Below, in pieces: positions 1-64,000 of a DNA stretch of 64,000 bases. The position numbers and the translations under genes are program-made. The notes beneath the pieces were generated by a model that saw nothing but the letters and a program-made list of their open reading frames with translations, had not been told where the DNA came from and did not search any database. Within the stretch, counting starts at the first letter, position 1; each line of letters starts with the position of its first letter. The DNA comes from an uncultured Phycisphaerales bacterium (lineage in GTDB: Bacteria; Planctomycetota; Phycisphaerae; Phycisphaerales; UBA1924): NCBI GenBank assembly GCA_937995595.1, contig CALKJW010000005.1:1-64000 (forward strand). Direction: 5' to 3'.

Positions 1-301
1 GCACGTTGCCACTGGTGACCACAATCTGTGGCGCGCCGGTCGCTCCCGGCGGGATCACCGCGTCATCCGCCGCACCGGGCAGCACGTCCCCGACCCAGTT
101 GACCGGGTCGTTGAAGTTCACACCGAGCCCGTCCGGCCCGCCGTCCCACACGATCACCGCCAGGTGCACACGGTCCTCGAGCCGTTCCACGCCGCGGCCA
201 TCGGCGTGCATCAGCCCCTCCGCGCGGCCAGCGCGCGACAGCATCCGCCGACGGGCCCACGACTGCGCCGATCGCCGCGACTGATTCGTGTTGGACTTCA
301 T
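1..301 (-). CDS. Secreted LEPxxLL-motif protein, N-terminal fragment (leaves window)
   Basis: The minus-strand frame opens at ATG 301 and stays open for 100 codons to the window edge, so only the N-terminus is visible. After a basic leader rich in Arg and Ser it has ERLEDRVHLA (about residues 37-47), which matches the planctomycete LEPxxLL-type motif found at the start of large exported proteins. It is followed by a stretch with GVNFNDPVNWVGDVLPGAAD, resembling the W...P..W..G..PG..D.A.I units of autotransporter-like beta-helix passengers. Upstream (302-745) there is a CA/GT-rich tract. Export and a surface role follow from what is known of the motif; the rest of the protein and its function are outside the window. 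The frame is convincing because its composition and motif fit; the overlapping plus-strand frames have no recognisable content. Confidence 0.7.
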   Translation of the reverse strand, partial: MKSNTNQSRRSAQSWARRRMLSRAGRAEGLMHADGRGVERLEDRVHLAVIVWDGGPDGLGVNFNDPVNWVGDVLPGAADDAVIPPGATGAPQIVVTSGNV

Positions 302-336
302 GTCTCTGACCTCTTCTCTTGGGAATCGCTCGGACT

Positions 337-426
337 CGCACGCACCTACACACACACCGACCTGCACGCGAACTCACTCAACCGCGCGCACACACACGCA
401 CGCAAACGAACACCAACACACTCGCG
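337..426. repeat. CA/CG alternating purine-pyrimidine tract
   Basis: The plus strand shows repeated CACACACA and CGCACGCA blocks interspersed with short unique sequence, strongly cytosine/adenine biased (GT-rich on the other strand). It sits about 40-125 nt upstream of the LEPxxLL start at 301. Alternating purine-pyrimidine DNA of this type can adopt Z-form; a regulatory role is only a guess. Confidence 0.5.
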
Positions 427-555
427 CTTCCTTCGCGGCGGCCTTGGCCGCGAGTCCGTTCGCGCCCCACGCGACCCGGCAGAACCGCCGCGCACGTTCT
501 CGCGGCAGGAATCTCCGCACTCGGCGCCGCACCGCTCCGATGCACCCGCGATTCC

Positions 556-600
556 CGCCGCGCCGGTCGCCCTACACGGACGCAGGGCGACCGGCGGCGG
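556..600. other. Strong hairpin downstream of the phosphonate operon
   Basis: GCCGGTCGCCCT (562-573) is perfectly complementary to AGGGCGACCGGC (584-595) around a 10-nt loop, and flanking CCGCC/GGCGG can extend the stem. It lies about 150 nt past the MFS stop codon. There is no U-tract on either strand, so it is terminator-like only by position. It could equally be a REP-type palindrome. Confidence 0.4.
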
Positions 601-745
601 GGCCCCAAGGAGAGGGGTGCGTGTGCCGAGCACGGACATTCCAAGCGGACTACCGGGTTTGACCCGGAGTTTGGACACCCCACCTACATCAATTCGGTGG
701 CCAAAGCCAGAGAGGATTCCAAACACTTGGCGAACATGTGTTCGT

Positions 746-2047
746 CTACGCTCGCACGGGTGGAGCCTCGTCCGAGTTCTCGGACGTCATGGCGATGGCC
801 CGTTCGCGGACGAAGTAGTACGCCGCGGCGGCCAGCGCCGTGGCGATTGAAACAGCCGCGAGGAATCCGAACGCGCTCGACCACCCCAGACGTTGCGCCA
901 AGGCCCCGATGTACGCCCCCGAGAGCACGGACCCGAAGTAGCCGACGGCGTCCGTGATTCCCGCGGCGGTCGCTGCGCCGCGCTTGCTGGCCATGTCGAG
1001 GCTGATCGCGCCGGCCAGGAAGGAGTAGGGCCCGATGAGCAGGAACCCGACGAGCGACACGAGCACGAGTTTGGGCCCCGGCGCCGCGTCGCCGGCCATG
1101 ACGCCCAGCACCACCATCGCCGCCGCGCCGGGGACGAGAAAGAGCACCATGATCCCCGCGCGCCGGCCGCGGCCGAGCGTGTCGGAGAGCCAGCCGACCA
1201 CGAGCACACTCAGGCCGCCGAAGAACGGGAACAGGCTGCTGGCGGTCGCGGCCTTGTCGGCCGAGAGGCCGGCGGTCTCTGCAAGATAAGAAGGTGTCCA
1301 GAAGTTGAAGGTTTCACGGATGAGCGTCAGCCCGAAACTCATCACGCAGACGAGGTGGAACGAAAGACTCTTCATCAGAGGCGCAACCAGTGAGCCAAGG
1401 CTGGCCGGACGCTCGTGGTTGCCATCGGCGCCGAAAACCGACGCCGCGGAGCCGGCGGTTGGTGGAAGTCCGACGTCCTGTGGGCGCGAACGGAGCACCA
1501 GCATCACAAGCCCTGTGAGCCCCAGGAGCACGCCGCCGGCGCCGAAGAACATCTGCCGCCACGTCGCGCCCGCGGCGAGCATCTGCCCGAGCGCGAGGCG
1601 AGCGACGACGTCGCCGAACAGGTAACTCATCGACAGGACGGCGACGGCGCGCCCGTAGTGCGCGGCGTCGAACCAGACGCCGCTGATCTTCAGCGCAGCG
1701 CCCCACCCGGCCGACTGGACGAACCGGTTGACGCACCAGATGACGGTCCACGCGGCCAGGCCGGTCGTCAGGCCGAAGGCGAACGTGCACACGACCGACA
1801 AGGCCATGCCGAGCAGGAACATGACGCGCCCGCCGGTGAAGTCGCCCAGCACGCCGTTGACGACCTTTCCAACCGCGTACGCGAGCACGCCGGCGGAGGC
1901 GATCGAGCCGAGTTGCGCCTTGGTGTACCCCGCTTCGCGGAGCAGCGGGCCTGCGACCGAGAGGTTCGACCGGCACACGTAGTAGCCGGCGTAGCCGACG
2001 GTGAGCGCGGCGATGGTCGCCACCTGCCAACGGTTCCACGTGCGCAC
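746..2047 (-). CDS. MFS transporter of the organophosphate:phosphate antiporter type, in phosphonate operon
   Basis: A 433-residue integral membrane protein with about 12 hydrophobic segments. The N-terminus GYAGYYVCRSNLSVAGPLLR followed by GSIASAGVLAYAVGKVVNG is the pattern of the OPA branch of the major facilitator superfamily (GlpT/UhpT relatives), which exchange organophosphates for phosphate. It is the last gene of a four-gene minus-strand operon and starts 12 nt after the FAD oxidoreductase stop. From that context I infer that it imports a phosphonate such as 2-aminoethylphosphonate or its hydroxylated form. The family is confident, the substrate is not. It replaces the ABC phosphonate importer usually seen elsewhere, none of which is in the window. 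Confidence 0.85.
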   Translation of the reverse strand: MRTWNRWQVATIAALTVGYAGYYVCRSNLSVAGPLLREAGYTKAQLGSIASAGVLAYAVGKVVNGVLGDFTGGRVMFLLGMALSVVCTFAFGLTTGLAAWTVIWCVNRFVQSAGWGAALKISGVWFDAAHYGRAVAVLSMSYLFGDVVARLALGQMLAAGATWRQMFFGAGGVLLGLTGLVMLVLRSRPQDVGLPPTAGSAASVFGADGNHERPASLGSLVAPLMKSLSFHLVCVMSFGLTLIRETFNFWTPSYLAETAGLSADKAATASSLFPFFGGLSVLVVGWLSDTLGRGRRAGIMVLFLVPGAAAMVVLGVMAGDAAPGPKLVLVSLVGFLLIGPYSFLAGAISLDMASKRGAATAAGITDAVGYFGSVLSGAYIGALAQRLGWSSAFGFLAAVSIATALAAAAYYFVRERAIAMTSENSDEAPPVRA

Positions 2048-2059
2048 GGCGGTCTCTCC

Positions 2060-3235
2060 TCAGCGCCCGCTCGGCGAGGGCGTCTCCCATGCGCGGTCGG
2101 CTGTGATGGCGTCGATCGTCTCTTCGGCCAGTCCGAAACCCAGCGTCATGCCCATGCCGCCCAGGCCGTTGACAACGAACACGCCGGGCGCGGCGCGCGC
2201 GACGGCCTCGGTTCCGCCGTCGGCGCGGCGCGCGTACACGCCGTGCCAGCGCTCGGCGATGCGAGGGTCAGGCGCGGCGAATCGCTCCGCGAGATAGTCA
2301 AGGATCAGGCGGTCGATGCGCTCGAGGTCGAACGGTTCGATCCCGTCGCCGTGGACGTGTGAGTCGCCGATGGTCAGTTCGCCCGCGGCGTTCTGCGAGA
2401 CCATGACGTGCACGCCCTCGCGCAGGTGCTCGGCGAACTGCGCCTGCGCGCGGGCGCGGAGCGCGGGCAGCGTGGCGCAGTCGGCGAACGCCGCGTAGTG
2501 CAGCAGCGTGAGGCCGAACGCCAGGTGGGGGCCGACCCGCCAACCGACGGGCTGCGGCACGGTTCGCAGCATCTGCAGTTTGCACGGGCGGACGTTGGCC
2601 TCGCGCAGCACGGCGGGAAAGAGCAGGTCCGCCTCCGCGCCCGAGCAGACGATCACGCGCTCGGCGCCGAGCGTCGAGCCACCGGCCAGCACGACCAGCC
2701 CGGTTTGAACGTGCTTGGCGCATACACCGAATCGGAACTGCGCGCCGTAGCGGCGCTCGAGGTAGTCCGGCATTGCGCGGACCGCCTCGCGCGGTTCGAC
2801 GCACAACTCCAGATCACTCCGCATCGCGCCCAGAACGGCGTCGGGTCGGAGCCCTTGTGCCGCAACGCACGCCTCAGCGGGAGAGAGCATCCGTGCGTGG
2901 TGGCTCGCGCCGTGCGCGCCGACAAACTCCTCCAGCACGGCCAGTTCGTCGGAGTGAGACGCGACGTGCAGCGCGCCGCACCGCTGGACGTGGAAGCCCG
3001 CCTCGGCGGCGCAGCGCAACCAGATCTCGCGCGAGCGCTTGGCGCGGTCCAACAGGCGCCCGGCGGGCTGGCCGATCGGCCACACCATCCCGAAGTTGCG
3101 GACGCTCGCGCCCGCGGCCCGCGGCGAGCGCTCCAGCACCACGACCCGCAGCCCGCGCGACGCCGCGGCCAGCGCGTGCGCCAGACCGACGATTCCCGCG
3201 CCGATCACCGCCACGTCAAAGCGTTCCACGGACAA
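2060..3235 (-). CDS. FAD-dependent oxidoreductase of the phosphonate-associated (TIGR03364-like) family
   Basis: A 391-residue DAO-type flavoprotein. The N-terminal Rossmann motif AVIGAGIVGLAHALAAASRG (about residues 9-28) binds FAD. The signature GASVRNFGMVWPIGQPAG (about 43-60) is, as I recall, distinctive of the family found beside phosphonatase-like hydrolases. Members are thought to oxidise the amine of 2-aminoethylphosphonate-like compounds (AEP, N-methyl or 1-hydroxy forms) to phosphonoacetaldehyde. Its start overlaps the end of the HAD hydrolase gene by 20 bp, so the genes are translationally coupled and the product probably feeds that hydrolase. The C-terminal GLGGMGMTLGFGLAEETI segment is the usual FAD-closing glycine-rich motif. 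The exact substrate cannot be read from sequence. Confidence 0.85.
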   Translation of the reverse strand: MSVERFDVAVIGAGIVGLAHALAAASRGLRVVVLERSPRAAGASVRNFGMVWPIGQPAGRLLDRAKRSREIWLRCAAEAGFHVQRCGALHVASHSDELAVLEEFVGAHGASHHARMLSPAEACVAAQGLRPDAVLGAMRSDLELCVEPREAVRAMPDYLERRYGAQFRFGVCAKHVQTGLVVLAGGSTLGAERVIVCSGAEADLLFPAVLREANVRPCKLQMLRTVPQPVGWRVGPHLAFGLTLLHYAAFADCATLPALRARAQAQFAEHLREGVHVMVSQNAAGELTIGDSHVHGDGIEPFDLERIDRLILDYLAERFAAPDPRIAERWHGVYARRADGGTEAVARAAPGVFVVNGLGGMGMTLGFGLAEETIDAITADRAWETPSPSGR

Positions 3236-3878
3236 TCTCCGGGATGCCGTCGCAGGTCGGCAACAGGTGCGTGTGTGACGAGTGCCGCAGTTCGTCGAGC
3301 GTGTGCGTGCCGTGGCCGACGCCGATCACCAGCGCGCAACCCGCGGCCGTGCCCGCGCCGAGGTCGGCGGGGGTGTCGCCGGCCAGTCCGACCCGCGACG
3401 CGTCGCGCACCTCGGCCCGACGCATCGTCTGGAGCACGATGTCGGGCGCGGGGCGGCCGCGGGCGACCTGGTCCGAACTGACCCACAGGCGGTCGGCCCA
3501 ACCCAGCGCGGCCAGCAGCGGGCGCGTTGTCGCGGCGGAGAAGCCGGTGTTGAACGCCACGCGCACGCCGAGGTCTTCGAGCGCGGCGATGGCCTGCGCG
3601 GCGCCGGGCAGGGCCTCCGGCGGGCGGCGTCGCAGTTGGGCTTCGACGTGCGCTTCGAACCGCCGCGCGGCGGCCGGCGCCGCGCTCGCGTCGCGTCCGT
3701 TCATGCGGAGCAGCTCTTCGAGCACCTGCTGCTTGTGCACGCCCATGCGCGCGCGGACCCACTCATCAGCGGTGCGGAGGCCGAGCTCCTCCGCGGTGGC
3801 GAGGAACGCGCGGTGGACAAAGCCGTCGTCGCGGACGGTCGTGCCCGCCAGATCGAAGATGAACAGGTCGATGGACAT
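3216..3878 (-). CDS. Phosphonatase-like HAD hydrolase (phosphonoacetaldehyde hydrolase-type)
   Basis: A 220-residue HAD-superfamily protein. I choose ATG 3878 because the protein then opens with MSIDLFIFDLAGTTVRDDGF, the catalytic DxAGT loop. The longer frame back to 3968 runs into the preceding gene and is unconserved in character. The first Asp is the nucleophile. In the cap, MGVHKQQVLEEL aligns by eye with the MGLLKxDHV region of PhnX, placing a Lys where phosphonatase forms its Schiff base with phosphonoacetaldehyde; this supports C-P bond cleavage to acetaldehyde and phosphate. Later motifs are NTGFS, the Lys-free SSDQVARGRPAPDIV stretch and GDTPADLGAG. The gene overlaps the next gene by 20 bp and follows the PLP enzyme gene by 79 bp. 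It may be strict PhnX or the related PhnX-like clade. Confidence 0.82.
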   Translation of the reverse strand: MSIDLFIFDLAGTTVRDDGFVHRAFLATAEELGLRTADEWVRARMGVHKQQVLEELLRMNGRDASAAPAAARRFEAHVEAQLRRRPPEALPGAAQAIAALEDLGVRVAFNTGFSAATTRPLLAALGWADRLWVSSDQVARGRPAPDIVLQTMRRAEVRDASRVGLAGDTPADLGAGTAAGCALVIGVGHGTHTLDELRHSSHTHLLPTCDGIPEIVRGTL

Positions 3879-3957
3879 GAAGCGGGTGCGCGTTGTGCTC
3901 GTGCGCGGGACGATTGTTGCCGGGGGTGTGCGCCTGTCCGCGTGGCGCGGCGCGACT

Positions 3958-5331
3958 TCACACGACATTCACGGATCGGTCGCCGCCTGCGCGTTCGCGA
4001 ACCGCGCCCACGACCGCAGACAGCCCGCGACGCAGGCGCGCCTCGTCGATGTTCAGCGGTGGTGCGAGCGTGAGAACGCGACCTTCCGAGACCTTGAAAC
4101 TCACTCCGCGAGCCATGCAGGCGTACATCACCGCCTCGGCGGCGTCCGGGTCGAGATCGGTGCGGAGTTCGATGCCCAGCAGCAGGCCGCGCCCTCGGAC
4201 GGCTCGCACCAGCGGGCAGCCGTCGAACGCCGAGCGGAGAAACTCCAGCGCCCAGCGTCCGAGCGTCGCCGAACGCTCGACCAGCCCCTCGTCGCGGATG
4301 ACGTCCAGCGTCGCGACCGCCGCGGCGGCGCCGACGGGGCTCTTTTCGTGCGTGTAGTGGCCGAGCGCGCGGTCGGGGGCGATGTCCAGCCGCGGGTGGG
4401 CCAGCACCGCCGCGAGCGGGAACACCCCGCCGCCGAGGGCCTTGCCGATGACAAGGATGTCCGGCGCGGCGTCCTCGTGCTCGAAGGCGAACATCCGACC
4501 GGTGCGGCCCAGCGCCAGCGGGATCTCGTCGAAGATGAGCAGCGCGCCGTGTGCGCGGCACGCATCGCGAACGCGCCGCCAGTAACCCGCCGGCGCGGGC
4601 GAGACGGTCGTGCAGCGCATCGGTTCGGCGATCACCGCGCCGACGTCGCCCTCGCGTGCCAGCACACGCTCCACCGCCGCGGCGCAGAGCATCCGGCAGC
4701 TGCCGGAGCACCCCCAGCCGCAGTCGTCGGGCGTGGGGGGATCGACGTGCTCGCACCCCGGCAGCAGGGGCCCGGCGTCGCGGCGGAACATGGCCTCGCC
4801 GCCGATGGACGCCGCGTCGAGCGATGCACCGTGGAATGAGCCCCAGAACGAGATCGTCCTGTGGCGGCCGGTCGCCGCACGAGCAAGCCGCATCGCGATG
4901 CCGACGGCCGCTGCGCCGCCGGGCGCGAGCAGGACCTTGGCGCCCTCGGGCATCAGCGCGCCCAGGCGCTCGGCCAGTTCGACCGCGGGAAGATTGGTGT
5001 ACCGCCGCGGGCAGAAGGGCAGCTGGTCGAGTTGTCGGCGGATCGCCCCGACGACGCGCGGGTGGCCGTAGCCGACGTGGTGCACGCTGTTGCCGTGGAA
5101 GTCGAGCAGATCGCGCCCGTCGGCGTCGCGCAGCGTGTCGCCGGCCGCGCCGACGGCGACGTTCAGGCACGGGGTCGAGAGGGCCTGACGGAGAAAGGCT
5201 CGCTGGTCGCGTTCGAGCAGGGCCGCGGCGCGCGGGCCGAGGCCCCGCACCCAGGCGCGGCGAGCGGGCGTGCCGTTGACGTCGCCCTCGGCGCGGTCGG
5301 GCGCGCGATCGGTCTGTGCGGCATCACTCAT
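3958..5331 (-). CDS. pbfA: Class III PLP enzyme, PbfA-like (1-hydroxy-2-aminoethylphosphonate ammonia-lyase) candidate
   Basis: A 457-residue fold-type I PLP enzyme of the class III aminotransferase family. Visible are the substrate-side [18 protein letters not shown], the [10 protein letters not shown] stretch, the [12 protein letters not shown] motif with the Asp that contacts the PLP nitrogen, and [16 protein letters not shown] with the Schiff-base Lys. The [14 protein letters not shown] and RRYTN segments together with the operon partners (phosphonatase-like HAD and FAD oxidoreductase) point to PbfA, which eliminates ammonia from (R)-1-hydroxy-2-aminoethylphosphonate to give phosphonoacetaldehyde. 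An alternative is a true transaminase acting on 2-aminoethylphosphonate; the class V enzyme PhnW is absent from the window. The start overlaps the stop of the pseudopilin gene by 8 bp, which suggests the two share a transcript. Confidence 0.78.
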
Positions 5332-6181
5332 ACACGCCCGTGTACCACGGCAGCGCGGTGTTGTATTCGGGCCGTATGATCTGCTTGACGTGCCCGTCGC
5401 CCCAGGTGGTGTTGCACGAGTTGCCGTGGCGGAAGTACTCGCGCTCCCAGGAGACGAAGTCGATGTTCCCGCCCTCGGCCGGCGCGTCGTACTGCGACAG
5501 GTCGTTGAGCGTGTCGCCGTTGGCGTCGAGCATGTGCTCGAAGCCGTCCTGGAAGATGATGAGCCGGTCGGGCATGGTGATCTTGGAGATCTGCGTGACC
5601 TTGCTCGGCCCCGGCCCGACTCGGCGGAACCACGTCATCGCCGGTCGGCCCGTGCGCGGGTCGGTGCGGTCGTCCACGCCGTTGAAGCAGTACGTCTGCC
5701 AGAGGTGGTCGGGGTCGAAGGTCGTGCCCAAGGGGTACGGGTCCATGAGTCTGGCGTCCGGGCAGCGCCACACGCGCCAACCGGGAAACGGCGGCAGCGG
5801 CATGCGGGCCACGAACCACTCGGGGTCGATGCGCACGTCGAAGTAGGGGTCGTAGACCTGACCCCAATACGCCTCGGGGTCGTCCTGCCGCAGGTAGCGG
5901 AGGTTGAGCGGGTCGAACGGCCCGGAAGGGTTGATCTTCCGGAAGCGGGCGCCGTAGTTGTTGCGCTGCGAGTGGTGGAACTCGTTGTAGTCGTTGCAGT
6001 AGACCATGATGACGGTGAAGATCTGCTTCATCTGGCTGGAGCACTGCGTCTTGCGCGCGGCCTTGCGGGCCGCGCCCAGCGCGGGCAGCAGGATCGACAC
6101 GAGGATCGCGATGATCCCGATGACGACGAGCAGTTCGATGAGCGTGAAGCCGTCGCGGCGGGAGCGGCGTCGAAGGTCCAT
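5324..6181 (-). CDS. Type II secretion-like pseudopilin with H-X9-DG motif
   Basis: A 285-residue protein with a class III prepilin leader: [20 protein letters not shown] (about residues 9-28), with the Gly before Phe as the cleavage point and Glu at +5. The hydrophobic N-terminal helix continues through [13 protein letters not shown]. Near the C-terminus [12 protein letters not shown] is an exact H-X9-DG motif, the hallmark of the large planctomycete family of prepilin-type proteins. It is processed at the inner membrane by a prepilin peptidase; assembly into a pilus or secretion pseudopilus is not shown. Its stop codon lies 8 bp inside the start of the PbfA-like gene, an unusual pairing of a pseudopilin with catabolic genes. 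Confidence 0.9.
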
Positions 6182-6503
6182 GGGCGTGACTCCGGCGTGT
6201 GGCGGTGCGTGGACGCGCGCGGACTGATGCGTGTGCCGGGAGGTCGTCCTGATCCCGACGGGCAGATCGTACTTGGGTGCGCGGCGATGTTGTGTTCAGG
6301 CCGGTTCAAGAAACGGTGAAGCCTCGATCGGCGAGCGGTGCGTCCGCCGGTGTCGGGTGAGGCCCGACCGGGCGTGCCCTTCACCTAAGTTTGACTGGCG
6401 GCGCTCCCGGCACGGCGTATCTTGGACGAGTTCCTCGCCCGCCCGCGCTGTGTTGCGCGTCGCGTGGCGTGTGTGGTCTGCTTGTTATATTGAGAGGAGT
6501 ATC
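6182..6503. other. Divergent intergenic region (pseudopilin / secreted repeat protein)
   Basis: 322 bp separating two divergent starts, so it should carry both promoters. On the plus strand a GAGAGGAG Shine-Dalgarno (6492-6499) precedes ATG 6504, with a TTATAT hexamer just before it at 6485-6490. I see no matching -35 box at good spacing. No coding frame here has recognisable content. Confidence 0.4.
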
Positions 6504-9500
6504 ATGAGAACACGACCCGCCGGGACCGCGGGCCTGCTCGCGATCACCGCCGCCGTCGGCTGTGCCGCGGGAGCCGCCTCAGCCCAGACGATCTTCTACA
6601 ACGAGACGTTCAACTCCGCCGTGCGGAACCAGACCTCGGGCGACCCGCGCATCACGCTGGCGTGCGGCGCATCGCCGGTGTGGTCCAAGTCCGCACCCGG
6701 CTGGACGGTCAACGACTGCGGCGTGTCGACCTACGCCTGCCGGACGGGCCTGTGCCCGCCGCAGGGCTTCACCTGCGCCACGTGCACCAACACCGCGGGC
6801 ATCCTCGAGTTCGAGGGCTGGAGTTTCGTGCTCGGGTCGTGGTGGATCACGGTCGATGTGCAGCGGCGCCCCGAGTTCTTCCAGGGCAACTCGTTTGACC
6901 CGATCCCCCGGGCCTCGGGCATCGTGGCCGTGGCCGACCCCGACGAGTGGGACGACGAGGGCGACCCCGACACCAACTGCGGGTACTACAACGCCTTCAT
7001 GACCTCGCCGACGATCAGCCTGACGGGCGCGGACCTGTCCACGCTGAGTCTGGAGTTCGGATCGTCGTGGCGCGACGAGTGCTGCGACGACGGGGAGAGC
7101 CAGAGCAACAACCAGACGGCGTCCATCGTCGCCGTCTACACCACGCCGGGCGGGACCATCGAGGTGCCGGTGCTGCTGTGGCAGTCGGACCCGAACCTGC
7201 CGAACTTCAAGGACGATGCGCCCAACGAACTGGTGACCCTGAGCGCGGTCACGCTCAACGCGCCCGTTGGCGCGACCGCGGTCTCGTTCCGCTTCGGCCT
7301 GACCAACGCCGGCAACGACTGGTGGTGGGCGGTCGACAACCTGTACCTGCGGGCCGACGTGCTCGGCACGCCCACGACCCTCTGGTTCGAGGACTTCGAG
7401 GGCGTCACGCTGCAGCCGCCCGTCAACGAGGGCGTCTCGGGCTGCGCGATCAACTACTGCGGCGTCGGCGTCTACACGCACGTCGGCCCCAACGGCGTGA
7501 CCGTCAGCCTCGACCCGGCCGCTGGGACGGGCGGCGTGCCCGACTGGCGCGGCTGGAGTTTCGTCGATGCGCCGTTCTTCACCTGCATCGACCCGCAGAC
7601 CGTCAACGGCATCCCGCAGGGCCGTGCGCAGTTCGCCCTCAGCGACGGGGTCTTCGCCGTGGCCGACAGCGATGAGTTCGACGACCTGCCCGGCGGTCGC
7701 CCGCTGATCACCACGCTCTCGACGCCGGCGATCAACATCGCCGCGCGCACCACGCAGACGCTGGTGCTGAGTTTCGCGTCCAGTTGGGCCCACGAGCCGG
7801 GGCAGAACGCGTCGATCACCGCGGTGTACGACGTCGGCGGCTCGGTGCAGCTGGCGTACTGGTCGGGCAACCCGCTCGACGCCGAGTTCAAGGGCACCAA
7901 CCTCTCCGAGCTGGTTGTGCTGCCGCTGGTCGTGCCGCCGGGCGCAACGACGGTCTCGATCCAGTTCTACTACGAGGGCACGAACAACTGGTGGTGGGCC
8001 ATCGACAACATCAAGGTGTTCGAGGGCGAGGCCACGGTGTCGATCGAGGAGGAGTGCCCGGTCCGCGACCGCATGTACGTCGCGCCGCTGGTGAACTACC
8101 CGCCGTGCTTCACGCCCTGGGCGCCAGACGCGCCCCTGGGCTGGACCGAGGAGCCGTTCACCGGCATCGGCGGCCGCCCCGAGTGGCAGGGCTGGAGCTT
8201 CGCCAACTGGGAGTGGTGGTACACCAACGTCGACAACCAGCTGCGCGACCAGTTCACGCTCGCCGACGGGTTCATCGCCATCGCCGACCCGGACGAGTGG
8301 GACGACTTCCCGACGTCCAACAGTTTCTTCAACGCCTACATGACCTCGCCGGCGATCCCGCTGCCCGGCTCGTTCACGACCGTTGAACTCGCGTTCGACT
8401 CGTCGTGGCGGCCCGAGTGCTGCGACGACGCGCCCGGCCAGACCAACAACCAGACCGCCACGATCGAGGCCATCTACACCGTCGGCGGGGTGGACCAGCC
8501 GCCGGTGAACGTCCTGCTGTGGCAGTCGAACCCTAGCCTTCCGAACTTCAAGCCCGACGCGACCAACGAGCGCGTCACCGTGGGCACCGCCGCGCTGCAG
8601 ATCCCCGTCGGCGCGACGGCGGTGAAGTTCCGCATCGGTCTCTCCAACGCCCGCAACGACTGGTGGTGGGCGATGGACGACCTGGAACTGAGCGTGGACG
8701 GCGCGCGGGTCTTCCTCGAGACCTTCGACCAGCCCCAGAACCTGCAGGCCCCGCCGACCGAGCAGCCGCCCACCGGGCTGTGCCGCTACTGGTCGCGCGT
8801 CGTTGATCAGGGCACCGGCTGGGCCGCCGACAACTCCGGCGTCTCCGGTTGCAACTTCGCCTCCAGCGAGGACTTCTACGGCTTCGCGGCGTGGCTCAAG
8901 GACGCGTGGGTGCTGGCCGAGGGCGGCAGCCGCAACCTGTTCGGCTCGCCGACCGCGTACGTGTCCGACTTCCAGGCCCGCGGCTGCGACGGCACGGCGA
9001 TGCTCCTTTCGCCGGTGTTCAACATCGGCATCATCAACGAGAACAGCCTGCAACTGTCCTTCCGCTCGGGCTGGCTGGCCGAGGTCGGGCACGTCTCGCA
9101 GGTGCAGGTGTCCTACGACGGCGGGCCGTTCACGCCCGTCCTGGTCTGGAACGCCGATGCGGCGATCAACGACCCGACCTACAAGGCGTCCTCGCCCGAC
9201 GAGATCGTGACGCTTGCGCTCAACAACCCCTCCGGCGCAACCAGCGTCCGGCTGCGCTTCGTCGACCAGTCGTCGGGCTACTGGGCGATCTGCGAAGTTT
9301 CGTTGACGGGCACGGTCGGCCAGGCCGTGCAGTACTGCGACGCCGACTGGGACCGCAACGGCTCGGTCGAGGTCGCCGACATCTTCGCGTTCCTGAGCGC
9401 GTGGTTCTCGAACGACCCGGCCGCGGTGTCGTTCGGCGGGGCGCCGGGCGTGCCCGCGATCTTCGCGTTCCTCTCGGAGTGGTTCGCCGCGGGTGTCGGC

Positions 9501-9515
9501 CCGTGCACGCCGTGA
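6504..9515 (+). CDS. Large secreted protein with four beta-sandwich-like repeats and a dockerin-like C-terminus
   Basis: A 1003-residue protein. ATG 6504 is chosen because it follows the GAGAGGAG ribosome site and opens a clear Sec signal peptide (AGLLAITAAVGC..AASAQ). About four degenerate units follow, each with a GWSF block, an (A)VADxDEWDD block, a LSLEFxSSWRxE block, and a DWWWAVDNL block near its end. They resemble MAM/concanavalin-like extracellular domains, though I cannot assign the fold. The C-terminus (about 940-1003) reads CDADWDRNGSVEVADIFAFL then SAWF, with a second IFAFLSEWF. This is the dockerin-like EF-hand pair common in Phycisphaerales exported proteins and probably a sorting or anchoring signal. 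Function unknown; probably cell surface or secreted. A strong terminator follows. Confidence 0.85.
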   Translation: MRTRPAGTAGLLAITAAVGCAAGAASAQTIFYNETFNSAVRNQTSGDPRITLACGASPVWSKSAPGWTVNDCGVSTYACRTGLCPPQGFTCATCTNTAGILEFEGWSFVLGSWWITVDVQRRPEFFQGNSFDPIPRASGIVAVADPDEWDDEGDPDTNCGYYNAFMTSPTISLTGADLSTLSLEFGSSWRDECCDDGESQSNNQTASIVAVYTTPGGTIEVPVLLWQSDPNLPNFKDDAPNELVTLSAVTLNAPVGATAVSFRFGLTNAGNDWWWAVDNLYLRADVLGTPTTLWFEDFEGVTLQPPVNEGVSGCAINYCGVGVYTHVGPNGVTVSLDPAAGTGGVPDWRGWSFVDAPFFTCIDPQTVNGIPQGRAQFALSDGVFAVADSDEFDDLPGGRPLITTLSTPAINIAARTTQTLVLSFASSWAHEPGQNASITAVYDVGGSVQLAYWSGNPLDAEFKGTNLSELVVLPLVVPPGATTVSIQFYYEGTNNWWWAIDNIKVFEGEATVSIEEECPVRDRMYVAPLVNYPPCFTPWAPDAPLGWTEEPFTGIGGRPEWQGWSFANWEWWYTNVDNQLRDQFTLADGFIAIADPDEWDDFPTSNSFFNAYMTSPAIPLPGSFTTVELAFDSSWRPECCDDAPGQTNNQTATIEAIYTVGGVDQPPVNVLLWQSNPSLPNFKPDATNERVTVGTAALQIPVGATAVKFRIGLSNARNDWWWAMDDLELSVDGARVFLETFDQPQNLQAPPTEQPPTGLCRYWSRVVDQGTGWAADNSGVSGCNFASSEDFYGFAAWLKDAWVLAEGGSRNLFGSPTAYVSDFQARGCDGTAMLLSPVFNIGIINENSLQLSFRSGWLAEVGHVSQVQVSYDGGPFTPVLVWNADAAINDPTYKASSPDEIVTLALNNPSGATSVRLRFVDQSSGYWAICEVSLTGTVGQAVQYCDADWDRNGSVEVADIFAFLSAWFSNDPAAVSFGGAPGVPAIFAFLSEWFAAGVGPCTP

Positions 9516-9568
9516 CCGAGTGTTCCTGATCCCGGCGTGTGCCGGGTGTGGCCTCAACGACGACAAGG

Positions 9569-9600
9569 GGCCCCCGTCGAAGGACGGGGGCCTTCTCTTT
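9569..9600 (+). terminator. Rho-independent terminator after the secreted repeat protein
   Basis: A perfect 10-bp stem GGCCCCCGTC / GACGGGGGCC with a GAAG tetraloop (9579-9582), followed by TTCTCTTT. It lies 54 nt after the stop of the 6504-9515 gene. Confidence 0.9.
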
Positions 9601-9700
9601 GCGCAGGGCTCATCGAACCTTGACGCTTCGAGACAATGCGCGAGCTGACTGCTTGTTACGATCGATGTTGCATTTCACCCTTCGCACCGGAGACCCCCGC

Positions 9701-11566
9701 ATGCTGTCCGCCCTGCTCGCGTTGCTGCTGGCATCGTCGTTGGCCGCGCACCCGGACCACGACGAGCCGGGCCTGATCGTCCACTTCGCGCCCGGCGTGC
9801 ACGAGGTCGAGAACGGCGTGATCGAGGACGCCACGCACACCGTTCGCGCTCGCGTGCAGGGCAGGCCGCAGGCGGTCAACATCGGGCCGGCGTTCGCGTA
9901 CGCCTTCGACGGCGCGGGGGACTACCTGGTCATCTCCGACAAGATCGACGGCGGCCGTCGCGGCCTGCCTGCCCGCGACATCTCCGTCGAGGCGTGGGTG
10001 AACCTGAACGAGACGACCGACTGGGGAGGGATTGTCGGCTGCGTGCAGGACAACGGCGACGCCGAGAAGGGCTGGGTGCTCGGCTACAACAAGCGGAACT
10101 TCACCTTCGGCCTTGCCAGCGTGGGGGCCGACGACGGCGACGGCAGCATGACGTACCTTGCGGGCAGGACCCGCATCGTCACCGGGCGGTGGTACCACGT
10201 CGTCGGCACCTACGACGGCGCGACCATGCGCCTGTACGTCAACGGGCGCCTGGACGGGGAGAGCGCCGAGCAGTCCGGTGACATCCTCTACGACGAGACC
10301 GCGCCGTACGTTGTCGGGTGCTACCTCGACCGCAACGAGAAGCACGCGCTGGACGGCGCGCTGCACCGCGTCAAGGTCTTCAACCGGGCGCTGCCCGCCG
10401 AGCACGTCGCGCAGGTGGCCGCGAAGAACGAGAACCTGTGGAAGTGGGAGCCCGGCGAGGCGGACCTGAAGTTCCTCGTCGAGCCCTACCTGCAGTTCGC
10501 GACGCTGAACTCGATCGTGGTGATGAGCGAGACGGACAGGCCGTCGCGTGCAATCGTCGAATACGGCAAGGCGCAGCCGCTGACGCTCACCGCCGAGCGG
10601 ACCGAGGCCTCGCACCTGGCCGAGGTCCCGCTGGTCGGCCTGGAGCCGATGACCACGTACTTCTACCGCGTGTCGCGGGTCGACGCCGAGGGGCGGATGC
10701 TCCGAGGCCCGATCCGGTCGTTCCAGACCGCCGTGCCCGCGGACATGCCGTGGTCGTTCGCCATCATCGGCGACACGCAGCGCAACCCGGAGATCACACG
10801 CAGGTGCGCCGAGGGCTCGTACGGCCTGCGGCCCAACTTCCTCCTGCACTGCGGCGACGTCGTGGACGACGGCTTTGCCAAGAACCAGTGGCTCAAGGAC
10901 TTCTTCGAGCCGTGCGCGGAACTGCTGGCGCACGTGCCGGTGTACCCGGTCATCGGCAACCACGAAAAGAACTCACATTTCTATTACGAGTACTTCTCCC
11001 TGCCTGAACCCGAATATTACTACACGTTCACCTACGGCAACGCCCAGTTCTTCATGGTCGACTCCAACAAGGACTGCTCGCCGGGGTCCGAGCAGTACCG
11101 CCGGCTCGAGGCCGACCTCGCGGCGTCGCGGGCCGCGTGGAAGTTCGCCGCGCACCACCACCCGCCGTTCTCGTCGGACAACGACGACTACGGCGACACC
11201 CTCAAGGGCGACCCGGCCAAGAAGCCGGTGTACGGCGACCTGCGCGTCCGCCAACTGGTCCCGCTGTACGAGAAGTACGGCGTCGACATCGTCTTCAGCG
11301 GCCACATCCACTCCTACGAGCGCACGTGGCCCATCCTCGAGATGAAGATCAACCAGGCGCGAGGCATCCGCTACATCATCTCGGGCGGCGGCGGGGGAGG
11401 GCTCGAGACCGCCGCGCCCAACCGCGTCTGGTTCACGCACCACGTCAAGCGTGCCCACCACTACTGCTACCTGGCCATCCACGACCGGACGCTGCACTTC
11501 AAGGCCTACGACACCGAGGGCGTTCTGTTCGACCAGTTCGAACTGGTCAAGCCAGAGGGCCGCTGA
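9701..11566 (+). CDS. Secreted LamG-metallophosphoesterase (purple acid phosphatase-like)
   Basis: A 621-residue protein. ATG 9701 is preferred because GGAGA stands 7-8 nt upstream and the protein then starts with a signal peptide (MLSALLALLLASSLAAHPDH). Domains: a LamG-type concanavalin-like lectin fold (about 55-235, with WYHVVGTYDGATMRLYVNG), a fibronectin-like PAP N-terminal domain (about 258-345), and a calcineurin-like phosphoesterase (about 349-580). Metal-ligand motifs are GDTQ, GDVVDD, GNHE, the AHHHPP histidines and GHIHSYER. The Tyr of the purple-acid-phosphatase GDxxY motif is Asp here, so the purple charge-transfer property should be absent. It probably hydrolyses extracellular phosphomonoesters; a link to the nearby phosphonate operon through phosphorus scavenging is only an inference. 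Confidence 0.88.
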   Translation: MLSALLALLLASSLAAHPDHDEPGLIVHFAPGVHEVENGVIEDATHTVRARVQGRPQAVNIGPAFAYAFDGAGDYLVISDKIDGGRRGLPARDISVEAWVNLNETTDWGGIVGCVQDNGDAEKGWVLGYNKRNFTFGLASVGADDGDGSMTYLAGRTRIVTGRWYHVVGTYDGATMRLYVNGRLDGESAEQSGDILYDETAPYVVGCYLDRNEKHALDGALHRVKVFNRALPAEHVAQVAAKNENLWKWEPGEADLKFLVEPYLQFATLNSIVVMSETDRPSRAIVEYGKAQPLTLTAERTEASHLAEVPLVGLEPMTTYFYRVSRVDAEGRMLRGPIRSFQTAVPADMPWSFAIIGDTQRNPEITRRCAEGSYGLRPNFLLHCGDVVDDGFAKNQWLKDFFEPCAELLAHVPVYPVIGNHEKNSHFYYEYFSLPEPEYYYTFTYGNAQFFMVDSNKDCSPGSEQYRRLEADLAASRAAWKFAAHHHPPFSSDNDDYGDTLKGDPAKKPVYGDLRVRQLVPLYEKYGVDIVFSGHIHSYERTWPILEMKINQARGIRYIISGGGGGGLETAAPNRVWFTHHVKRAHHYCYLAIHDRTLHFKAYDTEGVLFDQFELVKPEGR

Positions 11567-11639
11567 GCGCGCGCCGAACGCCAAGACCGACGCCGCGCCG
11601 GTGACGGCGTTGATCGTTCTCCGCAGTCTCCAGCGCCGC

Positions 11640-12257
11640 TTACGGTTGGCCCAACTCCTTCATCACGTCCTCGGTGATGTCGCTCCCCTCGGGCGCGACG
11701 GCCACCGGGCGGCCCAGGAAGGACTCGACCAGCCGCTCGGGATCGGTGGCGGTGATGGCGCGGTCGGCGTGGCGCGAGGCGATCACGTGGGTGAAGCGGC
11801 GGCGCTCGGCGACCTTGGCCGCGGCGGCGCGGACCTTGTCGTACGCCTCGACGTACTGGCGCGCGACGAAGTCGTTGAAGTCCTGCTGCGCCTGCCCCCG
11901 GAGCAGCGAGTAGTCGTTGCGGCGCTTCTGATAGTCCCGCGCGCGGGCCTGCGCGGCGGGGTCGTCCGGGTCGTCGAGTTTGAGTTGCGACTCCAGCGCG
12001 GCGATCTCGTCCTCCAGCGGCTTGAGGCGCTGGCGGGTGCGCTCTTCCTCCGCCCGGCGCGTCGCCTCGAAGCGCTCGCCGACCACGAGTTTCTCCATCA
12101 GGTCGTAGACGTCGCAGGTGGCGACCCGTGCGGGCACGGGCTCGTCGTCGGCACGCCCCAGCGCGGCGGCGGCCGCGGGCGGCTGGCCGGCGCGGAGAGC
12201 CATGACCAGACACAGGGCGATCGCGGCGTAGAGGGTCAGTCGTTCGGCGCGGGGCAT
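11640..12257 (-). CDS. OmpH/Skp-family periplasmic chaperone
   Basis: A 205-residue exported protein: an N-terminal hydrophobic signal (LTLYAAIALCLVMALRAG), then VATCDVYDLMEKLV, the usual Skp/OmpH opening strand. A long charged helical region follows (about 65-150) with EEERTRQRLKPLEDEIAALE, consistent with the coiled-coil tentacles that hold unfolded outer-membrane proteins. A second beta element (FTHVIASRHADRAITATDPE) closes the body domain. Skp works with the BAM machinery in the periplasm. It is not beside bamA here and is convergent with the phosphoesterase gene, 73 bp apart, with no obvious terminator between them. The distinct Cys in VATCDV is unusual but not informative. Confidence 0.8.
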   Translation of the reverse strand: MPRAERLTLYAAIALCLVMALRAGQPPAAAAALGRADDEPVPARVATCDVYDLMEKLVVGERFEATRRAEEERTRQRLKPLEDEIAALESQLKLDDPDDPAAQARARDYQKRRNDYSLLRGQAQQDFNDFVARQYVEAYDKVRAAAAKVAERRRFTHVIASRHADRAITATDPERLVESFLGRPVAVAPEGSDITEDVMKELGQP

Positions 12258-12429
12258 GGGTCGTTCCTTCCGAGTGTGTGCGTGCGGCAGAGGTTAGAGC
12301 GCGAGGCGGCCCGCCGGAAGACGCCGGGTCCCGCGTCGGCCGGGCGCGTCGCCGTTGGGTCGGTCCCGGGCCGAGCGGGCGCGCGGCGACCCGGCGCGAT
12401 ATGCTTCGCACTTTGATCGAGGAGCCCTC

Positions 12430-13584
12430 ATGCGTGACCCGCGGCTGGAGAAACTGGCGGATGTGATCGTGCGGTACTCGACGCGCGTCCGGCGGGGCGA
12501 TCTGGTCGGCATCCAGGCCGAACCTGGCGCGATGCCGCTGATCGAGGCGCTGTACGTCGCGGTGCTGCGCGCGGGCGGCAACCCGTTCTGGACACCGCGT
12601 TCCGAGTCGCTGCACGAACTGCTGCTGACCGTGGGGAGCGACGAGCAGATCCGCTACATGTCGCCGATCGACCTGCACCGCGTGCAGACGATGGACGTGC
12701 ACATCGGCCTGTGGGCGGAGGTGAACAGCCGCTACCTGAGCCGCGTGGACCCGGCGCGGGTCGCCGCGCACCAGTCGGCCCGCAAGCCGTGGTTCAAGGT
12801 GTTCATGGAGCGCGCGGCCAGGGCGCAGAGCAACGAGCCGGGCGGCCTCCGCTGGTGCGGCACGGCCTACCCCACCGACGGCGCAGCGCAGGACGCGGAG
12901 ATGTCGCTCCGGCAGTACGAGGAGTTTGTCTTCCGCGCCGGCCTGCTGCACCTGCCCGACCCCGTCCGCGCGTGGGAGCAGGTGCACGAGCGGCAGGAGC
13001 GCGTCCGCGAGTTTCTGCAGGGGAAGAAGCACCTGCGATTCCGCGCGCCCGCGGCGGACGGGCACGACGGCACCGACCTGCGCGTCGACGTTTCCAAGGG
13101 CGTGTGGATCAACTGCGCCGGGCGCGAGAACTTCCCCGACGGCGAGGTCTTCGCCGGGCCGACGGGCGTCGACGGGCACGTGAACTACACCTACCCGGCC
13201 GTGTACCAGGGGCGCGAGGTCGAGGGCGTGCGGCTGGTGTTCAAGGCCGGGCGCGTCGTGAACGCCAGCGCCAGGAAGGGCGAGGACTTCCTCATCAAGA
13301 TGCTCGACCAGGACGCCGGCGCGCGCGCACTCGGCGAGATCGCCATCGGCACCAACTACGCCATCCGCGAGTTCAGCCGCAACACGCTGTTTGATGAGAA
13401 GATCGGCGGCACGTTCCACGCCGCGGTCGGCGCGGGCTACCCCGAGAGCGGCAACAGCAACGAGAGCGGCCTGCACTGGGACATGGTGTGCGACCTCCGT
13501 CGCGGCGGGACGATCGAGGCCGACGGCGAGGTCTTCCACAAGGACGGAAGGTTCCTGCAGCCGGGCTGGCCGGGGAACGACTGA
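12430..13584 (+). CDS. M29-family metallo-aminopeptidase (AmpS/PepS-like)
   Basis: A 384-residue cytoplasmic protein without a signal. ATG 12430 follows GAGGAG at 5 nt. It matches aminopeptidase family M29 (thermophilic aminopeptidase II, AmpS, PepS): an N-terminal domain with RRGDLVGIQAEPGAMPLIEA, and a C-terminal metal-binding domain with FPDGEVFAGPTG (metal-ligand Glu), GEIAIGTNYAI (Glu), the LFDEKIGGTFHAAVGAGYPE block (Glu, His), and SGLHWDMVCDLR (His, Asp). Together these supply the two-metal site seen in the family. It removes N-terminal residues from peptides during general peptide turnover. It is followed after 12 nt by the flavin amine oxidase gene, which may be co-transcribed. Confidence 0.92.
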   Translation: MRDPRLEKLADVIVRYSTRVRRGDLVGIQAEPGAMPLIEALYVAVLRAGGNPFWTPRSESLHELLLTVGSDEQIRYMSPIDLHRVQTMDVHIGLWAEVNSRYLSRVDPARVAAHQSARKPWFKVFMERAARAQSNEPGGLRWCGTAYPTDGAAQDAEMSLRQYEEFVFRAGLLHLPDPVRAWEQVHERQERVREFLQGKKHLRFRAPAADGHDGTDLRVDVSKGVWINCAGRENFPDGEVFAGPTGVDGHVNYTYPAVYQGREVEGVRLVFKAGRVVNASARKGEDFLIKMLDQDAGARALGEIAIGTNYAIREFSRNTLFDEKIGGTFHAAVGAGYPESGNSNESGLHWDMVCDLRRGGTIEADGEVFHKDGRFLQPGWPGND

Positions 13585-13596
13585 CCGGGGCGCGCG

Positions 13597-15084
13597 ATGT
13601 CCGTTTCTCTTTACGCACGACTGGCCCGACGATTCGCCCCGCCAACCGACGCGGAGCGGCGCACGTTCCTCAAGGCGACGCTCGCCGCGGGGACGGCGGC
13701 GCTGCTCGCCGGGCCCGCGCGCGGCGCGGCGGCGCTGGCGCGGCGCGGCTCGCGCGACGGCAAGCGCGTCGTCGTCATCGGCGCGGGCCTGTCGGGCCTG
13801 GCGTGCGCCCACGAACTGCTCAACGCCGGGCACGAGGTGACCGTGCTCGAGGCCCGCGGGCGCGTCGGCGGGCGCGTGCTGAGTTTCGCCGACGTCGTGC
13901 CCAATCGGAACGTCGAGGGCGGCGGCGAACTCATCGGCGCCAACCACCCGCTGTGGGTCGCCTACGCGGCGCGGCTCGGGCTCGAGTTCCTCGACGTGAC
14001 CGAGGGCGAGGGCGAGTTCCCCGTAGTGCTCGGCGGGCGGCGGCTCTCGGCGGCCGAGTCCGAAGCGCTCTGGGAGGAGATGACCGACGCGCTGGGCGCG
14101 ATGAACGACGACGCGCGGGGCGTCAACCCCGATGCGCCGTGGCGCGCGCAACGCGCCGCCGAACTCGATGCGCGCAGCGTGCGGGCGTGGATCGACGCGC
14201 AGGACGTCTCGCCGCTGTGCCGCGCGGGGCTCGCGGCCCAACTCGCGGCGGACAACGCCGTCGCGCCCGAGCGCCAGTCGTACCTCGCGCTGCTCGCGTG
14301 CGTGCGCGCCGGCGGGTTCGAGAAGTACTGGACCGACAGCGAGGTCTACCGCTGCCGCGGCGGGAACCAGCAGTTGCCGCGCAGGCTGGCCGAGCGCATC
14401 GGGGCCGACCGTCTGATCACCGGCGCGGCCGTGGGGCGCATCGAGCGCGTGCCGAACGGCGTCCGCGTCCGCGCGGCCGATGGTCGCGAGTGGCCGTGCG
14501 ACGAGGCGGTGCTCGCCGTGCCGCCGACGGTCTGGGGTCGCATCGAGGCGGACCCGCCGCTGCCCGCGGACCTTGCGCCGCAGATGGGCTGCGCGGTCAA
14601 GCACCTGTCGCGGGTGAAGGGCCGCTTCTGGGAGCGCGAGGGCCTCTCGCCCGACATGATGACCGACGGCGACGTGTGCATGACGTGGGACGGGACCGAC
14701 GGCCAGCACGCGGCGGGCAATGGGCAGGCCGGCGCGGCGTGCTTGACGGCGTTCTCGGGCGGGCCGGGCGCCGAGCGCCTGCGCGGGCGCGAGTCCGAAG
14801 CACGCGAGCGCGCCTACGCCGAACAGATCGGCGCGGTGTACACCACCTACGCGGCGAACGTCGAGGCCACGCGCTTCATGGACTGGCCCGGCGACGAATG
14901 GACGCGCTGCGGCTACTCGTTCCCCGCGCCGGGCGAGGTCACGCGGCTGGGACGCCGCCGCGTCGAGCCGCTGATGGACGGCCGGCTGCACGTGGCCGGC
15001 GAGCACACGTGCATCAAGTTCGTCGGCTACATGGAGGGCGCGCTGCAGAGCGGCGTGCGCATCGCGCGGCGGATCGCGGTGTGA
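13597..15084 (+). CDS. Flavin amine oxidase family protein with Tat-like leader
   Basis: A 495-residue FAD protein. The N-terminus has ERRTFLKATLAAGTAALLAG, a Tat-like leader (single Arg-Arg, not the full SRRxFLK consensus), suggesting export with bound cofactor. FAD-binding motifs are VVVIGAGLSGLACAHELLNA (about 58-77) and VLEARGRVGGRVLS just after, as in monoamine oxidase and related enzymes. The C-terminus has HVAGEHTCIKFVGYMEGALQ, the usual FAD-contact segment, with GAL..SG following. The substrate (amine, amino acid or polyene) cannot be determined. The gene probably shares a transcript with the aminopeptidase upstream. Downstream lies the first compound palindromic repeat. Confidence 0.85.
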   Translation: MSVSLYARLARRFAPPTDAERRTFLKATLAAGTAALLAGPARGAAALARRGSRDGKRVVVIGAGLSGLACAHELLNAGHEVTVLEARGRVGGRVLSFADVVPNRNVEGGGELIGANHPLWVAYAARLGLEFLDVTEGEGEFPVVLGGRRLSAAESEALWEEMTDALGAMNDDARGVNPDAPWRAQRAAELDARSVRAWIDAQDVSPLCRAGLAAQLAADNAVAPERQSYLALLACVRAGGFEKYWTDSEVYRCRGGNQQLPRRLAERIGADRLITGAAVGRIERVPNGVRVRAADGREWPCDEAVLAVPPTVWGRIEADPPLPADLAPQMGCAVKHLSRVKGRFWEREGLSPDMMTDGDVCMTWDGTDGQHAAGNGQAGAACLTAFSGGPGAERLRGRESEARERAYAEQIGAVYTTYAANVEATRFMDWPGDEWTRCGYSFPAPGEVTRLGRRRVEPLMDGRLHVAGEHTCIKFVGYMEGALQSGVRIARRIAV

Positions 15085-15106
15085 GCGAAGAGCGGAGGTC
15101 AGTGCG

Positions 15107-15240
15107 TTCCCCTCTCCCCATCTTCGATGGGGAGAGGGGCCCGAGCGCAGCGAGGGCGGTGAGGGGCGGTTCTCAACGCGCCCCTCACCGGCTCGGCCTG
15201 CGGCCTCGCCACCTCTCCCCGCGGGGCGGGGAGAGGGGAA
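15107..15240. repeat. Compound palindromic repeat, copy A (elements E1 + E2)
   Basis: Two elements of one family lie in opposite orientation. E1 (15107-15168) has a 12-bp hairpin CCCCTCTCCCCA / TGGGGAGAGGGG, then a tail rich in CGAG..CGAGG..GGTGAGGGG. E2 (15180-15240) is the same design inverted, with a GC-rich loop. A near-identical mirrored pair lies at 15730-15863, and the DUF559 gene sits between them. A further small hairpin, GGTGCTC/GAGCACC, is at 15261-15278. Confidence 0.9.
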
Positions 15241-15297
15241 AGAAGGGCGCAGCCAGGGCGGGTGCTCGATGGAGCACCCGCGCAGCCCGTCCAACGA

Positions 15298-15708
15298 TCA
15301 AGCGGATCCGGGCGGCCAGGGTTTGCCCAGTGCCACGAACTGCTCGGAGATGACCTTGCCAACGACATGCAGGACCAGTCCGGGGTCGCGATAGAGCGTG
15401 CTTCCGTCGATCCGGCAGACGCGGATTCCAAGCCCGCGCATGAAGGCGTCGCGTGCCGCGTCGCGATCGGGTGCCGCCCGGTGGATCGCGCCGTCGAGTT
15501 CAACGACCAGCATCGCCCGGGCGCAGTAGAAGTCCGCGGTGTACGGTCCGATCGGGTGCTGTCGGCGGAACTTCAGGCCGCCGAAGCGTCGATCGCGGAG
15601 CAGGTTCCACAGTCTCTTCTCGGCGCGGTTCATCTGCGTGCGAAGCACCCTCGCGCGGTCGCGACCCGGTGAGTCGGGCGAGGCTCGATCATCGGGCGAG
15701 AACCGCAT
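15298..15708 (-). CDS. DUF559 (Vsr-like, PD-(D/E)XK fold) endonuclease-domain protein
   Basis: A 136-residue protein of the DUF559 family, related to very-short-patch-repair and other PD-(D/E)XK nucleases. I start at ATG 15708 (MRFSPDD...); the open frame further upstream to 16005 only translates repeat DNA. Core: NRAEKRLWNLLRDRRFGGLK, FRRQHPIGPYTADFYCAR with the active-site Asp, and AMLVVELDGAIH giving the E-x-D half of the site. Then come GIRVCRIDG and a C-terminal helix. The nuclease activity is known for the fold, not shown for this family. The gene is bracketed at both ends by mirrored pairs of palindromic repeats (15107-15240 and 15730-15863), which suggests it travels with, or acts on, these repeats. 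Confidence 0.85.
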   Translation of the reverse strand: MRFSPDDRASPDSPGRDRARVLRTQMNRAEKRLWNLLRDRRFGGLKFRRQHPIGPYTADFYCARAMLVVELDGAIHRAAPDRDAARDAFMRGLGIRVCRIDGSTLYRDPGLVLHVVGKVISEQFVALGKPWPPGSA

Positions 15709-15729
15709 GTTGCGGAAGATACCCAAACC

Positions 15730-15863
15730 ACCCCTCACCGGCTCGGCCTGCGGCCTCGCCACCTCTCCCCGCGGTGCGGGGAGAGGGGAAGGCGCTGGTA
15801 CTTCCCCTCTCCCCATCTTCGATGGGGAGAGGTGCCCGAGCGCAGCGAGGGCGGTGAGGGGCG
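15730..15863. repeat. Compound palindromic repeat, copy B (elements E2 + E1)
   Basis: E2 (15730-15790) differs from E2 of copy A at one position by eye. E1 (15802-15863) likewise nearly matches E1 of copy A. The pair order is reversed relative to copy A, so the whole reads E1-E2-gene-E2-E1, with each element type kept in the same orientation. Copy B ends 22 nt upstream of the DUF559 start. Confidence 0.9.
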
Positions 15864-16002
15864 CTTCTCGCGGCGGTGTGCGCGGCGGCTCTGTTGCCAT
15901 GACGTGCCTCGGGTCACGCTGCTCTGGGTAGGGCCAATGGGGTACGGGCGAGCTGGGAAGAACTCCGAGATCAGTCGTGCTGCCGGTCGATGCAGCCGCA
16001 TT

Positions 16003-16038
16003 CAAAAAAGCAAAGGCCCGGGCGAGTTGCCCGGGCCC
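16003..16038 (-). terminator. Rho-independent terminator of the rplI operon
   Basis: On the minus strand, GGCCCGGGC / GCCCGGGCC forms a 9-bp stem (16015-16023 with 16029-16037) with a 5-nt loop, followed by TTTGCTTTTTT. It lies about 35 nt after the rplI stop. Confidence 0.92.
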
Positions 16039-16071
16039 GTGTGTTGTATGACGTTGTGAGCCGTCCGCGGA

Positions 16072-16785
16072 TCAGTTCTTGGCCTTCTTGCCGGCCTTCT
16101 TGGGCTTCTCGCCCGCGGCCTGTGTCTCGGCCGCGGCAGGGGCCGGGGCGGTGTCCTCCTTGGGCGCCCAGCCGGTCTTGGGCTTCTCGAGCAGGTCGAT
16201 CGGCGGGGCCTTGGGGCGCGAGCGTTCCGGGCGGTCGGGCCGGTCGCCCTTGCCAGCCTTGGACTTGTCCACCACCTCGCCCTCGTCGTTGATCTCGATC
16301 TCCTCGCGCTCCTCGGTGTCGAGTTTGCGGTCGGCCAGCACCCACAACTTGATGTCGGTCGCGAGGTCGGTCTCGAACTTGATGTGCACCGTGTACGTGT
16401 CGACGCGCTTGATCGCCTCGTTCAGGCGCACGTCGCGCGGGCGGACGTTGGCGAAGCCCGCCGCGTTGAGCGCCGCGGCGATCTCCTGCTGCGTCACGCC
16501 CGCGTACAGGATGCCCTGATCGTTGCACGAGCGCTCGATGTGCAGCTCGTAGCCGGCGAGTTTCTCGATCGTCGCCGCGCGCTGGTTGCGCTGCTCGGCC
16601 AGTTGGCGCTCGGCCTCGATGCGCTTGGCCTGCAGGCTCTTGATCAGTTCCTCGCTGGGCTCCGTGGCCAGTTGCCGCGGCAGCAGGAAGTTGCGGGCGT
16701 AGCCCAGCCGGACCTTGACGACGTCGCCCACGATGCCGAGGTTCTCGACGGATTCGGTCAGAAGCAGTTCAACGTTGCGAGCCAT
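16072..16785 (-). CDS. rplI: Large ribosomal subunit protein bL9 with long C-terminal extension
   Basis: A 237-residue protein against a usual length near 150. The N-terminal domain is typical: VELLLTESVENLGIVGDVVK, VRLGYARNFLLPRQLA. A long connecting helix (about 43-75) and the C-terminal rRNA-binding domain (GILYAGVTQQEIAAALNAAG, LNEAIKRVDTYTVHIKF) follow. After about residue 155 an acidic then Pro/Ala/Lys-rich tail ends GEKPKKAGKKAKN; such tails also occur on bL25 and Pth in this operon. AAGGA precedes ATG 16785. It is the last gene of the housekeeping operon and ends at a strong terminator. rpsR, normally between ssb and rplI, is missing. Confidence 0.95.
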   Translation of the reverse strand: MARNVELLLTESVENLGIVGDVVKVRLGYARNFLLPRQLATEPSEELIKSLQAKRIEAERQLAEQRNQRAATIEKLAGYELHIERSCNDQGILYAGVTQQEIAAALNAAGFANVRPRDVRLNEAIKRVDTYTVHIKFETDLATDIKLWVLADRKLDTEEREEIEINDEGEVVDKSKAGKGDRPDRPERSRPKAPPIDLLEKPKTGWAPKEDTAPAPAAAETQAAGEKPKKAGKKAKN

Positions 16786-16983
16786 GATGCGCTGTCCTTT
16801 CCCGGCGTTCGTGCGCCGGCGGAAGTTGAGGAGCGGGCTTCCGGGCCACGCGGCCCGAACCGCCCCAGCGGTGACTATGAAAGTCCTGAGTCCATGGTCC
16901 TGAGTGTTGCGTTCCGGATCGATTGCCTGCGTTCCCTTGTCCGAATTTCAGGCAATCAGGACCCAAAGCCGAGCACTCACACA
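16786..16983. promoter_or_regulatory. rplI leader with inverted and direct repeats (rpsR position)
   Basis: 198 bp between ssb and rplI. GATTGCCTG (16921-16929) and CAGGCAATC (16949-16957) form a perfect 9-bp inverted repeat with a 19-nt loop. GTCCTGAGT is directly repeated at 16883-16891 and 16897-16905. This is where rpsR often sits, but no S18-like frame exists. A leader structure controlling rplI is plausible; the function is unproven. Confidence 0.45.
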
Positions 16984-17448
16984 TCAGAACGGAATGTCGT
17001 CCTCCTGAATCGGCGCGTAGCCCGAGTCGGCCGGAGCCGCCGCGGCCTGCGGGCGGTTGCCCGCCGGACGCGGCGCGGTCTGCACGCGCGGGGCCCCGCC
17101 CTCGCCGCCGCCGGCCTTGGAGTCGACAAACTCGAAGCCCTCGACGACGACCTTGAGTTTCGAGCGGTTGCTCCCGTCGGTCTTGTCCTGCCACTGGTCG
17201 AGTTTCAGCCGGCCCTCGATGAAGATCGGCCGGCCCTTGGAGAAGAACTTGCTGATGTTCTCGGCGGTCTTGCCCCAGGCCTCGCAGTCGATGAACGTGA
17301 CCTCTTCGCGGGCCTCGCCCTCGGCGGTCTTGTAGCGGCGGTTCACGGCCAGACCGATGTTCGCCACCGGCTGGTTGCTGGGCGTGTATCGCACCTCGAC
17401 GTCGCGCGTCAGGTTGCCCATCAACAGGACCTTGTTGTAACTGCCCAT
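16984..17448 (-). CDS. ssb: Single-stranded DNA-binding protein
   Basis: A 154-residue SSB. It has an N-terminal OB fold (MGSYNKVLLMGNLTRDVEVR, then VANIGLAVNRRYKTAEGEAR, EVTFIDCEAWGKTAENISKF and GRPIFIEGRLKLDQW). A Gly/Pro/Ala-rich linker (about 112-145) leads to the acidic tip EDDIPF that recruits repair and replication partners. It binds single-stranded DNA as a tetramer. GGGAG stands 8 nt before ATG 17448. The order rpsF-ssb is the conserved bacterial one. Confidence 0.97.
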   Translation of the reverse strand: MGSYNKVLLMGNLTRDVEVRYTPSNQPVANIGLAVNRRYKTAEGEAREEVTFIDCEAWGKTAENISKFFSKGRPIFIEGRLKLDQWQDKTDGSNRSKLKVVVEGFEFVDSKAGGGEGGAPRVQTAPRPAGNRPQAAAAPADSGYAPIQEDDIPF

Positions 17449-17542
17449 GCTCGGGTCTCCCGGTCGTCGCCGCCGCGTCTCCCCCTCGTGGTGCGTCGCG
17501 GGGCGGGCGTTCGGTGGATTTTAGTGTCCGTCGCGTCCCGGG

Positions 17543-18001
17543 TCAATCCTCGTCTTCCACGTTCGGATCGACGGTGGGGGGCGCGGTGATGTTGGTCGGG
17601 ACCATGTTGGGCTGGCTGGCGCGGAGTTTGGCCTCGGCCTCCAGGTCCTTCATCGCGTCGGCGGCGCGCATCTCGTCCTCGCTGAGGTGGTCGGCCTTGG
17701 TGATCAGCACCCGCATGATCTGCTCGGAGAGGTTGAAGTTCCGTTCGATCTGGCCCATCGCGGCGTTGGGCGCGCTGAAGTAGCACAGGATGTAGAGGGC
17801 GCGCTTCTGCTTGTCGATCTCGTACGCCAGCCGCCGCTCGTCCCACTTCTTCATCGCGATGATGCGGCCGCCCTGCCGCTCGATGTTCTGGCGGATGAGC
17901 GTCAGGATCTCGGGCAGTTGCGCCGCCGCGCCCTGGCCGATCAGGATCATCGCCTCGTAGTTGCTCGTTCTCGCGTCGATCGTTGCCGTCGCCATGGTCA
18001 T
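17543..18001 (-). CDS. rpsF: Small ribosomal subunit protein bS6
   Basis: A 152-residue S6 protein: NYEAMILIGQG opening strand, IERQGGRIIAMKKWDERRLA, YEIDKQKRALYILCYFSAP and IERNFNLSEQIMRVLITKAD are the standard blocks. An acidic tail ends NVEDED, as in other S6 proteins. The start ATG overlaps the pth stop in an ATGA arrangement, so translation is coupled. S6 normally pairs with S18, whose gene is not in this operon. Confidence 0.95.
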   Translation of the reverse strand: MTMATATIDARTSNYEAMILIGQGAAAQLPEILTLIRQNIERQGGRIIAMKKWDERRLAYEIDKQKRALYILCYFSAPNAAMGQIERNFNLSEQIMRVLITKADHLSEDEMRAADAMKDLEAEAKLRASQPNMVPTNITAPPTVDPNVEDED

Positions 18002-18738
18002 GCACCTTTCGCTTGGTTCGTCTGGTTCTCTTGGGCACGGGCGGCCGTGCCGCCGTCGGGCCCGGGGGTTCGTGTCGATTCCGTGTCAGTCGGGCGTCGG
18101 TCCGCGGGCGCCGCGCCCGGGCCGGTCGTGGGGGACTTGGTCGAAGGCGATTCGCGTTGCGCGGGCTCCGGGCCGGCGTTGAAGCGGTTCATCGCCGCCT
18201 CGACGCCGCGCGAGACAAACATCTCCGCCGCGTCGGCCGCGCGCTCGAGCGCGGGCCCGAGCGCCGTCAACTGCTCGTCGGTGAAGCGACCGAGGACGTA
18301 GTCCTCGAGTTTCATCACCGGCGGGCACGGCCCGATGCCGATGCGCAGCCGCGGATACTCCGGCGTGCCCAGCGCGCGCTGCACGTCCGAGAGGCCGTTG
18401 TGCCCGCCGCTGCCGCCGCCCGCGCGGACGCGGATCGCGCCCGTGGGCAGCGCGACCTCGTCCACGACGACCAGCAGGTCGCGCGTCGGGTCGAGTTTGT
18501 AGAAGTGCAGGGCCGCGGCGACGCTGCGGCCCGAGAGGTTCATGTAGGTGTTGGGCTTGAGCAGCAGGCACCGCTCGCCGCCGATGAGCGCTTCGGCGCA
18601 CAGGCCGTCGAAGCGCGCCCGCCACGGCTCGGCCGGCGCGTGCCGGCGGTGCAGCCGGTCCACGGCCATGAAGCCCGCGTTGTGGCGCGTCTTCTCGTAG
18701 GCCGAGCCCGGGTTGCCGAGGCCGATGATGAGTTTCAT
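17998..18738 (-). CDS. pth: Peptidyl-tRNA hydrolase with disordered C-terminal tail
   Basis: A 246-residue Pth; the family is usually near 190. It opens MKLIIGLGNPGSAYEKTRHN with the catalytic His in the RHNAGF block. LLLKPNTYMNLSG, VVVDEVALPTGAIRVR and GGSGGHNGLSDVQRAL follow, then RLRIGIGPCPP. The enzyme recycles peptidyl-tRNA that drops off ribosomes. From about residue 190 a tail rich in Pro, Thr, Ser and Gly ends QENQTNQAKGA and is not part of the fold. It sits between rplY and rpsF, a common bacterial order. Confidence 0.95.
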   Translation of the reverse strand: MKLIIGLGNPGSAYEKTRHNAGFMAVDRLHRRHAPAEPWRARFDGLCAEALIGGERCLLLKPNTYMNLSGRSVAAALHFYKLDPTRDLLVVVDEVALPTGAIRVRAGGGSGGHNGLSDVQRALGTPEYPRLRIGIGPCPPVMKLEDYVLGRFTDEQLTALGPALERAADAAEMFVSRGVEAAMNRFNAGPEPAQRESPSTKSPTTGPGAAPADRRPTDTESTRTPGPDGGTAARAQENQTNQAKGA

Positions 18739-18791
18739 GGCTCTTCATGGGTGCGGGAGCGTGCGCCGACCGACAGCGGATCGCGGGGGGG

Positions 18792-19544
18792 TCACTTCTT
18801 GGGAGCAGCGCCCTTGGCGTCGCCGCCCGGCTTGGCGCCCGCCGCGGGGGCCGCGCCCTTGGCGCCGGCCGCGGGGGCGGCGCCGGGCTTGGCCTCCTCC
18901 TTCTTGGCGGTGATGACCTCGGGGCTCGCCGCGCCCTCGGCGGCGACGGTCGTGGCCTCCGCGGCCTTGAGTTCGACGCCCTGGACGATCTGCGCGACCA
19001 CGCCGTGCGGGTCGGACACCAGTTTCATGTCCGGCTGCGGCAGTTTGACGTCGCCGGCGGTGATGACGTGCCCCTCGTCCAGATCGGAGATGTCCACGTC
19101 GATGTGGTCGGGGATGTCCATCACGCGGCACTCGATCTCGATCTCGGTGACCGGGTGCATGAGCAGGTTGCCCGCGACCTTGAGGCCCCTGGCCTCGCCG
19201 ACCAGGTTGATGTGCACGCGGGTGCGGACGCGCTCGTTGAGGTCCACGCGCGCAAAGTCGCAGTGCACGATCCGCGAGCCCATGTAGTCGAACTGCACGT
19301 CCTTGAGCAGGACCATCTGCATCTCGTCGGCTTCCTTGTGCCCGGGGAAGTCGAGCCGGAAGACCTTCTCGCCCCTGGTGATCAGGCCCAGCGCGGCGTG
19401 CGCGTCGAGCGTGATGGGCAGCGGCTCGCGCCCGTGCCCGTAGACGATCGCGGGCAGGCGGCCGCGCTTGCGGTCCCGCGCGGCGTACCGCGTCCCGATG
19501 CGCTCGCGCTTCTCGGCCGTCAGCAGTGGTGATTTCTCGTGCAT
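18792..19544 (-). CDS. rplY: Large ribosomal subunit protein bL25 (CTC type)
   Basis: A 250-residue two-domain bL25/CTC protein that binds 5S rRNA. The N-terminal part has KRERIGTRYAARDRKRGRLP and AIVYGHGREPLPITL; then VLLKDVQFDYMGSRIVHCDF and the CTC-specific beta domain with INLVGEARGLKVAGNLLMHP, IPDHIDVDISDLDEGHVI. From about residue 205 a Lys/Ala/Gly/Pro-rich low-complexity tail ends GDAKGAAPKK. The neighbours prs and pth give the conserved order glmU-prs-rplY-pth. Confidence 0.95.
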   Translation of the reverse strand: MHEKSPLLTAEKRERIGTRYAARDRKRGRLPAIVYGHGREPLPITLDAHAALGLITRGEKVFRLDFPGHKEADEMQMVLLKDVQFDYMGSRIVHCDFARVDLNERVRTRVHINLVGEARGLKVAGNLLMHPVTEIEIECRVMDIPDHIDVDISDLDEGHVITAGDVKLPQPDMKLVSDPHGVVAQIVQGVELKAAEATTVAAEGAASPEVITAKKEEAKPGAAPAAGAKGAAPAAGAKPGGDAKGAAPKK

Positions 19545-19593
19545 GGCTGTATCCCTGAAAGGTGAACGGTGCGTTGCGGTCAGAAGATGGAAC

Positions 19594-20577
19594 TCAGCGC
19601 TTGGCCCCCGCGGTGTTGCGGAACAACGCGCTGATGGACATGTTGTGGTGAATCCGGTGGATCGCCTCGCCCAGCAGCGGCGCGACGCTCAGTTCGACGA
19701 AACGCTCGCGGATCGGGTCGACCCGGTCCCCCGTCGGGATCGTGTTCGTGCACACCAGCCGGCTGATCGGGCTGGCCGCGATCCGCTGCATCGCCAGCCC
19801 CACGAGCACGGCGTGCGTCGCCGCGGCGATGACCCGGCGCGCCCCCTGGTCGAGCACGACCTTCGCGGCCTCGCAGATCGTCCCCGCGGTCGTGATCATG
19901 TCGTCGTACATCAGCACGGTCTTGTTCTTCACGCTGCCGATCAGGTGGCCCGTGGTGACGTCCGACCCGCTGACGCGCCGCTTGTTGATGATCGCCAGGT
20001 CGCCCCCGAGGAGGTTCGCGAACGCCTCGGCCACCTTGACGTTGCCCACGTCGGGGCTGACCAGGCACAGGTCGCCGAGTTCCTCGCGGATCGACATGAA
20101 GTACTCGTGGAAGACCTTGGTCGCCGAGAGGTGGTCGACGGGGATGTCGAAGAAGCCCTGGATCTGCGCCGCGTGCAGGTCCATGGCCAGCACGCGCTCG
20201 GCGCCCGCGGCGGTGATGAGGTTGGCCACGAGTTTGGCGGTGATGGGCACGCGCCCCTCGTCCTTGCGGTCCTGCCGCGCGTAGCCGAAGTAGGGCGTCA
20301 CGACCGTGATGCGACGGGCCGAGGCGCGGCGCAGGCAGTCGATGAACACCAGCAGTTCCATCAGGTTGTCGTTCACCGGCGCGCCGGTCGAGAGCACGAC
20401 GAAGCAGTCGCGCCCGCGCACGTCCTCGTCGAGTTTGACGATCAACTCGCCGTCGGGGAAGGCTTCCGTCCGCGCCGCGCCCAGCGGCAGGTCCAGGTGC
20501 CGGCAGATGCCCGACGCCAGGTCCTTGCTGTTGCGGCCCGCGAAGACTTTGAGCGAGTTGGCGTCGGCCTTGCTCAA
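19594..20577 (-). CDS. prs: Ribose-phosphate pyrophosphokinase (PRPP synthetase)
   Basis: A 327-residue class I PRPP synthetase. No ATG is available at the conserved N-terminus. I choose TTG 20577, which follows GAGGAG by 9 nt and overlaps the upstream TGA, giving a protein that opens (M)SKADANSLKVFAGRNSKDLA. Motifs: TEAFPDGELIVKLDEDVRGR, the flexible-loop PYFGYARQDRKDEGR, DLHAAQIQGFFDIPVDHL, and the PRPP-binding VLMYDDMITTAGTI. It makes PRPP from ribose 5-phosphate and ATP for nucleotide, His and Trp synthesis. It is coupled to the uridylyltransferase gene upstream. Confidence 0.95.
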   Translation of the reverse strand: MSKADANSLKVFAGRNSKDLASGICRHLDLPLGAARTEAFPDGELIVKLDEDVRGRDCFVVLSTGAPVNDNLMELLVFIDCLRRASARRITVVTPYFGYARQDRKDEGRVPITAKLVANLITAAGAERVLAMDLHAAQIQGFFDIPVDHLSATKVFHEYFMSIREELGDLCLVSPDVGNVKVAEAFANLLGGDLAIINKRRVSGSDVTTGHLIGSVKNKTVLMYDDMITTAGTICEAAKVVLDQGARRVIAAATHAVLVGLAMQRIAASPISRLVCTNTIPTGDRVDPIRERFVELSVAPLLGEAIHRIHHNMSISALFRNTAGAKR

Positions 20578-21401
20578 GCGTGCACACTCCTCGCCGCGCC
20601 CGGCGCGGCGGAGCCGCGGGCGCGGTAGATGCGGTCGACCTCGGCCAGTTGCTCGGGCGTGTTGATGCTCAGCACGTCCTCGGGCGGCACCGCCGCGATC
20701 ACCTCGACGCGCCGGCCCTTGGCCAGCAGGCTCGCGGGCACGTCGGTGATGAAGTACTCGCCCGCGCGCTCGTTGGGCCTGAGCGTCGCGAGTTCGTCGA
20801 AGAGCGTGCGCGCGTCGAACACCGCGTACGACGGGTACACCTCGCGGATGGCCAGTTGCGCCGGCGTGCAGTCCCTGTGCTCGACGATGCCGACGAATCG
20901 GCCCGCGCCGTCGCGCACGATCCGCCCGTAGCCCGTTGGGTCGTCGATCACGCTGCTGGCCAGCGTGCACAGCGCGCCGGTGGCGCGGTGCCGGTCGAGC
21001 ATCGCCGCGAGCGTGTGCGCGCGGATGAGCGGGCCGTCGCCGGCGAGAACGAACACCGCGTGCCCGGGTTCCCGCTTCTCGGCGGCAAACAGCGACTCGG
21101 CGCAGCGCGTCGCGTGCCCCGTGCCCAGTTGCCTGTCCTGCACGGCGAACTCGACGTCGCGCTGGCCCGCGAACACGGCGCGGACCAGTTCCTGCTTGTG
21201 CCCGACCACCAGCACGATGCGCCCGCACCCGGCCTCGCGGCACGCGTCCACCACCGCGCACACCATCGGCCGGCCGCCCACCTCGTGCAGCACCTTGGGC
21301 AGGTCGGAGTTCATCCGCTTGCCCAAGCCCGCGGCGAGGATGATCGCCGACGGCGCGTGCCGCGCCGGCTGCTGACACGGGTTGGATTGGTCGGTGCTCA
21401 T
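20574..21401 (-). CDS. NTP transferase, GlmU N-terminal (uridylyltransferase) domain only
   Basis: A 275-residue nucleotidyltransferase. SAIILAAGLGKRMNSDLPKV is the GlmU-type signature loop; VVGHKQELV, AVQDRQLGTGHATRC, VLAGDGPLI and GEYFITDVPASLLA are the other pyrophosphorylase motifs. The left-handed beta-helix acetyltransferase half of bifunctional GlmU is absent, so it should make UDP-GlcNAc from UTP and GlcNAc-1-P, or act on a related sugar phosphate, while acetylation needs another enzyme. The conserved glmU-prs-rplY-pth order supports the GlmU-like assignment. Start ATG 21401 lies 78 nt from the tRNA-Gln gene on the same strand. Confidence 0.88.
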   Translation of the reverse strand: MSTDQSNPCQQPARHAPSAIILAAGLGKRMNSDLPKVLHEVGGRPMVCAVVDACREAGCGRIVLVVGHKQELVRAVFAGQRDVEFAVQDRQLGTGHATRCAESLFAAEKREPGHAVFVLAGDGPLIRAHTLAAMLDRHRATGALCTLASSVIDDPTGYGRIVRDGAGRFVGIVEHRDCTPAQLAIREVYPSYAVFDARTLFDELATLRPNERAGEYFITDVPASLLAKGRRVEVIAAVPPEDVLSINTPEQLAEVDRIYRARGSAAPGAARSVHA

Positions 21402-21478
21402 TCGCGACGTGGGTCGCGCCGCACGATGCCCGGCCGATGGTTCTCCCGCCTCGTGTCCCCGCGCAATGCCGGGCGAAA

Positions 21479-21549
21479 CTGGGCGACCAGGATTCGAACC
21501 TGGACAAACAGAACCAAAATCTGTCGTGCTACCGTTACACCATCGCCCA
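21479..21549 (-). tRNA. tRNA-Gln (anticodon TTG)
   Basis: Read on the minus strand, the acceptor stem TGGGCGA pairs with TCGCCCA, followed by discriminator G. The anticodon stem CAGAT..TTCTG encloses TTTTGGT with anticodon TTG. The T arm contains GGTTCGAATCC. The 3' CCA is not encoded. It is 71 nt and lies directly upstream of the uridylyltransferase gene, same strand. Confidence 0.93.
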
Positions 21550-21550
21550 A

Positions 21551-22097
21551 TCAAGTGCAGGCGCGTGGGGTGGGAGCGATCGGCGAGTTGCTCGGTGCGG
21601 CGAGGTTCCTTCTGCTTGGACGAGCCGGGCGGCGCCCGGGTTCGTCGGACCAACGGACCAGCCCTCCAAACCGGAGGGCACGACTTCGCGGTCCGTCGGA
21701 AGGGCTCGCGGAACGAGCCCGACAGAAGGCCGCGGCACGAACCCGGCGACGTTTGATCACCGACCTCAAGGTCGGTGGCACGCCCGGGCGGGAACTCGGA
21801 TGCTCCATGGCCGCGGTGCCGGCCGCGAAGGCCGAGCACAATGGGGAGCACCCCTGGCCGCGCCTTGGCAGGGCGTTGTTCGCCATGCCTCGTCGCGGCC
21901 GGTTCCGAGGGCCGGATCGTAGAGCGTGGGGGGGACCGAAGCAAATCCCGCCCCGAGTCTGACCCTCCGGCCCTCGTCATCGGGACTCGTGCTCTGAACG
22001 GCCCGAAACCGCGGGGCGTAGTTTCCCATAGACCCATGCGCGTGCCGCGTGTCGCGAAACGGCGGGCGTGGGCAGGGGCGAGGGCAAGAGGGGTTTC
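21551..22097. other. 547-bp palindrome-rich spacer
   Basis: This lies between tRNA-Gln (minus) and the DUF4230 gene (plus). No frame has recognisable content. The left half (21620-21850) is packed with hairpins, listed separately; the right half looks unstructured, with AAGAGGGG (22087-22094) as the ribosome site of the next gene. Promoters for the minus-strand tRNA operon must lie in its left part. Confidence 0.5.
21620..21850. repeat. Cluster of nested palindromes
   Basis: At least four hairpins lie in tandem: CCGGGC/GCCCGG around 21626-21639; an outer ACGGACC/GGTCCGT (21653-21659, 21690-21696) enclosing GCCCTCC/GGAGGGC (21661-21667, 21673-21679); GGGCTCG/CGAGCCC (21702-21708, 21714-21720); CACCGACCT/AGGTCGGTG (21758-21766, 21769-21777); and TGCTC...GAGCA around 21801-21838. 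The stems differ in sequence but the design is repeated, like the palindromes inside valS. Confidence 0.75.
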
Positions 22098-22826
22098 ATG
22101 AATACCGCTGTCGCTTTCATGCTCGTCCTGCTCAGTGCAACGATCGGCGTGGTCGTCGCCCTCAAGTTCGCCGCGTGGCGTGCGGCCCGCCGCGGTGGGG
22201 GGTTGGACCGCGTCGTGACGCAGCACATCACCGAGCGCGTCCGCTCGGTCGGTCGGCTTGTCGCGCTGGAGGTGTGCGCCAAGGAGATCGCCACGGCCAC
22301 CCGCGGCATCGCCGACGGCTGGCTCCCGCCGCTGCTGCTCTCGCCGGCGCGGGTGGCGATGATCTTCCAGTTCCGCAAGCAGTACTTCGTCGATCTGTCG
22401 GCGATCGGCGCAGACGACGTGCGCGAACTGCCCACGGTGACGGACGAACGTCGCCGCCGCCTCGGCCTTGCGCCCGCGCGGCGTGTCCGCATCACGCTCC
22501 CCGCGGTGGAGAGCGACCTTGCGCTCTCCGGCGTCACGCCCTACGACATCCAGGCCGGGCGCGTGCTGGGCCTGGTCGACATCATCCCCATGAACGCCGA
22601 ACGGCAGGCCGAACTGATGCGCAAGGCCCAGTCGCACGCCGCGCAGGTGTTCGACGATCAGGACGGCGCGTACCGCGCCCAGGCGGCCGAGGCGGTGGAG
22701 GGGCAACTTCGTTCGCTGCTGGGCCTGATGGGCGTGGAGGTCGAACTCGTTTGGCGCGAGCGCGCGACTACGGCGCAGCCCGCCGCGCACCCGGCCGCGG
22801 TCTCGGCGCAATCAGCCGCGGCGTGA
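22098..22826 (+). CDS. DUF4230-family membrane-anchored protein
   Basis: A 242-residue protein with one N-terminal membrane helix (TAVAFMLVLLSATIGVVVAL) and a soluble domain that fits DUF4230: an RVRSVGRLVALEVCAKEIAT strand region, an ARVAMIFQFRKQYFVDLSAI block and VRITLPAVESDLALSG, followed by a helical part with ERQAELMRKAQSHAAQ and a hydrophobic-charged C-terminus. ATG 22098 follows AAGAGGGG. The function of the family is unknown; it is anchored in the inner membrane with the domain probably outside the cytoplasm. It is convergent with the next gene, only 33 nt away. Confidence 0.8.
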   Translation: MNTAVAFMLVLLSATIGVVVALKFAAWRAARRGGGLDRVVTQHITERVRSVGRLVALEVCAKEIATATRGIADGWLPPLLLSPARVAMIFQFRKQYFVDLSAIGADDVRELPTVTDERRRRLGLAPARRVRITLPAVESDLALSGVTPYDIQAGRVLGLVDIIPMNAERQAELMRKAQSHAAQVFDDQDGAYRAQAAEAVEGQLRSLLGLMGVEVELVWRERATTAQPAAHPAAVSAQSAAA

Positions 22827-22859
22827 CTCACAGAGGTTGACGCGCTGCTCGCGAAGACT

Positions 22860-23696
22860 TTACGGGTTTGCGGGCTTCTCGCCCTCGCCCTTGGCGGCCA
22901 TTTCCTTGGCGCGCTCGGTCGCGCTGCGCACTTCGGCCGCGGGCAGGATGAGCGGGCCGGTGCGGCTGTACATCTGGCCGGGGCTGCCCATGTCCATGTC
23001 GTCTTCGCTGGGGAGGATGATCGCGCCGACGCCGACGACCTTGCCATCGGCCCCGAAGACCGCGCCGCCCGGCTCGACCTGGAACCCGCTGGGGATGATC
23101 AGTCTGCGGGGCTTGACGGTCGTGCCGCCGACCGCGCCCTCCGACACGTACGTCGTGCGGTCAAAGAACTTGTCCATCCGCTGCACGGTGTAGAGCCGGT
23201 CGCCGAGTGTGCCGCTCGCGCTGGGCGCGAGGTCCACCGCGGCAAAGGTGCGGTCCTTGGCCTTCTCGTCGTCGATCTGGAACCACGCGAGGTCGAGTTC
23301 CGAGTCGCGCGCGACCATCTTCGCCTTCAGGCCCTCCGACGATTCGTCCTCGTCGGCAAAGAGCACCTTGACGTCCGACGGCGTGATCGTCATGCCGCGG
23401 GCCGAGCCGCCGATCATCACGTTCGACACGAGGATCAGGCCCTTGGGGTCGATCATCAGGCCCGAGACCTCGTGGTCGCGCCCCTCGTCGCCCATGCCCT
23501 GGAACTTCAGGACCATCTTGAGCGTCACGATCGACGGGCCGGCCTTCTCGACCAGCGTCTTGTAGAGCGCGCCGTCGTCTCGCGCGGCGTCCGCGGCGTG
23601 CAAGGCGGGGGAAGCCGGAGCGGAAAGGCCCGCCGCGGCGGTGAGTGCGGCGATGCCGAGAGCCAGTCCGGCCAGAGCGGTGAGGCGGCGGTTCAT
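22860..23696 (-). CDS. Catalytically degenerate trypsin-like (HtrA-related) exported protein
   Basis: A 278-residue protein with a Sec signal (RRLTALAGLALGIAALTAAA) from ATG 23696. The body follows the HtrA protease pattern: VEKAGPSIVTLKMVLKFQG, then EVSGLMIDPKGLILVSN, SELDLAWFQIDD and a final VEPGGAVFGADGKVVGVG. Where active proteases have TNAHV, this has SNVMI, so the catalytic His is missing. Where they have GNSGGP, it has VEPGGA, so the Ser is missing too. Only the Asp (ELDLA) remains. It is therefore a pseudoprotease, probably periplasmic, and may scaffold or regulate the active HtrA-like lipoprotein encoded 115 bp upstream on the same strand. Confidence 0.75.
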   Translation of the reverse strand: MNRRLTALAGLALGIAALTAAAGLSAPASPALHAADAARDDGALYKTLVEKAGPSIVTLKMVLKFQGMGDEGRDHEVSGLMIDPKGLILVSNVMIGGSARGMTITPSDVKVLFADEDESSEGLKAKMVARDSELDLAWFQIDDEKAKDRTFAAVDLAPSASGTLGDRLYTVQRMDKFFDRTTYVSEGAVGGTTVKPRRLIIPSGFQVEPGGAVFGADGKVVGVGAIILPSEDDMDMGSPGQMYSRTGPLILPAAEVRSATERAKEMAAKGEGEKPANP

Positions 23697-23811
23697 TCGA
23701 TGTCCTTTGTGCATGTCGTCAGGCGTGTTGGTGTCGGATGTGAACAGGCGCAAACAGCCCGGAGGATAGCCGCCGGCTTCTGCATTCGGACGGTGTGGTG
23801 CGAAAAGCGGG

Positions 23812-25911
23812 TCATTCCCGGGGCTCGACCTCGGTCGAGGGCTTCCAATCGGGCTCGGCGAAGCGGAAGAACGTGCGGCTGCCGCGGAAGACGACGAACA
23901 CGACGCGCCCCGGCTGGTCTCGGGCGATCTGCTCCATCGCCCGCTTGAACGAGGCGACGTCGGTGACGGTGTGCGGCCCGATCTTCTGGATCAGGTCGCG
24001 TCCGCGCACGCCGGCCAGGCCCGCCCAGCCCGCCGGTTCGGCCGACTCGACCATGACGCCGGTGACCGAGTCGTCCCACCGGAAGTCCTCGCGGTCGAAG
24101 AAGGTGATGTCGCGCACGGACAGTTCGAAGTCGGCGTTGCGGGCGCGGGGCGCCTCCTCGGGCGTCAGGCGCGTGCGTTCGAGCGTGATCGGGACCTCGA
24201 CAACCGCGCCGTCGCGGAGCACGCTCAGCGTCGCGTTGTCGTCGATGCTCAGGCGGCGGACCGAGCGGTTGAACGCGCCGGCGTCCTGCATGCCGCGCGG
24301 GTCGAAGCGTTCGCCGTTGAGCGCAAGGACGACGTCGCCGACGCGCAGGCCGGCCCTGGCGGCCTCGGTGCCGGAGTAGACGCGCATCACGCGGAAGCCG
24401 CGCTGGTCGGCGTGCCCGAGTTTCTCGGCCATGGTGCGCAGCACCGGCTGGGTGGCGACGCCGATCCACGCCTTGGGCAGTTCGGCGGGCGGGTCGGGCC
24501 GCTCCTCGGGCCGGGGCTTGATGAGCGTGAGGAAGTTCTTGTTGTCGCGGACGAACTCGATGAGCAGGAACTCGGGCTTGTCCTTCATCGCGTCGATCTG
24601 CTCGTACTTGCGTACGGCGTCGGCGATGGACTCGATCGGCGCGTCGTCGATGCGCACGATGACGTCGCCCCAGTTCAGCGCGGGCTCGGCCGTGGCCGAC
24701 GGGCCGCCGCCGCGCACGCTGCTGACCAGCGCGCCCCGGGTGCTGCTCAGACGCATCTGCTTGGCGCGCCGGTCGGTGATCTGCTGGATGGTCAGGCCCC
24801 AGAGGCGCAGGGCCTCCTCGTCGCCGCGGTCGCGCCGCAGGCGCTCGGTGGTCACGACGACGCGCTGCCCCGGCGCGCCCTCCCGGTCGAAGACGATGAG
24901 CAGCGCCGAGCCGATCGGCCGGTCGGCGATGCGCTTGAGCAGCGGCGGGATCTCCTCGACGAACCGCACGTTCACGCGCTCGCCCCCGAGTTCGCGCACC
25001 ACGTCGCCGGCGCGCAGGCCCGCCGCCCACGCAGGCCCGTCGGCGTCGACCGAGTCGACCAGCACGCCCTCGCTGATGCCCGTGTTCTGGATGTGCCGGA
25101 ACGACGCGCCGATCGAGGACCGCGGCACGTCCCCGGTCGCCAGCAGCGACTCGGCCACCTGGCGCGCCATGTTCGAGGGCGTGGCGAACGCCAGGCCCGA
25201 GCCGCCGCGGGTGTTCACGCCGATCACCTCGCCGCGCAGGTTCACCAGCGGCCCGCCCGAGTTGCCGGGGTTGATGAGCGCGTCGTGCTGGATCCAGTTG
25301 GTGAACAGGCCGGTGCGCTGCTCCCAGTTCAGGAGCATCTCGTCGACCTGCCCGTCGCCGGCCGACGCGAAGACGCGCTCGGTGTTGGAGACGATGCCCA
25401 GCGTCACGGTGCGCGACAGGCTGAACGGCGAGCCCATCGCCAGCACGTAGTCGCCGACCGAGAGCGTGTCGGAATCGCCCATCAACGCGACCTCCACCTT
25501 CGTTCCAGGTTCCAGTCGCGACAGGTCCAGTTGCAGCACGGCCAGATCGGTCCACGGGTCCTCGCCGACCAGCGTCGCGGGGACGCGCTGCTTGTCGGCC
25601 AGCGTGCACCAGAACCGCTTGCCGCGGTCGGTCACGTGGGCGTTGGTCAGCACGTGCCCCTGCGGGGTGAAGATCGTGCCCGAGCCGGTGCTGCGGTTCT
25701 TCTGTTCCTTCCCACCCGCGTACTCCACCGAGACCACCTCGATGTTCACCAGCGAGGGGAACACGCGGTCGCGTGCCGCGGCGATGGCGTCGCGGACGTC
25801 GACCGGCAAGTCGTCCATGCTTCGTCCGTGCCGGGAATCGGTGCACCCGCCAACGGCCAGCGAGACAAGCAGCACGGGAAGGAGCAGGAGCGAATGCAGG
25901 CGCGTGGTCAT
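23812..25911 (-). CDS. HtrA/Deg-type serine protease lipoprotein with several PDZ domains
   Basis: A 699-residue protein from ATG 25911, chosen because it opens a lipoprotein signal (TTRLHSLLLLPVLLVSLAVG then GC). The trypsin-like domain (about 30-270) keeps the full triad: LTNAHVT (His), WTDLAVLQ (Asp) and NPGNSGGPL (Ser). C-terminal to it are three to four PDZ or PDZ-like units: GVLVDSVDADGPAWAAGLRA, then a divergent one with WGDVIVRIDDAPI, one with GTEAARAGLRVGDVVLALNG, and one with GRDLIQKIGPHTVTDVASF. DegP-type proteins have two PDZ domains, so this one is longer than usual. It should sit at a membrane facing the periplasm and degrade or hold misfolded proteins. Confidence 0.92.
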   Translation of the reverse strand: MTTRLHSLLLLPVLLVSLAVGGCTDSRHGRSMDDLPVDVRDAIAAARDRVFPSLVNIEVVSVEYAGGKEQKNRSTGSGTIFTPQGHVLTNAHVTDRGKRFWCTLADKQRVPATLVGEDPWTDLAVLQLDLSRLEPGTKVEVALMGDSDTLSVGDYVLAMGSPFSLSRTVTLGIVSNTERVFASAGDGQVDEMLLNWEQRTGLFTNWIQHDALINPGNSGGPLVNLRGEVIGVNTRGGSGLAFATPSNMARQVAESLLATGDVPRSSIGASFRHIQNTGISEGVLVDSVDADGPAWAAGLRAGDVVRELGGERVNVRFVEEIPPLLKRIADRPIGSALLIVFDREGAPGQRVVVTTERLRRDRGDEEALRLWGLTIQQITDRRAKQMRLSSTRGALVSSVRGGGPSATAEPALNWGDVIVRIDDAPIESIADAVRKYEQIDAMKDKPEFLLIEFVRDNKNFLTLIKPRPEERPDPPAELPKAWIGVATQPVLRTMAEKLGHADQRGFRVMRVYSGTEAARAGLRVGDVVLALNGERFDPRGMQDAGAFNRSVRRLSIDDNATLSVLRDGAVVEVPITLERTRLTPEEAPRARNADFELSVRDITFFDREDFRWDDSVTGVMVESAEPAGWAGLAGVRGRDLIQKIGPHTVTDVASFKRAMEQIARDQPGRVVFVVFRGSRTFFRFAEPDWKPSTEVEPRE

Positions 25912-26172
25912 GGAGGGTCCGGTATCTGATTCTCGGGTTTCGACAGGGCCGGCGGGCACGTCGGCACCCGCGGAAGGGCGGAACCAAGGACCGGGACTGT
26001 CTCAACTCTCGGGGCCACTGTCAAACGTCCCGCCTCTGGTACAGTGCGAGCCGCAAACCGGCGTTCGGTTGGTTGTCGGGCGAGCAGCGAGGGCGTTCGT
26101 GCTTCCACTGCCGCAACCTGTCCCGCGATCCGGTGTACACTCACACGGGCCTACCATCGGCCCGGCGTTTCG
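25912..26172. other. Divergent intergenic region before the metal-efflux genes
   Basis: 261 bp between the HtrA lipoprotein (minus) and the His/Cys-rich gene (plus). It should carry promoters in both directions. I see no convincing -35/-10 pair and no metal-regulator operator that I can name; no regulator gene of the MerR, ArsR or CopY type is nearby. Confidence 0.4.
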
Positions 26173-26577
26173 ATGCAGACTTTCCGCATCATCTCGGTTC
26201 TCATGCTCGGCGCGGCGGTGATGCTCGCCTCGCAGTGGTGCGGGTGCGGGCACTCGCATGCCGGCTCGCGGGAACCGGTTGTCGTGGCCGCGCGGCCGGA
26301 CTGCGGGCACGCGTGCGCGCACCACGCGCCCGTGCCCGCGCCGGTCGAGCACGACCACGATCACGACTGCTGCTGCTCGGCCCCGGAGCGCCCGATGGTT
26401 CCCGGCGACGGGGGTGTGCGGTTCGTGCGCTCGACGGGCTGGACCGCGGCGGAGCCGCCGCAGGTCGGCATTGGCTTGGATTGGGCCGATCGAGGCCGAC
26501 CCAAGGCGCCGCGCGTGTGCCTCTGGCACCCGCCGCCGCAGACGCCTGTCGCGTTGGGCGTTCTGCTGACCGTGTAA
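26173..26577 (+). CDS. Small His/Cys-rich exported protein, putative metal binder
   Basis: A 134-residue protein with a hydrophobic N-terminal signal (FRIISVLMLGAAVMLASQ) then WCGCGHSHAG. Cys and His cluster in CGHACAHHAP and EHDHDHDCCCSAP, which can bind soft or borderline metals such as Cu, Zn or Ag. The rest has no domain I recognise. It is the first plus-strand gene before the RND metal-efflux operon (starting 193 bp downstream), so a metal-sequestering or delivery role in the periplasm or envelope is likely by context. Alternatively it is a lipoprotein cut at one of the early Cys residues. Confidence 0.65.
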   Translation: MQTFRIISVLMLGAAVMLASQWCGCGHSHAGSREPVVVAARPDCGHACAHHAPVPAPVEHDHDHDCCCSAPERPMVPGDGGVRFVRSTGWTAAEPPQVGIGLDWADRGRPKAPRVCLWHPPPQTPVALGVLLTV

Positions 26578-26770
26578 ACAACTCCGTAGCCCGCGCGCCC
26601 CCGCGATCGGCAGGGTGATCTCTCGCCCCGGACCGCTCGGCGGGTCGATTCTCTACTCCGCGCGGGCTGTGGCGCCGTGGCTCGGGGCCCGATGGTCCGG
26701 GCCGCGGGGCGCAACTTGCTGAAAGTACAGCCGGAGCCGAGTCCCGAGGGGAGGGGCAGGAGGTTCGGTC

Positions 26771-28147
26771 ATGAATCGTCAACGCTGGTACGCCGCGGGG
26801 GTGGTCCTTGTCGGCGTCGCGCTCATCCCCGTGATCGCCCACGAAGGGCACGACCACGCCGCACCGGCCGGCGCGACGTTTGATCTCAACGCGCCGCGCG
26901 TGTTGAGCGAGCAGACGGCCCGGGTGATCGGGCTTGAGGTCGCGGAGGTGGACTTCGGCGTCGTGGAAGAGGTCGTGCGACTGGGCGGGATCGTCCGCGC
27001 CGCGCCCGACCGCGTGCAACTGGTCGCCAGCGGCGTGGGCGGGATGGTTCTGGACGTGCACGTGCAACTGGCCGACCGGGTCCGCGCGGGCCAGCCGCTC
27101 ATCGACATCGTCTCGCCCGAACTGGCGAACATGGTGAGCCGGATCGAGCAGGCCCGGGCCGAGCACGAGCGCCTCGGCGCGCACATGGTCGAGGCCCGCG
27201 CGAGCCTCGAGCAGACGCGCACGCAACTGGCGGTCGTCGAGGAGCAGGCCCGGCTGGCCGAGGCCGAACTGGCGCGGCTGGAGTCGGGCGCGGACGCCGT
27301 CAACGCCAACGTCATCAGCCAGAAGCGGGCCCAGGCCGTGCAGGCGCGCGGGCAGGTTACCAACGTCGGTCTGGCGATCACGCAGATCCAGCGCGAACTG
27401 GAATCCCGCGGCCGGCAACTGGAAGCCTCGGCCAAGGCCATCGCCGCCAGCGAGCGCATGGTCGAACTCGTGCGCGCCACGCCCGGCCTGAGCCCCGCCT
27501 CGGGAACGCTCGGCGACGAACTCGGGCGCGTGCGGCTCGCGGCGACGCGCGACGGCACCGTGACGCGGCGCGACGTGTGGCCCGGACAGGGCGTGTCGTC
27601 GGGCGAGTCCCTCCTGCACGTGGTCGATTACTCGGTGGTGCAGATCGACGGCGAACTCCCCGAGTCGCTGGTCGGTCGCTTCGGCGGCGCGACCGGGCAG
27701 GAGGTCCGCATCCGCACCGGCAACACCGAGCAGACGCGCCGGATCGTGGGCACGGGGCGCGTGCTGGCGGTCAGCCCGCTGGTGAACGCGGTCAAGCGCA
27801 CCGCGCACCTGGTCATCGAGGCCCCCAACCCCGACGGCTCGCTCCGCGAGGGGATGTACGTCGAACTGCACGTGGTGCTGCGGCAGGCGGCCGACGCGGT
27901 GGTCGTGCCGGCCAGCGCCGTGCTGACCGAGGGGCCGATGCACTTTGTCTTTGTCGAGGAGGACGGGGTGTACGTCAAGCACGACATCGTCCCCGGCGTG
28001 CGCGACGACCGCTTCGTCGAGGTGCTCGACGGCCTCGTGCCGGGCGACCGCGTCGTTGTCCGCGGCGCGTACGCGCTCACGCAGCTCCGCGCCCCGGGCG
28101 CGGAGGAAGCCCCCGCCGACGACCACGGACGCGGACACAGCCACTGA
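26771..28147 (+). CDS. Heavy-metal RND efflux periplasmic adaptor (CzcB/CusB family)
   Basis: A 458-residue membrane-fusion protein. The N-terminal membrane segment (YAAGVVLVGVALIPVIAHEG) is followed by a His-rich HEGHDH; the lipoyl/barrel region has GLEVAEVDFGVVEEVVRLGG and LDVHVQLADRVRAGQPLIDI. A long alpha-hairpin (about 120-240) lies between, then ATRDGTVTRRDVWPGQGVSS and the C-terminal membrane-proximal domain with LREGMYVELHV. It ends in DDHGRGHSH, another metal-binding His cluster. It links the inner-membrane pump to the outer-membrane channel. AGGAGG precedes ATG 26771. The gene for the pump follows after 21 bp. Confidence 0.92.
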   Translation: MNRQRWYAAGVVLVGVALIPVIAHEGHDHAAPAGATFDLNAPRVLSEQTARVIGLEVAEVDFGVVEEVVRLGGIVRAAPDRVQLVASGVGGMVLDVHVQLADRVRAGQPLIDIVSPELANMVSRIEQARAEHERLGAHMVEARASLEQTRTQLAVVEEQARLAEAELARLESGADAVNANVISQKRAQAVQARGQVTNVGLAITQIQRELESRGRQLEASAKAIAASERMVELVRATPGLSPASGTLGDELGRVRLAATRDGTVTRRDVWPGQGVSSGESLLHVVDYSVVQIDGELPESLVGRFGGATGQEVRIRTGNTEQTRRIVGTGRVLAVSPLVNAVKRTAHLVIEAPNPDGSLREGMYVELHVVLRQAADAVVVPASAVLTEGPMHFVFVEEDGVYVKHDIVPGVRDDRFVEVLDGLVPGDRVVVRGAYALTQLRAPGAEEAPADDHGRGHSH

Positions 28148-28168
28148 CCGGATCGCAGGAACCCACGC

Positions 28169-31100
28169 GTGCTCAAGGCCATCATCCGAACTTCGCTGCA
28201 CAACCGGGCGCTCACGCTCGCCGCGGCGGTCGCGCTGTGCATCTACGGCTTCATCGCCGCGACCTCGCTGCCGGTGGACGTGCTGCCCGACCTGAACCGT
28301 CCGACGGTCGCCATCCTCACCGAGTCGCCCGGCCTTGCGCCCGAGGAGGTCGAGGTCCTGGTGACGTTCCCGATTGAGTCGGCCGTCAACGGCGCGCCCG
28401 GCGTCGCGCGGGTGCGGTCGGTTTCGGGTCAGGGTCTGTCGGTCGTGCACGTGGAGTTCGGCTGGGAGACCGACATCTACCGCAACCGGCAGATGGTGCA
28501 GGAGCGGCTGGCGCAGATCGGCGACCGGCTGCCCGCGGGCGTCACGCCCCACATGGGCGCGATCGCGTCGATCATGGGCGAGGTGATGTACATCGGCATC
28601 ACCAGCGAGACGCTCTCGCCGATGGACCAGCGCGCCATCGCCGACTGGGTCGTGCGGCCCGCGCTGCTCAGCGTGCCCGGCGTGGCGCAGGTCACGGTCA
28701 TGGGCGGCGAGGTGCGGCAGTACCACGTGAAGGCCGACCCCGAGCGCCTGCGCCTGTACGGCCTGACGCTCGCCGACCTCGAACGCGCGCTGGCGGACTC
28801 CAACCGCAACACCGGCGGCGGGTACGTGCGCTCGGGCGAGTTGGAGATGATCGTCCGCAACCTCGGGCGCGCCCGCACCATCGACGACATCGCCGACGCG
28901 CTGGTCTCGACGCGCAGCGGGCAGGACTCGGGCCCGCTCGGCCCCGTCGAGCACGCCGTGGCCGTCCGCGTGCGCGACGTGGCCCGCGTGGTGGAGCAGG
29001 GCGACCCCTTCAAGCGAGGCGAGGGTTCGATCATGGCGCGCCCGGCCGTGTTCATGGCCGTCAGCAAGCAGCCGACCGCCGACACCCGCGCGCTCACGCG
29101 CCTGCTCGACGAGCGGCTCGAACAACTCCGGCCCGGGCTGCCCGCCGACCTGGTCGTCAACGCCGACATCTTCCGGCAGGCGCACTTCATCGAGGCCGCG
29201 ATCGGCAACGTGACCGAGGCGCTGCGCGACGGGGCGATCCTCGTGGTCGTCGTGCTCATCCTGTTCCTCTTCAGCGTGCGCACGACGGTCATCACGCTGA
29301 CGGCGATCCCGCTGAGCCTGCTGGCGACCGCCGTGGTGTTCACGCTCTGGGGCCAGTCGATCAACACCATGACGCTCGGCGGCATCGCCGTCGCCGTCGG
29401 CGAACTGGTCGACGACGCGATCGTCGGCGTCGAGAACGTGCACAGGCGGCTGCGCGAGGGGCTCGCCGCGCGGCGGGGGCTGGTCGGCGCGGTCTTCGAC
29501 GCCACCTGCGAGGTGCGAGGGCCGATCCTCATCGGCACCGCCATCGTGCTGCTGGTCTTTGTGCCGCTGCTGGTTCTGCCGGGGCTGACGGGCCGCCTGT
29601 TTGCGCCGCTCGCCGCGGCGTACTTTGTCTCGATCGCCGCGTCGCTGGTCGTCTCGCTCACGGTCACGCCGGTGCTGGCGTACTTCCTGCTCGGCAGGCG
29701 CGACGCGGCCGAGGCCGCCGCGCTCCACGCGCCGCGCGACGCCGCGGTGCTGCGCTGGTGCAAGGCGGCGGCGCGGCGCGCGTACGCGGTCTCGCTGCCG
29801 CGGCCGAAGACCGTCGTCGCGCTGGGCGCCGCGCTGGTCGCCTTCGCGGGCGTGCTGGTGACGCGCATCGGCGCCGAGTTCCTGCCCACGTTCAACGAGG
29901 GCACGGCGGTCGTGACCATGGCCGCCTCGCCCGGCCTTGCGCTGCAGGCGTCGGACGAACTGGGCCGGACGGCCGAGCGCCTCCTGCTGGAGATCCCCGA
30001 GGTCCGTTCGGTCGCGCGGCGAACCGGCCGTGCCGAGCAGGACGAGCACGCGCTGGGTATACACGTCAGCGAGATCGAGGTGGACTTCTGGCGCGAGGGC
30101 CAGCAGCCGGGCCCGCACGACACTCGCACTCCGCCGCGCGACCCGCGCCGACGCGCCGCGGTGTTCGCCGACATCCGCGAGCGACTCTCGCACATCCCCG
30201 GGCTTTACGTCTCGATCGGCCAGCCGATCAGCCACCGCATCGAGCATCTGGAGTCGGGCGTGCAGGCGCAGGTCGTCATCAAGGTCTTCGGCGAGGACCT
30301 GGGCACGCTCCGCGACCTGGCCGAGCAGGTGCGGGCCGCGATGTCGGGCCTTCCGGGCGTGGTCGACCTGCAGGTCGAGCGGCAGACGCTGGTGCCGCAA
30401 CTGCGCGTGCGCGTCGAGCCCGACCGGGCCGCGCTCTACGGCTTCCGCGTGGGCGAACTGGTCGACACGCTGCAGACCGTCACCGGCGGCAAGGTCGTGT
30501 CGCAGGTGCTCGACGGCGTGCGCACCTACGACCTGCTGCTCACGCTCGACGACGAATGGCGCGACACGCGCGGCCACACGATCGGCGACGTGCGGCTGCT
30601 CTCGCCCACCGGCGCGGTCGCGCTCATCTCCGACGTGGCCGACATCCGCGAGGCGCGCGGGCCCAACGAGATCGCACGCGAGAACGCGCAGCGCCGCATC
30701 GTCGTGTCGTGCAACGTGCAGGGCGCCGATCTGGGCTCGACCGTCGCCGCCGTGCAGCGCGCGGTGCACGAACGCGTCACCCCCACGCTCCCGACGGGGT
30801 ACAGCATCGTGTTCGAGGGCCAGCACCAGGCCCAGCGCCGCGCCACCAACGCCATCCTGCTGCTGTCGTGTGTGTCGCTGGCGCTCATGTTCGCGCTGCT
30901 CTACGGGCACTTCCGCAGTTCGATCATGGCGGCCCAGGTCATGCTGAACATCCCGATGGCGTTCATCGGCGCGGTCTGTGCGCTGGCCGTCGCGGGCCTG
31001 CCCTTCAGCGTCGCCGGGCTCATCGGCCTGGTCTCGCTCTGCGGCATCGCCTCGCGCAACGGCCTGCTCATGATCAGCCACTACCTGCACCTCATGAAGC

Positions 31101-31396
31101 ACGAGGGCATGCCCTTCGGGCGTGAACTGGTCGTCCGCGGCAGCCAGGAGCGCGTCGCGCCCGTGCTGATGACCGCGCTCACCACCGGGCTGGCGATGAT
31201 CCCGCTGCTGCTCAACGCCGATGCGCCCGGCAAGGAGATCCTGCACCCCGTCGCCGTGGTCATCACCGGCGGGCTCATCTCCTGCACGATCCTCGATTTC
31301 CTCGTCACGCCCACGGTCTTCCTGGCCTTTGCGCGCCGCTCCGCCGAGCGGCTGGCCGCGGAGAAGCCGGGCAACAATCGAACGGAAGGAGACTGA
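28169..31396 (+). CDS. Heavy-metal RND efflux pump (CzcA/CusA family)
   Basis: A 1075-residue inner-membrane pump with 12 predicted membrane helices in two sets and two large periplasmic loops. The start is GTG 28169, preceded by GCAGGA. Signature segments: ATSLPVDVLPDLNRPTVAIL, TLGGIAVAVGELVDDAIVGV then ENVHRR in TM4 carrying the proton-relay Asp residues, GAEFLPTFNEGTAVVTM and GVQAQVVIKVFGEDLGTL. This is the HME (heavy-metal efflux) group, exporting cations such as Cu, Ag, Zn, Co or Cd by proton antiport. I cannot assign the metal. It forms the complex with the CzcB-like and CzcC-like products around it. Confidence 0.95.
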   Translation: MLKAIIRTSLHNRALTLAAAVALCIYGFIAATSLPVDVLPDLNRPTVAILTESPGLAPEEVEVLVTFPIESAVNGAPGVARVRSVSGQGLSVVHVEFGWETDIYRNRQMVQERLAQIGDRLPAGVTPHMGAIASIMGEVMYIGITSETLSPMDQRAIADWVVRPALLSVPGVAQVTVMGGEVRQYHVKADPERLRLYGLTLADLERALADSNRNTGGGYVRSGELEMIVRNLGRARTIDDIADALVSTRSGQDSGPLGPVEHAVAVRVRDVARVVEQGDPFKRGEGSIMARPAVFMAVSKQPTADTRALTRLLDERLEQLRPGLPADLVVNADIFRQAHFIEAAIGNVTEALRDGAILVVVVLILFLFSVRTTVITLTAIPLSLLATAVVFTLWGQSINTMTLGGIAVAVGELVDDAIVGVENVHRRLREGLAARRGLVGAVFDATCEVRGPILIGTAIVLLVFVPLLVLPGLTGRLFAPLAAAYFVSIAASLVVSLTVTPVLAYFLLGRRDAAEAAALHAPRDAAVLRWCKAAARRAYAVSLPRPKTVVALGAALVAFAGVLVTRIGAEFLPTFNEGTAVVTMAASPGLALQASDELGRTAERLLLEIPEVRSVARRTGRAEQDEHALGIHVSEIEVDFWREGQQPGPHDTRTPPRDPRRRAAVFADIRERLSHIPGLYVSIGQPISHRIEHLESGVQAQVVIKVFGEDLGTLRDLAEQVRAAMSGLPGVVDLQVERQTLVPQLRVRVEPDRAALYGFRVGELVDTLQTVTGGKVVSQVLDGVRTYDLLLTLDDEWRDTRGHTIGDVRLLSPTGAVALISDVADIREARGPNEIARENAQRRIVVSCNVQGADLGSTVAAVQRAVHERVTPTLPTGYSIVFEGQHQAQRRATNAILLLSCVSLALMFALLYGHFRSSIMAAQVMLNIPMAFIGAVCALAVAGLPFSVAGLIGLVSLCGIASRNGLLMISHYLHLMKHEGMPFGRELVVRGSQERVAPVLMTALTTGLAMIPLLLNADAPGKEILHPVAVVITGGLISCTILDFLVTPTVFLAFARRSAERLAAEKPGNNRTEGD

Positions 31397-31399
31397 ACC

Positions 31400-32818
31400 A
31401 TGAACGCACGCACGCTCCCTGCCATGCTGGTGCTCGCCGCGGGGCTGGCGCTCGGCGCCGCGACGGCCGAAGGTCTCGCCCAGCACGCGCCCGGCCACGC
31501 CCACGCGGAGACCAGGCCGCCGGAGTCCTTTGCCGAGGCGGTTTCTCGCATCCGCGAGGAACTGGCCGAACTCGAGGGCATGGTCGCGCGCAAGGCGTTC
31601 GTCGCGGCCCACGAACCCGCCGACGCCATCGAGCAACTCGCCTCGGCGCTGGGCCGGCTGTCGCTCAGGCCCGAGAGCGGCGTGCCGCGCGAGAAGGTCC
31701 GCGACGCGAACCTGGCCGGCAAGGACCTGGCCAAGATCGCCAGACAGTTCCACGACGCGGCGGACAGGAACGACGGCGCGGCGTGCCTGCGCCTGCTGCC
31801 GCGGCTGCAGGAACTGGTCGCCGCGGTGGGGGCCTTCGCGCCCGAGAAGTGGGTCTGCGACATGCACTGCGAGCCGGGCAAGGTGTTCGACGGGCCCGGC
31901 GTGTGCCCGGTGTGCCGGATGGCGTACAAGCCGATCTCGCAGGTGCCGTACTCGGCCAACGTCGCGCCCGACCCCGCGCCGATCCAGGCGGGCGTGACGA
32001 CGCAACTGACCATCCGCCTGCTCGACCCGGCGGGCAACGTGCTCGGGCTCGACGCGCTGGAGATCGTGCACGAGGAGCCGCTGCACCTGCTCATGGTCAA
32101 CAGCGATCTGTCGTGGTACGCGCACGAGCACCCGACGCCGCGCCCCGACGGCGCGTTCGTCCTGCCGTTCGCCTTCCCCGCGCCGGGCGAGTACACGCTC
32201 TTCCACGACTACACGCCCAAGGGAAAGAAGCAGCAGGTCGCGCCCTTCAAACTCAAGGTCGCCGGCGTTGCGCCCCCGCCCAAGCCGCTCGTCGAGGACT
32301 ACGACACGGTCGCGCAGATCGAGGGCTACGAGTTCCGCGTGCGCTGCAACGGCGTGAAGTTCGCCGCAACGGAGGACTCGATCATCCGCATCGGCATCGA
32401 CCGCGACGGCGAACCGGTGACCGATCTCGAACCGTACCTGGGCGAACTGGGCCACCTGGTGATCATCAGCGCGGACCTGAAGTCGTTCGTGCACAGCCAC
32501 CCGCTCGACATGACCGACGACCACGACGGGGGCGACCACGGCCACGCGCACGATCACGACCACGACACGATCATGCGCGCCGCGCGGGCCGCGGTGGACC
32601 TCCGCAACGGCAAGCCGTCGGACGTGGTCTTCCACGCGGTCTTCCCGCGGCCGGGGCTGTACAAGGCCTTCGCGCAGTTCCAGCACAAGGGCAAGATCCT
32701 GACCTACCCGTTCGTCATCAACGCCGAACCGCCGCGCGACGGGCGCGCCGTGCCCGCGGGCGACGACAAGCACGACCACGGCGGGCACGACCACTCCTCG
32801 CACGGAGCCACAAAGTGA
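31400..32818 (+). CDS. Periplasmic metal-binding protein with HMBD-type domain and His-rich segments
   Basis: A 472-residue exported protein (signal LPAMLVLAAGLALGAATAEG; ribosome site GGAAGGAG before ATG 31400). An N-terminal helical part with HAPGHAHAE is followed by WVCDMHCEPGKVFDGPGV and CPVCRMAYKP (about 153-180), a CxMHxxP...CPxCxM pattern like the heavy-metal-binding domain usually fused to CusB-type adaptors. Two beta units with HLLMVNSDLSWYAHEHP and HLVIISADLKSFVHSHP follow; between and after them lie HDGGDHGHAHDHDHD and a His-rich C-terminus. It probably binds metal in the periplasm and hands it to the pump. The gene starts 3 nt after the pump stop and overlaps the CzcC-like gene by 4 bp. 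Confidence 0.8.
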   Translation: MNARTLPAMLVLAAGLALGAATAEGLAQHAPGHAHAETRPPESFAEAVSRIREELAELEGMVARKAFVAAHEPADAIEQLASALGRLSLRPESGVPREKVRDANLAGKDLAKIARQFHDAADRNDGAACLRLLPRLQELVAAVGAFAPEKWVCDMHCEPGKVFDGPGVCPVCRMAYKPISQVPYSANVAPDPAPIQAGVTTQLTIRLLDPAGNVLGLDALEIVHEEPLHLLMVNSDLSWYAHEHPTPRPDGAFVLPFAFPAPGEYTLFHDYTPKGKKQQVAPFKLKVAGVAPPPKPLVEDYDTVAQIEGYEFRVRCNGVKFAATEDSIIRIGIDRDGEPVTDLEPYLGELGHLVIISADLKSFVHSHPLDMTDDHDGGDHGHAHDHDHDTIMRAARAAVDLRNGKPSDVVFHAVFPRPGLYKAFAQFQHKGKILTYPFVINAEPPRDGRAVPAGDDKHDHGGHDHSSHGATK

Positions 32819-34170
32819 ACCGGCGCGCGTCACTTGTCCTTCCTTCCGCCGCGGCGGCGGTCCTGCTCGCGGGTGCGGCCGGGTGCGTCTCGACCGATCC
32901 GCGTGCCGACGTCGAGCGCTCGCGGGCGCTGGTCGCCGAGCGGGCCGGCTTGCACGCCGACTGGTTCGCGCCGCTCGACGCCGCCGCGGCACGGTGGGAC
33001 GGCACGTCCGACCTTTCCGCCGACGACGCGGTGGCGGTCGCGCTGGCGCGGAACCCCGCGCTGCGCGCCAGGCTGGAGACCGTCGCGGCGGCGCGGGCCG
33101 ACCTGGCGCAGGCGGGACTGCTGCCCAACCCCGTGCTCAGCCTGTCGCTGGGGTTCCCCATCGCCGGGGCCGACGGCGGCACGCAGATGGGCGCATCGCT
33201 GGTGCAGAACTTCGCGTCGCTGCTGTCGCGCAGCCGGAGGATCGACGCCGCGGCGGCGGAACTCGATCGCGCGGTGCTGGAACTGAGCGACCACGCGATC
33301 GAACTCGCGGCGCGTGTGTACGCGCTGCACGCTCGCGCCGACTTCGCCGAGCGTGCCGCCGCGCTGGGCGAGGAGAACGCCGCGCTGGTCCGCCGATCGC
33401 TGGAGATCACCAACCGGCGGGTTGGCGCGGGCGAGTCGTCGCGGCTGGACGCCAACCGCGTCCGCGTGATCCTGCTGCAGACCGAGGTTGAATCGGCCCA
33501 GTTGCGTGCCGCGGCCGACGCCGCGCGGCGCGACCTGCTGGGGGCGATCGGCCTGCCCGAAGCGTCGGCGGAGTTCAAACTCGCGCCCGTCGGCGATCCG
33601 CTCGCGGCGGACATCGACGAGAGCGTTGTCGTCGGGCTGGCGGCGACACAGCGGCTCGACGTCGCGGCGGCGCAGGCCGCGGCAACAGCCGCCGCGGCCC
33701 GCGCGGGCGAGGCCGATCGGTCGCGCTGGGGCGCGGCCGAGGCGGGGGCCGGGTACGACCGCGACGAGAACGGACGCGACACGCTCGGGCCGTCGGTCGC
33801 GGTCGAGGTGCCGATCTTCGACACCGGCCGGGCGAAGGTCGAGTCGGCCCGCGCCGAGGCCCGCCGGGCGGCGCACGAGGCCGCGTCGGTCCGGCAGGCG
33901 GCGATCGCCGCGGCCCGCGCGGCGTGGGTCAACGCACGGGCCGACGCGACGGCGGCCCAGCGGTTCGGGGCCGAGATCGTGCAACTGGCCGACGAGAACC
34001 TCGAACTCGCCCGGCGCGCCTACGACGCGGGCGAGACCGACCTGACGGTCCTGCTCGACACGCAGCGCGAGCGGCTGGCGGTGAAACTCGAACTGCTCCG
34101 GTTGCGCGAGCGTGCGGCGCTGAGCCGCGTCGATCTGTGGCGCGCGGTCGGCGGCCGACTGCCGGATTGA
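32815..34170 (+). CDS. Outer-membrane efflux channel (CzcC/TolC-type) lipoprotein
   Basis: A 451-residue protein starting at GTG 32815, which overlaps the preceding TGA (GTGA), so translation is coupled. It opens a lipoprotein signal (LVLPSAAAAVLLAGAAGC). The body has the OEP repeat layout of TolC-family channels: DAVAVALARNPALRARLETV in the first half and a matching ARNARADATAAQ-type helical run with YDAGETDLTVLLDTQRERLA in the second. ARVYALHARADFAERAAALG and PLLPNP-like AGLLPNPVLSLSLG fit CzcC. It carries metal ions across the outer membrane as the third component of the RND pump. A terminator hairpin follows at 34207-34235. Confidence 0.9.
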   Translation: MNRRASLVLPSAAAAVLLAGAAGCVSTDPRADVERSRALVAERAGLHADWFAPLDAAAARWDGTSDLSADDAVAVALARNPALRARLETVAAARADLAQAGLLPNPVLSLSLGFPIAGADGGTQMGASLVQNFASLLSRSRRIDAAAAELDRAVLELSDHAIELAARVYALHARADFAERAAALGEENAALVRRSLEITNRRVGAGESSRLDANRVRVILLQTEVESAQLRAAADAARRDLLGAIGLPEASAEFKLAPVGDPLAADIDESVVVGLAATQRLDVAAAQAAATAAAARAGEADRSRWGAAEAGAGYDRDENGRDTLGPSVAVEVPIFDTGRAKVESARAEARRAAHEAASVRQAAIAAARAAWVNARADATAAQRFGAEIVQLADENLELARRAYDAGETDLTVLLDTQRERLAVKLELLRLRERAALSRVDLWRAVGGRLPD

Positions 34171-34203
34171 CCGGGCCGCGCTCGCGCCGAGCGCGAGGGT
34201 ACG

Positions 34204-34235
34204 AAAAAGGGGCGTGCCGCGCTGGCACGCCCCTT
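34204..34235 (-). terminator. Terminator hairpin shared by convergent genes
   Basis: A perfect 12-bp stem AAGGGGCGTGCC / GGCACGCCCCTT with a 5-nt loop (34207-34235). On the minus strand it is followed by TTTTTCG, a proper U-tract for the giant gene ending at 34259. On the plus strand the run after it is only TTGTGG, so it may act weakly for the efflux operon. Confidence 0.88.
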
Positions 34236-34258
34236 GTGGATTCCTTGGCCAGATCCCG

Positions 34259-37200
34259 TCAGACCGTCGCCAGCGAGGTGAGCAGGCCGATGGGCGCGGC
34301 GATCGTGCCCCAGCCGCCGTTGAAGTTCAGGTCGTAGTGGGTGAAGGTGGCGACGAACGGCACGTTCGAGGAGATGACCAGCGAGAACGCCGCGGGGCCC
34401 GGTCGGCTCAGCACCGCCGGCAACTGGTCGATGGCGACGAACGCGAAGTTGTCCGGGCCGACGTTGAACGTCGAGGTCGAGGTCGCGCCGTCGAAGAACA
34501 GGACGCGGACGGTGACCTGCACGGTCGTGGAAGCGGGGTTGTAGAGGCCGAGCGTCTCGAGGTAGTTGACGCCGGCCTGTCGCGGGTTCACCCACGCGTC
34601 GCCGACGACGTACTCCAGCGCGGCGTGGGTCGCCGTGTTGGTCGCGTTGCCGTCGCCGTTGCGGTACTGGATGACGTTCATCGTCACCGGGGCGTCGGAG
34701 GTGTAGCGGAGGCCCGCCTGCTGCCCGTTGAGCAGGCCGAACTGCGCGCCCGTCAGGTTCAGCACGGAGCCCGCCGGGATGCTGTAGACGCGGACCAGGT
34801 CGGGCAGGTCCAGCCGCGCGTACGACGCGGTGACCGTCACCGTCGTGGTGCTGGTCTGCGTGTTGAGGATCGAGAGGTTCATCGCCGTGCCGGAGCCGCG
34901 GCGCACGTCGGGCAGAACGCCGCGCGTCCCGCCGCCGTTGGGGTCGCCCAGCAGCCCGTCGCCGCCGCCGTTGACGATGTTGTACGTGCTCTGGGCCGCG
35001 ACCACCGGCAGGTCGGAGGTGATCCGCACGCCGAAGTTGCCCAGTTTGGACACGCGCCCGTCGGCGTTCATGTTGATGCCGGCGCGGCGGTTGGCGCCGA
35101 TGGTCTGCTGGAACGAGACCTTCGTGCCGTCGTCGTAGAACAGTTCGACCGTGGCCGTCGCGACGCTGTTGTTGGGGTTCAGGAAGACCAGGAAGTCGCG
35201 GTAGATGCCGGGGTTCTTGTGGAACTGCGCGAAGGTCCACGTCGTGCTCACCTGGTTGGTGAACGACTCGCCCACCGACACGTCGAAGTCGTAGCGGCTC
35301 AGCGTCGCGCCCAGTTGCGCGCTGGAGCGGATCTCCAGCCCGTACGGCGTGTTCAGCCGCACCAGCGACGCGCCGGGGTTGGACTTGCTGTACACCGTGA
35401 TGCCGCCGCGGCTGTTGGCCGGGATCGAGCCGGAGAAGATCGGCGTGGTCTGCAGCGCGCCGGTCTCGTAGTGCGCGAAGACCGAGAACGTGACCGTGAA
35501 CGGGTTGGGGTTGACGATCGGGATGAACTCGTCCACGCCCGGGCCCGAGAAGCCCTCGGGGAAGTACAGGAAGTGCGTCACCGGCTGGCTCGCCAGGCGG
35601 ACCGTGTACGAGCCGGTCGCCGAGCCGATCGGCTCGACGAGGATGTAGTAGAGCGTGCCCGCGGTCGCGTTGAACGAGACCGCCGCGGTCGCGCCGGGGA
35701 TGCCCGCCGAGTCCTGCACGATCTGGTTCTGCGAAGCGTTGAAGATGCGCACGCGCCCGTCGATCAACCCGCCCGGCGGCACGTTGACCTGCACCCAGAC
35801 GCGCCCGGAGGCCTGGGTCGTGAAGCGGAACAGGTCGGTGTCGCCGATGAAGTTGATGACGCCGGTGGCCTGGCCGTTGCCGGTTGTCGTGTTGACGGGG
35901 ATGACCGTCGCGTCGTTGAACTCGCCGGCGTTGGCGTGATCATCGGGCGCGGGGCCGGGGCCGCCGCCGCCGGGCAACTGCCCGAGGACGGTGACCGTGT
36001 ACGTCCCGACCGCGGCGACGCCCGTCGCCGACGGGTGCGGCAGGACGAGCACGTAGTACACGCTGCCGGCCGGGCCCGCGGTGATGTTCACCTGCACCGA
36101 GTCGCCGTTGCCGTTGGCGCTGGCGATCAGCGCGAACGAGGAGTTGAAGACCTGCACGGCGGGGTTGAGGCTGCTGCCGGGCGTCGTCACGCGGACGGTG
36201 GTGTTGCCCGGGGCCAGCACGGCGAAGCGGAACAGGTCGGTGTCCGTCGCGGGGACGATGACGCCCGAGTTGGTCCCGACGCCCGTGGAGTTCGAGAGCG
36301 TGATCACGTCGCGAGGGTCGACGATCGAGCCGAACTCGCCCGCGTTGGGGTGGTCGTCGATCGGCGAGGTGTTGACCGTGACGGTGTAGGTGCCCGTGTC
36401 GTCGGGCTGGCCCATGCCCGTGGTGCCCGGCGTGACGACGATGTAGTACTGCTGGTTGGTCAGCACCGTCGGGATGCTGACGGTGACGGAGCCGTTGGTG
36501 CCGTTGGTCGCGACGACGATGACGGTGTTGGCCGCGCTGCGGATCTCGACCCGCGGCGCAAGCCCGCTGTCGGGCGTCGTGACCGTGACCTGCGCCGTGC
36601 CAGTCGCCGGGGCGATGAACCGGAACATGTCGCTGTCGAGGTTCTGCTCGATCCGACCGTTGATCGAGCCCGTGCCGACCTGCGTCAGCGGGTCGAACGA
36701 CAGATTGATCTGCGAGCCCAGCGGGAAGTCGGTCACGTTGGGGTGGTCGTCGGTCGCGGCGACCTGCACCGTGATCGTGTAGTCGCCGAAGTGCACATCG
36801 GGGTCCGCGCCCGAGACGACGAACCAGTACCGCTTGCCGGCGGTCATCGAGAACGGCACGCGCGCGTCCACGCCGCCGCCGCCGTTGTCGTCGTAGGCCA
36901 CCTGCAGGAAGACCTCGAACCCGCTCATGGTCGGGTTGGCGGGGTTCCACGTGCCGTCGAGGTTCTGCTCCCACACGCGGACGAACGGGTCCAGCGAGCC
37001 GGAGCGCGACGTGACCGTCACCACGCCGGTCTCGAAGGCCAGCGCGTCGTAGTAGAACACGTCCGTGTCGTTGGGGTTCTCGATCACGCCGTCGGCCGAC
37101 GCCGTGCCGAAGAACGGCTGGAGCACCAGCCCGGTCGCCAGCGTCCAGTCACCGTCGTCGGCGTGGTCGTCGGTGATGCCCGGCGAGATGATCTCGACGA

Positions 37201-40200
37201 CGTAACTGCCCTGCGAGCCGTTGGCGCCGTCCACGCCGATGGTGAACCGCTCGCCCTGGGCGGCGAAGAACGTCAGCGTCACCGGCGCACCGGGGGCCGG
37301 GTTCAGGTTGCTGGCGACGATGTTGCCGGTGTTGTCGAACACCGCCGTCGCCGCCTCCAGCAGCGGCGCGGTCGGCGTGACGCGCACCTCCACCTGGCCG
37401 CGCGTCGTCGCGATGTACGAGAAGAAGTCGAAGTCGTTGGGGTTCTGGAAGACGCCCGAGACCACGTCCTGGATCACGCCCGAGATCTCGCCGCGGCCCG
37501 TGCGCGGGTCGATGGGGATCGGCGAGGCCAGCGGGACCGTCGCGCCGTGGTCGTCGATGCCGTTGAACGTCGGCGTCGCGTTGATGAGCAGTTCGTACGC
37601 GCCGGTCGCGTGCCGCCAGTCGACCTTCGCGGCGATCGACGGGTCGGGGTTCGCGGCCACGCCGCGGAACGCGCTCTCGACCTGCACGAAGTACGTCTCG
37701 CCCGCGACGACGTCGATGACGATGCGCGGGTCGCGGTGGGTGAACGTGCGCCCGCCGAACGTGCCGGCGAAGGTGACGTCGGAGCGTCCCGCCACCTCGT
37801 ACGCGTCGTCCGCGCCGGGGTGGTAGAACGGGTGCGTCGGGTCGGGCGAGACGATCTCCTCGAAGTCGTTGTTGAAGATGCGGATCGCGGCGTCGAGCGG
37901 GCTGTCGAAGGTCTTCTCCTTCAGGACGGCCGTGACCTCGCCCGTCAGGATGTCGACGCGCTGCTCCTGGAACTGGCTGGTGATGCCCAGCGTCGAGATG
38001 CGGATCTCGACCGTGCCCGTCGCCGGGGCGCGGAACTTGTACAGGTCGGTGTCGTCGACGTACTCGATCGCCGACAGGTCGCGGTTGTGCTGCACCACGA
38101 TGCCGGCCGGCGTCGGGTCGAAGGCGCGGACGTAGTACGACGAAGGCGGGTTGCCGTGCGGGTTGAGGAAGTTGCGGCCGTCGCCGTTGGCGAACGCCAG
38201 CGAGATCTCGGGCGCGATGGCGAACTGGCCCTCGCCCGGCAACTCCTGCACCACGCCGAGCGTGTCGATGTACACGCCCGTGTCGGTGGTCGGATCGGCC
38301 GGCGGTGGCAGCGCGTCGACGCTGACCACCAGCGTGTAGCGGCCCGTTCCGGTGTTGCCCGACGCGCTGACCTCGATGTAGTACACCTCGCCGCCCCAGA
38401 CCTGGAAGCCCGGCGCGGCGGTGTCTGTCCCCGGTCCGGCCAGTTCCGGTCGGCTCCCGTCGATGGCGCCGGACGGGTCGGGGAACGGCGGCGCGATCGT
38501 TTCGTTCTGATAGATGAGGTTCAGGTTCGAGTCGAACACGCGGATGAACGAGTTGAACGCCGCGTCGGCCGTCGGCGAGAGCGTGATCGACACGCGCGAA
38601 GCCTTCCGCTCGTTGCGGTCCCACACGCCCGCGACGTGGTCGTTGTGCGCGGCCATGGCGAACACCGTCGGGAAGCCCAGTTGCGTCGGCGGCGCATCGC
38701 TCTCGCCGTCCACGCCCGTGCCGAGGCCGAACCACTGGAAGCCCAGCGGGCCCAGATCGAACTTGGCGGCCCGGACGACCGTGTCGTCGCCGTCGATCTC
38801 GGTGAAATCGCCGCCGACGTACAGCACCTCGAACTCCGAGGTGAAGGCCGGCTCGGCGTCCTCGAAGGCCTCCAGCGCGCGGAACGTGCCGGTGGTGCTG
38901 GTGCCCAGCACGCCGAACGCCGCGCCGTCCCAGATCCGGATCAGGCCGGTGCCGTTGCCGCCGGCGTTGTTGCCCGCGGTGACGAGCAGCGGCACGTCGC
39001 CCGTTTCCAAGTTCGCGTCGGGCGGGAACCAGATCTTGAGCGCACGCACCGCGCCGGGCGAGCCCAGGTTCTGCCAGCGGTTGGCGACGGATTCCGCCAG
39101 CAGCGACGAGGACCAGAAGGCCAGGTTCCCGCCGCGATTGGCGAAGTCGCCGCCCACCACGAGCACGTTCTCCTCCTGTTCAGCGCCCATGCCGTCGACA
39201 AACGTGAGCGGGAACGACGCCAGCGCGAGCACGGGGCCGTTCACGCCGCGCGTGCCGCCGTTGGCGGCGGTCTCGCCCAGCGGCTCCCAGGTGTTGGGAG
39301 TCATGGGGTTGCTGTCGGCACGGCCGAAGCGAGCGATGTTGTTCAGGTTCAACTGGCCGCCGGCGGTGGTGAACTCGCCGCCGACGTACAGCCCGGCGGG
39401 CTTGTCCTGCGGCTGCATCATCGGGCCCGCGCCGTCCGGGTCGGGCTCCTGCGCCGGGTCGTGGACGACCAGCGCGCGGACCGTCGCGTTGCCGCCGGTC
39501 ACGCCGCCGCCGAGCGTGTCGCCGTACATGCCGACGCCGGCGGCGAACCCGACCGCCGCGACGCCGCTCACCGCGGTGCCGCTGAGGTCCGTGAACTGGC
39601 CGCCGATGATCAGTTCCGCGCCGCCGATGTCGGGCACCGCGTCGAACGTCGTGAGCGCGAACACCGGCCCGTTGGTGTTGATCGGGGGCATCAACGGGTC
39701 GGTGGGGTCGAGCGTCGGGCTCCAGATCCAGCGGTTGCCCAACCGCACGCGGAAGGCGATGTTGGTGTTCGGCACGCCGTTGACGTTCTGGAAGTCGCCG
39801 CCGGCGACCAGCACCGTGCCGAAGGGCGCGACCGTCCATGTCGTCATCGCGTAGATATGCCCGTCGATCGCGCCGTTGGCCTCGGTCGAAGGCCCGCCGA
39901 AGAACCACTCGCCGGCGTCCCAGATCGCCACGTTCTCCGACGTGATGTCGCCCGCGGTCTGGAAGTTGCCGCCGACGTAGAGAGCGCGGCCCTGGTTGCC
40001 GTCGTCGCCGCCGTACTCGCCGAGCATGTCCACCGGCGGGACAAACTGGAACAGGTCGGTGTCGCCGTTGCCGTGGATGCGTCCGCGGCCGACGCCCGTC
40101 TGGAACCAACTGCGGTCGATGACCGGGTTGGGCACCGGGAAGCCCTCGCCCGAGGGCAGCAGTTGGCGCGGGCCCCAGATGATCGGCGTCGCGTTCTGGA

Positions 40201-41653
40201 AGTGGTCCTTGGTGAACGGCGTCGAGTCGATGTGGTCGTCGATCGGCAGCGTCGGGCCGAACGTGTGGTTGGATTCGATGAAGATGTTAACGGCGCCGTT
40301 GTTCGGCCGGTCAAAGCCATCGACCACGAGGAAGTAGCGCTCGCCGCCGGTGAGGGAGAGTTCCAGTTGCGGGTTGAGCCCGTTGAAGTCGTCGTTGAAG
40401 GCGATCTCGACGCCGAGGCTGTTGTACAGGTGGATCGCTGGGTCGGGCAGCCGCGGGACAAGCCCCGACATCTGCCCGATGACCGTGATGATCGTCAGGC
40501 CCGAGCCCTGGGCCATGAACTGGTACAACTTCGCGCCCGTGCCCGGGGGCGCGTCCATGCCGCCGGCCGACGGGCCGAAGATGTTGTCCTGCCGGTTGGG
40601 GGCGATGAAGTACGTGACCGGGTCGATGGGCAGGTCCAGCGCGGCCATGTCGACCTGCAGGATGAACTCGCCGGTCGACGGCCGGCCGGCCGCCAACTCG
40701 TCGGACCGGACGCGGAAGTAGAACGTCGAGTCCTCGGCCGAAGCGAACGCGAAGTACGCGTTGGTCAGGCGGCCGGCCTGACGGTCGTCCCGCAACTGCA
40801 CGACCTGGCCGAGCGTGTTGCCCGAGTCGTACACCGACAGGTGCACGTCGAGTTGCGCGAAGTCCATCGCGACAGCGTTGCCGATCGCCACCGACTTCCA
40901 CGCGTCGCCGGTGCCCGTGGTCACGCGGTAGACGATGTCCTCCTGCCGCGAGGTCAGGGTGCCGAACACCGAGCCCTGGCCGAAGGTGTCCGCGCCCTTG
41001 TCGGGCGCGGGGTTGAAGACGGTGTCCAGCGGCAGGGCGATCGTCGCCGCGTCGATCTGCAGCGTGTACGTGCCCGTCGCCGTGCGGCCCGGGGCGATCG
41101 CGCCCTGCTGCGAGCGGACGCGGATGTAATAGGTCATCCCGCCCTCGCCCACGAAGCCCGCCCAGCCGTCGGTCGCCACGCCCGGCGCGGTCGACGACAG
41201 CACGCCGTTGTTCGCGCCCGTGACGATCAGTTCGCCGGAGTTGTTGTAGATCTGGATGTACGAGTCGAGCGTCGAGTTGGTCGGGATGGTGTTGGCCAGA
41301 ACCGTGACGAAGTCGCGCGTGCCCGGTGCGCCGGGCATCACGAACCGGAACATGTCGTCGTCAGAGGCCGACGAGATCTCGCCCGTCGCCGAACCGCGCC
41401 CGTTGTTCGGGTCGTCCGCCGCGGCGACGGTGAGGTTGATCAACTGGCCCGTGCCGGGGACCCACGGCGTCGGGAAGCCCGGCTGATCGACGCCCAGCAG
41501 CACGCGCTCTTCGAGCATTTCGAGCGCGACGCGGCGGTCGAGCGCTTCGAGGCGCGCCGCGCGTCCGGCCTTCCTGGCGATCGCGGCGGGCGAGTTCAAG
41601 GGCTTGCGGCCAAACAGTTTGCCCATGAACCGATCGGTCGTCCTGTTGATCAT
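34259..41653 (-). CDS. Giant secreted LEPxxLL protein with PPC-like beta domains and a GG(N/D)F repeat region
   Basis: A 2464-residue protein. ATG 41653 follows GGAG at 6 nt; a TTG four codons earlier is less likely. After a basic leader it has VALEMLEERVLLGVDQPG (about 43-60), the LEPxxLL-type planctomycete motif. Repeated units of 100-130 residues with a D-T/S-D-x-F/M-x-F core (for example NDTDVFYYDA, DTDLFRFAVLAPGNTTVRVT) resemble bacterial pre-peptidase C-terminal (PPC) domains; they fill about 60-540 and 1000-2010. Residues about 555-985 carry LYVGGNFQ, LVAGGDFQ and LYVGGEFTTAGG repeats with N-N-IA-R/W, like propeller-type or delta-60 repeats. The C-terminal 450 residues (from HFLYFPEGFSG) form another beta-rich module. 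Surface or secreted adhesin-like protein; ligand unknown. Confidence 0.85.
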   Translation of the reverse strand: MINRTTDRFMGKLFGRKPLNSPAAIARKAGRAARLEALDRRVALEMLEERVLLGVDQPGFPTPWVPGTGQLINLTVAAADDPNNGRGSATGEISSASDDDMFRFVMPGAPGTRDFVTVLANTIPTNSTLDSYIQIYNNSGELIVTGANNGVLSSTAPGVATDGWAGFVGEGGMTYYIRVRSQQGAIAPGRTATGTYTLQIDAATIALPLDTVFNPAPDKGADTFGQGSVFGTLTSRQEDIVYRVTTGTGDAWKSVAIGNAVAMDFAQLDVHLSVYDSGNTLGQVVQLRDDRQAGRLTNAYFAFASAEDSTFYFRVRSDELAAGRPSTGEFILQVDMAALDLPIDPVTYFIAPNRQDNIFGPSAGGMDAPPGTGAKLYQFMAQGSGLTIITVIGQMSGLVPRLPDPAIHLYNSLGVEIAFNDDFNGLNPQLELSLTGGERYFLVVDGFDRPNNGAVNIFIESNHTFGPTLPIDDHIDSTPFTKDHFQNATPIIWGPRQLLPSGEGFPVPNPVIDRSWFQTGVGRGRIHGNGDTDLFQFVPPVDMLGEYGGDDGNQGRALYVGGNFQTAGDITSENVAIWDAGEWFFGGPSTEANGAIDGHIYAMTTWTVAPFGTVLVAGGDFQNVNGVPNTNIAFRVRLGNRWIWSPTLDPTDPLMPPINTNGPVFALTTFDAVPDIGGAELIIGGQFTDLSGTAVSGVAAVGFAAGVGMYGDTLGGGVTGGNATVRALVVHDPAQEPDPDGAGPMMQPQDKPAGLYVGGEFTTAGGQLNLNNIARFGRADSNPMTPNTWEPLGETAANGGTRGVNGPVLALASFPLTFVDGMGAEQEENVLVVGGDFANRGGNLAFWSSSLLAESVANRWQNLGSPGAVRALKIWFPPDANLETGDVPLLVTAGNNAGGNGTGLIRIWDGAAFGVLGTSTTGTFRALEAFEDAEPAFTSEFEVLYVGGDFTEIDGDDTVVRAAKFDLGPLGFQWFGLGTGVDGESDAPPTQLGFPTVFAMAAHNDHVAGVWDRNERKASRVSITLSPTADAAFNSFIRVFDSNLNLIYQNETIAPPFPDPSGAIDGSRPELAGPGTDTAAPGFQVWGGEVYYIEVSASGNTGTGRYTLVVSVDALPPPADPTTDTGVYIDTLGVVQELPGEGQFAIAPEISLAFANGDGRNFLNPHGNPPSSYYVRAFDPTPAGIVVQHNRDLSAIEYVDDTDLYKFRAPATGTVEIRISTLGITSQFQEQRVDILTGEVTAVLKEKTFDSPLDAAIRIFNNDFEEIVSPDPTHPFYHPGADDAYEVAGRSDVTFAGTFGGRTFTHRDPRIVIDVVAGETYFVQVESAFRGVAANPDPSIAAKVDWRHATGAYELLINATPTFNGIDDHGATVPLASPIPIDPRTGRGEISGVIQDVVSGVFQNPNDFDFFSYIATTRGQVEVRVTPTAPLLEAATAVFDNTGNIVASNLNPAPGAPVTLTFFAAQGERFTIGVDGANGSQGSYVVEIISPGITDDHADDGDWTLATGLVLQPFFGTASADGVIENPNDTDVFYYDALAFETGVVTVTSRSGSLDPFVRVWEQNLDGTWNPANPTMSGFEVFLQVAYDDNGGGGVDARVPFSMTAGKRYWFVVSGADPDVHFGDYTITVQVAATDDHPNVTDFPLGSQINLSFDPLTQVGTGSINGRIEQNLDSDMFRFIAPATGTAQVTVTTPDSGLAPRVEIRSAANTVIVVATNGTNGSVTVSIPTVLTNQQYYIVVTPGTTGMGQPDDTGTYTVTVNTSPIDDHPNAGEFGSIVDPRDVITLSNSTGVGTNSGVIVPATDTDLFRFAVLAPGNTTVRVTTPGSSLNPAVQVFNSSFALIASANGNGDSVQVNITAGPAGSVYYVLVLPHPSATGVAAVGTYTVTVLGQLPGGGGPGPAPDDHANAGEFNDATVIPVNTTTGNGQATGVINFIGDTDLFRFTTQASGRVWVQVNVPPGGLIDGRVRIFNASQNQIVQDSAGIPGATAAVSFNATAGTLYYILVEPIGSATGSYTVRLASQPVTHFLYFPEGFSGPGVDEFIPIVNPNPFTVTFSVFAHYETGALQTTPIFSGSIPANSRGGITVYSKSNPGASLVRLNTPYGLEIRSSAQLGATLSRYDFDVSVGESFTNQVSTTWTFAQFHKNPGIYRDFLVFLNPNNSVATATVELFYDDGTKVSFQQTIGANRRAGINMNADGRVSKLGNFGVRITSDLPVVAAQSTYNIVNGGGDGLLGDPNGGGTRGVLPDVRRGSGTAMNLSILNTQTSTTTVTVTASYARLDLPDLVRVYSIPAGSVLNLTGAQFGLLNGQQAGLRYTSDAPVTMNVIQYRNGDGNATNTATHAALEYVVGDAWVNPRQAGVNYLETLGLYNPASTTVQVTVRVLFFDGATSTSTFNVGPDNFAFVAIDQLPAVLSRPGPAAFSLVISSNVPFVATFTHYDLNFNGGWGTIAAPIGLLTSLATV

Positions 41654-41917
41654 GTCGGGCTCCAATTCCCCAAAGCACCAAGTCTAACGGCTCTGCGTGT
41701 TGGACGGGGAGGGACTCGGTCCGTGCGACGGGCGCGTCGCGCTGGACCCTCCCCCGGTCATCCCGCCCCCTGATCGGTCCTCCCCCAGACTCACACTGTA
41801 ACCGATTCTCATCCGATTCGTCCACCCATGAAGCCCGGTTCCGGCCCCGATTTCCGCCCCGGAGCCTTCCGGTGGGTCCGCATAGTGCTGCCGCTCCTGC
41901 CACGGCGGCCGCCGGGT
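41654..41917. other. Intergenic region upstream of the giant gene
   Basis: 264 bp between two minus-strand genes: the racemase-family gene ends at 41918 and the giant gene starts at 41653. It should carry the giant gene promoter. It contains long C-runs on the plus strand (CCTCCCCC) but I see no hairpin with a U-tract and no clear promoter. Confidence 0.4.
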
Positions 41918-42619
41918 CTAGGAACGCACCAGACCGGCGGCGAAGCGCACCGCGCCCTCGGCCAGCAGGTCCGTGGCGTCGTAGACGGGCACCGGCGAGT
42001 TCTCGGCCGAAATGACCAGCGCCGCCTCGCTGCAGCCCAGCACCACCGCCTCGCACCCGCGGCCCGCCAGACGGCGGACAATCTCGACGACCTGTGCCCG
42101 GGATTCCGGGCGGGTCTCGCCGAACACCAGTTCGCGGAAGATGATCGCGTTGAGGCTCTCGGCCTCGTCCTGCTCCGGGATCAGCACGCGGACGCCCTTG
42201 AGCCCCAGGGCCGTCTGATAGGTGGACCCGAACATCACCATCTTGGTGCCGATCAGGCCGACGACCTGCCGCTTGTCGCCCTCCACGGCCCGCGTCACCA
42301 GGTCCGTCATGGTGAGCCAAGGGATGGGCGATGCCCCCTCGGCCAAGTGCACCCCGTGCTGCATCAGGTTGTCGGGCACGATGCAGAACTCGGCCCCGCA
42401 GGCGGCCAGATGCCTGGCCGAGCGGGTCAGAAGGTCGCCGACGGTGTGCCAGTCGTCCTTGAGCACCGCGTCAACGTACCGCTCCAGCGGTTCGTTGTGG
42501 ATCGAGACGGTCGGGTGGCCGCGGTCGCCGATGAGCCGCTTGGCGTGTCGGAAGATCTCGCGGTAGCACAACGCGGTCCCCTCCGGGCTGCATCCGACAA
42601 TGCCGATGTGCTTGGGCAC
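41918..42619 (-). CDS. Aspartate/glutamate racemase-family protein with one catalytic Cys missing
   Basis: A 233-residue protein starting at GTG 42619, supported by AAGGAG 7 nt upstream. It opens with KHIGIVGCSPEGTALCYREI, the family N-terminal glycine loop. The second-half catalytic motif VVLGCSEAALVIS is intact with its Cys. The first, which in active racemases reads CNTxH, here reads FCIVPDNLMQH, so the acid-base Cys is replaced by Asp. GLIGTKMVMFGSTYQTAL is a further conserved block. With only one Cys a one-sided reaction (as in related decarboxylases, isomerases or L-specific racemases) is possible; true racemisation is doubtful. No neighbouring cell-wall genes point to a D-amino acid role. 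Confidence 0.78.
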   Translation of the reverse strand: MPKHIGIVGCSPEGTALCYREIFRHAKRLIGDRGHPTVSIHNEPLERYVDAVLKDDWHTVGDLLTRSARHLAACGAEFCIVPDNLMQHGVHLAEGASPIPWLTMTDLVTRAVEGDKRQVVGLIGTKMVMFGSTYQTALGLKGVRVLIPEQDEAESLNAIIFRELVFGETRPESRAQVVEIVRRLAGRGCEAVVLGCSEAALVISAENSPVPVYDATDLLAEGAVRFAAGLVRS

Positions 42620-42738
42620 GCGATGGCTCCTTGCGGTCGGAGGGCAGTGGGGGAGAAAACAGAGACCACGACCGACAGGCCCCGCATCGTCCCCGATGCC
42701 GCGCCCGGCGTCAAACCGTAGGTGTACAGTCGCGGGTC

Positions 42739-43272
42739 ATGGCGTTCGACCCATTCGCCATCCTCGGCCTGCCGCGGCGGTTCGACCTCGACGCCGCGGC
42801 GGTGCAGCGGGCGTACCTGGCCCGCGCGGCCATGGCGCACCCGGACCTGGCGACCGCTGGGCTCGATGAAGTCGCAGAGGGCAGTGCGGGCGTCGCCGAC
42901 GCGGCGGCGCTGAACCGGGCCAAGGCCGTCCTCGATGACCCAGAGCAGCGGGCCGACGCCCTGTTGACCTTGCTGGGCGGTCCGACGCGCGAGGCCGACC
43001 GCTCGCTCCCCGACGGGTTTCTGGCCCAGATCATGGACATCCGCGAGCGGCTCGACGAGGCGGTCGCGTCGCGCGACGGCGCGGCGGCGGCGGAACTGGA
43101 GGCGTGGGCGGGGCGGCGGCGCGCGGCGCACGTCCGCGCCGCGGCGGAGATGTTCGCCGCGCTGCCCGAGCGAACGGCCCCGGACGCGCTGCGGGCCATC
43201 CGCCGGGAACTCAACGCCTGGCGGTACATCGAGCGGATGCTCGAGCAGGTCCGCGACGCGGACCGCATGTAA
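42739..43272 (+). CDS. HscB-like J-domain co-chaperone
   Basis: A 177-residue protein from ATG 42739. The N-terminal J domain (about 1-75) reads FDPFAILGLPRRFDLDAAAV then an AHPD motif at residues 33-36, the HPD that stimulates Hsp70 ATPase. The C-terminal helical domain (about 85-177) has LPDGFLAQIMDIRERLDEAV and RELNAWRYIERMLEQV, the HSCB C-terminal layout that binds the iron-sulfur scaffold IscU. By family it delivers IscU to HscA in Fe-S cluster assembly. No isc or suf genes are in the window, so the link is by domain alone. It is convergent with the DUF1015 gene, 12 nt apart. Confidence 0.82.
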   Translation: MAFDPFAILGLPRRFDLDAAAVQRAYLARAAMAHPDLATAGLDEVAEGSAGVADAAALNRAKAVLDDPEQRADALLTLLGGPTREADRSLPDGFLAQIMDIRERLDEAVASRDGAAAAELEAWAGRRRAAHVRAAAEMFAALPERTAPDALRAIRRELNAWRYIERMLEQVRDADRM

Positions 43273-43284
43273 GTTTCTTATAAG

Positions 43285-44637
43285 TTATGTCAGGTCGTGC
43301 ACGAACAGGCCCGTGGCCAGTTTGGGGTAGAAGAACGTGCTCTTCTGCGGCATCAGTTCGCCCGCGCGGCTCACCGCCTTGACGGCCTCCAGCGGGGTCG
43401 GCCGCAGGATCACGCCCAGTTGCGGCGCAAAGCCCCTGCCCCCGCCGCTGCCCTTCTCGTGGCCCGCGCCGATCTCCTCGACCTCCGCCACCGTGTGCGG
43501 GAAGGCCCACTTGACGCTCTGCCCGGCGTTGAGCGCGGGCTGGGCGATGGCCTCGACGATCACGTACTGCACGAACGCCACGTCGAGGTCGCGCCACGCG
43601 CGCGGCTTGTCCGGGAAGCGCGCCGCCAGCGGGTCGGGGCTGGCCGGCGCGGCCACCGCCGCGGCCCCGGTCGCGAAGTCGTACAGCCCCACGCGCGGGT
43701 CGCCCAGCACCGCGCCCTGGTGCACCGCGCGCTCCAGGTCGGCCAGCCCGCCCCGGCAGGGCTCGATCCGAAGGTGGCCCGCCGCGGCCCGGTTGAAGGC
43801 CGACCACGAATACCCGCTCATGCCGCCCAGCACCCGGTGCGTCGGCCAGATGACCATGCCGGGGTCGTTCATGCCGACCAGCACCATCATGCAGCGCCGG
43901 GCCGGGTGGTCGGCGGGCACCGGGGCCGACTGTTCGAGGTGCTTCAGGTAGTTGAGAGCGGTGTTGTAGCGGTGGTGGCCGTCGGCGATGAAGATGTCGT
44001 CGCCCGAGAGCGCGGCCTGGTACGCCGCGATCGTGTCCGCGTCGTCGACCGTCCAGACCTCGTGCTTCACGCCGTCGCCCATGTCGGCGGTCATGTCGGG
44101 CTCGCGCGCGGCGCACACGCGCAGCAGCACCGCCGTCGCGCCGCCCTTCTCGTCGGCGTGCAGGCCGAAGATCGGCGACAACTGCGCGCCGGTGGCCTTC
44201 ATGAGCGCCAGCCGGTCCTCCTTCGGCCCCGAGAACGTCTCCTCGTGCGGCAGGATTCCGCCGCCCGTCCGCGGGCCGAAGGGCACCGTCTCGACCGTGC
44301 AGGCCATGCCCGTGCGCTGGAAGGTGCGCCCGGACGACTTGAACGTCTCGCGATAGACGAACATCGCCGGGCGTTCGGCGCGCGTCATCGTCCCGCCGCT
44401 CAGCCACGACCGGAACAACTTCGCCGCGTTGGCGTACGCCTCCGGCGGGCCGAGTTCCTTGGCGGGGATGTGAGGAAGGTCCGCCGCGACGATGTTGCTC
44501 GGGCTCTTGGCCAGCAGCGCGGCCTTGGCCGCGCCGTCGAGCACGTCGTAGGGGGGCGCGACCAGCGCGGAGACGTCCGTCGGTCCGGATGCTGCGCGGG
44601 CGTACTGGATCGCTCGGAACGGGAACACCTTGGGCAT
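43285..44637 (-). CDS. DUF1015 family protein
   Basis: A 450-residue cytoplasmic protein of the DUF1015 family. The opening VFPFRAIQYARA..., LVAPPYDVLDGAAKAALLAK, NIVAADLPHIP and the middle IADGHHRYNTALNYLKHLEQ block are typical, as is YVIVEAIAQ..VKWAFP near the C-terminus. The family is widespread in bacteria and archaea but its biochemical function is not established. AGGAG stands 6 nt before ATG 44637. The gene follows the metalloprotease-like lipoprotein gene after 69 bp on the same strand. Confidence 0.88.
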   Translation of the reverse strand: MPKVFPFRAIQYARAASGPTDVSALVAPPYDVLDGAAKAALLAKSPSNIVAADLPHIPAKELGPPEAYANAAKLFRSWLSGGTMTRAERPAMFVYRETFKSSGRTFQRTGMACTVETVPFGPRTGGGILPHEETFSGPKEDRLALMKATGAQLSPIFGLHADEKGGATAVLLRVCAAREPDMTADMGDGVKHEVWTVDDADTIAAYQAALSGDDIFIADGHHRYNTALNYLKHLEQSAPVPADHPARRCMMVLVGMNDPGMVIWPTHRVLGGMSGYSWSAFNRAAAGHLRIEPCRGGLADLERAVHQGAVLGDPRVGLYDFATGAAAVAAPASPDPLAARFPDKPRAWRDLDVAFVQYVIVEAIAQPALNAGQSVKWAFPHTVAEVEEIGAGHEKGSGGGRGFAPQLGVILRPTPLEAVKAVSRAGELMPQKSTFFYPKLATGLFVHDLT

Positions 44638-44706
44638 GACGGGCTCCTGACTTGCCGGGCCGCGAGTATAGATGCGCGGTGTCGCCGGCGCGGCCGGTGC
44701 CGGGCC

Positions 44707-45831
44707 TCACTGCGCGCGTGCGGCGAGCGGCGAGCGGCCCTCGACGATCGGCCCGCGCGAGCCCGGCCGCACCACCGCGCGGACGAAGTCCTGGTACTCG
44801 CGGTCGGCGGCGTCGAGGTCGCGCGCAAAGTACGCGAGGAACACCCCCGGCCCCTGCCGCAGCGACAGGATCCGCGTGCCCTCGGGCCCGAAGACCGCGC
44901 CCAGCCGGCGCGCCACGCGCCCCTCCGCCGCGTCGGCCAGCAGCGCGGCCAGTTCGTGCCGGTACTTGCCGCCCTCGCCCTCGACCAGGAAGTGCGCCAG
45001 CGCCCACACCTGCGCGTAGTACGTCAGCGCCTCGCGCGCGTCGCCGCCGGGGCCGATCAGGTTGCCGGGGGCCGATTCGAGCAGGCGCGAGAGCGACACG
45101 AGGTCGCCGCGCGACTCGGCGTCGCGCAGCGCGTCGAACCGCTCCGTGTTGGCCCAGGGGAGAAAGACCGGCGCGATGGCCGACCCGGTCTCGGCCGCGC
45201 CCCAGCGGTGGCCCTCCATGTAGGCCGCGAGCCCCTCGTCGAGCCACACGGGCAGCGGCTGGGCGAAGGTGCGCTGCACGTACTGGTGCCAGCCCTCGTG
45301 CGCGAGGATGGCCATGGTGTCGTGCGTGCCGATGTCGAAGAGCAGGGCGCGCCCGCCGTAGGCGAACCCGCCGCGCGGGATCTTCAGGTACGGCGAAGCC
45401 CGCTCGCCGAGCAACTGCCTGGTCAGGCGCTCCCACTGCGGGCGCGTGCGCATGATGAACGTGTCGAGTTTCATCGGCGGGTTCGGCAGGGGCGGCGCGC
45501 CCGCCGCGCGCGGCACCGCGACGCGGTAGTGCTCCAGCGCGGCCTCCAGAAACCCCGGCAGCCGCTGTGTGAGGATCGGGTCCATCTGCGTCGTGTAGAC
45601 GCGGAAGTGCGCCGTCCGCAGCACCGCGCCCGGCTCGTTGTCGAACGTCCACGGCTCGACCGACTCCGCCGCGGCGGGCGCAGCCGCGGCGCGCGCGGGC
45701 TCCGGCGCGGCACGCCCCCGCGCCGCGGAGTCGCCCGAGCCGCCGCACGCGCCGGCGCACAGCGCGGCAAGCGCGGCGGCGCAGCACGCGAGGCGCCGAG
45801 GGCGCCGCGGCGTCGGGCACAGGCGCGTCAC
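44707..45831 (-). CDS. Putative zinc metallopeptidase lipoprotein (DUF1570/peptidase MA-like)
   Basis: A 374-residue protein starting at GTG 45831, which overlaps the valS stop (GTGA). The N-terminus has a lipoprotein signal (RLACCAAALAALCAGACGG). A low-complexity Ala/Pro region follows, then TAHFRVYTTQMDPIL. The gluzincin-type centre is AILAHEGWHQYVQRTF, an HExxH-like HEGWH, followed 20 residues later by LPVWLDEGLAAYMEG with a candidate third-ligand Glu. This matches DUF1570 and peptidase MA-like proteins common in planctomycetes. The HEGWH form keeps both His and the catalytic Glu. The substrate is unknown; it should sit in the periplasm or outer envelope. Confidence 0.75.
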   Translation of the reverse strand: MTRLCPTPRRPRRLACCAAALAALCAGACGGSGDSAARGRAAPEPARAAAAPAAAESVEPWTFDNEPGAVLRTAHFRVYTTQMDPILTQRLPGFLEAALEHYRVAVPRAAGAPPLPNPPMKLDTFIMRTRPQWERLTRQLLGERASPYLKIPRGGFAYGGRALLFDIGTHDTMAILAHEGWHQYVQRTFAQPLPVWLDEGLAAYMEGHRWGAAETGSAIAPVFLPWANTERFDALRDAESRGDLVSLSRLLESAPGNLIGPGGDAREALTYYAQVWALAHFLVEGEGGKYRHELAALLADAAEGRVARRLGAVFGPEGTRILSLRQGPGVFLAYFARDLDAADREYQDFVRAVVRPGSRGPIVEGRSPLAARAQ

Positions 45832-48800
45832 GCCAGTCGCTCCAGGTGTTCGAGCGCGGCGCGCAGTTCGTCCTGCGCCTTGTCCAGTTGCGAGCGGGTC
45901 TCCTCGACCAGTCTGGCCGGCGCCTTGGACATGTACCCCGCGTTGCTCAGGCGCCCGCTGAGCGTCGCGATGGTCCTGCGAAGGTCGGCGACGAGTTTCT
46001 CAAGCCGGGCCTTCTCGGTTGCCGCGTCCACCGCGTCGGCGAGGTTCGAGAGGAACAGTTCGTGCCCCTCGAACCGCAGCGCGACGTGCGCCGCGGGCGG
46101 GGGGGCGTCGGTCACCGCTTCGAGCCCGGCGAGCGTCGGCACAAGCCCCGCGGCCGACGGCGCGTTGATCATCGCCAGCACCGCCGCCGATGCGCCGGGT
46201 GCGTGCAGCGTGATCCTGCGCCGGTCGTGCACGTTGTGCTGCGAGCGCACCTCGCGGATGGCGGTGATCAGCGAGCGCAGACGCTCGAAATCGCGCTCCG
46301 CGGCTTCGTCGCGCAGCGAGTCGGCGATTCGCGGCCAGCCGGCGGTGCAGAGCAGCCCGCTCTTGCGCGGCGCACCGAGTTCGATACCCTCGATCCGGTC
46401 GGTTTGGATCTCGCGCAGGTGCTCCCAGATGGCCTCGGTCACAAACGGGGTGACGGGGTGCAGCAGGCGGACGATGGTCTGCAGCGCGTGCGCGAGCACG
46501 GCCCGCTGCCGCGGCGAGGAATCCACGGTCGGCTTGATCCCCTCGATGTACCAGTCGCAGAAATCGCGCCACAGGAGGTCGTAGAGCGACTGCGCGTAGG
46601 TGGCGAACTCGTAGTCGCCCAGCGCGGCCTCGACGTCCCTCACGCCCGCGTGCAGGCGCGAGAGCATCCAGCGGTCGATGAGCGCATCCGGTGGTCCGGC
46701 ACTCCGTGCCGGGCTTTGGGTGGGTGCGTCGCTCCGTGACGCACTCTCGCCACGGAGTGGCGTGGTACCCGGAGGCAAAGCACCCAACGGCCTTCGCAGG
46801 ATGGTCAGCGCAAACCGCGAGGCGTTCCACAGTTTGTTGCAGAAGTTGCGGCCCGCATCAAACTTCGGCGAGGTGTTCCTGCCGGTCTTGGGGTCCTTCA
46901 CCACCGGCAGGCGCACGTCCTGCGTGTTGGTCGCCATCTGCGCGAGCGTGAAACGCATGGCGTCCGCGCCGTGGCTCTCGATGATGTCGCGCGGGTCGAC
47001 GCCGTTGCCCAGCGACTTGCTCATCTTCCGACCCTCGCCGTCCTGGATGACGGCGTGGATAAAGACGTTCTTGAAGGGCACCTGTCCGGGCGTGAACGAG
47101 CCCGCATCGGTGTTTTCTGCAAGCAGGTACCGATTGAACATCACCATGCGCGAGACCCACAGCGTGATGATCTCGCGCGCGGTGCAGAGCACCGACGAAG
47201 GGTTGAATGCCTTGAGCAGTCCCTCGTTGGACTCGGCGTTGAACTTCGCCGGGTCGGGCCAGCCGAGCGTGGAGAGCGGCCAGAGCGCGGAGGAGAACCA
47301 GGTGTCGAGCACGTCGGGGTCGCGTTGGAAGCCCGCGGCCTCCAGTCGCCGCTCGATGTCCACCGGTCCACGGTACGTGCCCTGGGTTCCCTGCCGCGCA
47401 ACGCACACCTGCACCTGCAGATCGCGGACCTGCTCAAGATCGACCTCCCTGCTGACCGTCGCCGTGCGGAGATCGACGCCGGGATGGTTGGGGCTGATCA
47501 GCCGGTAACTGATCAGGCCGTCGGTTTCGAGGCCCTCGATCAGGTCCGACAGTTCGTCCTGCTGGTCGCCGGGCGCGCCGCGGTACGACGGCCAGTCGGC
47601 AAAGGTCCTGCTCCACACCGGGATCCGATGCCCCCACCACAACTGGCGCGAGATGCACCAGTCGCGGATGTTGTCGTGCCACTGCTCGTAGGTCTTGGCG
47701 TAGCGAGCGGGGTGGAAACTCATCGAGCCGTCGCCGGATTCACGGCGGGGGCCTCTGGTGGGCCGGCACTGCGTGCCGGCCGTCGGCCCACCAGACGCAC
47801 CCCCGGTGCTTCGCTGCTCCGGCACCAGCGCCGCGTTGGCCGTCTGCGCCATGCGCGGATCGGTCACCTTCACGAACCACTGGTCGCTCAGGTACGGTTC
47901 GATGATCGCCTTGGAGCGGTCGGAGATCTTCACCGTCTGCCTGTAGGGTCTGATTCCCTCCAGCAGCCCGCGGGCCTTGAACTCCGCCAACACCTTCCTT
48001 CGCGCCTCTTCGCGCGACAGGCCGAGGAACACCTTCGCGTCGCCGACATCGCTCCATCCGAACCTGTCGGAAATCGACGCGTCCGGCGCCATCACGTTGA
48101 TGAGCCCCGTGCCCGTTGAGTTGCGGTCGATCTGCTCCCTGCGGCGGAAGTACAGGTCGTAGTCGTTCTGGTCGTGCGCGGGCGTGACCTTCAGAAAGCC
48201 GGTCGCGTACTCGGCCTTCGGATCGCTGGCCTCTTCCTCGCTCCGCGCCATCGCCCTGGGCAGCACGACGTACTCATCCGCCACGATCGGCAGGATGCGA
48301 CCCACCAGCGGCAACTGCACCCACAGCCCGTCGAGCGCCTTGAGCCGCGGGTCGTGCGGGTTCATGCCCACCGCGGCGTCGCCGAGGTACGTCTCCGGCC
48401 GCGTCGTCGCGACGGTCACCCACGCCTGCTGCTCGGGCGGGTGCTCGTCCGCGCCCGCGTACCCACGGCGCGCCAGTTCGCCCCACGTCACCGGCTGGGC
48501 GTCGCGCTGCAGCGCGGCGGACACGCCACGGAGCGGCGCGCTGCCGAGATGCACGAGCGGGTACCGCATGTAGTAGAACGCCGAGTCGATCTCCTGTTCG
48601 TCGGTCTCGTCGTCCGCCACCGCGGTCTTGAGTTCCGGGTCCCAGTTCACCAGCCGCTTGCCGCGATAAACGAGCCCATCGCGGAACAGTCGGAAGAACG
48701 CCTCGCGCACCGCCGCGGCGCACTGTTCGTCCATCGTGAAGCGCTGGCGGTCCCAGTCGCACGAGCACCCCATCACCTTGAGTTGCTCGGTGATTGTCCG

Positions 48801-49253
48801 CTCGTACTCGTCCTTGAACGCCTGGATCTTGGCGACGAACTCCTCGCGCGTGAAGTCGTGCCGGCGTTTCTTCTCCTCCTGCCACACACGCTTCTCGACC
48901 ACCGCCTGCGTCGCGATGCCCGCGTGGTCGGTACCCGGCATCCAGAGCGTCTCGAAGCCCATCATCCGGTGCGCGCGGATGAGAATGTCCTGCAGCGTGT
49001 TGTTGAGCGCGTGCCCGAGGTGCAGCGCGGCGGTCACGTTCGGCGGGGGGATGAAGATGCAGTACGGTTCGGCCTCTCCGCTCAGCACGCGCGACGGGTC
49101 CGCGTGGAACGGTCTGGCAATGTCCCACGCTCTGGAGATCCGCGGCTCGGCGTCGGCCGGCCTGTAGGCCGAGGGCATGGAAAACTCCGCCGGGCTTGTC
49201 GGCGGTGCGCCCGGGGCGGGCTTGCTGGGGGGCTGCGTCGTTGGGCTGTTCAT
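45828..49253 (-). CDS. valS: Valyl-tRNA synthetase with in-frame palindromic insertions
   Basis: A 1141-residue class I synthetase charging tRNA-Val. HIGH-type motif: PPPNVTAALHLGHALNN; KMSKS motif: EGRKMSKSLGNGVDP. The editing domain has VATTRPETYLGDAAVG, and NIRDWCISRQLWWGHRIPVW is the conserved CP1/anticodon-side block; the C-terminal coiled coil ends KAQDELRAALEHLERLA. ATG 49253 is chosen because a longer frame adds only unconserved residues. Three stretches without family counterparts interrupt it: after RYPLVHL in the editing region, STGGASGGPTAGTQCRPTRG after TANAALVPEQR, and PLGALPPGTTPLRGESASRS before ALIDRWMLSRL. The latter two coincide exactly with strong DNA palindromes. The gene is still open and all catalytic motifs remain. 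Confidence 0.95.
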   Translation of the reverse strand: MNSPTTQPPSKPAPGAPPTSPAEFSMPSAYRPADAEPRISRAWDIARPFHADPSRVLSGEAEPYCIFIPPPNVTAALHLGHALNNTLQDILIRAHRMMGFETLWMPGTDHAGIATQAVVEKRVWQEEKKRRHDFTREEFVAKIQAFKDEYERTITEQLKVMGCSCDWDRQRFTMDEQCAAAVREAFFRLFRDGLVYRGKRLVNWDPELKTAVADDETDEQEIDSAFYYMRYPLVHLGSAPLRGVSAALQRDAQPVTWGELARRGYAGADEHPPEQQAWVTVATTRPETYLGDAAVGMNPHDPRLKALDGLWVQLPLVGRILPIVADEYVVLPRAMARSEEEASDPKAEYATGFLKVTPAHDQNDYDLYFRRREQIDRNSTGTGLINVMAPDASISDRFGWSDVGDAKVFLGLSREEARRKVLAEFKARGLLEGIRPYRQTVKISDRSKAIIEPYLSDQWFVKVTDPRMAQTANAALVPEQRSTGGASGGPTAGTQCRPTRGPRRESGDGSMSFHPARYAKTYEQWHDNIRDWCISRQLWWGHRIPVWSRTFADWPSYRGAPGDQQDELSDLIEGLETDGLISYRLISPNHPGVDLRTATVSREVDLEQVRDLQVQVCVARQGTQGTYRGPVDIERRLEAAGFQRDPDVLDTWFSSALWPLSTLGWPDPAKFNAESNEGLLKAFNPSSVLCTAREIITLWVSRMVMFNRYLLAENTDAGSFTPGQVPFKNVFIHAVIQDGEGRKMSKSLGNGVDPRDIIESHGADAMRFTLAQMATNTQDVRLPVVKDPKTGRNTSPKFDAGRNFCNKLWNASRFALTILRRPLGALPPGTTPLRGESASRSDAPTQSPARSAGPPDALIDRWMLSRLHAGVRDVEAALGDYEFATYAQSLYDLLWRDFCDWYIEGIKPTVDSSPRQRAVLAHALQTIVRLLHPVTPFVTEAIWEHLREIQTDRIEGIELGAPRKSGLLCTAGWPRIADSLRDEAAERDFERLRSLITAIREVRSQHNVHDRRRITLHAPGASAAVLAMINAPSAAGLVPTLAGLEAVTDAPPPAAHVALRFEGHELFLSNLADAVDAATEKARLEKLVADLRRTIATLSGRLSNAGYMSKAPARLVEETRSQLDKAQDELRAALEHLERLA
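46691..46770. repeat. Palindromic element inside valS (three hairpins)
   Basis: CCGGCAC-TCC-GTGCCGG (46696-46712), GTGCGTC-GCTCCGT-GACGCAC (46724-46744) and CGCCAC-GGA-GTGGCG (46748-46762) lie in tandem within valS. The loops share TCCGT or ACGGA. The encoded residues (minus strand, PLRGESASRSDAPTQSPARS) have no counterpart in typical ValRS. The frame is kept. Confidence 0.85.
47755..47794. repeat. Palindromic element inside valS (nested cruciform)
   Basis: Outer arms CTGGTGGGCCG (47755-47765) and CGGCCCACCAG (47784-47794) pair perfectly over 11 bp. Inside them GCCGGCAC/GTGCCGGC (47762-47769, 47773-47780) forms a second stem. It encodes part of the non-family stretch STGGASGGPTAGTQCRPTRG in valS. 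Confidence 0.88.
48503..48538. repeat. Probable decayed palindromic element inside valS
   Basis: A perfect 14-bp palindrome CGCGCTGCAGCGCG (48503-48516) is followed by CGCCACGGAGCGGCG (48524-48538), which differs by one base from the CGCCACGGAGTGGCG of the 46748 hairpin. The encoded PLRGVSAALQRD resembles PLRGESASRSD of the other copy. Confidence 0.5.
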
Positions 49254-49358
49254 GGCAGGGTGCGGACGGCCCGCAAATGCGAAAAGGGAGGAAGGGGAGC
49301 GCGGGGGAAGGGCCGCCGGGGACCGGAGTGTATGAGCCGCCGAGCCGATACAGTTGGC

Positions 49359-50417
49359 ATGATGACCCACGACCCGGGCCACGATGCCGCACGCTCCGGA
49401 CGTTTGATCGGTCCGATGCTGGCGGTGGCCGCACTGGCCGTCGCCGTGATCGGGGTCGGGTGGTTCGTGTTCCGCATGGCCGTGGGCGGGCCGTCCAACT
49501 CCAACGCCGCGGCCACCGCGCGCGATTCCGCCAAGGCGGTCGAGGCCGGTCTCGACGCCGCGGCCGTCTACTCGCGGCAGGGGAAGTTCGGCGAGGCGAC
49601 GGCGATCCTCTCGCGCCTGGCGGAGCAGAGCCCGGAGAACCAGACCGTGCGGCTGGCCCTTGCGCAGTCGCTGGTGGGCGAGCGGAAGTTCGCCGCGGCG
49701 TACGCGCAGTACGAGGCGGCGTTCGCGCTCGAGTCCGCGGGCGGCGGGCAGTCGGCCCTAACGCCCGCGCACGCGCGGCTGCAGTTCGAGGCCGGGACGT
49801 GCGCCAACCAGGCGGGCCTGACGCGCCAGGCCGCGGAGCACTACCACCTTGCGCAACTCGCCGACCCCGCCGATGCGCGGTACCCGTTGTATCTGGCGAT
49901 GATCCAGATCAAACTCGGCGAGGACGACGCGGCGATGGCGAGCCTGGTCCGCGCGGCGAACCTGAACCCCGAACTGGCCGAAGCGTGGGGCACGCTCGCG
50001 GAACTGGCGCTCAAGAAGAACGCGCTGAGCCTCGCGTCGCAGCATCTGGAGAACGCCGAGCGTCTGCAGCCCGAAGTGACGCGCTGGCGGCACGTGCGGG
50101 CGCGGATCTTCAACCGGCAGGGCGAACCCGAGAAGGCCGCAACGCTGCTGCTGGCCCTTCCGCCCGCGGCGCGGCGCGAGCGCGACGTGATGACGACGCT
50201 GGCCCAGACCTACGGCCTGCTCAAGCGGCCGGCCGATGCGGCGCGCCTCTACGCCGACGCGGCCGGGGACGCGCCCGACGACGCCGAACTGCACTTCCAG
50301 GCGGCGACGTGGTTCGAGCGTGCGGGTGACGCGGCCAAGGCCGCGGAGCACGCGCGCTTCGGCGCGATGCTGGGCCACGAGGGCTGCCGCGAACTGCTCG
50401 CCAACGCGGGCGGGTGA
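49359..50417 (+). CDS. TPR-repeat protein with N-terminal membrane anchor
   Basis: A 352-residue protein: one membrane helix (GPMLAVAALAVAVIGVGWFVF), then at least five tetratricopeptide-like helix pairs, for example AAVYSRQGKFGEATAILSRL, RLALAQSLVGERKFAAAYAQ, LGEDDAAMASLVRAANLNPE, AWGTLAELALKKNALSLASQ and a last one with WFERAGDAAKAAEHARFGAM. TPR domains mediate protein contacts; the partner is unknown and the domain probably faces the periplasm. An ATG at 49332 in the same frame, just after GGAG, is an alternative start. It is divergent from valS, 105 bp away, and convergent with the SDR gene, 13 nt away. Confidence 0.8.
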   Translation: MMTHDPGHDAARSGRLIGPMLAVAALAVAVIGVGWFVFRMAVGGPSNSNAAATARDSAKAVEAGLDAAAVYSRQGKFGEATAILSRLAEQSPENQTVRLALAQSLVGERKFAAAYAQYEAAFALESAGGGQSALTPAHARLQFEAGTCANQAGLTRQAAEHYHLAQLADPADARYPLYLAMIQIKLGEDDAAMASLVRAANLNPELAEAWGTLAELALKKNALSLASQHLENAERLQPEVTRWRHVRARIFNRQGEPEKAATLLLALPPAARRERDVMTTLAQTYGLLKRPADAARLYADAAGDAPDDAELHFQAATWFERAGDAAKAAEHARFGAMLGHEGCRELLANAGG

Positions 50418-50430
50418 GCCGGCCGGACGC

Positions 50431-51198
50431 TCACAGCATCGACCGCCCGCCGTCGAGCCGCAGCACCTGCCCCGTCATGTAGTGCGCATCGAGCGCGAGC
50501 CATCGAACCGCCTCGGCGGCGTCTTCGGGCGTGCCTGCGCGCCCCAGCGGCACACGGGTGACGTACTCACGCCGCGCGGCTTCGTCCCAGTCGCCGGCGT
50601 GCTCGGGCCAGGCGACGACCCCGAGCGCGGTGACGTTCACGCGCACGCGCGGGGCCAGTTCGCGGGCCAGCGACCGCGCCATCTCGACCAGCGCGGCCTT
50701 GGACATCGCATAACTCAGGTAGTTCCTGCGCGGCAGCCCGTGCTCGCCCAGCGCGTGAATGTCCGCCACCGCCACCACCGCGCCGCCGCCGGCCAGCGGC
50801 GACCGCGCCAGCGCGGGCGCGAGCGCGCGCGAGAGCAGCAGCGGGGCCAGCGCGTTGATCGTGAAGTCGCGCAGCGCACGCTCCGGCGTCAACTCCGCCA
50901 GCGGCGAGGCGTCGTAACTCGACGCGTTGTGAACCAGCACGTCCCAGCGCGGACTGAGCGCGGCGATCCGCTCCGCCGCGGCGGGCAGCGGCTCGGCCTC
51001 GTCCAGCCGCAGTTCGACCGATTGCGCCTGCGCGCCAAGCGCCCGGATGTCCGCCGCGGTGCGCTCGGCCTCGGCCGCGCTGCGGTTGTACGTCAGCACG
51101 ACGTCGCACCCCGCGCGGGCCAGCGACAGGCACACCGCGCGGCCCACGCGCCGCGCCCCGCCCGTCACCAGCGCCACCGGTCGGCCTTGCGTGCTCAT
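50431..51198 (-). CDS. SDR-family oxidoreductase, pteridine-reductase-like
   Basis: A 255-residue short-chain dehydrogenase/reductase. VALVTGGARRVGRAVCLSLA has the TGxxxRxG cofactor loop with Arg typical of NADPH-dependent pteridine reductases (PTR1, FolM). VLVHNASSYDASPLAE is the NNAG-equivalent. The catalytic pair is in NYLSYAMSKAALVEMARSLA (Tyr-x3-Lys). The C-terminus has GQVLRLDGGRSML, the usual SDR ending. A dihydropteridine or dihydrofolate reductase role is plausible, but the substrate cannot be fixed from sequence; other SDR reactions are possible. Its start overlaps the end of the small membrane protein gene by 4 bp. Confidence 0.85.
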   Translation of the reverse strand: MSTQGRPVALVTGGARRVGRAVCLSLARAGCDVVLTYNRSAAEAERTAADIRALGAQAQSVELRLDEAEPLPAAAERIAALSPRWDVLVHNASSYDASPLAELTPERALRDFTINALAPLLLSRALAPALARSPLAGGGAVVAVADIHALGEHGLPRRNYLSYAMSKAALVEMARSLARELAPRVRVNVTALGVVAWPEHAGDWDEAARREYVTRVPLGRAGTPEDAAEAVRWLALDAHYMTGQVLRLDGGRSML

Positions 51199-51575
51199 CG
51201 GCGTCTCTCTCCGCCGCCCGACTCCGGGTCCTCGTCGTTGGGCGGGCGAAGGTCCACGTCGCCGGGCGAGAGGTCGGTCGGGTCAAAGTCCCTGGTGTCG
51301 CCGCGGTCGCCGTCGTCATCGGGCGGCAGACGGAACCGGCGTGCCGACTCGCTCCACGCGCTGGATCGGGAAGGCTTGCGCTTCTTCGGTCGCGTGCCGT
51401 CCGGCCGCGCACGCCAACGCGCCAGCACGAGCCACACCGTCGAGAAGATGATCGTTAGCAGCGCGGCCGCGAGCAGCAGGCCCGCCGCGCCGCGGAGGTT
51501 CTCGGGCAGCGTTCGCGGCGTCGCCGCGGCGAGCGCGAGCAGCCAATCGGTGTGCGGCGCGAGGGACGGCGGCAT
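51195..51575 (-). CDS. Small single-pass membrane protein, function unknown
   Basis: A 126-residue protein from ATG 51575 (a GTG three codons earlier is also possible). One membrane helix (LRGAAGLLLAAALLTIIFST then VWLVLARW) is followed by a basic KKRKPSR patch and a very acidic/charged C-terminus (DDDGDRGDTRDFDPTDLSPG). No domain is recognised. It overlaps the SDR gene by 4 bp, so the two are probably translationally coupled. The helix and positive-inside rule suggest that the tail is cytoplasmic. Confidence 0.6.
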   Translation of the reverse strand: MPPSLAPHTDWLLALAAATPRTLPENLRGAAGLLLAAALLTIIFSTVWLVLARWRARPDGTRPKKRKPSRSSAWSESARRFRLPPDDDGDRGDTRDFDPTDLSPGDVDLRPPNDEDPESGGGERRR

Positions 51576-51626
51576 GCCGATCACTCTAGCGTGATCGGCG
51601 CACGATCGGCGGCGCTACGCCGCGGA

Positions 51627-52142
51627 TCAGTTCAACCCGCTGCCCTCGCGCCCGCTCTGCGGCACCACGGTCGCGCGATCGCCGATCCGGATCAGGCCGG
51701 ACGGCTGCCCGGCTTCGGCCAGCGCGGCCAGCAACTGCTCATCGTTCAGCAGGCAGACGTTCGTTGCGGCTGAAGCCTCGCACGGTGCGGCGTTGAGGGG
51801 CGGCGTCGCGACGATGCGCACGGTCGCTTGTCCGCGCGCTCCGGCGGCGATGCCGCTCGCCGGGTCGGCGGGCGTCGGCGCTGTCGCGGCGTCGGGCGCC
51901 GTCGTTTTGCGGACGATCGGGGCATCGGGGCCGGGCGTGCCGGGCGGGTGAGCGCCCGGCAGCGCGGCCCACTCGGCCGCCAACAGCGCGATCATCGCCG
52001 CGGTGGCAACGCCCGCGCGCACGCGCCGCCTGTTCCGCACGCGCGCGTCCAGCCGCGCGTGCAGCAGGCCGAGGATCGTCTCGCGTCGGGCCTGGCCCGC
52101 GTCGGACAAACCGTTGTTCGACGGCGTGCGGTCATCGTTCAC
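51627..52142 (-). CDS. Probable anti-sigma-type membrane protein partner of the ECF sigma factor
   Basis: A 171-residue protein starting at GTG 52142, inside the end of the sigma-factor gene (11-bp overlap). It has a cytoplasmic basic N-terminus (ILGLLHARLDARVRNRRRVR), one membrane helix (AGVATAAMIALLAAEWAALP) and a Pro/Ala-rich extracytoplasmic part ending in a small domain with CEASAATNVCLLNDEQLLAAL. No zinc-binding anti-sigma HxxxCxxC motif is visible, so this is inference from gene order and topology: one-helix membrane protein coded directly after an ECF sigma factor. Confidence 0.6.
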   Translation of the reverse strand: MNDDRTPSNNGLSDAGQARRETILGLLHARLDARVRNRRRVRAGVATAAMIALLAAEWAALPGAHPPGTPGPDAPIVRKTTAPDAATAPTPADPASGIAAGARGQATVRIVATPPLNAAPCEASAATNVCLLNDEQLLAALAEAGQPSGLIRIGDRATVVPQSGREGSGLN

Positions 52143-52743
52143 GGTCGATCTCCCGTGCGGAATGAGTCAGTCGCGCCAGGGCGCGGCAAATCCGACCGTA
52201 CGCTGCGCCGATCGTCATGCCCGTCGCGCGTGCCGCGTTGGTCAGCGTCGCCCCACGCCCGAACCGCAGCGAGAGCAACTCGGCGTCGCGCGGGTGCAGC
52301 GCGTCGATCTGCTCGCGCAGCCACGCGGCCCGCTCGGCGCTGACCGGTTCGAGGTCTGTGTTCGCACGCGGCGCCCGTGCCTGCTCGCGCAGGGTGCGGC
52401 GGAGGTCCTTCCGCAGCAGGTCGACGGCCGCGGAGCGGACGACCGCGCCCATCCACCTGTCGAGGTCATCGCGTGTCGCCAGCCGCGACAGACGCGGCGC
52501 GTGGTCGATCACGCGGACATAGGTCTCCTGCACCACGTCGAGGCAGAACGACTCGTCGCGCCGAGTGATCGCCCGCGCGAGGTTGAGCGCGCGTCCGAAC
52601 CACGCTTCGTACAGTGCCGCGAGCGCGTCGTGGTCGCCGCGCGCCAGCGCCGCCAGCAGCGCGGCGTCACCCGCCGCGGCGGACCAAGCCCCGCCCGATG
52701 CGCGGGCGTGGCCCCTGTCGGGAGGATCGGGGCGATCGGTCAT
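52132..52743 (-). CDS. ECF-type RNA polymerase sigma factor
   Basis: A 203-residue sigma-70 family protein. Region 2 (about 40-105): ALAALYEAWFGRALNLARAI, then DVVQETYVRVIDHAPRLSRL with the -10-recognition helix, and LDRWMGAVVRSAAVDLLRKD. Region 4 (about 135-200): LREQIDALHPRDAELLSLRF followed by the helix-turn-helix GATLTNAARATGMTIGAAYG RI CRAL, which contacts the -35 element. It directs RNA polymerase to a stress or envelope regulon. It follows the STN-like gene and an 88-residue gene on the same strand and overlaps its likely anti-sigma gene. The promoter it uses is not identified. Confidence 0.9.
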   Translation of the reverse strand: MTDRPDPPDRGHARASGGAWSAAAGDAALLAALARGDHDALAALYEAWFGRALNLARAITRRDESFCLDVVQETYVRVIDHAPRLSRLATRDDLDRWMGAVVRSAAVDLLRKDLRRTLREQARAPRANTDLEPVSAERAAWLREQIDALHPRDAELLSLRFGRGATLTNAARATGMTIGAAYGRICRALARLTHSAREIDRER

Positions 52744-52800
52744 CGCGGGCCGCCCGAGGTGCGGGAGGAGGAGGGGTTGTGCCGCGCCGCGAACCGTCGA

Positions 52801-53067
52801 TTACTCCCTCGGTTTCTCGATGATCTGTTCGAGCGTGATGCCCGGCAGGTTGGGCTCGTTGTTCTTCAACCGGCGGGCGGTGTTGAAGATGCTCACCAGG
52901 ATCTCGTGCCGGTCCCGAGGGGCGCGGACGACCAGCGACCCGGTTGTATCGCCGGACGCGGGCCGCACATCGATCGACCCGGCTTCGCCGACGACCAGCC
53001 TGACCAGCCGGTTGAGATCGCTCTTGAAGGCGGCCAGGTCGCGTACGTCGTACACGGCGAGGACCAT
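52801..53067 (-). CDS. Small conserved-looking protein of unknown function (88 aa)
   Basis: An 88-residue soluble protein from ATG 53067; the reading frame is closed upstream by the stop codon of the preceding gene. It has alternating strand/helix character: VLAVYDVRDLAAFKSDLNRL, VRLVVGEAGSIDVRP, LVVRAPRDRHEILVSIFNTA. No signal or membrane helix and no family that I recognise. It lies 30 nt after the STN-like gene and 57 nt before the ECF sigma gene on the same strand, so the three are probably one transcript. Confidence 0.55.
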   Translation of the reverse strand: MVLAVYDVRDLAAFKSDLNRLVRLVVGEAGSIDVRPASGDTTGSLVVRAPRDRHEILVSIFNTARRLKNNEPNLPGITLEQIIEKPRE

Positions 53068-53097
53068 CTCGCCCGCTGGTGCGCCGGGCCATCCGCC

Positions 53098-54129
53098 TCA
53101 CGCGGCGAGAATGTCGCGATTTCTCACCATCATCATCAAGTTTGACTCGGCCGCCTGCACGTCGGCTTCTGCCGCCTCCGCGGCGGCCTGCGCTCGCTCA
53201 GGGTCGGTCTTGGAGTGTATCCCATCGTCAAAGAACTGGCGCATCCGCTGCGCCTCGGGCGCGACCGGGGCGAGTTCCGCCCTGGCCCGCTTGAGTTTCG
53301 CTTCGGCCTCACGGATCTGGGCTTCCAGTTCGACCGTTGTGAGCCTGTGCTGCTGTTCCCGCATCAGCGCCTCGGCGTGCCGCATCCGGCGCTGGTCGAT
53401 GGTCTCGCGCAACTGTCGCAGCGCGCCCAGCACCAGCCGCTGCTGCTCGGGTGTTCCGCGCGCGATCAGCAACTGCGAGTCCGGGTGGAACATCAGTTGC
53501 ACAGGCGCGGCGCGCGATTCGGCCGCTTCCATTTCCGACGCGAGTTTGAGCGCGCCCAGCACCGTTTCCGGCGCCATCCGCAGGGCGGGGTCCTTCAACG
53601 GCAGGCCCTCGGGCACTTCGAGCAGTTCGCGGAGCGAGTGCGCCTCGCTCACGATCGGGCAGGCTGGCGGCGCCTGTGGCATCGAGACGCCCTGCTGGAC
53701 AAACTGGTACTGGATCGCGAACGTCAGCCCCTCGTCGCCCTCGTTGGTCATGTTGCGGATGAGCACGCGGTGCGGGCCCATCGAGACAAACGCGTACTCC
53801 AAGGTCTGCAGCGCGGTCTCCGCCGAGATCCGCCTGAGGCTGACCGCCGACAGCGCGATGTCCGCCGCTTCCGCGGGGATCATCACGTTGACGGGTGTCT
53901 TCGCGGCCGATTCGACCGCCGCCTTCTGCACCGCGCGCACAAAGTCCCGGACCGTGCCGCCGGCGAACTCCACGTCGATGATCGGCATCGGCGGCCTGTT
54001 CTCCGGTCGCGTCGTCGCCCGGGCCGGCGCGCCCGGCGGCTGGCGAATGTCGGCGGGTTGCCCGGCAAAGACAGGGGCGGCGGCGAGCGTCAACGCGGCA
54101 GGGATCGCAAGCAGTGACCGTCCGTGCAT
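53098..54129 (-). CDS. Exported STN-domain-like protein with coiled coil
   Basis: A 343-residue protein from ATG 54129, with AGGAGA upstream and a signal peptide (SLLAIPAALTLAAAPVFAG). Residues about 45-110 (PIIDVEFAGGTVRDFVRAVQ, MIPAEAADIALSAVSLRRIS, ETALQTLEYAFVSMG) look like the small secretin/TonB N-terminal (STN) fold. The middle is mixed alpha/beta, and about 235-290 forms a long charged coiled coil (TTVELEAQIREAEAKLKRAR). It is encoded upstream of an ECF sigma factor, an arrangement seen in planctomycetes. It might belong to an envelope signal route, but no secretin or TonB receptor is nearby. Confidence 0.65.
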   Translation of the reverse strand: MHGRSLLAIPAALTLAAAPVFAGQPADIRQPPGAPARATTRPENRPPMPIIDVEFAGGTVRDFVRAVQKAAVESAAKTPVNVMIPAEAADIALSAVSLRRISAETALQTLEYAFVSMGPHRVLIRNMTNEGDEGLTFAIQYQFVQQGVSMPQAPPACPIVSEAHSLRELLEVPEGLPLKDPALRMAPETVLGALKLASEMEAAESRAAPVQLMFHPDSQLLIARGTPEQQRLVLGALRQLRETIDQRRMRHAEALMREQQHRLTTVELEAQIREAEAKLKRARAELAPVAPEAQRMRQFFDDGIHSKTDPERAQAAAEAAEADVQAAESNLMMMVRNRDILAA

Positions 54130-54227
54130 GGTCGTCTCCTGTGGGTGTGCACCCCTCAAACGCCGCCGGGGCGCCGTATTGGCGCGCCGCGGCAAAGACC
54201 GCCGCCGCGCCTCCTACACTCCGGCCC

Positions 54228-55365
54228 ATGCACTACGACGCCCACCAGCCCATCATCGCCGATCTCGAGGCGCGGATCTTGACCATCCGCGACTCTCTTT
54301 AACTACGACAAGAAACTCAAGGAGCAGGCCGAACTCGAGAGCCGGATGGAGGCCGCGGACTTCTGGGACCGCCCGGCCGAGGCCCGCCGCATCGTCGAGG
54401 AACTCAAGGTTCTCAAGGCCAAGACCGAGCCGCTGCGCGCGGTGATCGCGGACTTTGAGGACGCCAAGGTCGCGTACGAGATGGCCAAGGAGGCCGGCGA
54501 CAAGGACCTGCTCGCCGAGGCCGACCAGAAACTCTTCGACATCGCGGGCAACGACGAGCACCCCGGCCGCATGCACAAGGTCGAGTTGCAGTCGTTGCTG
54601 TCGGGCAAGCACGACCACCGCAACTGCTTCCTCTCCATCTCGGCCGGCGCGGGCGGCAAGGAGGCCAACGACTGGGTCGAGATGCTCTTCCGCATGTACA
54701 TCTACTACTGCGAGAAGATGGGCTTCTCGATGGAGGAGGTGTCCAAGGTGCCCGGCACCGAGGTCGGCATCGACTCGGTCACGCTCCACGTCAAGGGCCC
54801 GTTCGCGTACGGGTACCTGAACACGGAGCGCGGCACGCACCGCCTCGCCCGCGTCAGCCCCTTCAACGCCGAGGGCAAGCGCCAGACCAGTTTCGCGACC
54901 GTGGACGTCGTGCCCGAACTCGAGGAGACCAAACTCGTCATCCCCGAGAAGGACCTGGACATCGTCGTCTTTGCGCGCTCCAGCGGCCCGGGGGGCCAGA
55001 ACGTCAACAAGGTCGCGACCGCGGTGCGCGTCACCCACCTGCCCACCGGCATCCAGATCACCACCAACACCTACAAGGAGCAACTCCAGAACCGTTCCGC
55101 CGCGCTGGCCCTGCTCAAGGCCAAACTCGAGGTGATGGAGGAGGAGAAGCGGCAGAAGGAACTCGACGCCGCGACCGGCGGCGCGGTCGAGATGGGATGG
55201 GGAACGCAGATCCGCTCCTACGTCTTCTACGACAACCGCGTGAAGGACCACCGCACCGGGCACGAATCTCGCGACTACGAGTCGGTGCTCCGCGGCGAGA
55301 TCCAGCCCTTCATCGACGCCGAACTCAAGCGGCGCATGAAGGAGAAGAGCCAGGCCGCGGCCTGA
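54228..55365 (+). CDS. prfB: Peptide chain release factor 2, made by +1 programmed frameshift
   Basis: A 378-residue RF2 read as 54228-54299 in frame 0, then 54301-55365 after a +1 shift. The short first frame (starting MHYDAHQPIIADLEARILTI) ends CTT TAA; shifting past one T gives AAC TAC GAC, and the protein continues NYDKKLKEQAELESRMEAAD FWD, just as in RF2 elsewhere. The domain 2 SPF tripeptide (RVSPFNAEGKR) selects UGA/UAA, and GPGGQNVNKV carries the GGQ that triggers peptide release. The C-terminus ends KRRMKEKSQAAA. The site uses TAA rather than the usual TGA stop and lacks an AGGGGG stimulator upstream. The cls gene is convergent, 10 nt away. Confidence 0.93.
54297..54303 (+). promoter_or_regulatory. 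RF2 programmed frameshift site (CTT TAA C)
   Basis: Codon 24 CTT is followed by an in-frame TAA and C. In the classical autoregulatory site the stop is TGA, so low RF2 causes slow termination and a +1 slip. Here the stop is TAA, which RF1 also reads. The bases before CTT (CGC GAC TCT) show no Shine-Dalgarno-like purine run. Confidence 0.85.
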
Positions 55366-55375
55366 CCCGCCGGGC

Positions 55376-56854
55376 CTACAGCAGCGGCCCGAGCAACTGC
55401 GCCGTGTTGTCGCGCAGCACGTGCCACAGCGGCCGCTTCTGCCACTCGTCGAGGTGGATCTCGTACGACCGCCCGATGTAGTCGGTCTGCATGAACCGCA
55501 GCACGCTGGCGAAGTCGTCGTCGTAGATGAACATCGTCGACTCGAAGTTCAGCCAGAACGAGCGCGCGTCGAAGTTGGTCGAGCCGATCAGCCCGATCCG
55601 CCGGTCCACGGTCACCGTCTTGCTGTGCAGCAGGCCGTGCCGGAAGTGCATGATCTTCACGCCCGACTCCAGCAGGTCGAGGTAGTGCGAGCGGCTCGCC
55701 GCGGCGACGGTGCGCGAGTCCGACATGCAGGGCATGACGAGCGTGACGCGCACGCCGCGCTGGGCCGCGGCCTGCAGGGCCTTGCGCATGGCCTCGTCGG
55801 GGACGAAGTACGGCGTGGTCATGACCAGTTCCTCGCGCGCGCTGTAGATCGTCGTGAGCAGGGCCTGGTGGATCGCCTCCGGCGCGGGGCCGGGGCCCGA
55901 GGGGATGACCTGCACCACGCACCCGTCGCCGTCGGCGCCTCGGTAGTCCGGGAGGAACGGCTCGAGGTCCTCGATGGTCTGCTCGCTTTCGAGCTGCCAG
56001 TCCTGCAGAAAGATCACGTTCAGCGCGCCCGCGCCGGGCCCCTCGATCCGCACCGTCGAGTCGATGTACGGCCCGGCGCGCCGGAAGATCCCCGCGCGGA
56101 ACGTCGAGTCGGTCAGGTTCTGGCTCCCGCAGTAGCCGATGCGCCCGTCGATCACCGCGATCTTGCGGTGGTTGCGAAGGTCGATTCGGGCGAAGAGCAT
56201 CCGCACCGGGTTCACCGGCAGCGCGGCCACGACCTGCACGCCGGCCGCGCGCATCTCCTGCACCATCCGCCCGCGGAGAAAGTGCTTGGAGCCGACCGCG
56301 TCGACCAGCACGCGGCACTCGACGCCGCGCTGCGCCGCGCGGATGAGCGCCCGCTCGACCTGCTCGACCGGCCGCGCGCCGTCGCGCTGCCAGATGTAGA
56401 ACAGCAGGTGGCAGTGCGACCGCGCGTGGTCGATGTCGTTGCGCAGGCTTTCGAGCATCCCCTCGGCGTCGGGGAGGAGCGTGAGTTTGTTCCCCTTCAG
56501 CGGCGGCAGGCCCGAGACGGCGGTGCCGAACCGCGCGATCGGCGCCCAGAGCACGCGCCCCGTCTCCAGTTCCCCGTCCGCGTCCACGTGCCGGTGCCGC
56601 CACAGGTGCGCGGCGCGCTCGTCCAGCCCGCGCGAGAGTTCGACGAACCGGCGCAGCCGGCGCGCGCCGAGTTTGTTCTCGCCGACCAGGAAGTACAGGA
56701 CCGCCCCGAGAAACGGCAGGAACGCCAGCACCGCCAGCCACGCCAGCGAGACCGACACCTCGCGCCGCCGGTAGATGATCTGCACCGCCACGGTCAGGCG
56801 GATCACCACGTCGATCGCGACCAGCCACAGCGGGATGGCGGGGAGTTCGAGCAT
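55376..56854 (-). CDS. cls: Cardiolipin synthase (phospholipase D family)
   Basis: A 492-residue membrane enzyme. Two N-terminal helices (LPAIPLWLVAIDVVIRLTVA; VSLAWLAVLAFLPFLGAVLY) are followed by two HKD domains: FARIDLRNHRKIAVIDGRIG then YCGSQN, and HGLLHSKTVTVDRRIGLIGS then TNFDARSFWLN. This is the bacterial ClsA-type layout that condenses two phosphatidylglycerols, or PG with another donor, into cardiolipin at the inner membrane. ATG 56854 is the first start before the membrane segment. It is convergent with prfB. Confidence 0.92.
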   Translation of the reverse strand: MLELPAIPLWLVAIDVVIRLTVAVQIIYRRREVSVSLAWLAVLAFLPFLGAVLYFLVGENKLGARRLRRFVELSRGLDERAAHLWRHRHVDADGELETGRVLWAPIARFGTAVSGLPPLKGNKLTLLPDAEGMLESLRNDIDHARSHCHLLFYIWQRDGARPVEQVERALIRAAQRGVECRVLVDAVGSKHFLRGRMVQEMRAAGVQVVAALPVNPVRMLFARIDLRNHRKIAVIDGRIGYCGSQNLTDSTFRAGIFRRAGPYIDSTVRIEGPGAGALNVIFLQDWQLESEQTIEDLEPFLPDYRGADGDGCVVQVIPSGPGPAPEAIHQALLTTIYSAREELVMTTPYFVPDEAMRKALQAAAQRGVRVTLVMPCMSDSRTVAAASRSHYLDLLESGVKIMHFRHGLLHSKTVTVDRRIGLIGSTNFDARSFWLNFESTMFIYDDDFASVLRFMQTDYIGRSYEIHLDEWQKRPLWHVLRDNTAQLLGPLL

Positions 56855-56904
56855 CGGGCGATGGGCATGATAACGACGCGCGGCGGACGGCGGGCGTGCG
56901 CCGC

Positions 56905-58350
56905 CTACGCGACGCCCTTGAACGCCGCGAGCACGCGGTCGCGCACCGCCGCGCGGTCTACGACCGGCACGGGGTAGTCGATCCGCGCGCGGGCCAGTTC
57001 GGGCAGCGCGGTCGGATCGTGGATCGGCCCGTCCTCGCCGCCGTCGAGGTCGGCCAGTTCGGGCACGAACCGCCGGATGTAGTCGCCCGAAGGGTCGAAC
57101 TTCCGCGACTGGCTGATCGGGTTGAAGATCCGGAAGTAGGGGGCCGCATCCGTCCCCGTGCTCGCCGACCACTGCCACCCGCCGTTGTTCTGCGAGAAAT
57201 CGGCGTCGATCAGGTGCTGCATGAAGTGCCGCTCGCCCCAGCGCCACGGCAGGAACAGGTCCTTGCTCAGGTACATCGCCGTGATCATCCGCACGCGGTT
57301 GTGCATCCAGCCGGTGGCGCGGAGTTGCCGCATCCCCGCGTCGACGATCGGCACGCCCGTGCGGCCCTCGCACCAGGCCTCGAACAGGCCGCGGTCCTCG
57401 GCCCACTCGATCCGGTCCGTCGCGCTCTTGAACGCGCGGCCCATGCACACGCGCGGGAACCCCGCGAGGATGTGCTTGTAGAACTCGCGCCACGCCAACT
57501 CGCTGATCCACGTCGACTGTCCCGCCCTGTTCGGCGCGGGGTTGTCGAGTTTCCCGTCGTTGGACTGCAGCGCGGCGTGCAGGCACGTCCGCGGCGAGAT
57601 CGCACCGATGGCCAGATACGGCGACAGCCTGCTCGTTCCATCGAGGGCCGGAAAGTCGCGGTGGTGCTTGTAGTGCGTGAGCGGTTTGCCGGCGAACTCG
57701 CGCAGCCGCGCCAGCGCGGCATCCTCGCCCGCCGGCCACAGGTTGTCGGGCACGCCGGTATCGAAACCCGGCAGCGAATCGGGGATGGGCGAAGGCGCGA
57801 CGTCGAGTCTGGCCTGCCGCGGTGCGGTCGGCAGCGGCGCAACGAATCCGCGTTCTTCGACGACTCGGCACCACGCCCTCCTGAACGGCGTGAACACGGT
57901 GTAGAACCGCCCCTCGCCCGTCCGCACCGCGCCCGGTTCGATCACGCACTGGTCATCGAACGAGTGGAACGCCACGCCGTCGCGCGCCAGCCGCGCCTCC
58001 ACCGCCGCGTCGCGCCGCCGCTCGTTGATCTCGTACTCGCGCGAGCAGTACACCGCCGCGCACCGGTGCTTCGCGGCGATCTTCGCCAGCGATTCCGGCG
58101 CATCGGCGAACGTGTCCGCACGCTCCACGATCAACGGGATGTTCAACTTCGCCAGCGCGGCCGACAACTCGCGCAGCGTCCGCAGGATGAACCGCACCTT
58201 CACGCCGCCCCAGTCGTGCTCGCGCCACTGAGCCGGCGCGAGCAGGAACACGCCGACCACGCCGTCTTTCCCTGCCGCGGCGCACGCGGCGGACAGGGCG
58301 CGGTGATCGTGCGTGCGGAGATCGGAGCGGAACCAGACCAGTGCGCGCAT
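56905..58350 (-). CDS. phrB: Deoxyribodipyrimidine photolyase
   Basis: A 481-residue class I CPD photolyase. The N-terminal alpha/beta domain opens MRALVWFRSDLRTHDHRALS and binds an antenna cofactor. The helical FAD domain has TWISELAWREFYKHILAGFP, RTGVPIVDAGMRQLRATGWM then HNRVRMI, and DADFSQNNGGWQWSASTGTD followed by RIFNPISQSRKFDP. The Trp residues of the electron-transfer chain, including W in GGWQW, are present. It repairs UV-induced cyclobutane pyrimidine dimers using blue light. It follows the E2 gene after 47 bp on the same strand. Confidence 0.95.
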   Translation of the reverse strand: MRALVWFRSDLRTHDHRALSAACAAAGKDGVVGVFLLAPAQWREHDWGGVKVRFILRTLRELSAALAKLNIPLIVERADTFADAPESLAKIAAKHRCAAVYCSREYEINERRRDAAVEARLARDGVAFHSFDDQCVIEPGAVRTGEGRFYTVFTPFRRAWCRVVEERGFVAPLPTAPRQARLDVAPSPIPDSLPGFDTGVPDNLWPAGEDAALARLREFAGKPLTHYKHHRDFPALDGTSRLSPYLAIGAISPRTCLHAALQSNDGKLDNPAPNRAGQSTWISELAWREFYKHILAGFPRVCMGRAFKSATDRIEWAEDRGLFEAWCEGRTGVPIVDAGMRQLRATGWMHNRVRMITAMYLSKDLFLPWRWGERHFMQHLIDADFSQNNGGWQWSASTGTDAAPYFRIFNPISQSRKFDPSGDYIRRFVPELADLDGGEDGPIHDPTALPELARARIDYPVPVVDRAAVRDRVLAAFKGVA

Positions 58351-58397
58351 GGGACAGCCTCACCGTCTGCGTTCGCACCAGCCCCGACGTTGGATGC

Positions 58398-59819
58398 TCA
58401 CCCCCGCGCCGGCCCCAGCAACTGCTCCGGCTCCTGCAGCAGGCGGATGATCTCCGCAAGCGCCAGCGCCGCCGTCGCGCCGTCCACCACGCGGTGGTCG
58501 CACGCCAGGCTCAAGGGCAGCAGGTTGCCGACGAAGATCCCGCCGTTCCGCACCACCGGCGCGGGCCGTGCGCGGCCCACGCCCAGGATGCCGACCTCCG
58601 GGTAGTTGATGATCGGCGTGGCGAACCGCCCCGCGTGCGAGCCGACGTTGCTGATCGTGAACGTCGAGCCCATGAGTTGCTCGCGCGAGGCGGTGCGGTT
58701 GCGCGCGGCCTCCGCCACGTGCGCGATGTGCCGGCCGATCTCCAGCACGCCCAGCGCGTCGCAGTCGCGGATCACCGGGACCATCAGGCCGTTGTCCGTG
58801 TCGGCCGCGATTCCCAGGTGCACCGCGCGGTGCTGCACGATGGCCGCCTCGTAGTTCGCGTCGCCCGGCTTCTCGTCCACCGTCGCGTTCATCGCGCGGA
58901 AGCGAGCATCGGTCAGCACGCGGCACACCGCCGCGGCGACAAACGGCAGGAACGACAGCTTCTCCCCGCTCGCCGCGGCGAGTTTCTTCCGCAGGCCGTC
59001 GAGCGTCGAGACGTCCGCCTCGTCCATCACGTTGAAGTGCACCGCCTGATTGACGCTCTCGCGCAATCGGTTGGTGATGGTGCGCCGAACGCCGCGGAAC
59101 GGCACGCGGATCGACGCCTCGCCCGCCGGGAACGTCGGGGCCTCGCGCCGAGCCGGGGCCGGCGCCGGCCGGCTCGCCGCGGCGACCAGTTCGCGGTCGC
59201 TCGCTTGCGCGGGTGCGGCTTCGCGCCGCGCGGCGGGCGCGGCGGGCCGGGCCGACCCGGACGCCGCGTCGCGCACGTCCTTTTCCGTCACGCGCCCCGC
59301 GATGCCCGTGCCGACGCAGCGGGTGATGTCCACGCCCAGGTCGCGCGCCAGGCGCCGCACCGCCGGCGTGGCCAGCACCTTGCCCGGCTCGGCCGACACG
59401 CCGCCGATCGCGCCGCTCATCTTGCCGACGACAGTGCCGTCGTCCTCGCGTGCCGCCGCGGCAGCCGGGGTCTCGGCGGCCGTCTCGCTCCTCCCGTGGT
59501 GCGAACCGTTCTGCGAGCCCTTGGCGGGCTTCACTTCCGGCGCGGGCGCTGCTGCCGCGCCGCCGCCCTCGTACGTCACCAGCGGGTTGCCGACCTTCAG
59601 GATCTCGCCCTCGGTTCCGTGCAGGGTCTTGATCTTGCCCGCGCGAGGGCTGGGAACCTCGACCAGCGCCTTGTCCGTCTCCATCTCGGCGAGGATGTCG
59701 TGCTCGGCGACGGTGTCCCCCTCCTTGACGCGCCACTTGATGAGTTCGGCCTCGTGCACGCCCTCGCCAAGGTCCGGCAGGATGAACACGTTGGGGTCGG
59801 TGGACTTTGCGTGCGCCAT
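58398..59819 (-). CDS. 2-oxoacid dehydrogenase complex E2 (dihydrolipoamide acyltransferase)
   Basis: A 473-residue E2. ATG 59819 is chosen because the protein then opens with NVFILPDLGEGVHEAELIKW. The lipoyl domain has its swinging-arm Lys in AEMETDKALVEVPSP (about 45-60). A Pro/Ala-rich linker with a charged insert leads to the peripheral-subunit-binding domain (VLATPAVRRLARDLGVDITR then CVGTGIAGRVTEKDV). The catalytic acyltransferase domain ends LSLACDHRVVDGATAALALA with the His and Asp of DHRxxDG. It moves acyl groups to CoA in the pyruvate or branched-chain complex; E1 and E3 genes are not adjacent. It is divergent from the GNAT gene, 128 bp away. Confidence 0.92.
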   Translation of the reverse strand: MAHAKSTDPNVFILPDLGEGVHEAELIKWRVKEGDTVAEHDILAEMETDKALVEVPSPRAGKIKTLHGTEGEILKVGNPLVTYEGGGAAAAPAPEVKPAKGSQNGSHHGRSETAAETPAAAAAREDDGTVVGKMSGAIGGVSAEPGKVLATPAVRRLARDLGVDITRCVGTGIAGRVTEKDVRDAASGSARPAAPAARREAAPAQASDRELVAAASRPAPAPARREAPTFPAGEASIRVPFRGVRRTITNRLRESVNQAVHFNVMDEADVSTLDGLRKKLAAASGEKLSFLPFVAAAVCRVLTDARFRAMNATVDEKPGDANYEAAIVQHRAVHLGIAADTDNGLMVPVIRDCDALGVLEIGRHIAHVAEAARNRTASREQLMGSTFTISNVGSHAGRFATPIINYPEVGILGVGRARPAPVVRNGGIFVGNLLPLSLACDHRVVDGATAALALAEIIRLLQEPEQLLGPARG

Positions 59820-59947
59820 GAATCGTCTCGCTCTCGCGTGGTCGTGATGGGTCGGCGGATGGGCCGGGACTGCGGGCAATCCGGCGGTCAACCGTCAGAG
59901 CCCCTAGTCTATCCGCGTTCGCACGCGTGCTCACCACGGACCCCCGC

Positions 59948-60766
59948 ATGGATATGCTCAAAATCGCCCGGCTCGAGGAGGGCCGTCAGGCCGAGGCCCT
60001 GCGGGAACTGGCCGACGATCACCTGCCCGTCGGCGGCGGCACCGCCGGGCTCGGCGAGCCGGGATCGTGGCTGAACAACGCCGTGGGCGTCGGCCTCGAC
60101 GGGCCCGTGACCGGGGCCGACGTCGATCGGATCATCGAGTGGTACGAGTCGGCGGGCATCGAGCCGCGCGTTGAACTCTGCCCGTTTGCGCACGAGTCGT
60201 TCATCGCCGCGCTCGCCGCACGCGGCTTTGTGGTTCGCTCGTTCGAGTCGGTGCTGTTCCGCGAACTCGACCCGCGCGAGCCGGTGCGCCCAGCCTTCGA
60301 ACCGCCGGCAGGTTTGGTTGTCAAGCGCGTAGATCCAGCCGACGAGGCCGAGGTGCGCGAGTTCGCCCGCGTCGGTTCCTCGGGTTTCCTGCCGCCGGGC
60401 ATGACCGAGTGGCCGCCGGAGCACATCGAGATCGCGATGCGGTCCGCGCGCCACCCGCGCACCATCGGTCTGATGGCAATGCTCGATGGTCGCTGCGTCG
60501 GCGCGGGCGGCATGGGCCTGCACGACCACGTCGCCGCGCTCTTCGGCCTGAGTGTCCTACCCGAGTTCCGCCGCCGCGGCATCCAGCAGGCGATCATCGC
60601 CGCGCGTCTCAACATCGCCGCGGAGCGCGGGCTGCGCATCGCGACGATCGGCTCGCGCCCCGGCGCGCCGACCGAGCGGAACGTCCGCCGCATGGGCTAT
60701 CAGACGGCGTACGTCAAAGCGATCGTTGTGCGCCCGGGGTCTGGGCTTGCGCCGAATCTCGGTTGA
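59948..60766 (+). CDS. GNAT-family N-acetyltransferase
   Basis: A 272-residue protein from ATG 59948. The C-terminal half is a GNAT domain: AMLDGRCVGAGGMGLHDHVA, then the acetyl-CoA loop LSVLPEFRRRGIQQAIIAAR with RxxGIQ, and GAPTERNVRRMGYQTAYVKA at the end. The N-terminal half (about 1-125) is another alpha/beta fold, perhaps a degenerate GNAT copy, with ESAGIEPRVELCPFAHESFI. The acceptor is unknown. Starts at 59927 are possible but lack a better ribosome site. Confidence 0.82.
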   Translation: MDMLKIARLEEGRQAEALRELADDHLPVGGGTAGLGEPGSWLNNAVGVGLDGPVTGADVDRIIEWYESAGIEPRVELCPFAHESFIAALAARGFVVRSFESVLFRELDPREPVRPAFEPPAGLVVKRVDPADEAEVREFARVGSSGFLPPGMTEWPPEHIEIAMRSARHPRTIGLMAMLDGRCVGAGGMGLHDHVAALFGLSVLPEFRRRGIQQAIIAARLNIAAERGLRIATIGSRPGAPTERNVRRMGYQTAYVKAIVVRPGSGLAPNLG

Positions 60767-60856
60767 CGAGACGACAACCTCCCTCTCGCCGGAGCGGGGT
60801 CGTTCGTCGTGCCGGCGCGCGTCCGCGCACCGAGTATCAGAGTTTCAGAAGTTCGC

Positions 60857-61402
60857 TCACCGCGCCCGCGCGGCGAGTTTCGCGCCGGCAACCGCGGCGG
60901 TCGCGCCCAGAACCAGCGCCGAGAGCGTCCACAGAGCCGCAGCGCCCAGCGAACCCGCCGGAGCAGCCACGCCCCGGACCTCGAACATCGCCGCCGCGGC
61001 CAGTTCGCCAGCCAGCGGCGCCAGCGCGCCGCCGAACAGGTCGCCCGCGGGCAGCGCGATCATGACCGAGCCCGCCAAGGTCGCCAGCCCCCAGACAAAC
61101 AGGCCGCGCCACGTCTGATCGCTGCTGCGGCCGATGCCCGCGACGCGTGCCGCCGCCGCGCCGCCGACGAACATCGAAACGACGCATGCCGTCAGCCACC
61201 ACGCCCCGCCCGCGCTTGCCGCGCCGCCGGCCATCAGCAGCGCCATGCTCAGAGCCAGTGCGATCGTCGTACCTGCGGCCACGCCGCGGAGCGTGTGCAG
61301 GTGCACAAGCGTCGCCCGATCGCGCTGTTCGGCGCTCGCAGATGGAACGTACAACGGCTTGGCAATGTGAATGCCGGGACCGAACAGGTTTGCCTGGCTC
61401 AT
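60857..61402 (-). CDS. Multi-pass membrane protein, function unknown
   Basis: A 181-residue protein with about four to five hydrophobic helices (TTIALALSMALLMAGGAASA, WWLTACVVSMFVGGAAAARV, GLFVWGLATLAGSVMIALPA, LAPLAGELAAAAMFEVRGVA, AALWTLSALVLGATAAVAGA). The N-terminus HIAKPLYVPSASAEQRDRAT is soluble. GGAG precedes ATG 61402 by 6 nt. No motif fixes a function. The gene is convergent with the GNAT gene, 90 bp away. Confidence 0.7.
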   Translation of the reverse strand: MSQANLFGPGIHIAKPLYVPSASAEQRDRATLVHLHTLRGVAAGTTIALALSMALLMAGGAASAGGAWWLTACVVSMFVGGAAAARVAGIGRSSDQTWRGLFVWGLATLAGSVMIALPAGDLFGGALAPLAGELAAAAMFEVRGVAAPAGSLGAAALWTLSALVLGATAAVAGAKLAARAR

Positions 61403-61887
61403 GTGGAACTCCGAGAGGTTCGCCGCAGGTGCGGACGGGCTCTCTCTCTCGCGTTCCGGGACACAGCATACCCCAAGGCCCCGCCCGGGGGTAACGAATT
61501 CAACCCGGCGTTCGAAATGTGTGGGATTCCCTTGACATATCTGTCGGCTACTCCAAACAGAGTACGATCAAATCGAATGGTGAACCCGGACGAACGGGAT
61601 GGTTGCGGCTGTTGATGACCAATCTGAAACGCCATGACAGCCCTTCGTGCGGGCGAGGCGCCTCCCTCGGCTGCGCGACCGAACCGAAGCGGCCCGGCTG
61701 ACAGGGTGGATCGTCACGGGCCGTTGAGGGTGCGCAGAGCGCCGTCAACAGGGTTGCTCGGCCATCAATCAGGTCGCGGCGCAGGTCGGGGAGGAACGGT
61801 TCGTGTTCATACCTCGCACCGGCGGGCTGCGATTGGCCGATCAAGGCCGCAGGGTGGTGTCCGTGGAAGGTCACGCCGACCCAGAGC
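61403..61887. other. 485-bp region without a supported gene
   Basis: This lies between the membrane protein start (61402, minus) and the RRM-gene terminator. Small open frames on both strands (for example 61548-61889 minus) have no signal, motif or ribosome site. A TTGACA at 61531-61536 has no matching -10 at normal spacing. A small RNA cannot be excluded, but I see no strong hairpin with a U-tract inside it. Confidence 0.5.
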
Positions 61888-61921
61888 ATAAAAAGAGCCG
61901 AGCCCTTGCGGACCCGGCTCT
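61888..61921 (-). terminator. Rho-independent terminator of the RRM gene
   Basis: On the minus strand, AGAGCCG pairs with CGGCTCT (61915-61921 with 61894-61900), with further inner pairing GG...CC, followed by TTTTTATG. It is 37 nt past the RRM stop. Confidence 0.85.
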
Positions 61922-61957
61922 GTGTGAGTTGCGCGAATGTCTGACGGTCGGGCCGGA

Positions 61958-62296
61958 TTACCAGCCGCCGCGACGGCCACCGCCGCCGCCACCGCCGAAG
62001 CCGCCGCGACTACCGCCGCCGCCGAAGCCGCCGCGGCCGCCGCCACCGCCGCCCTCGCGCGGGCGCGCCTCGTTGACTGTCAGGTTGCGGCCGTCGACGT
62101 TCTTGCCGCTCAGGGCCTCGATCGCCGCGCGGGCGTGATCGTCGTTGGCGAACTCGACAAAGCCGAAGCCGCGGGGGCGGCCGGTCTCGCGGTCCATGAC
62201 CAGCGAGGCCGACGTCACTTCGCCGTGCGCCTCGAACAGTTCACGAAGTTGGGACTCGGTGGTGCTGAAAGACAGATTGCCGACGTAGAGTTTCAT
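61958..62296 (-). CDS. RRM RNA-binding protein with Gly-rich tail
   Basis: A 112-residue protein from ATG 62296. An RRM domain (about 1-80) opens [20 protein letters not shown] (RNP2 LYVGNL) and has [13 protein letters not shown] (RNP1). The tail is a Gly/Arg run, [17 protein letters not shown], seen in cold-shock-type bacterial RRM proteins. It binds RNA and probably modulates translation or decay, especially in the cold. A 294-bp upstream region (62297-62590, divergent with the phosphatase-cytochrome gene) should hold its promoter and leader. Confidence 0.92.
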
Positions 62297-62590
62297 GATG
62301 CTTGATCCTGCCCTTGAGTGTGAAACCGCTGCTTGAACTCGGGCAAGAGAAAGCGTCGGCGATCCGAAGCCGCGACCGAACCATCGGGCGAAGCGAAACA
62401 GAGATCGGGCCATGCTAGGACTGCCGGAGGTGTGAAACCAGCCGACGAAGAAGAAAGATCGCTCCGTGGCCGGCCCCGCGCCTGCCGGCCGGATCGCCGA
62501 GAATCCGGCGTCGTTGCAACCGGGAGAGCAGCCCGATAGAATTTTTCAGGATACCCGCCGCGGAACCGGCATTTGTCAAGGAGTGCGACG
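62297..62590. other. Divergent intergenic region (RRM / phosphatase-cytochrome)
   Basis: 294 bp between two divergent genes. It is less GC-rich than coding DNA around it and probably holds both promoters and a leader of the RRM gene. AAGGAG (62578-62583) is the ribosome site of the plus-strand gene. I see no other defined signal. Confidence 0.4.
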
Positions 62591-63598
62591 ATGCAGGTCT
62601 GTGCCCTCGCTCTGCGGCTCTCGGTGCTCGCCGTTTCCGTGGCGGCGTCGTGCGCATCCGACGACCACGCCAAGCGCGCGCAGCGGCCCGTTCCCGAGCC
62701 CACGGTCGTGCTCGACAGGCCGTCGGTCCCGCCCGACCAGTTCAACAACCGCGAGGGGCGGGACCTCGGCCCGCTGCACAACGTGCTGCGCGTGACCGAC
62801 CGGCTCTTCAGCGGCAACTCGCCCGAGAGCGACGCCGCGTTCGCCGAACTGCAGGCGCTGGGCGTCAAGACGATCATCTCCGTCGACGGGGGCAGGCCGC
62901 TGGTCGATCGCGCCGCGGCGTATGGCATGCGCTACGTGCACATCCCCGTCGGCTACGACGGGATCGACGGCCAGACGCAGGTGCTGATCGCCCGCGCCTA
63001 CCGCGACCTGCCCGGACCCGTGTACCTGCACTGCCACCACGGCAGGCACCGCGGACCCGCCGCGGCGGCGAGCGCGGCGGTGATCCTCGGCGAGATGACG
63101 CCCGAGCAGGGCGTCGCGCTGCTCAAGGCCGCGAAGACCTCGCCGAACTACCCCGGCCTGTACGAGTGCGTGTCGTCGATCTCGCCGGAGTTCAGGGACT
63201 TTGTTGATCGCGCGCCGCCCGCGGACTCGCTGCCCTCGGTCGCGACGGTCTCCGGCCTGGTCGCCAACATGGTCGGCATCGACTTCTGTTTCGAGAACCT
63301 CGGGCACGTGAAGAAGGCGAACTGGGCCGTGCCCAAGGACCACCCGGACCTCGTGCCCGCGGCGGAGGCGGGGCGGCTGGCCGACCACTACCGCGTGCTG
63401 ATGGACGACCCCGAGTGCGGGAGCATCTCGGCCGAGTTTGTCGCGCTGCTCAGGCGTTCGTGGGAGGAGGCGCAGGCGCTGGAGGACGCGATCGTGGCCA
63501 AGAAGGGCGCGGAGCACCTCGACGCCCTGTTCGCCGCGGTGGACCAGTCGTGCAGGGACTGCCACAACTCCTACCGCAACGTGAAGCGGAAGAAGTGA
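62591..63598 (+). CDS. Lipoprotein fusing a cysteine phosphatase domain to a cytochrome c'-like heme tail
   Basis: A 335-residue lipoprotein (signal LALRLSVLAVSVAASC, Cys21). AAGGAG stands 7 nt before ATG 62591. Residues about 60-170 are a dual-specificity-type phosphatase: RVTDRLFSGNSPESDAAFAE, GVKTIISVDGG, and the P-loop VYLHCHHGRHRGPAAAA with Cys148 and Arg154 (HCx5R). The C-terminal part (about 215-335) is helical and ends SCRDCHNSYRNVKRKK, a CxxCH heme site (321-325) in the position of cytochrome c' proteins. The combined protein is oddly built: a periplasmic phosphatase joined to a heme domain. Which partner it senses or dephosphorylates is unknown. Confidence 0.82.
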   Translation: MQVCALALRLSVLAVSVAASCASDDHAKRAQRPVPEPTVVLDRPSVPPDQFNNREGRDLGPLHNVLRVTDRLFSGNSPESDAAFAELQALGVKTIISVDGGRPLVDRAAAYGMRYVHIPVGYDGIDGQTQVLIARAYRDLPGPVYLHCHHGRHRGPAAAASAAVILGEMTPEQGVALLKAAKTSPNYPGLYECVSSISPEFRDFVDRAPPADSLPSVATVSGLVANMVGIDFCFENLGHVKKANWAVPKDHPDLVPAAEAGRLADHYRVLMDDPECGSISAEFVALLRRSWEEAQALEDAIVAKKGAEHLDALFAAVDQSCRDCHNSYRNVKRKK

Positions 63599-63667
63599 GG
63601 GCAGGCCGCGCCGGAGCCGCCCCGAACCCCGTCGGGAGGGCGGGGCGGCACCGCTAGACTTGGGCGC

Positions 63668-64000
63668 ATGTGGCGAGGCATCTCACTTGCGAACAAGTGC
63701 CTGCTGCTCTTCGGGGCGGCGGTGGTGCTGATCATCGTCGCCGCGCTGTCGGTCTCGTGGCTCCGCATGAGCGCCATCGTCGATGAGTCGCAGCGCGAAC
63801 TATCGCGCGAACTGGTCGCGGCGTGGGAGACCTCCGCGGCCGAACTCACCGGCTCGGGCCCGCTGCTGCGCCCCGGCGTCGAGGCCGACGTGGGCGGGGC
63901 CAAGGTCGTGCTGCTGACGCCCGACGCCGCGGCGGGCCACAGCGACCCGTTCGTCTCGCGCGCGTGGGCGCGGATGAACGAGAACCCGGAGCACCTGGAG
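63668..64000 (+). CDS. Membrane sensor protein, N-terminal fragment (probable histidine kinase)
   Basis: The frame opens at ATG 63668 and runs off the right edge after 111 codons. It starts with a membrane helix (LANKCLLLFGAAVVLIIVAA then LSVSWL) and a periplasmic-looking helix (SAIVDESQRELSRELVAAWE). This opening is typical of two-component sensor kinases with an extracytoplasmic domain, but the kinase part is outside the window. It is the third gene in a row reading rightward here, 69 nt after the phosphatase-cytochrome gene. Confidence 0.6.
   Translation, partial: MWRGISLANKCLLLFGAAVVLIIVAALSVSWLRMSAIVDESQRELSRELVAAWETSAAELTGSGPLLRPGVEADVGGAKVVLLTPDAAAGHSDPFVSRAWARMNENPEHLE

Follow-up and report, generated by a model that had tools for sequence, protein, structure and literature searches.

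A DUF559 nuclease gene framed by intrastrand triplex motifs as a putative compact mobile element with MITE-like derivatives

RAYTs, the enzymes accompanying REP and REPIN repeats, are HUH tyrosine enzymes. The palindromic elements of Rickettsia occur as in-frame insertions in coding genes and have no gene inside. The nuclease Vsr acts in mismatch repair and I-Bth0305I in homing, and we know of no flanking triplex motifs for either of them.

The intrastrand triplex motif (TM), consisting of a pyrimidine-purine hairpin and a mirror third arm, was described by Holder et al. 2015 (PMC4666352), after earlier work by Hoyne et al. on the same repeats of E. coli as PIT elements. A TM of E. coli K-12 adopts a triplex structure in vitro and has been linked to unstable loci, and the E. 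coli copies of type A and type B occur as inverted pairs (PMC4666352). TMs showed no association with transposons, phages or plasmids, nor with any functional class of neighbouring genes (PMC4666352); DUF559 is not mentioned in the main text of that paper. YcjD, the DUF559 protein of E. coli, was placed in the PD-(D/E)XK superfamily, with similarity to Vsr, in 2005 (PMC1189080). Within the open-access literature searched, we found no paper joining DUF559 with these repeats.

The repeats and the nuclease gene of the window

The window, i.e. the whole 64-kb stretch of DNA analysed here, contains a DUF559 gene of 136 amino acids on the minus strand (15298..15708) with two repeats on either side, all four detected by direct-repeat comparison and a TM scan. 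The left copy of E1 (15107..15174, plus strand), also supported by DNA folding (z -4.2), points to the right and has its hairpin at 15109-15139 and the end of its third arm at about 15165. It is followed by the left copy of E2 (15174..15240, minus strand) in the opposite orientation. The right copy of E2 (15724..15790, minus strand) lies directly upstream of the gene with its third arm toward it, and the third arm of the right E1 (15802..15869, plus strand) points away from the gene. As originally predicted, the copies are nearly identical (97% for E1, 68 nt each; 94% for E2, 67 nt each) and the E2 copies are spaced 550 bp apart. The mirrored arrangement E1-E2-gene-E2-E1 claimed in the same prediction holds for the order of the repeats but not for their orientation: the copies are direct repeats, the E1 pair on the plus and the E2 pair on the minus strand, with E1 inverted relative to E2, resulting in the layout E1> <E2 gene <E2 E1>. 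The left E1-E2 is a gene-less converging pair of the MITE/REPIN-like kind, and with these additional repeats the window copy departs from the simple converging form. The neighbours of the gene, named by eye, are presumably an amine-oxidase-like gene on one side and an rplI-ssb-rpsF-pth-rplY-prs cluster on the other.

E1 and E2, the latter read as reverse complement, belong to a single repeat family. Its hairpin is built from the arms CCTCTCCCC and GGGGAGAGG, followed by a linker able to form a second small hairpin and by the third arm GGTGAGGG, which mirrors the purine arm if one A is read as T. E1 and E2 thereby match the TM, all four copies having the pyrimidine arm, the complementary purine arm and the mirror third arm; hairpin and mirror third arm (CCCTCTCCC..GGGAGAGGG..GGGTGAGGG) are common to the published motif and ours. 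A difference is the longer second loop of the window copies (about 18-22 nt, with a first loop of 3 nt), which exceeds the loop limit of 1-6 nt in the ITxF search (PMC4666352). Many other DUF559 loci have loops within this range. As single-stranded DNA, each window repeat folds more stably than its shuffles (z -2.4 to -4.2), as does the E1-E2 pair (z -8.9). Triplex formation by the window repeats is predicted from their match to the motif, for which it was demonstrated in vitro in E. coli (PMC4666352).

The source genome (3.1 Mb on 55 contigs) contains 57 occurrences of CACCTCTCCCC compared to 1 of the reversed control, and 63 hairpins of the type CCTCTCCCC-N3-16-GGGGAGAGG compared to 2 for the reversed control. 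Most of them form tight clusters with alternating orientation, several at contig ends. The observation of a repeat-flanked DUF559 gene is confirmed, and chance is excluded by this genome-wide excess and by the four repeats being the only TM-type motifs the scan detected in the window. Both DUF559 genes of the source genome are flanked by these repeats. The second one (L033 2224-2532, contig C45) shows the textbook layout of one converging repeat per side; it has ELG in the active site where ELD is expected and, judged by this residue, is probably inactive.

The window protein matches the Pfam family DUF559 (PF04480) with E=7e-30 and 103.5 bits (curated cut-off 20.6), its start being set by choice at the ATG at 15708, as the open frame extends through the repeats to 16005. 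Its AlphaFold model (mean pLDDT 88) resembles the DUF559 protein 3HRL, which it also matches by sequence; further fold neighbours are the catalytic domain of the homing endonuclease I-Bth0305I and, more weakly, Vsr. The enzyme beside the repeats hence belongs to the Vsr-like PD-(D/E)XK nucleases and not to the HUH tyrosine transposases. It shares the nuclease fold with Vsr and I-Bth0305I, but differs from these repair and homing enzymes, as far as is known, in being flanked by TMs. The nuclease residues D, E-x-D and H are intact, and the active site is intact in 172 of 182 DUF559 loci. With the Vsr model TIGR00632, YcjD scored 13.9 bits (cut-off 97.85) and the window protein gave no match up to E=1. 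The PADLOC models for anti-phage defence gave no match (best E 0.015, partial), and identity with a known defence system was rejected on this ground. Several mitochondrial ribosome proteins of Toxoplasma and Tetrahymena were similar to the window protein in the fold search, too.

Association of DUF559 with triplex motifs

The set of DUF559 loci with complete flanks comprises 167 from about 15 phyla. A TM lies no more than 300 nt from the gene in 151 of them, compared to only 11 of 252 control windows located 700-1300 nt away; the link of gene and repeat extends across phyla. TMs are present on both sides at 119 loci and converge on the gene at 99 of these. The exceptions are 16 loci without a strict TM and 20 two-sided loci that do not converge. 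Planctomycete relatives, with 63 DUF559 loci, show 4.5 TMs/kb up to 300 bp away and 0.11 farther out. Another set of 80 loci, chosen by protein similarity and covering about 15 phyla or proteobacterial classes, has a density of 4.7 in the first 250 bp, which drops to mostly 0.0-0.3 beyond 500 bp. TMs or TM-like repeats occur at the DUF559 loci of e.g. Azospirillum, Neisseria, Picosynechococcus, Deinococcus and Klebsiella; none was found at the DUF559 copy on a Pseudomonas aeruginosa plasmid or in a Tunturiibacter phage. Downstream of DUF559 in Neisseria gonorrhoeae (L262, about 1990-2690), a TM-like motif recurs every ~281 bp with an inverted one in between, and this region is a tandem array of TM pairs.

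The arms of the repeats covary. In 79.6% of 269 hairpins flanking DUF559 genes, the third arm exactly mirrors the stem of the same hairpin, compared to 15.7% with stems of other loci and 1.0% in shuffled segments. The three arms accordingly evolve jointly, as a triplex or specific recognition would require. Furthermore, the stem class is equal at both ends of 83 of 113 loci, compared to 34% at random, and fits the DUF559 tree, on which it changes 26 times (never fewer than 37 times in 300 shuffles). Agreement of the ends together with the fit to the tree indicates that both ends form one unit with the DUF559 gene. A private TM class for each DUF559 in multi-copy genomes was not supported, arm agreement being 59% between loci of the same genome and 65% within a locus.

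The link is visible at the genome level, too. From the Gammaproteobacteria, 274 genomes were drawn evenly and divided by the presence of a strong DUF559 match. Canonical TMs were detected in 41 of the 60 genomes having such a match, compared to 27 of the 214 others (odds ratio 15; p=1e-16, a value overstating the independence of genomes that are related to each other). At least 10 copies were present in 20 of the 60 compared to 4 of the 214, and the reversed control pattern did not occur in any of the 274 genomes. Where a DUF559 genome lacked the canonical TM, a looser scan detected a variant motif at 17 of 20 loci, on one or both sides. Repeats in genomes lacking DUF559, named in the original prediction as evidence against it, were in part found. 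Ten of the 274 genomes contain at least 5 TMs but lack a strong DUF559 match; even with a profile search at low threshold, most of these ten yielded nothing convincing. Such TM-rich genomes are a real exception to the link. The genomes G197, G199, G245 and G315 contain 16-47 canonical TMs without a convincing match to DUF559, which may reflect another mobiliser, loss of DUF559 or an assembly gap.

DUF559 was detected in 44 of 72,556 plasmid records, some of them evidently chromosomes, and in 3 of 50,697 phages. This near absence indicates a mainly sedentary chromosomal element, like RAYTs; a plasmid or phage as vehicle was rejected for the same reason.

Copies, insertions and alleles

Caulobacter genomes contain up to 11 DUF559 matches each. 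Within single genomes (G435, G445), TM-DUF559-TM units of about 532 bp are present at unrelated loci and are about 89-94% identical to each other, most of them 92-94%. Similarity of the closest pairs of units ends at the outer hairpin on both sides, and the ends of a unit pair with each other as inverted repeats of ~70 bp. The end sequence occurs 59 times in G445 (control 0), forming 23 converging pairs and no pair in any other orientation. Six of these have a gene-bearing spacing (483-500 bp) and 17 are short and gene-less (150-310 bp), a ratio of ~3:1 in favour of repeats without a gene, the occurrence of which the prediction had asked about. Judged from these sequences, the pattern is that of an autonomous element with MITE-like relatives: a discrete unit, delimited by inverted ends, recurs at several loci together with shorter copies that share these ends, as in IS and MITEs, and gene-less inverted repeat pairs are scattered through the genome, as in REP/RAYT systems.

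At an orthologous site, one relative has the full unit (L309), another a unit whose gene contains an internal deletion (L313), and a third nothing but one hairpin (L303). As for empty sites, E. coli TM pairs are missing in some strains (see below); for whole units, the only clean case at the nucleotide level was the solo hairpin. Two gene-less TM pairs of Caulobacter were dismissed as empty-site cases, the sites being shared or rearranged and none clean, and G024 was dismissed as empty site of the DUF559 unit of G083 because its flanks are non-homologous. Another palindromic repeat (TTGGATCCCCGCCTTCGCGGGG) forms an insertion of ~158 bp in Caulobacter G445 (L317 1298-1455) that is missing in two relatives.

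In several genomes a complete TM-DUF559-TM unit is inserted in-frame in a conserved gene, resulting in one long reading frame. The hosts encode HMG-CoA lyase, valyl-tRNA synthetase (ValS), BioF, HsdM, HsdS and an MmeI-type enzyme. The insertion in HMG-CoA lyase is located at the identical site in six planctomycetes (L062, L075, L076, L069, L102, L086), where alignment to a solved homologue breaks after residue 71 of 2FTP and resumes at 79; the common site may stem from a single ancient insertion or from repeated targeting. The corresponding breaks are 590/603 of 1GAX for ValS, 170/174 of 5VNX for BioF and 496/505 of 3KHK for HsdM. From the last aligned host residue to the outer TM arm there are 4 nt in HMG-CoA lyase, 18 nt in ValS and 5 nt in HsdM, and host similarity resumes 9, 13 and 44 nt, respectively, after the right TM end. 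The BioF insert contains additional TMs, and both TMs of the ValS insertion are oriented away from the DUF559 gene. As far as the alignments tell, the uninterrupted homologues are the empty sites of these units. Rickettsia palindromic elements, likewise palindromic and in-frame within coding genes, differ in being gene-less and are to our knowledge unrelated in sequence. Among the other in-frame hosts, many encode DNA methyltransferases or components of restriction-modification systems (HsdM, HsdS, MmeI type and others; some named by eye), at the loci L140, L152, L158, L167, L169, L176, L183, L215, L239 and L240.

In E. coli, the fepB/entC spacer of K-12 contains a 186-bp stretch with a converging pair of type A and type B TMs. 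AR_0374 and an ST131 strain lack this stretch, and their spacer is otherwise intact. A possible TAA target-site duplication at this position, the sole candidate seen, may be due to chance. Between hrpB and mrcB, one strain is reduced to a single hairpin and another has no TM pair; a single hairpin is found between alx and sstT in one strain, and the pair between ygfF and gcvP is missing in one strain. Inverted pairs and instability by presence or absence are thus common to the E. coli TMs and the repeats studied here, but the former were published as a gene-less DNA structure and the latter accompany a DUF559 gene.

At the level of genome comparison, these data demonstrate that the unit is mobile. 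The original proposal that the gene travels as a unit is borne out by the discrete copies and the in-frame insertions, except that the unit is normally bounded by two converging repeats and not by E2 direct repeats.

Proposed mechanism, alternative explanations and the ycjD locus

We consider it probable (roughly 0.7) that the locus is a compact autonomous element, consisting of a DUF559 nuclease gene and TM ends, with MITE-like derivatives, and that it operates like RAYT/REP by means of a Vsr-like enzyme unrelated to RAYT. The near-universal link of gene and TM, the covariation of the ends, the discrete copies, the in-frame insertions and the presence/absence alleles make this the best explanation on comparative grounds. 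A role of DUF559 as a REP/RAYT-like partner travelling with the repeats, as first suggested from the window, is strongly supported by the link across phyla, the genome-level odds ratio and the discrete copies. The autonomous form would comprise about 0.5 kb, with one DUF559 gene between two converging terminal TMs whose third arms point toward the gene; gene-less converging pairs, such as E1-E2 or the inverted pairs of E. coli, would be its non-autonomous MITE/REPIN-like derivatives. TM ends exposed as single strands would fold into hairpins or triplexes, DUF559 would recognise and cut the folded ends, and the unit or gene-less pair would be copied or moved to a new, usually intergenic site. 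Deletion between the ends would leave a solo hairpin, since each end is itself palindromic. That DUF559 binds and cuts the TMs and catalyses the movement is what we infer, and the same applies to the chemistry involved.

By analogy, the architecture resembles those of REP/RAYT or IS/MITE systems. REP/REPIN and RAYT likewise combine a chromosomal low-copy nuclease gene with palindromic flanks and gene-less inverted pairs scattered genome-wide, but the enzyme is of the HUH type there and of the PD-(D/E)XK type here, and our repeats are of the triplex type and lack the GTAG/CGTC tag. IS and their MITEs also comprise an autonomous unit with inverted ends and shorter gene-less copies with equal ends. 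Our unit differs from them in having no DDE, HUH, serine or tyrosine enzyme, a total size of 0.5 kb and ends that are palindromes themselves.

Alternatively, DUF559 might spread like a homing endonuclease, cutting a cognate empty site into which the TM-flanked gene is copied by recombination, with the TMs as boundaries or by-products. The homing endonuclease I-Bth0305I as fold neighbour and the common HMG-CoA lyase site in six planctomycetes are in line with this; the latter may however be plain inheritance, and homing to one site would not place units in many unrelated sites, nor disperse gene-less TM pairs that outnumber the gene, so that we regard this explanation as unlikely. It is also improbable, in our opinion, that DUF559 is a passenger, carried or tolerated while the TMs are moved by another enzyme (e.g. 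an HUH/RAYT transposase) or by replication slippage. TM-rich genomes without DUF559 would fit such a role, but TMs nearly always flank the gene, in a fixed converging arrangement and with a class that fits the DUF559 tree; moreover, the nuclease residues are conserved and the presence of TMs tracks that of DUF559.

A third explanation, a Vsr-type host repair enzyme acting on deaminated methylcytosine with incidental or regulatory TMs, derives from Vsr as structural neighbour and from Caulobacter VsrA (CCNA_02930), a DNA-damage-induced protein with a DUF559 domain that is required for SOS induction in a strain without the ScmA methyltransferase (PMC12907096). We consider this very unlikely: the repair role is a hypothesis in that paper itself, YcjD scores far below the cut-off of the Vsr model, and repair predicts neither converging, covarying TM ends nor up to 11 copies per genome nor in-frame insertions.

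Returning to the autonomous element, we see about even odds for a broader statement, namely that DUF559 represents a new superfamily of transposition enzymes, stand-alone Vsr-like PD-(D/E)XK nucleases that recognise triplex/hairpin ends and mobilise themselves and gene-less derivatives, and that it is the agent behind the TM/PIT repeats of more than 260 bacterial genomes including E. coli. If DUF559 proved to be the mobiliser, transposition would gain a new enzyme class. The TM/PIT repeats are widespread, with hundreds of genomes containing them, and they form triplexes in vitro and are a mark of unstable loci; previously without a known origin or partner protein, they now have a first candidate for a mobilising enzyme. 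DUF559 is a common domain of unknown function, and linking it to the TMs gives both of them testable roles. An alternative reading is thereby offered for the DNA damage caused by Caulobacter VsrA, and the question is approachable in Caulobacter and, via ycjD, in E. coli K-12.

The E. coli DUF559 gene ycjD has the published TM copy TMECO 9 ~170 bp downstream, and its 3' end is overlapped by a partial TM copy. Of 5426 E. coli genomes, 3364 contain the ycjD locus (80% coverage). Two genomes without ycjD contain eefRABCD between fabI and sapF (PMC12817139), so that a simple insertion of ycjD was rejected. The fabI-sapF interval (L115, L196, L197) contains either ycjD with its TM or the efflux operon eefRABCD, an alternation suggesting that the operon was lost or exchanged through instability associated with the TM.
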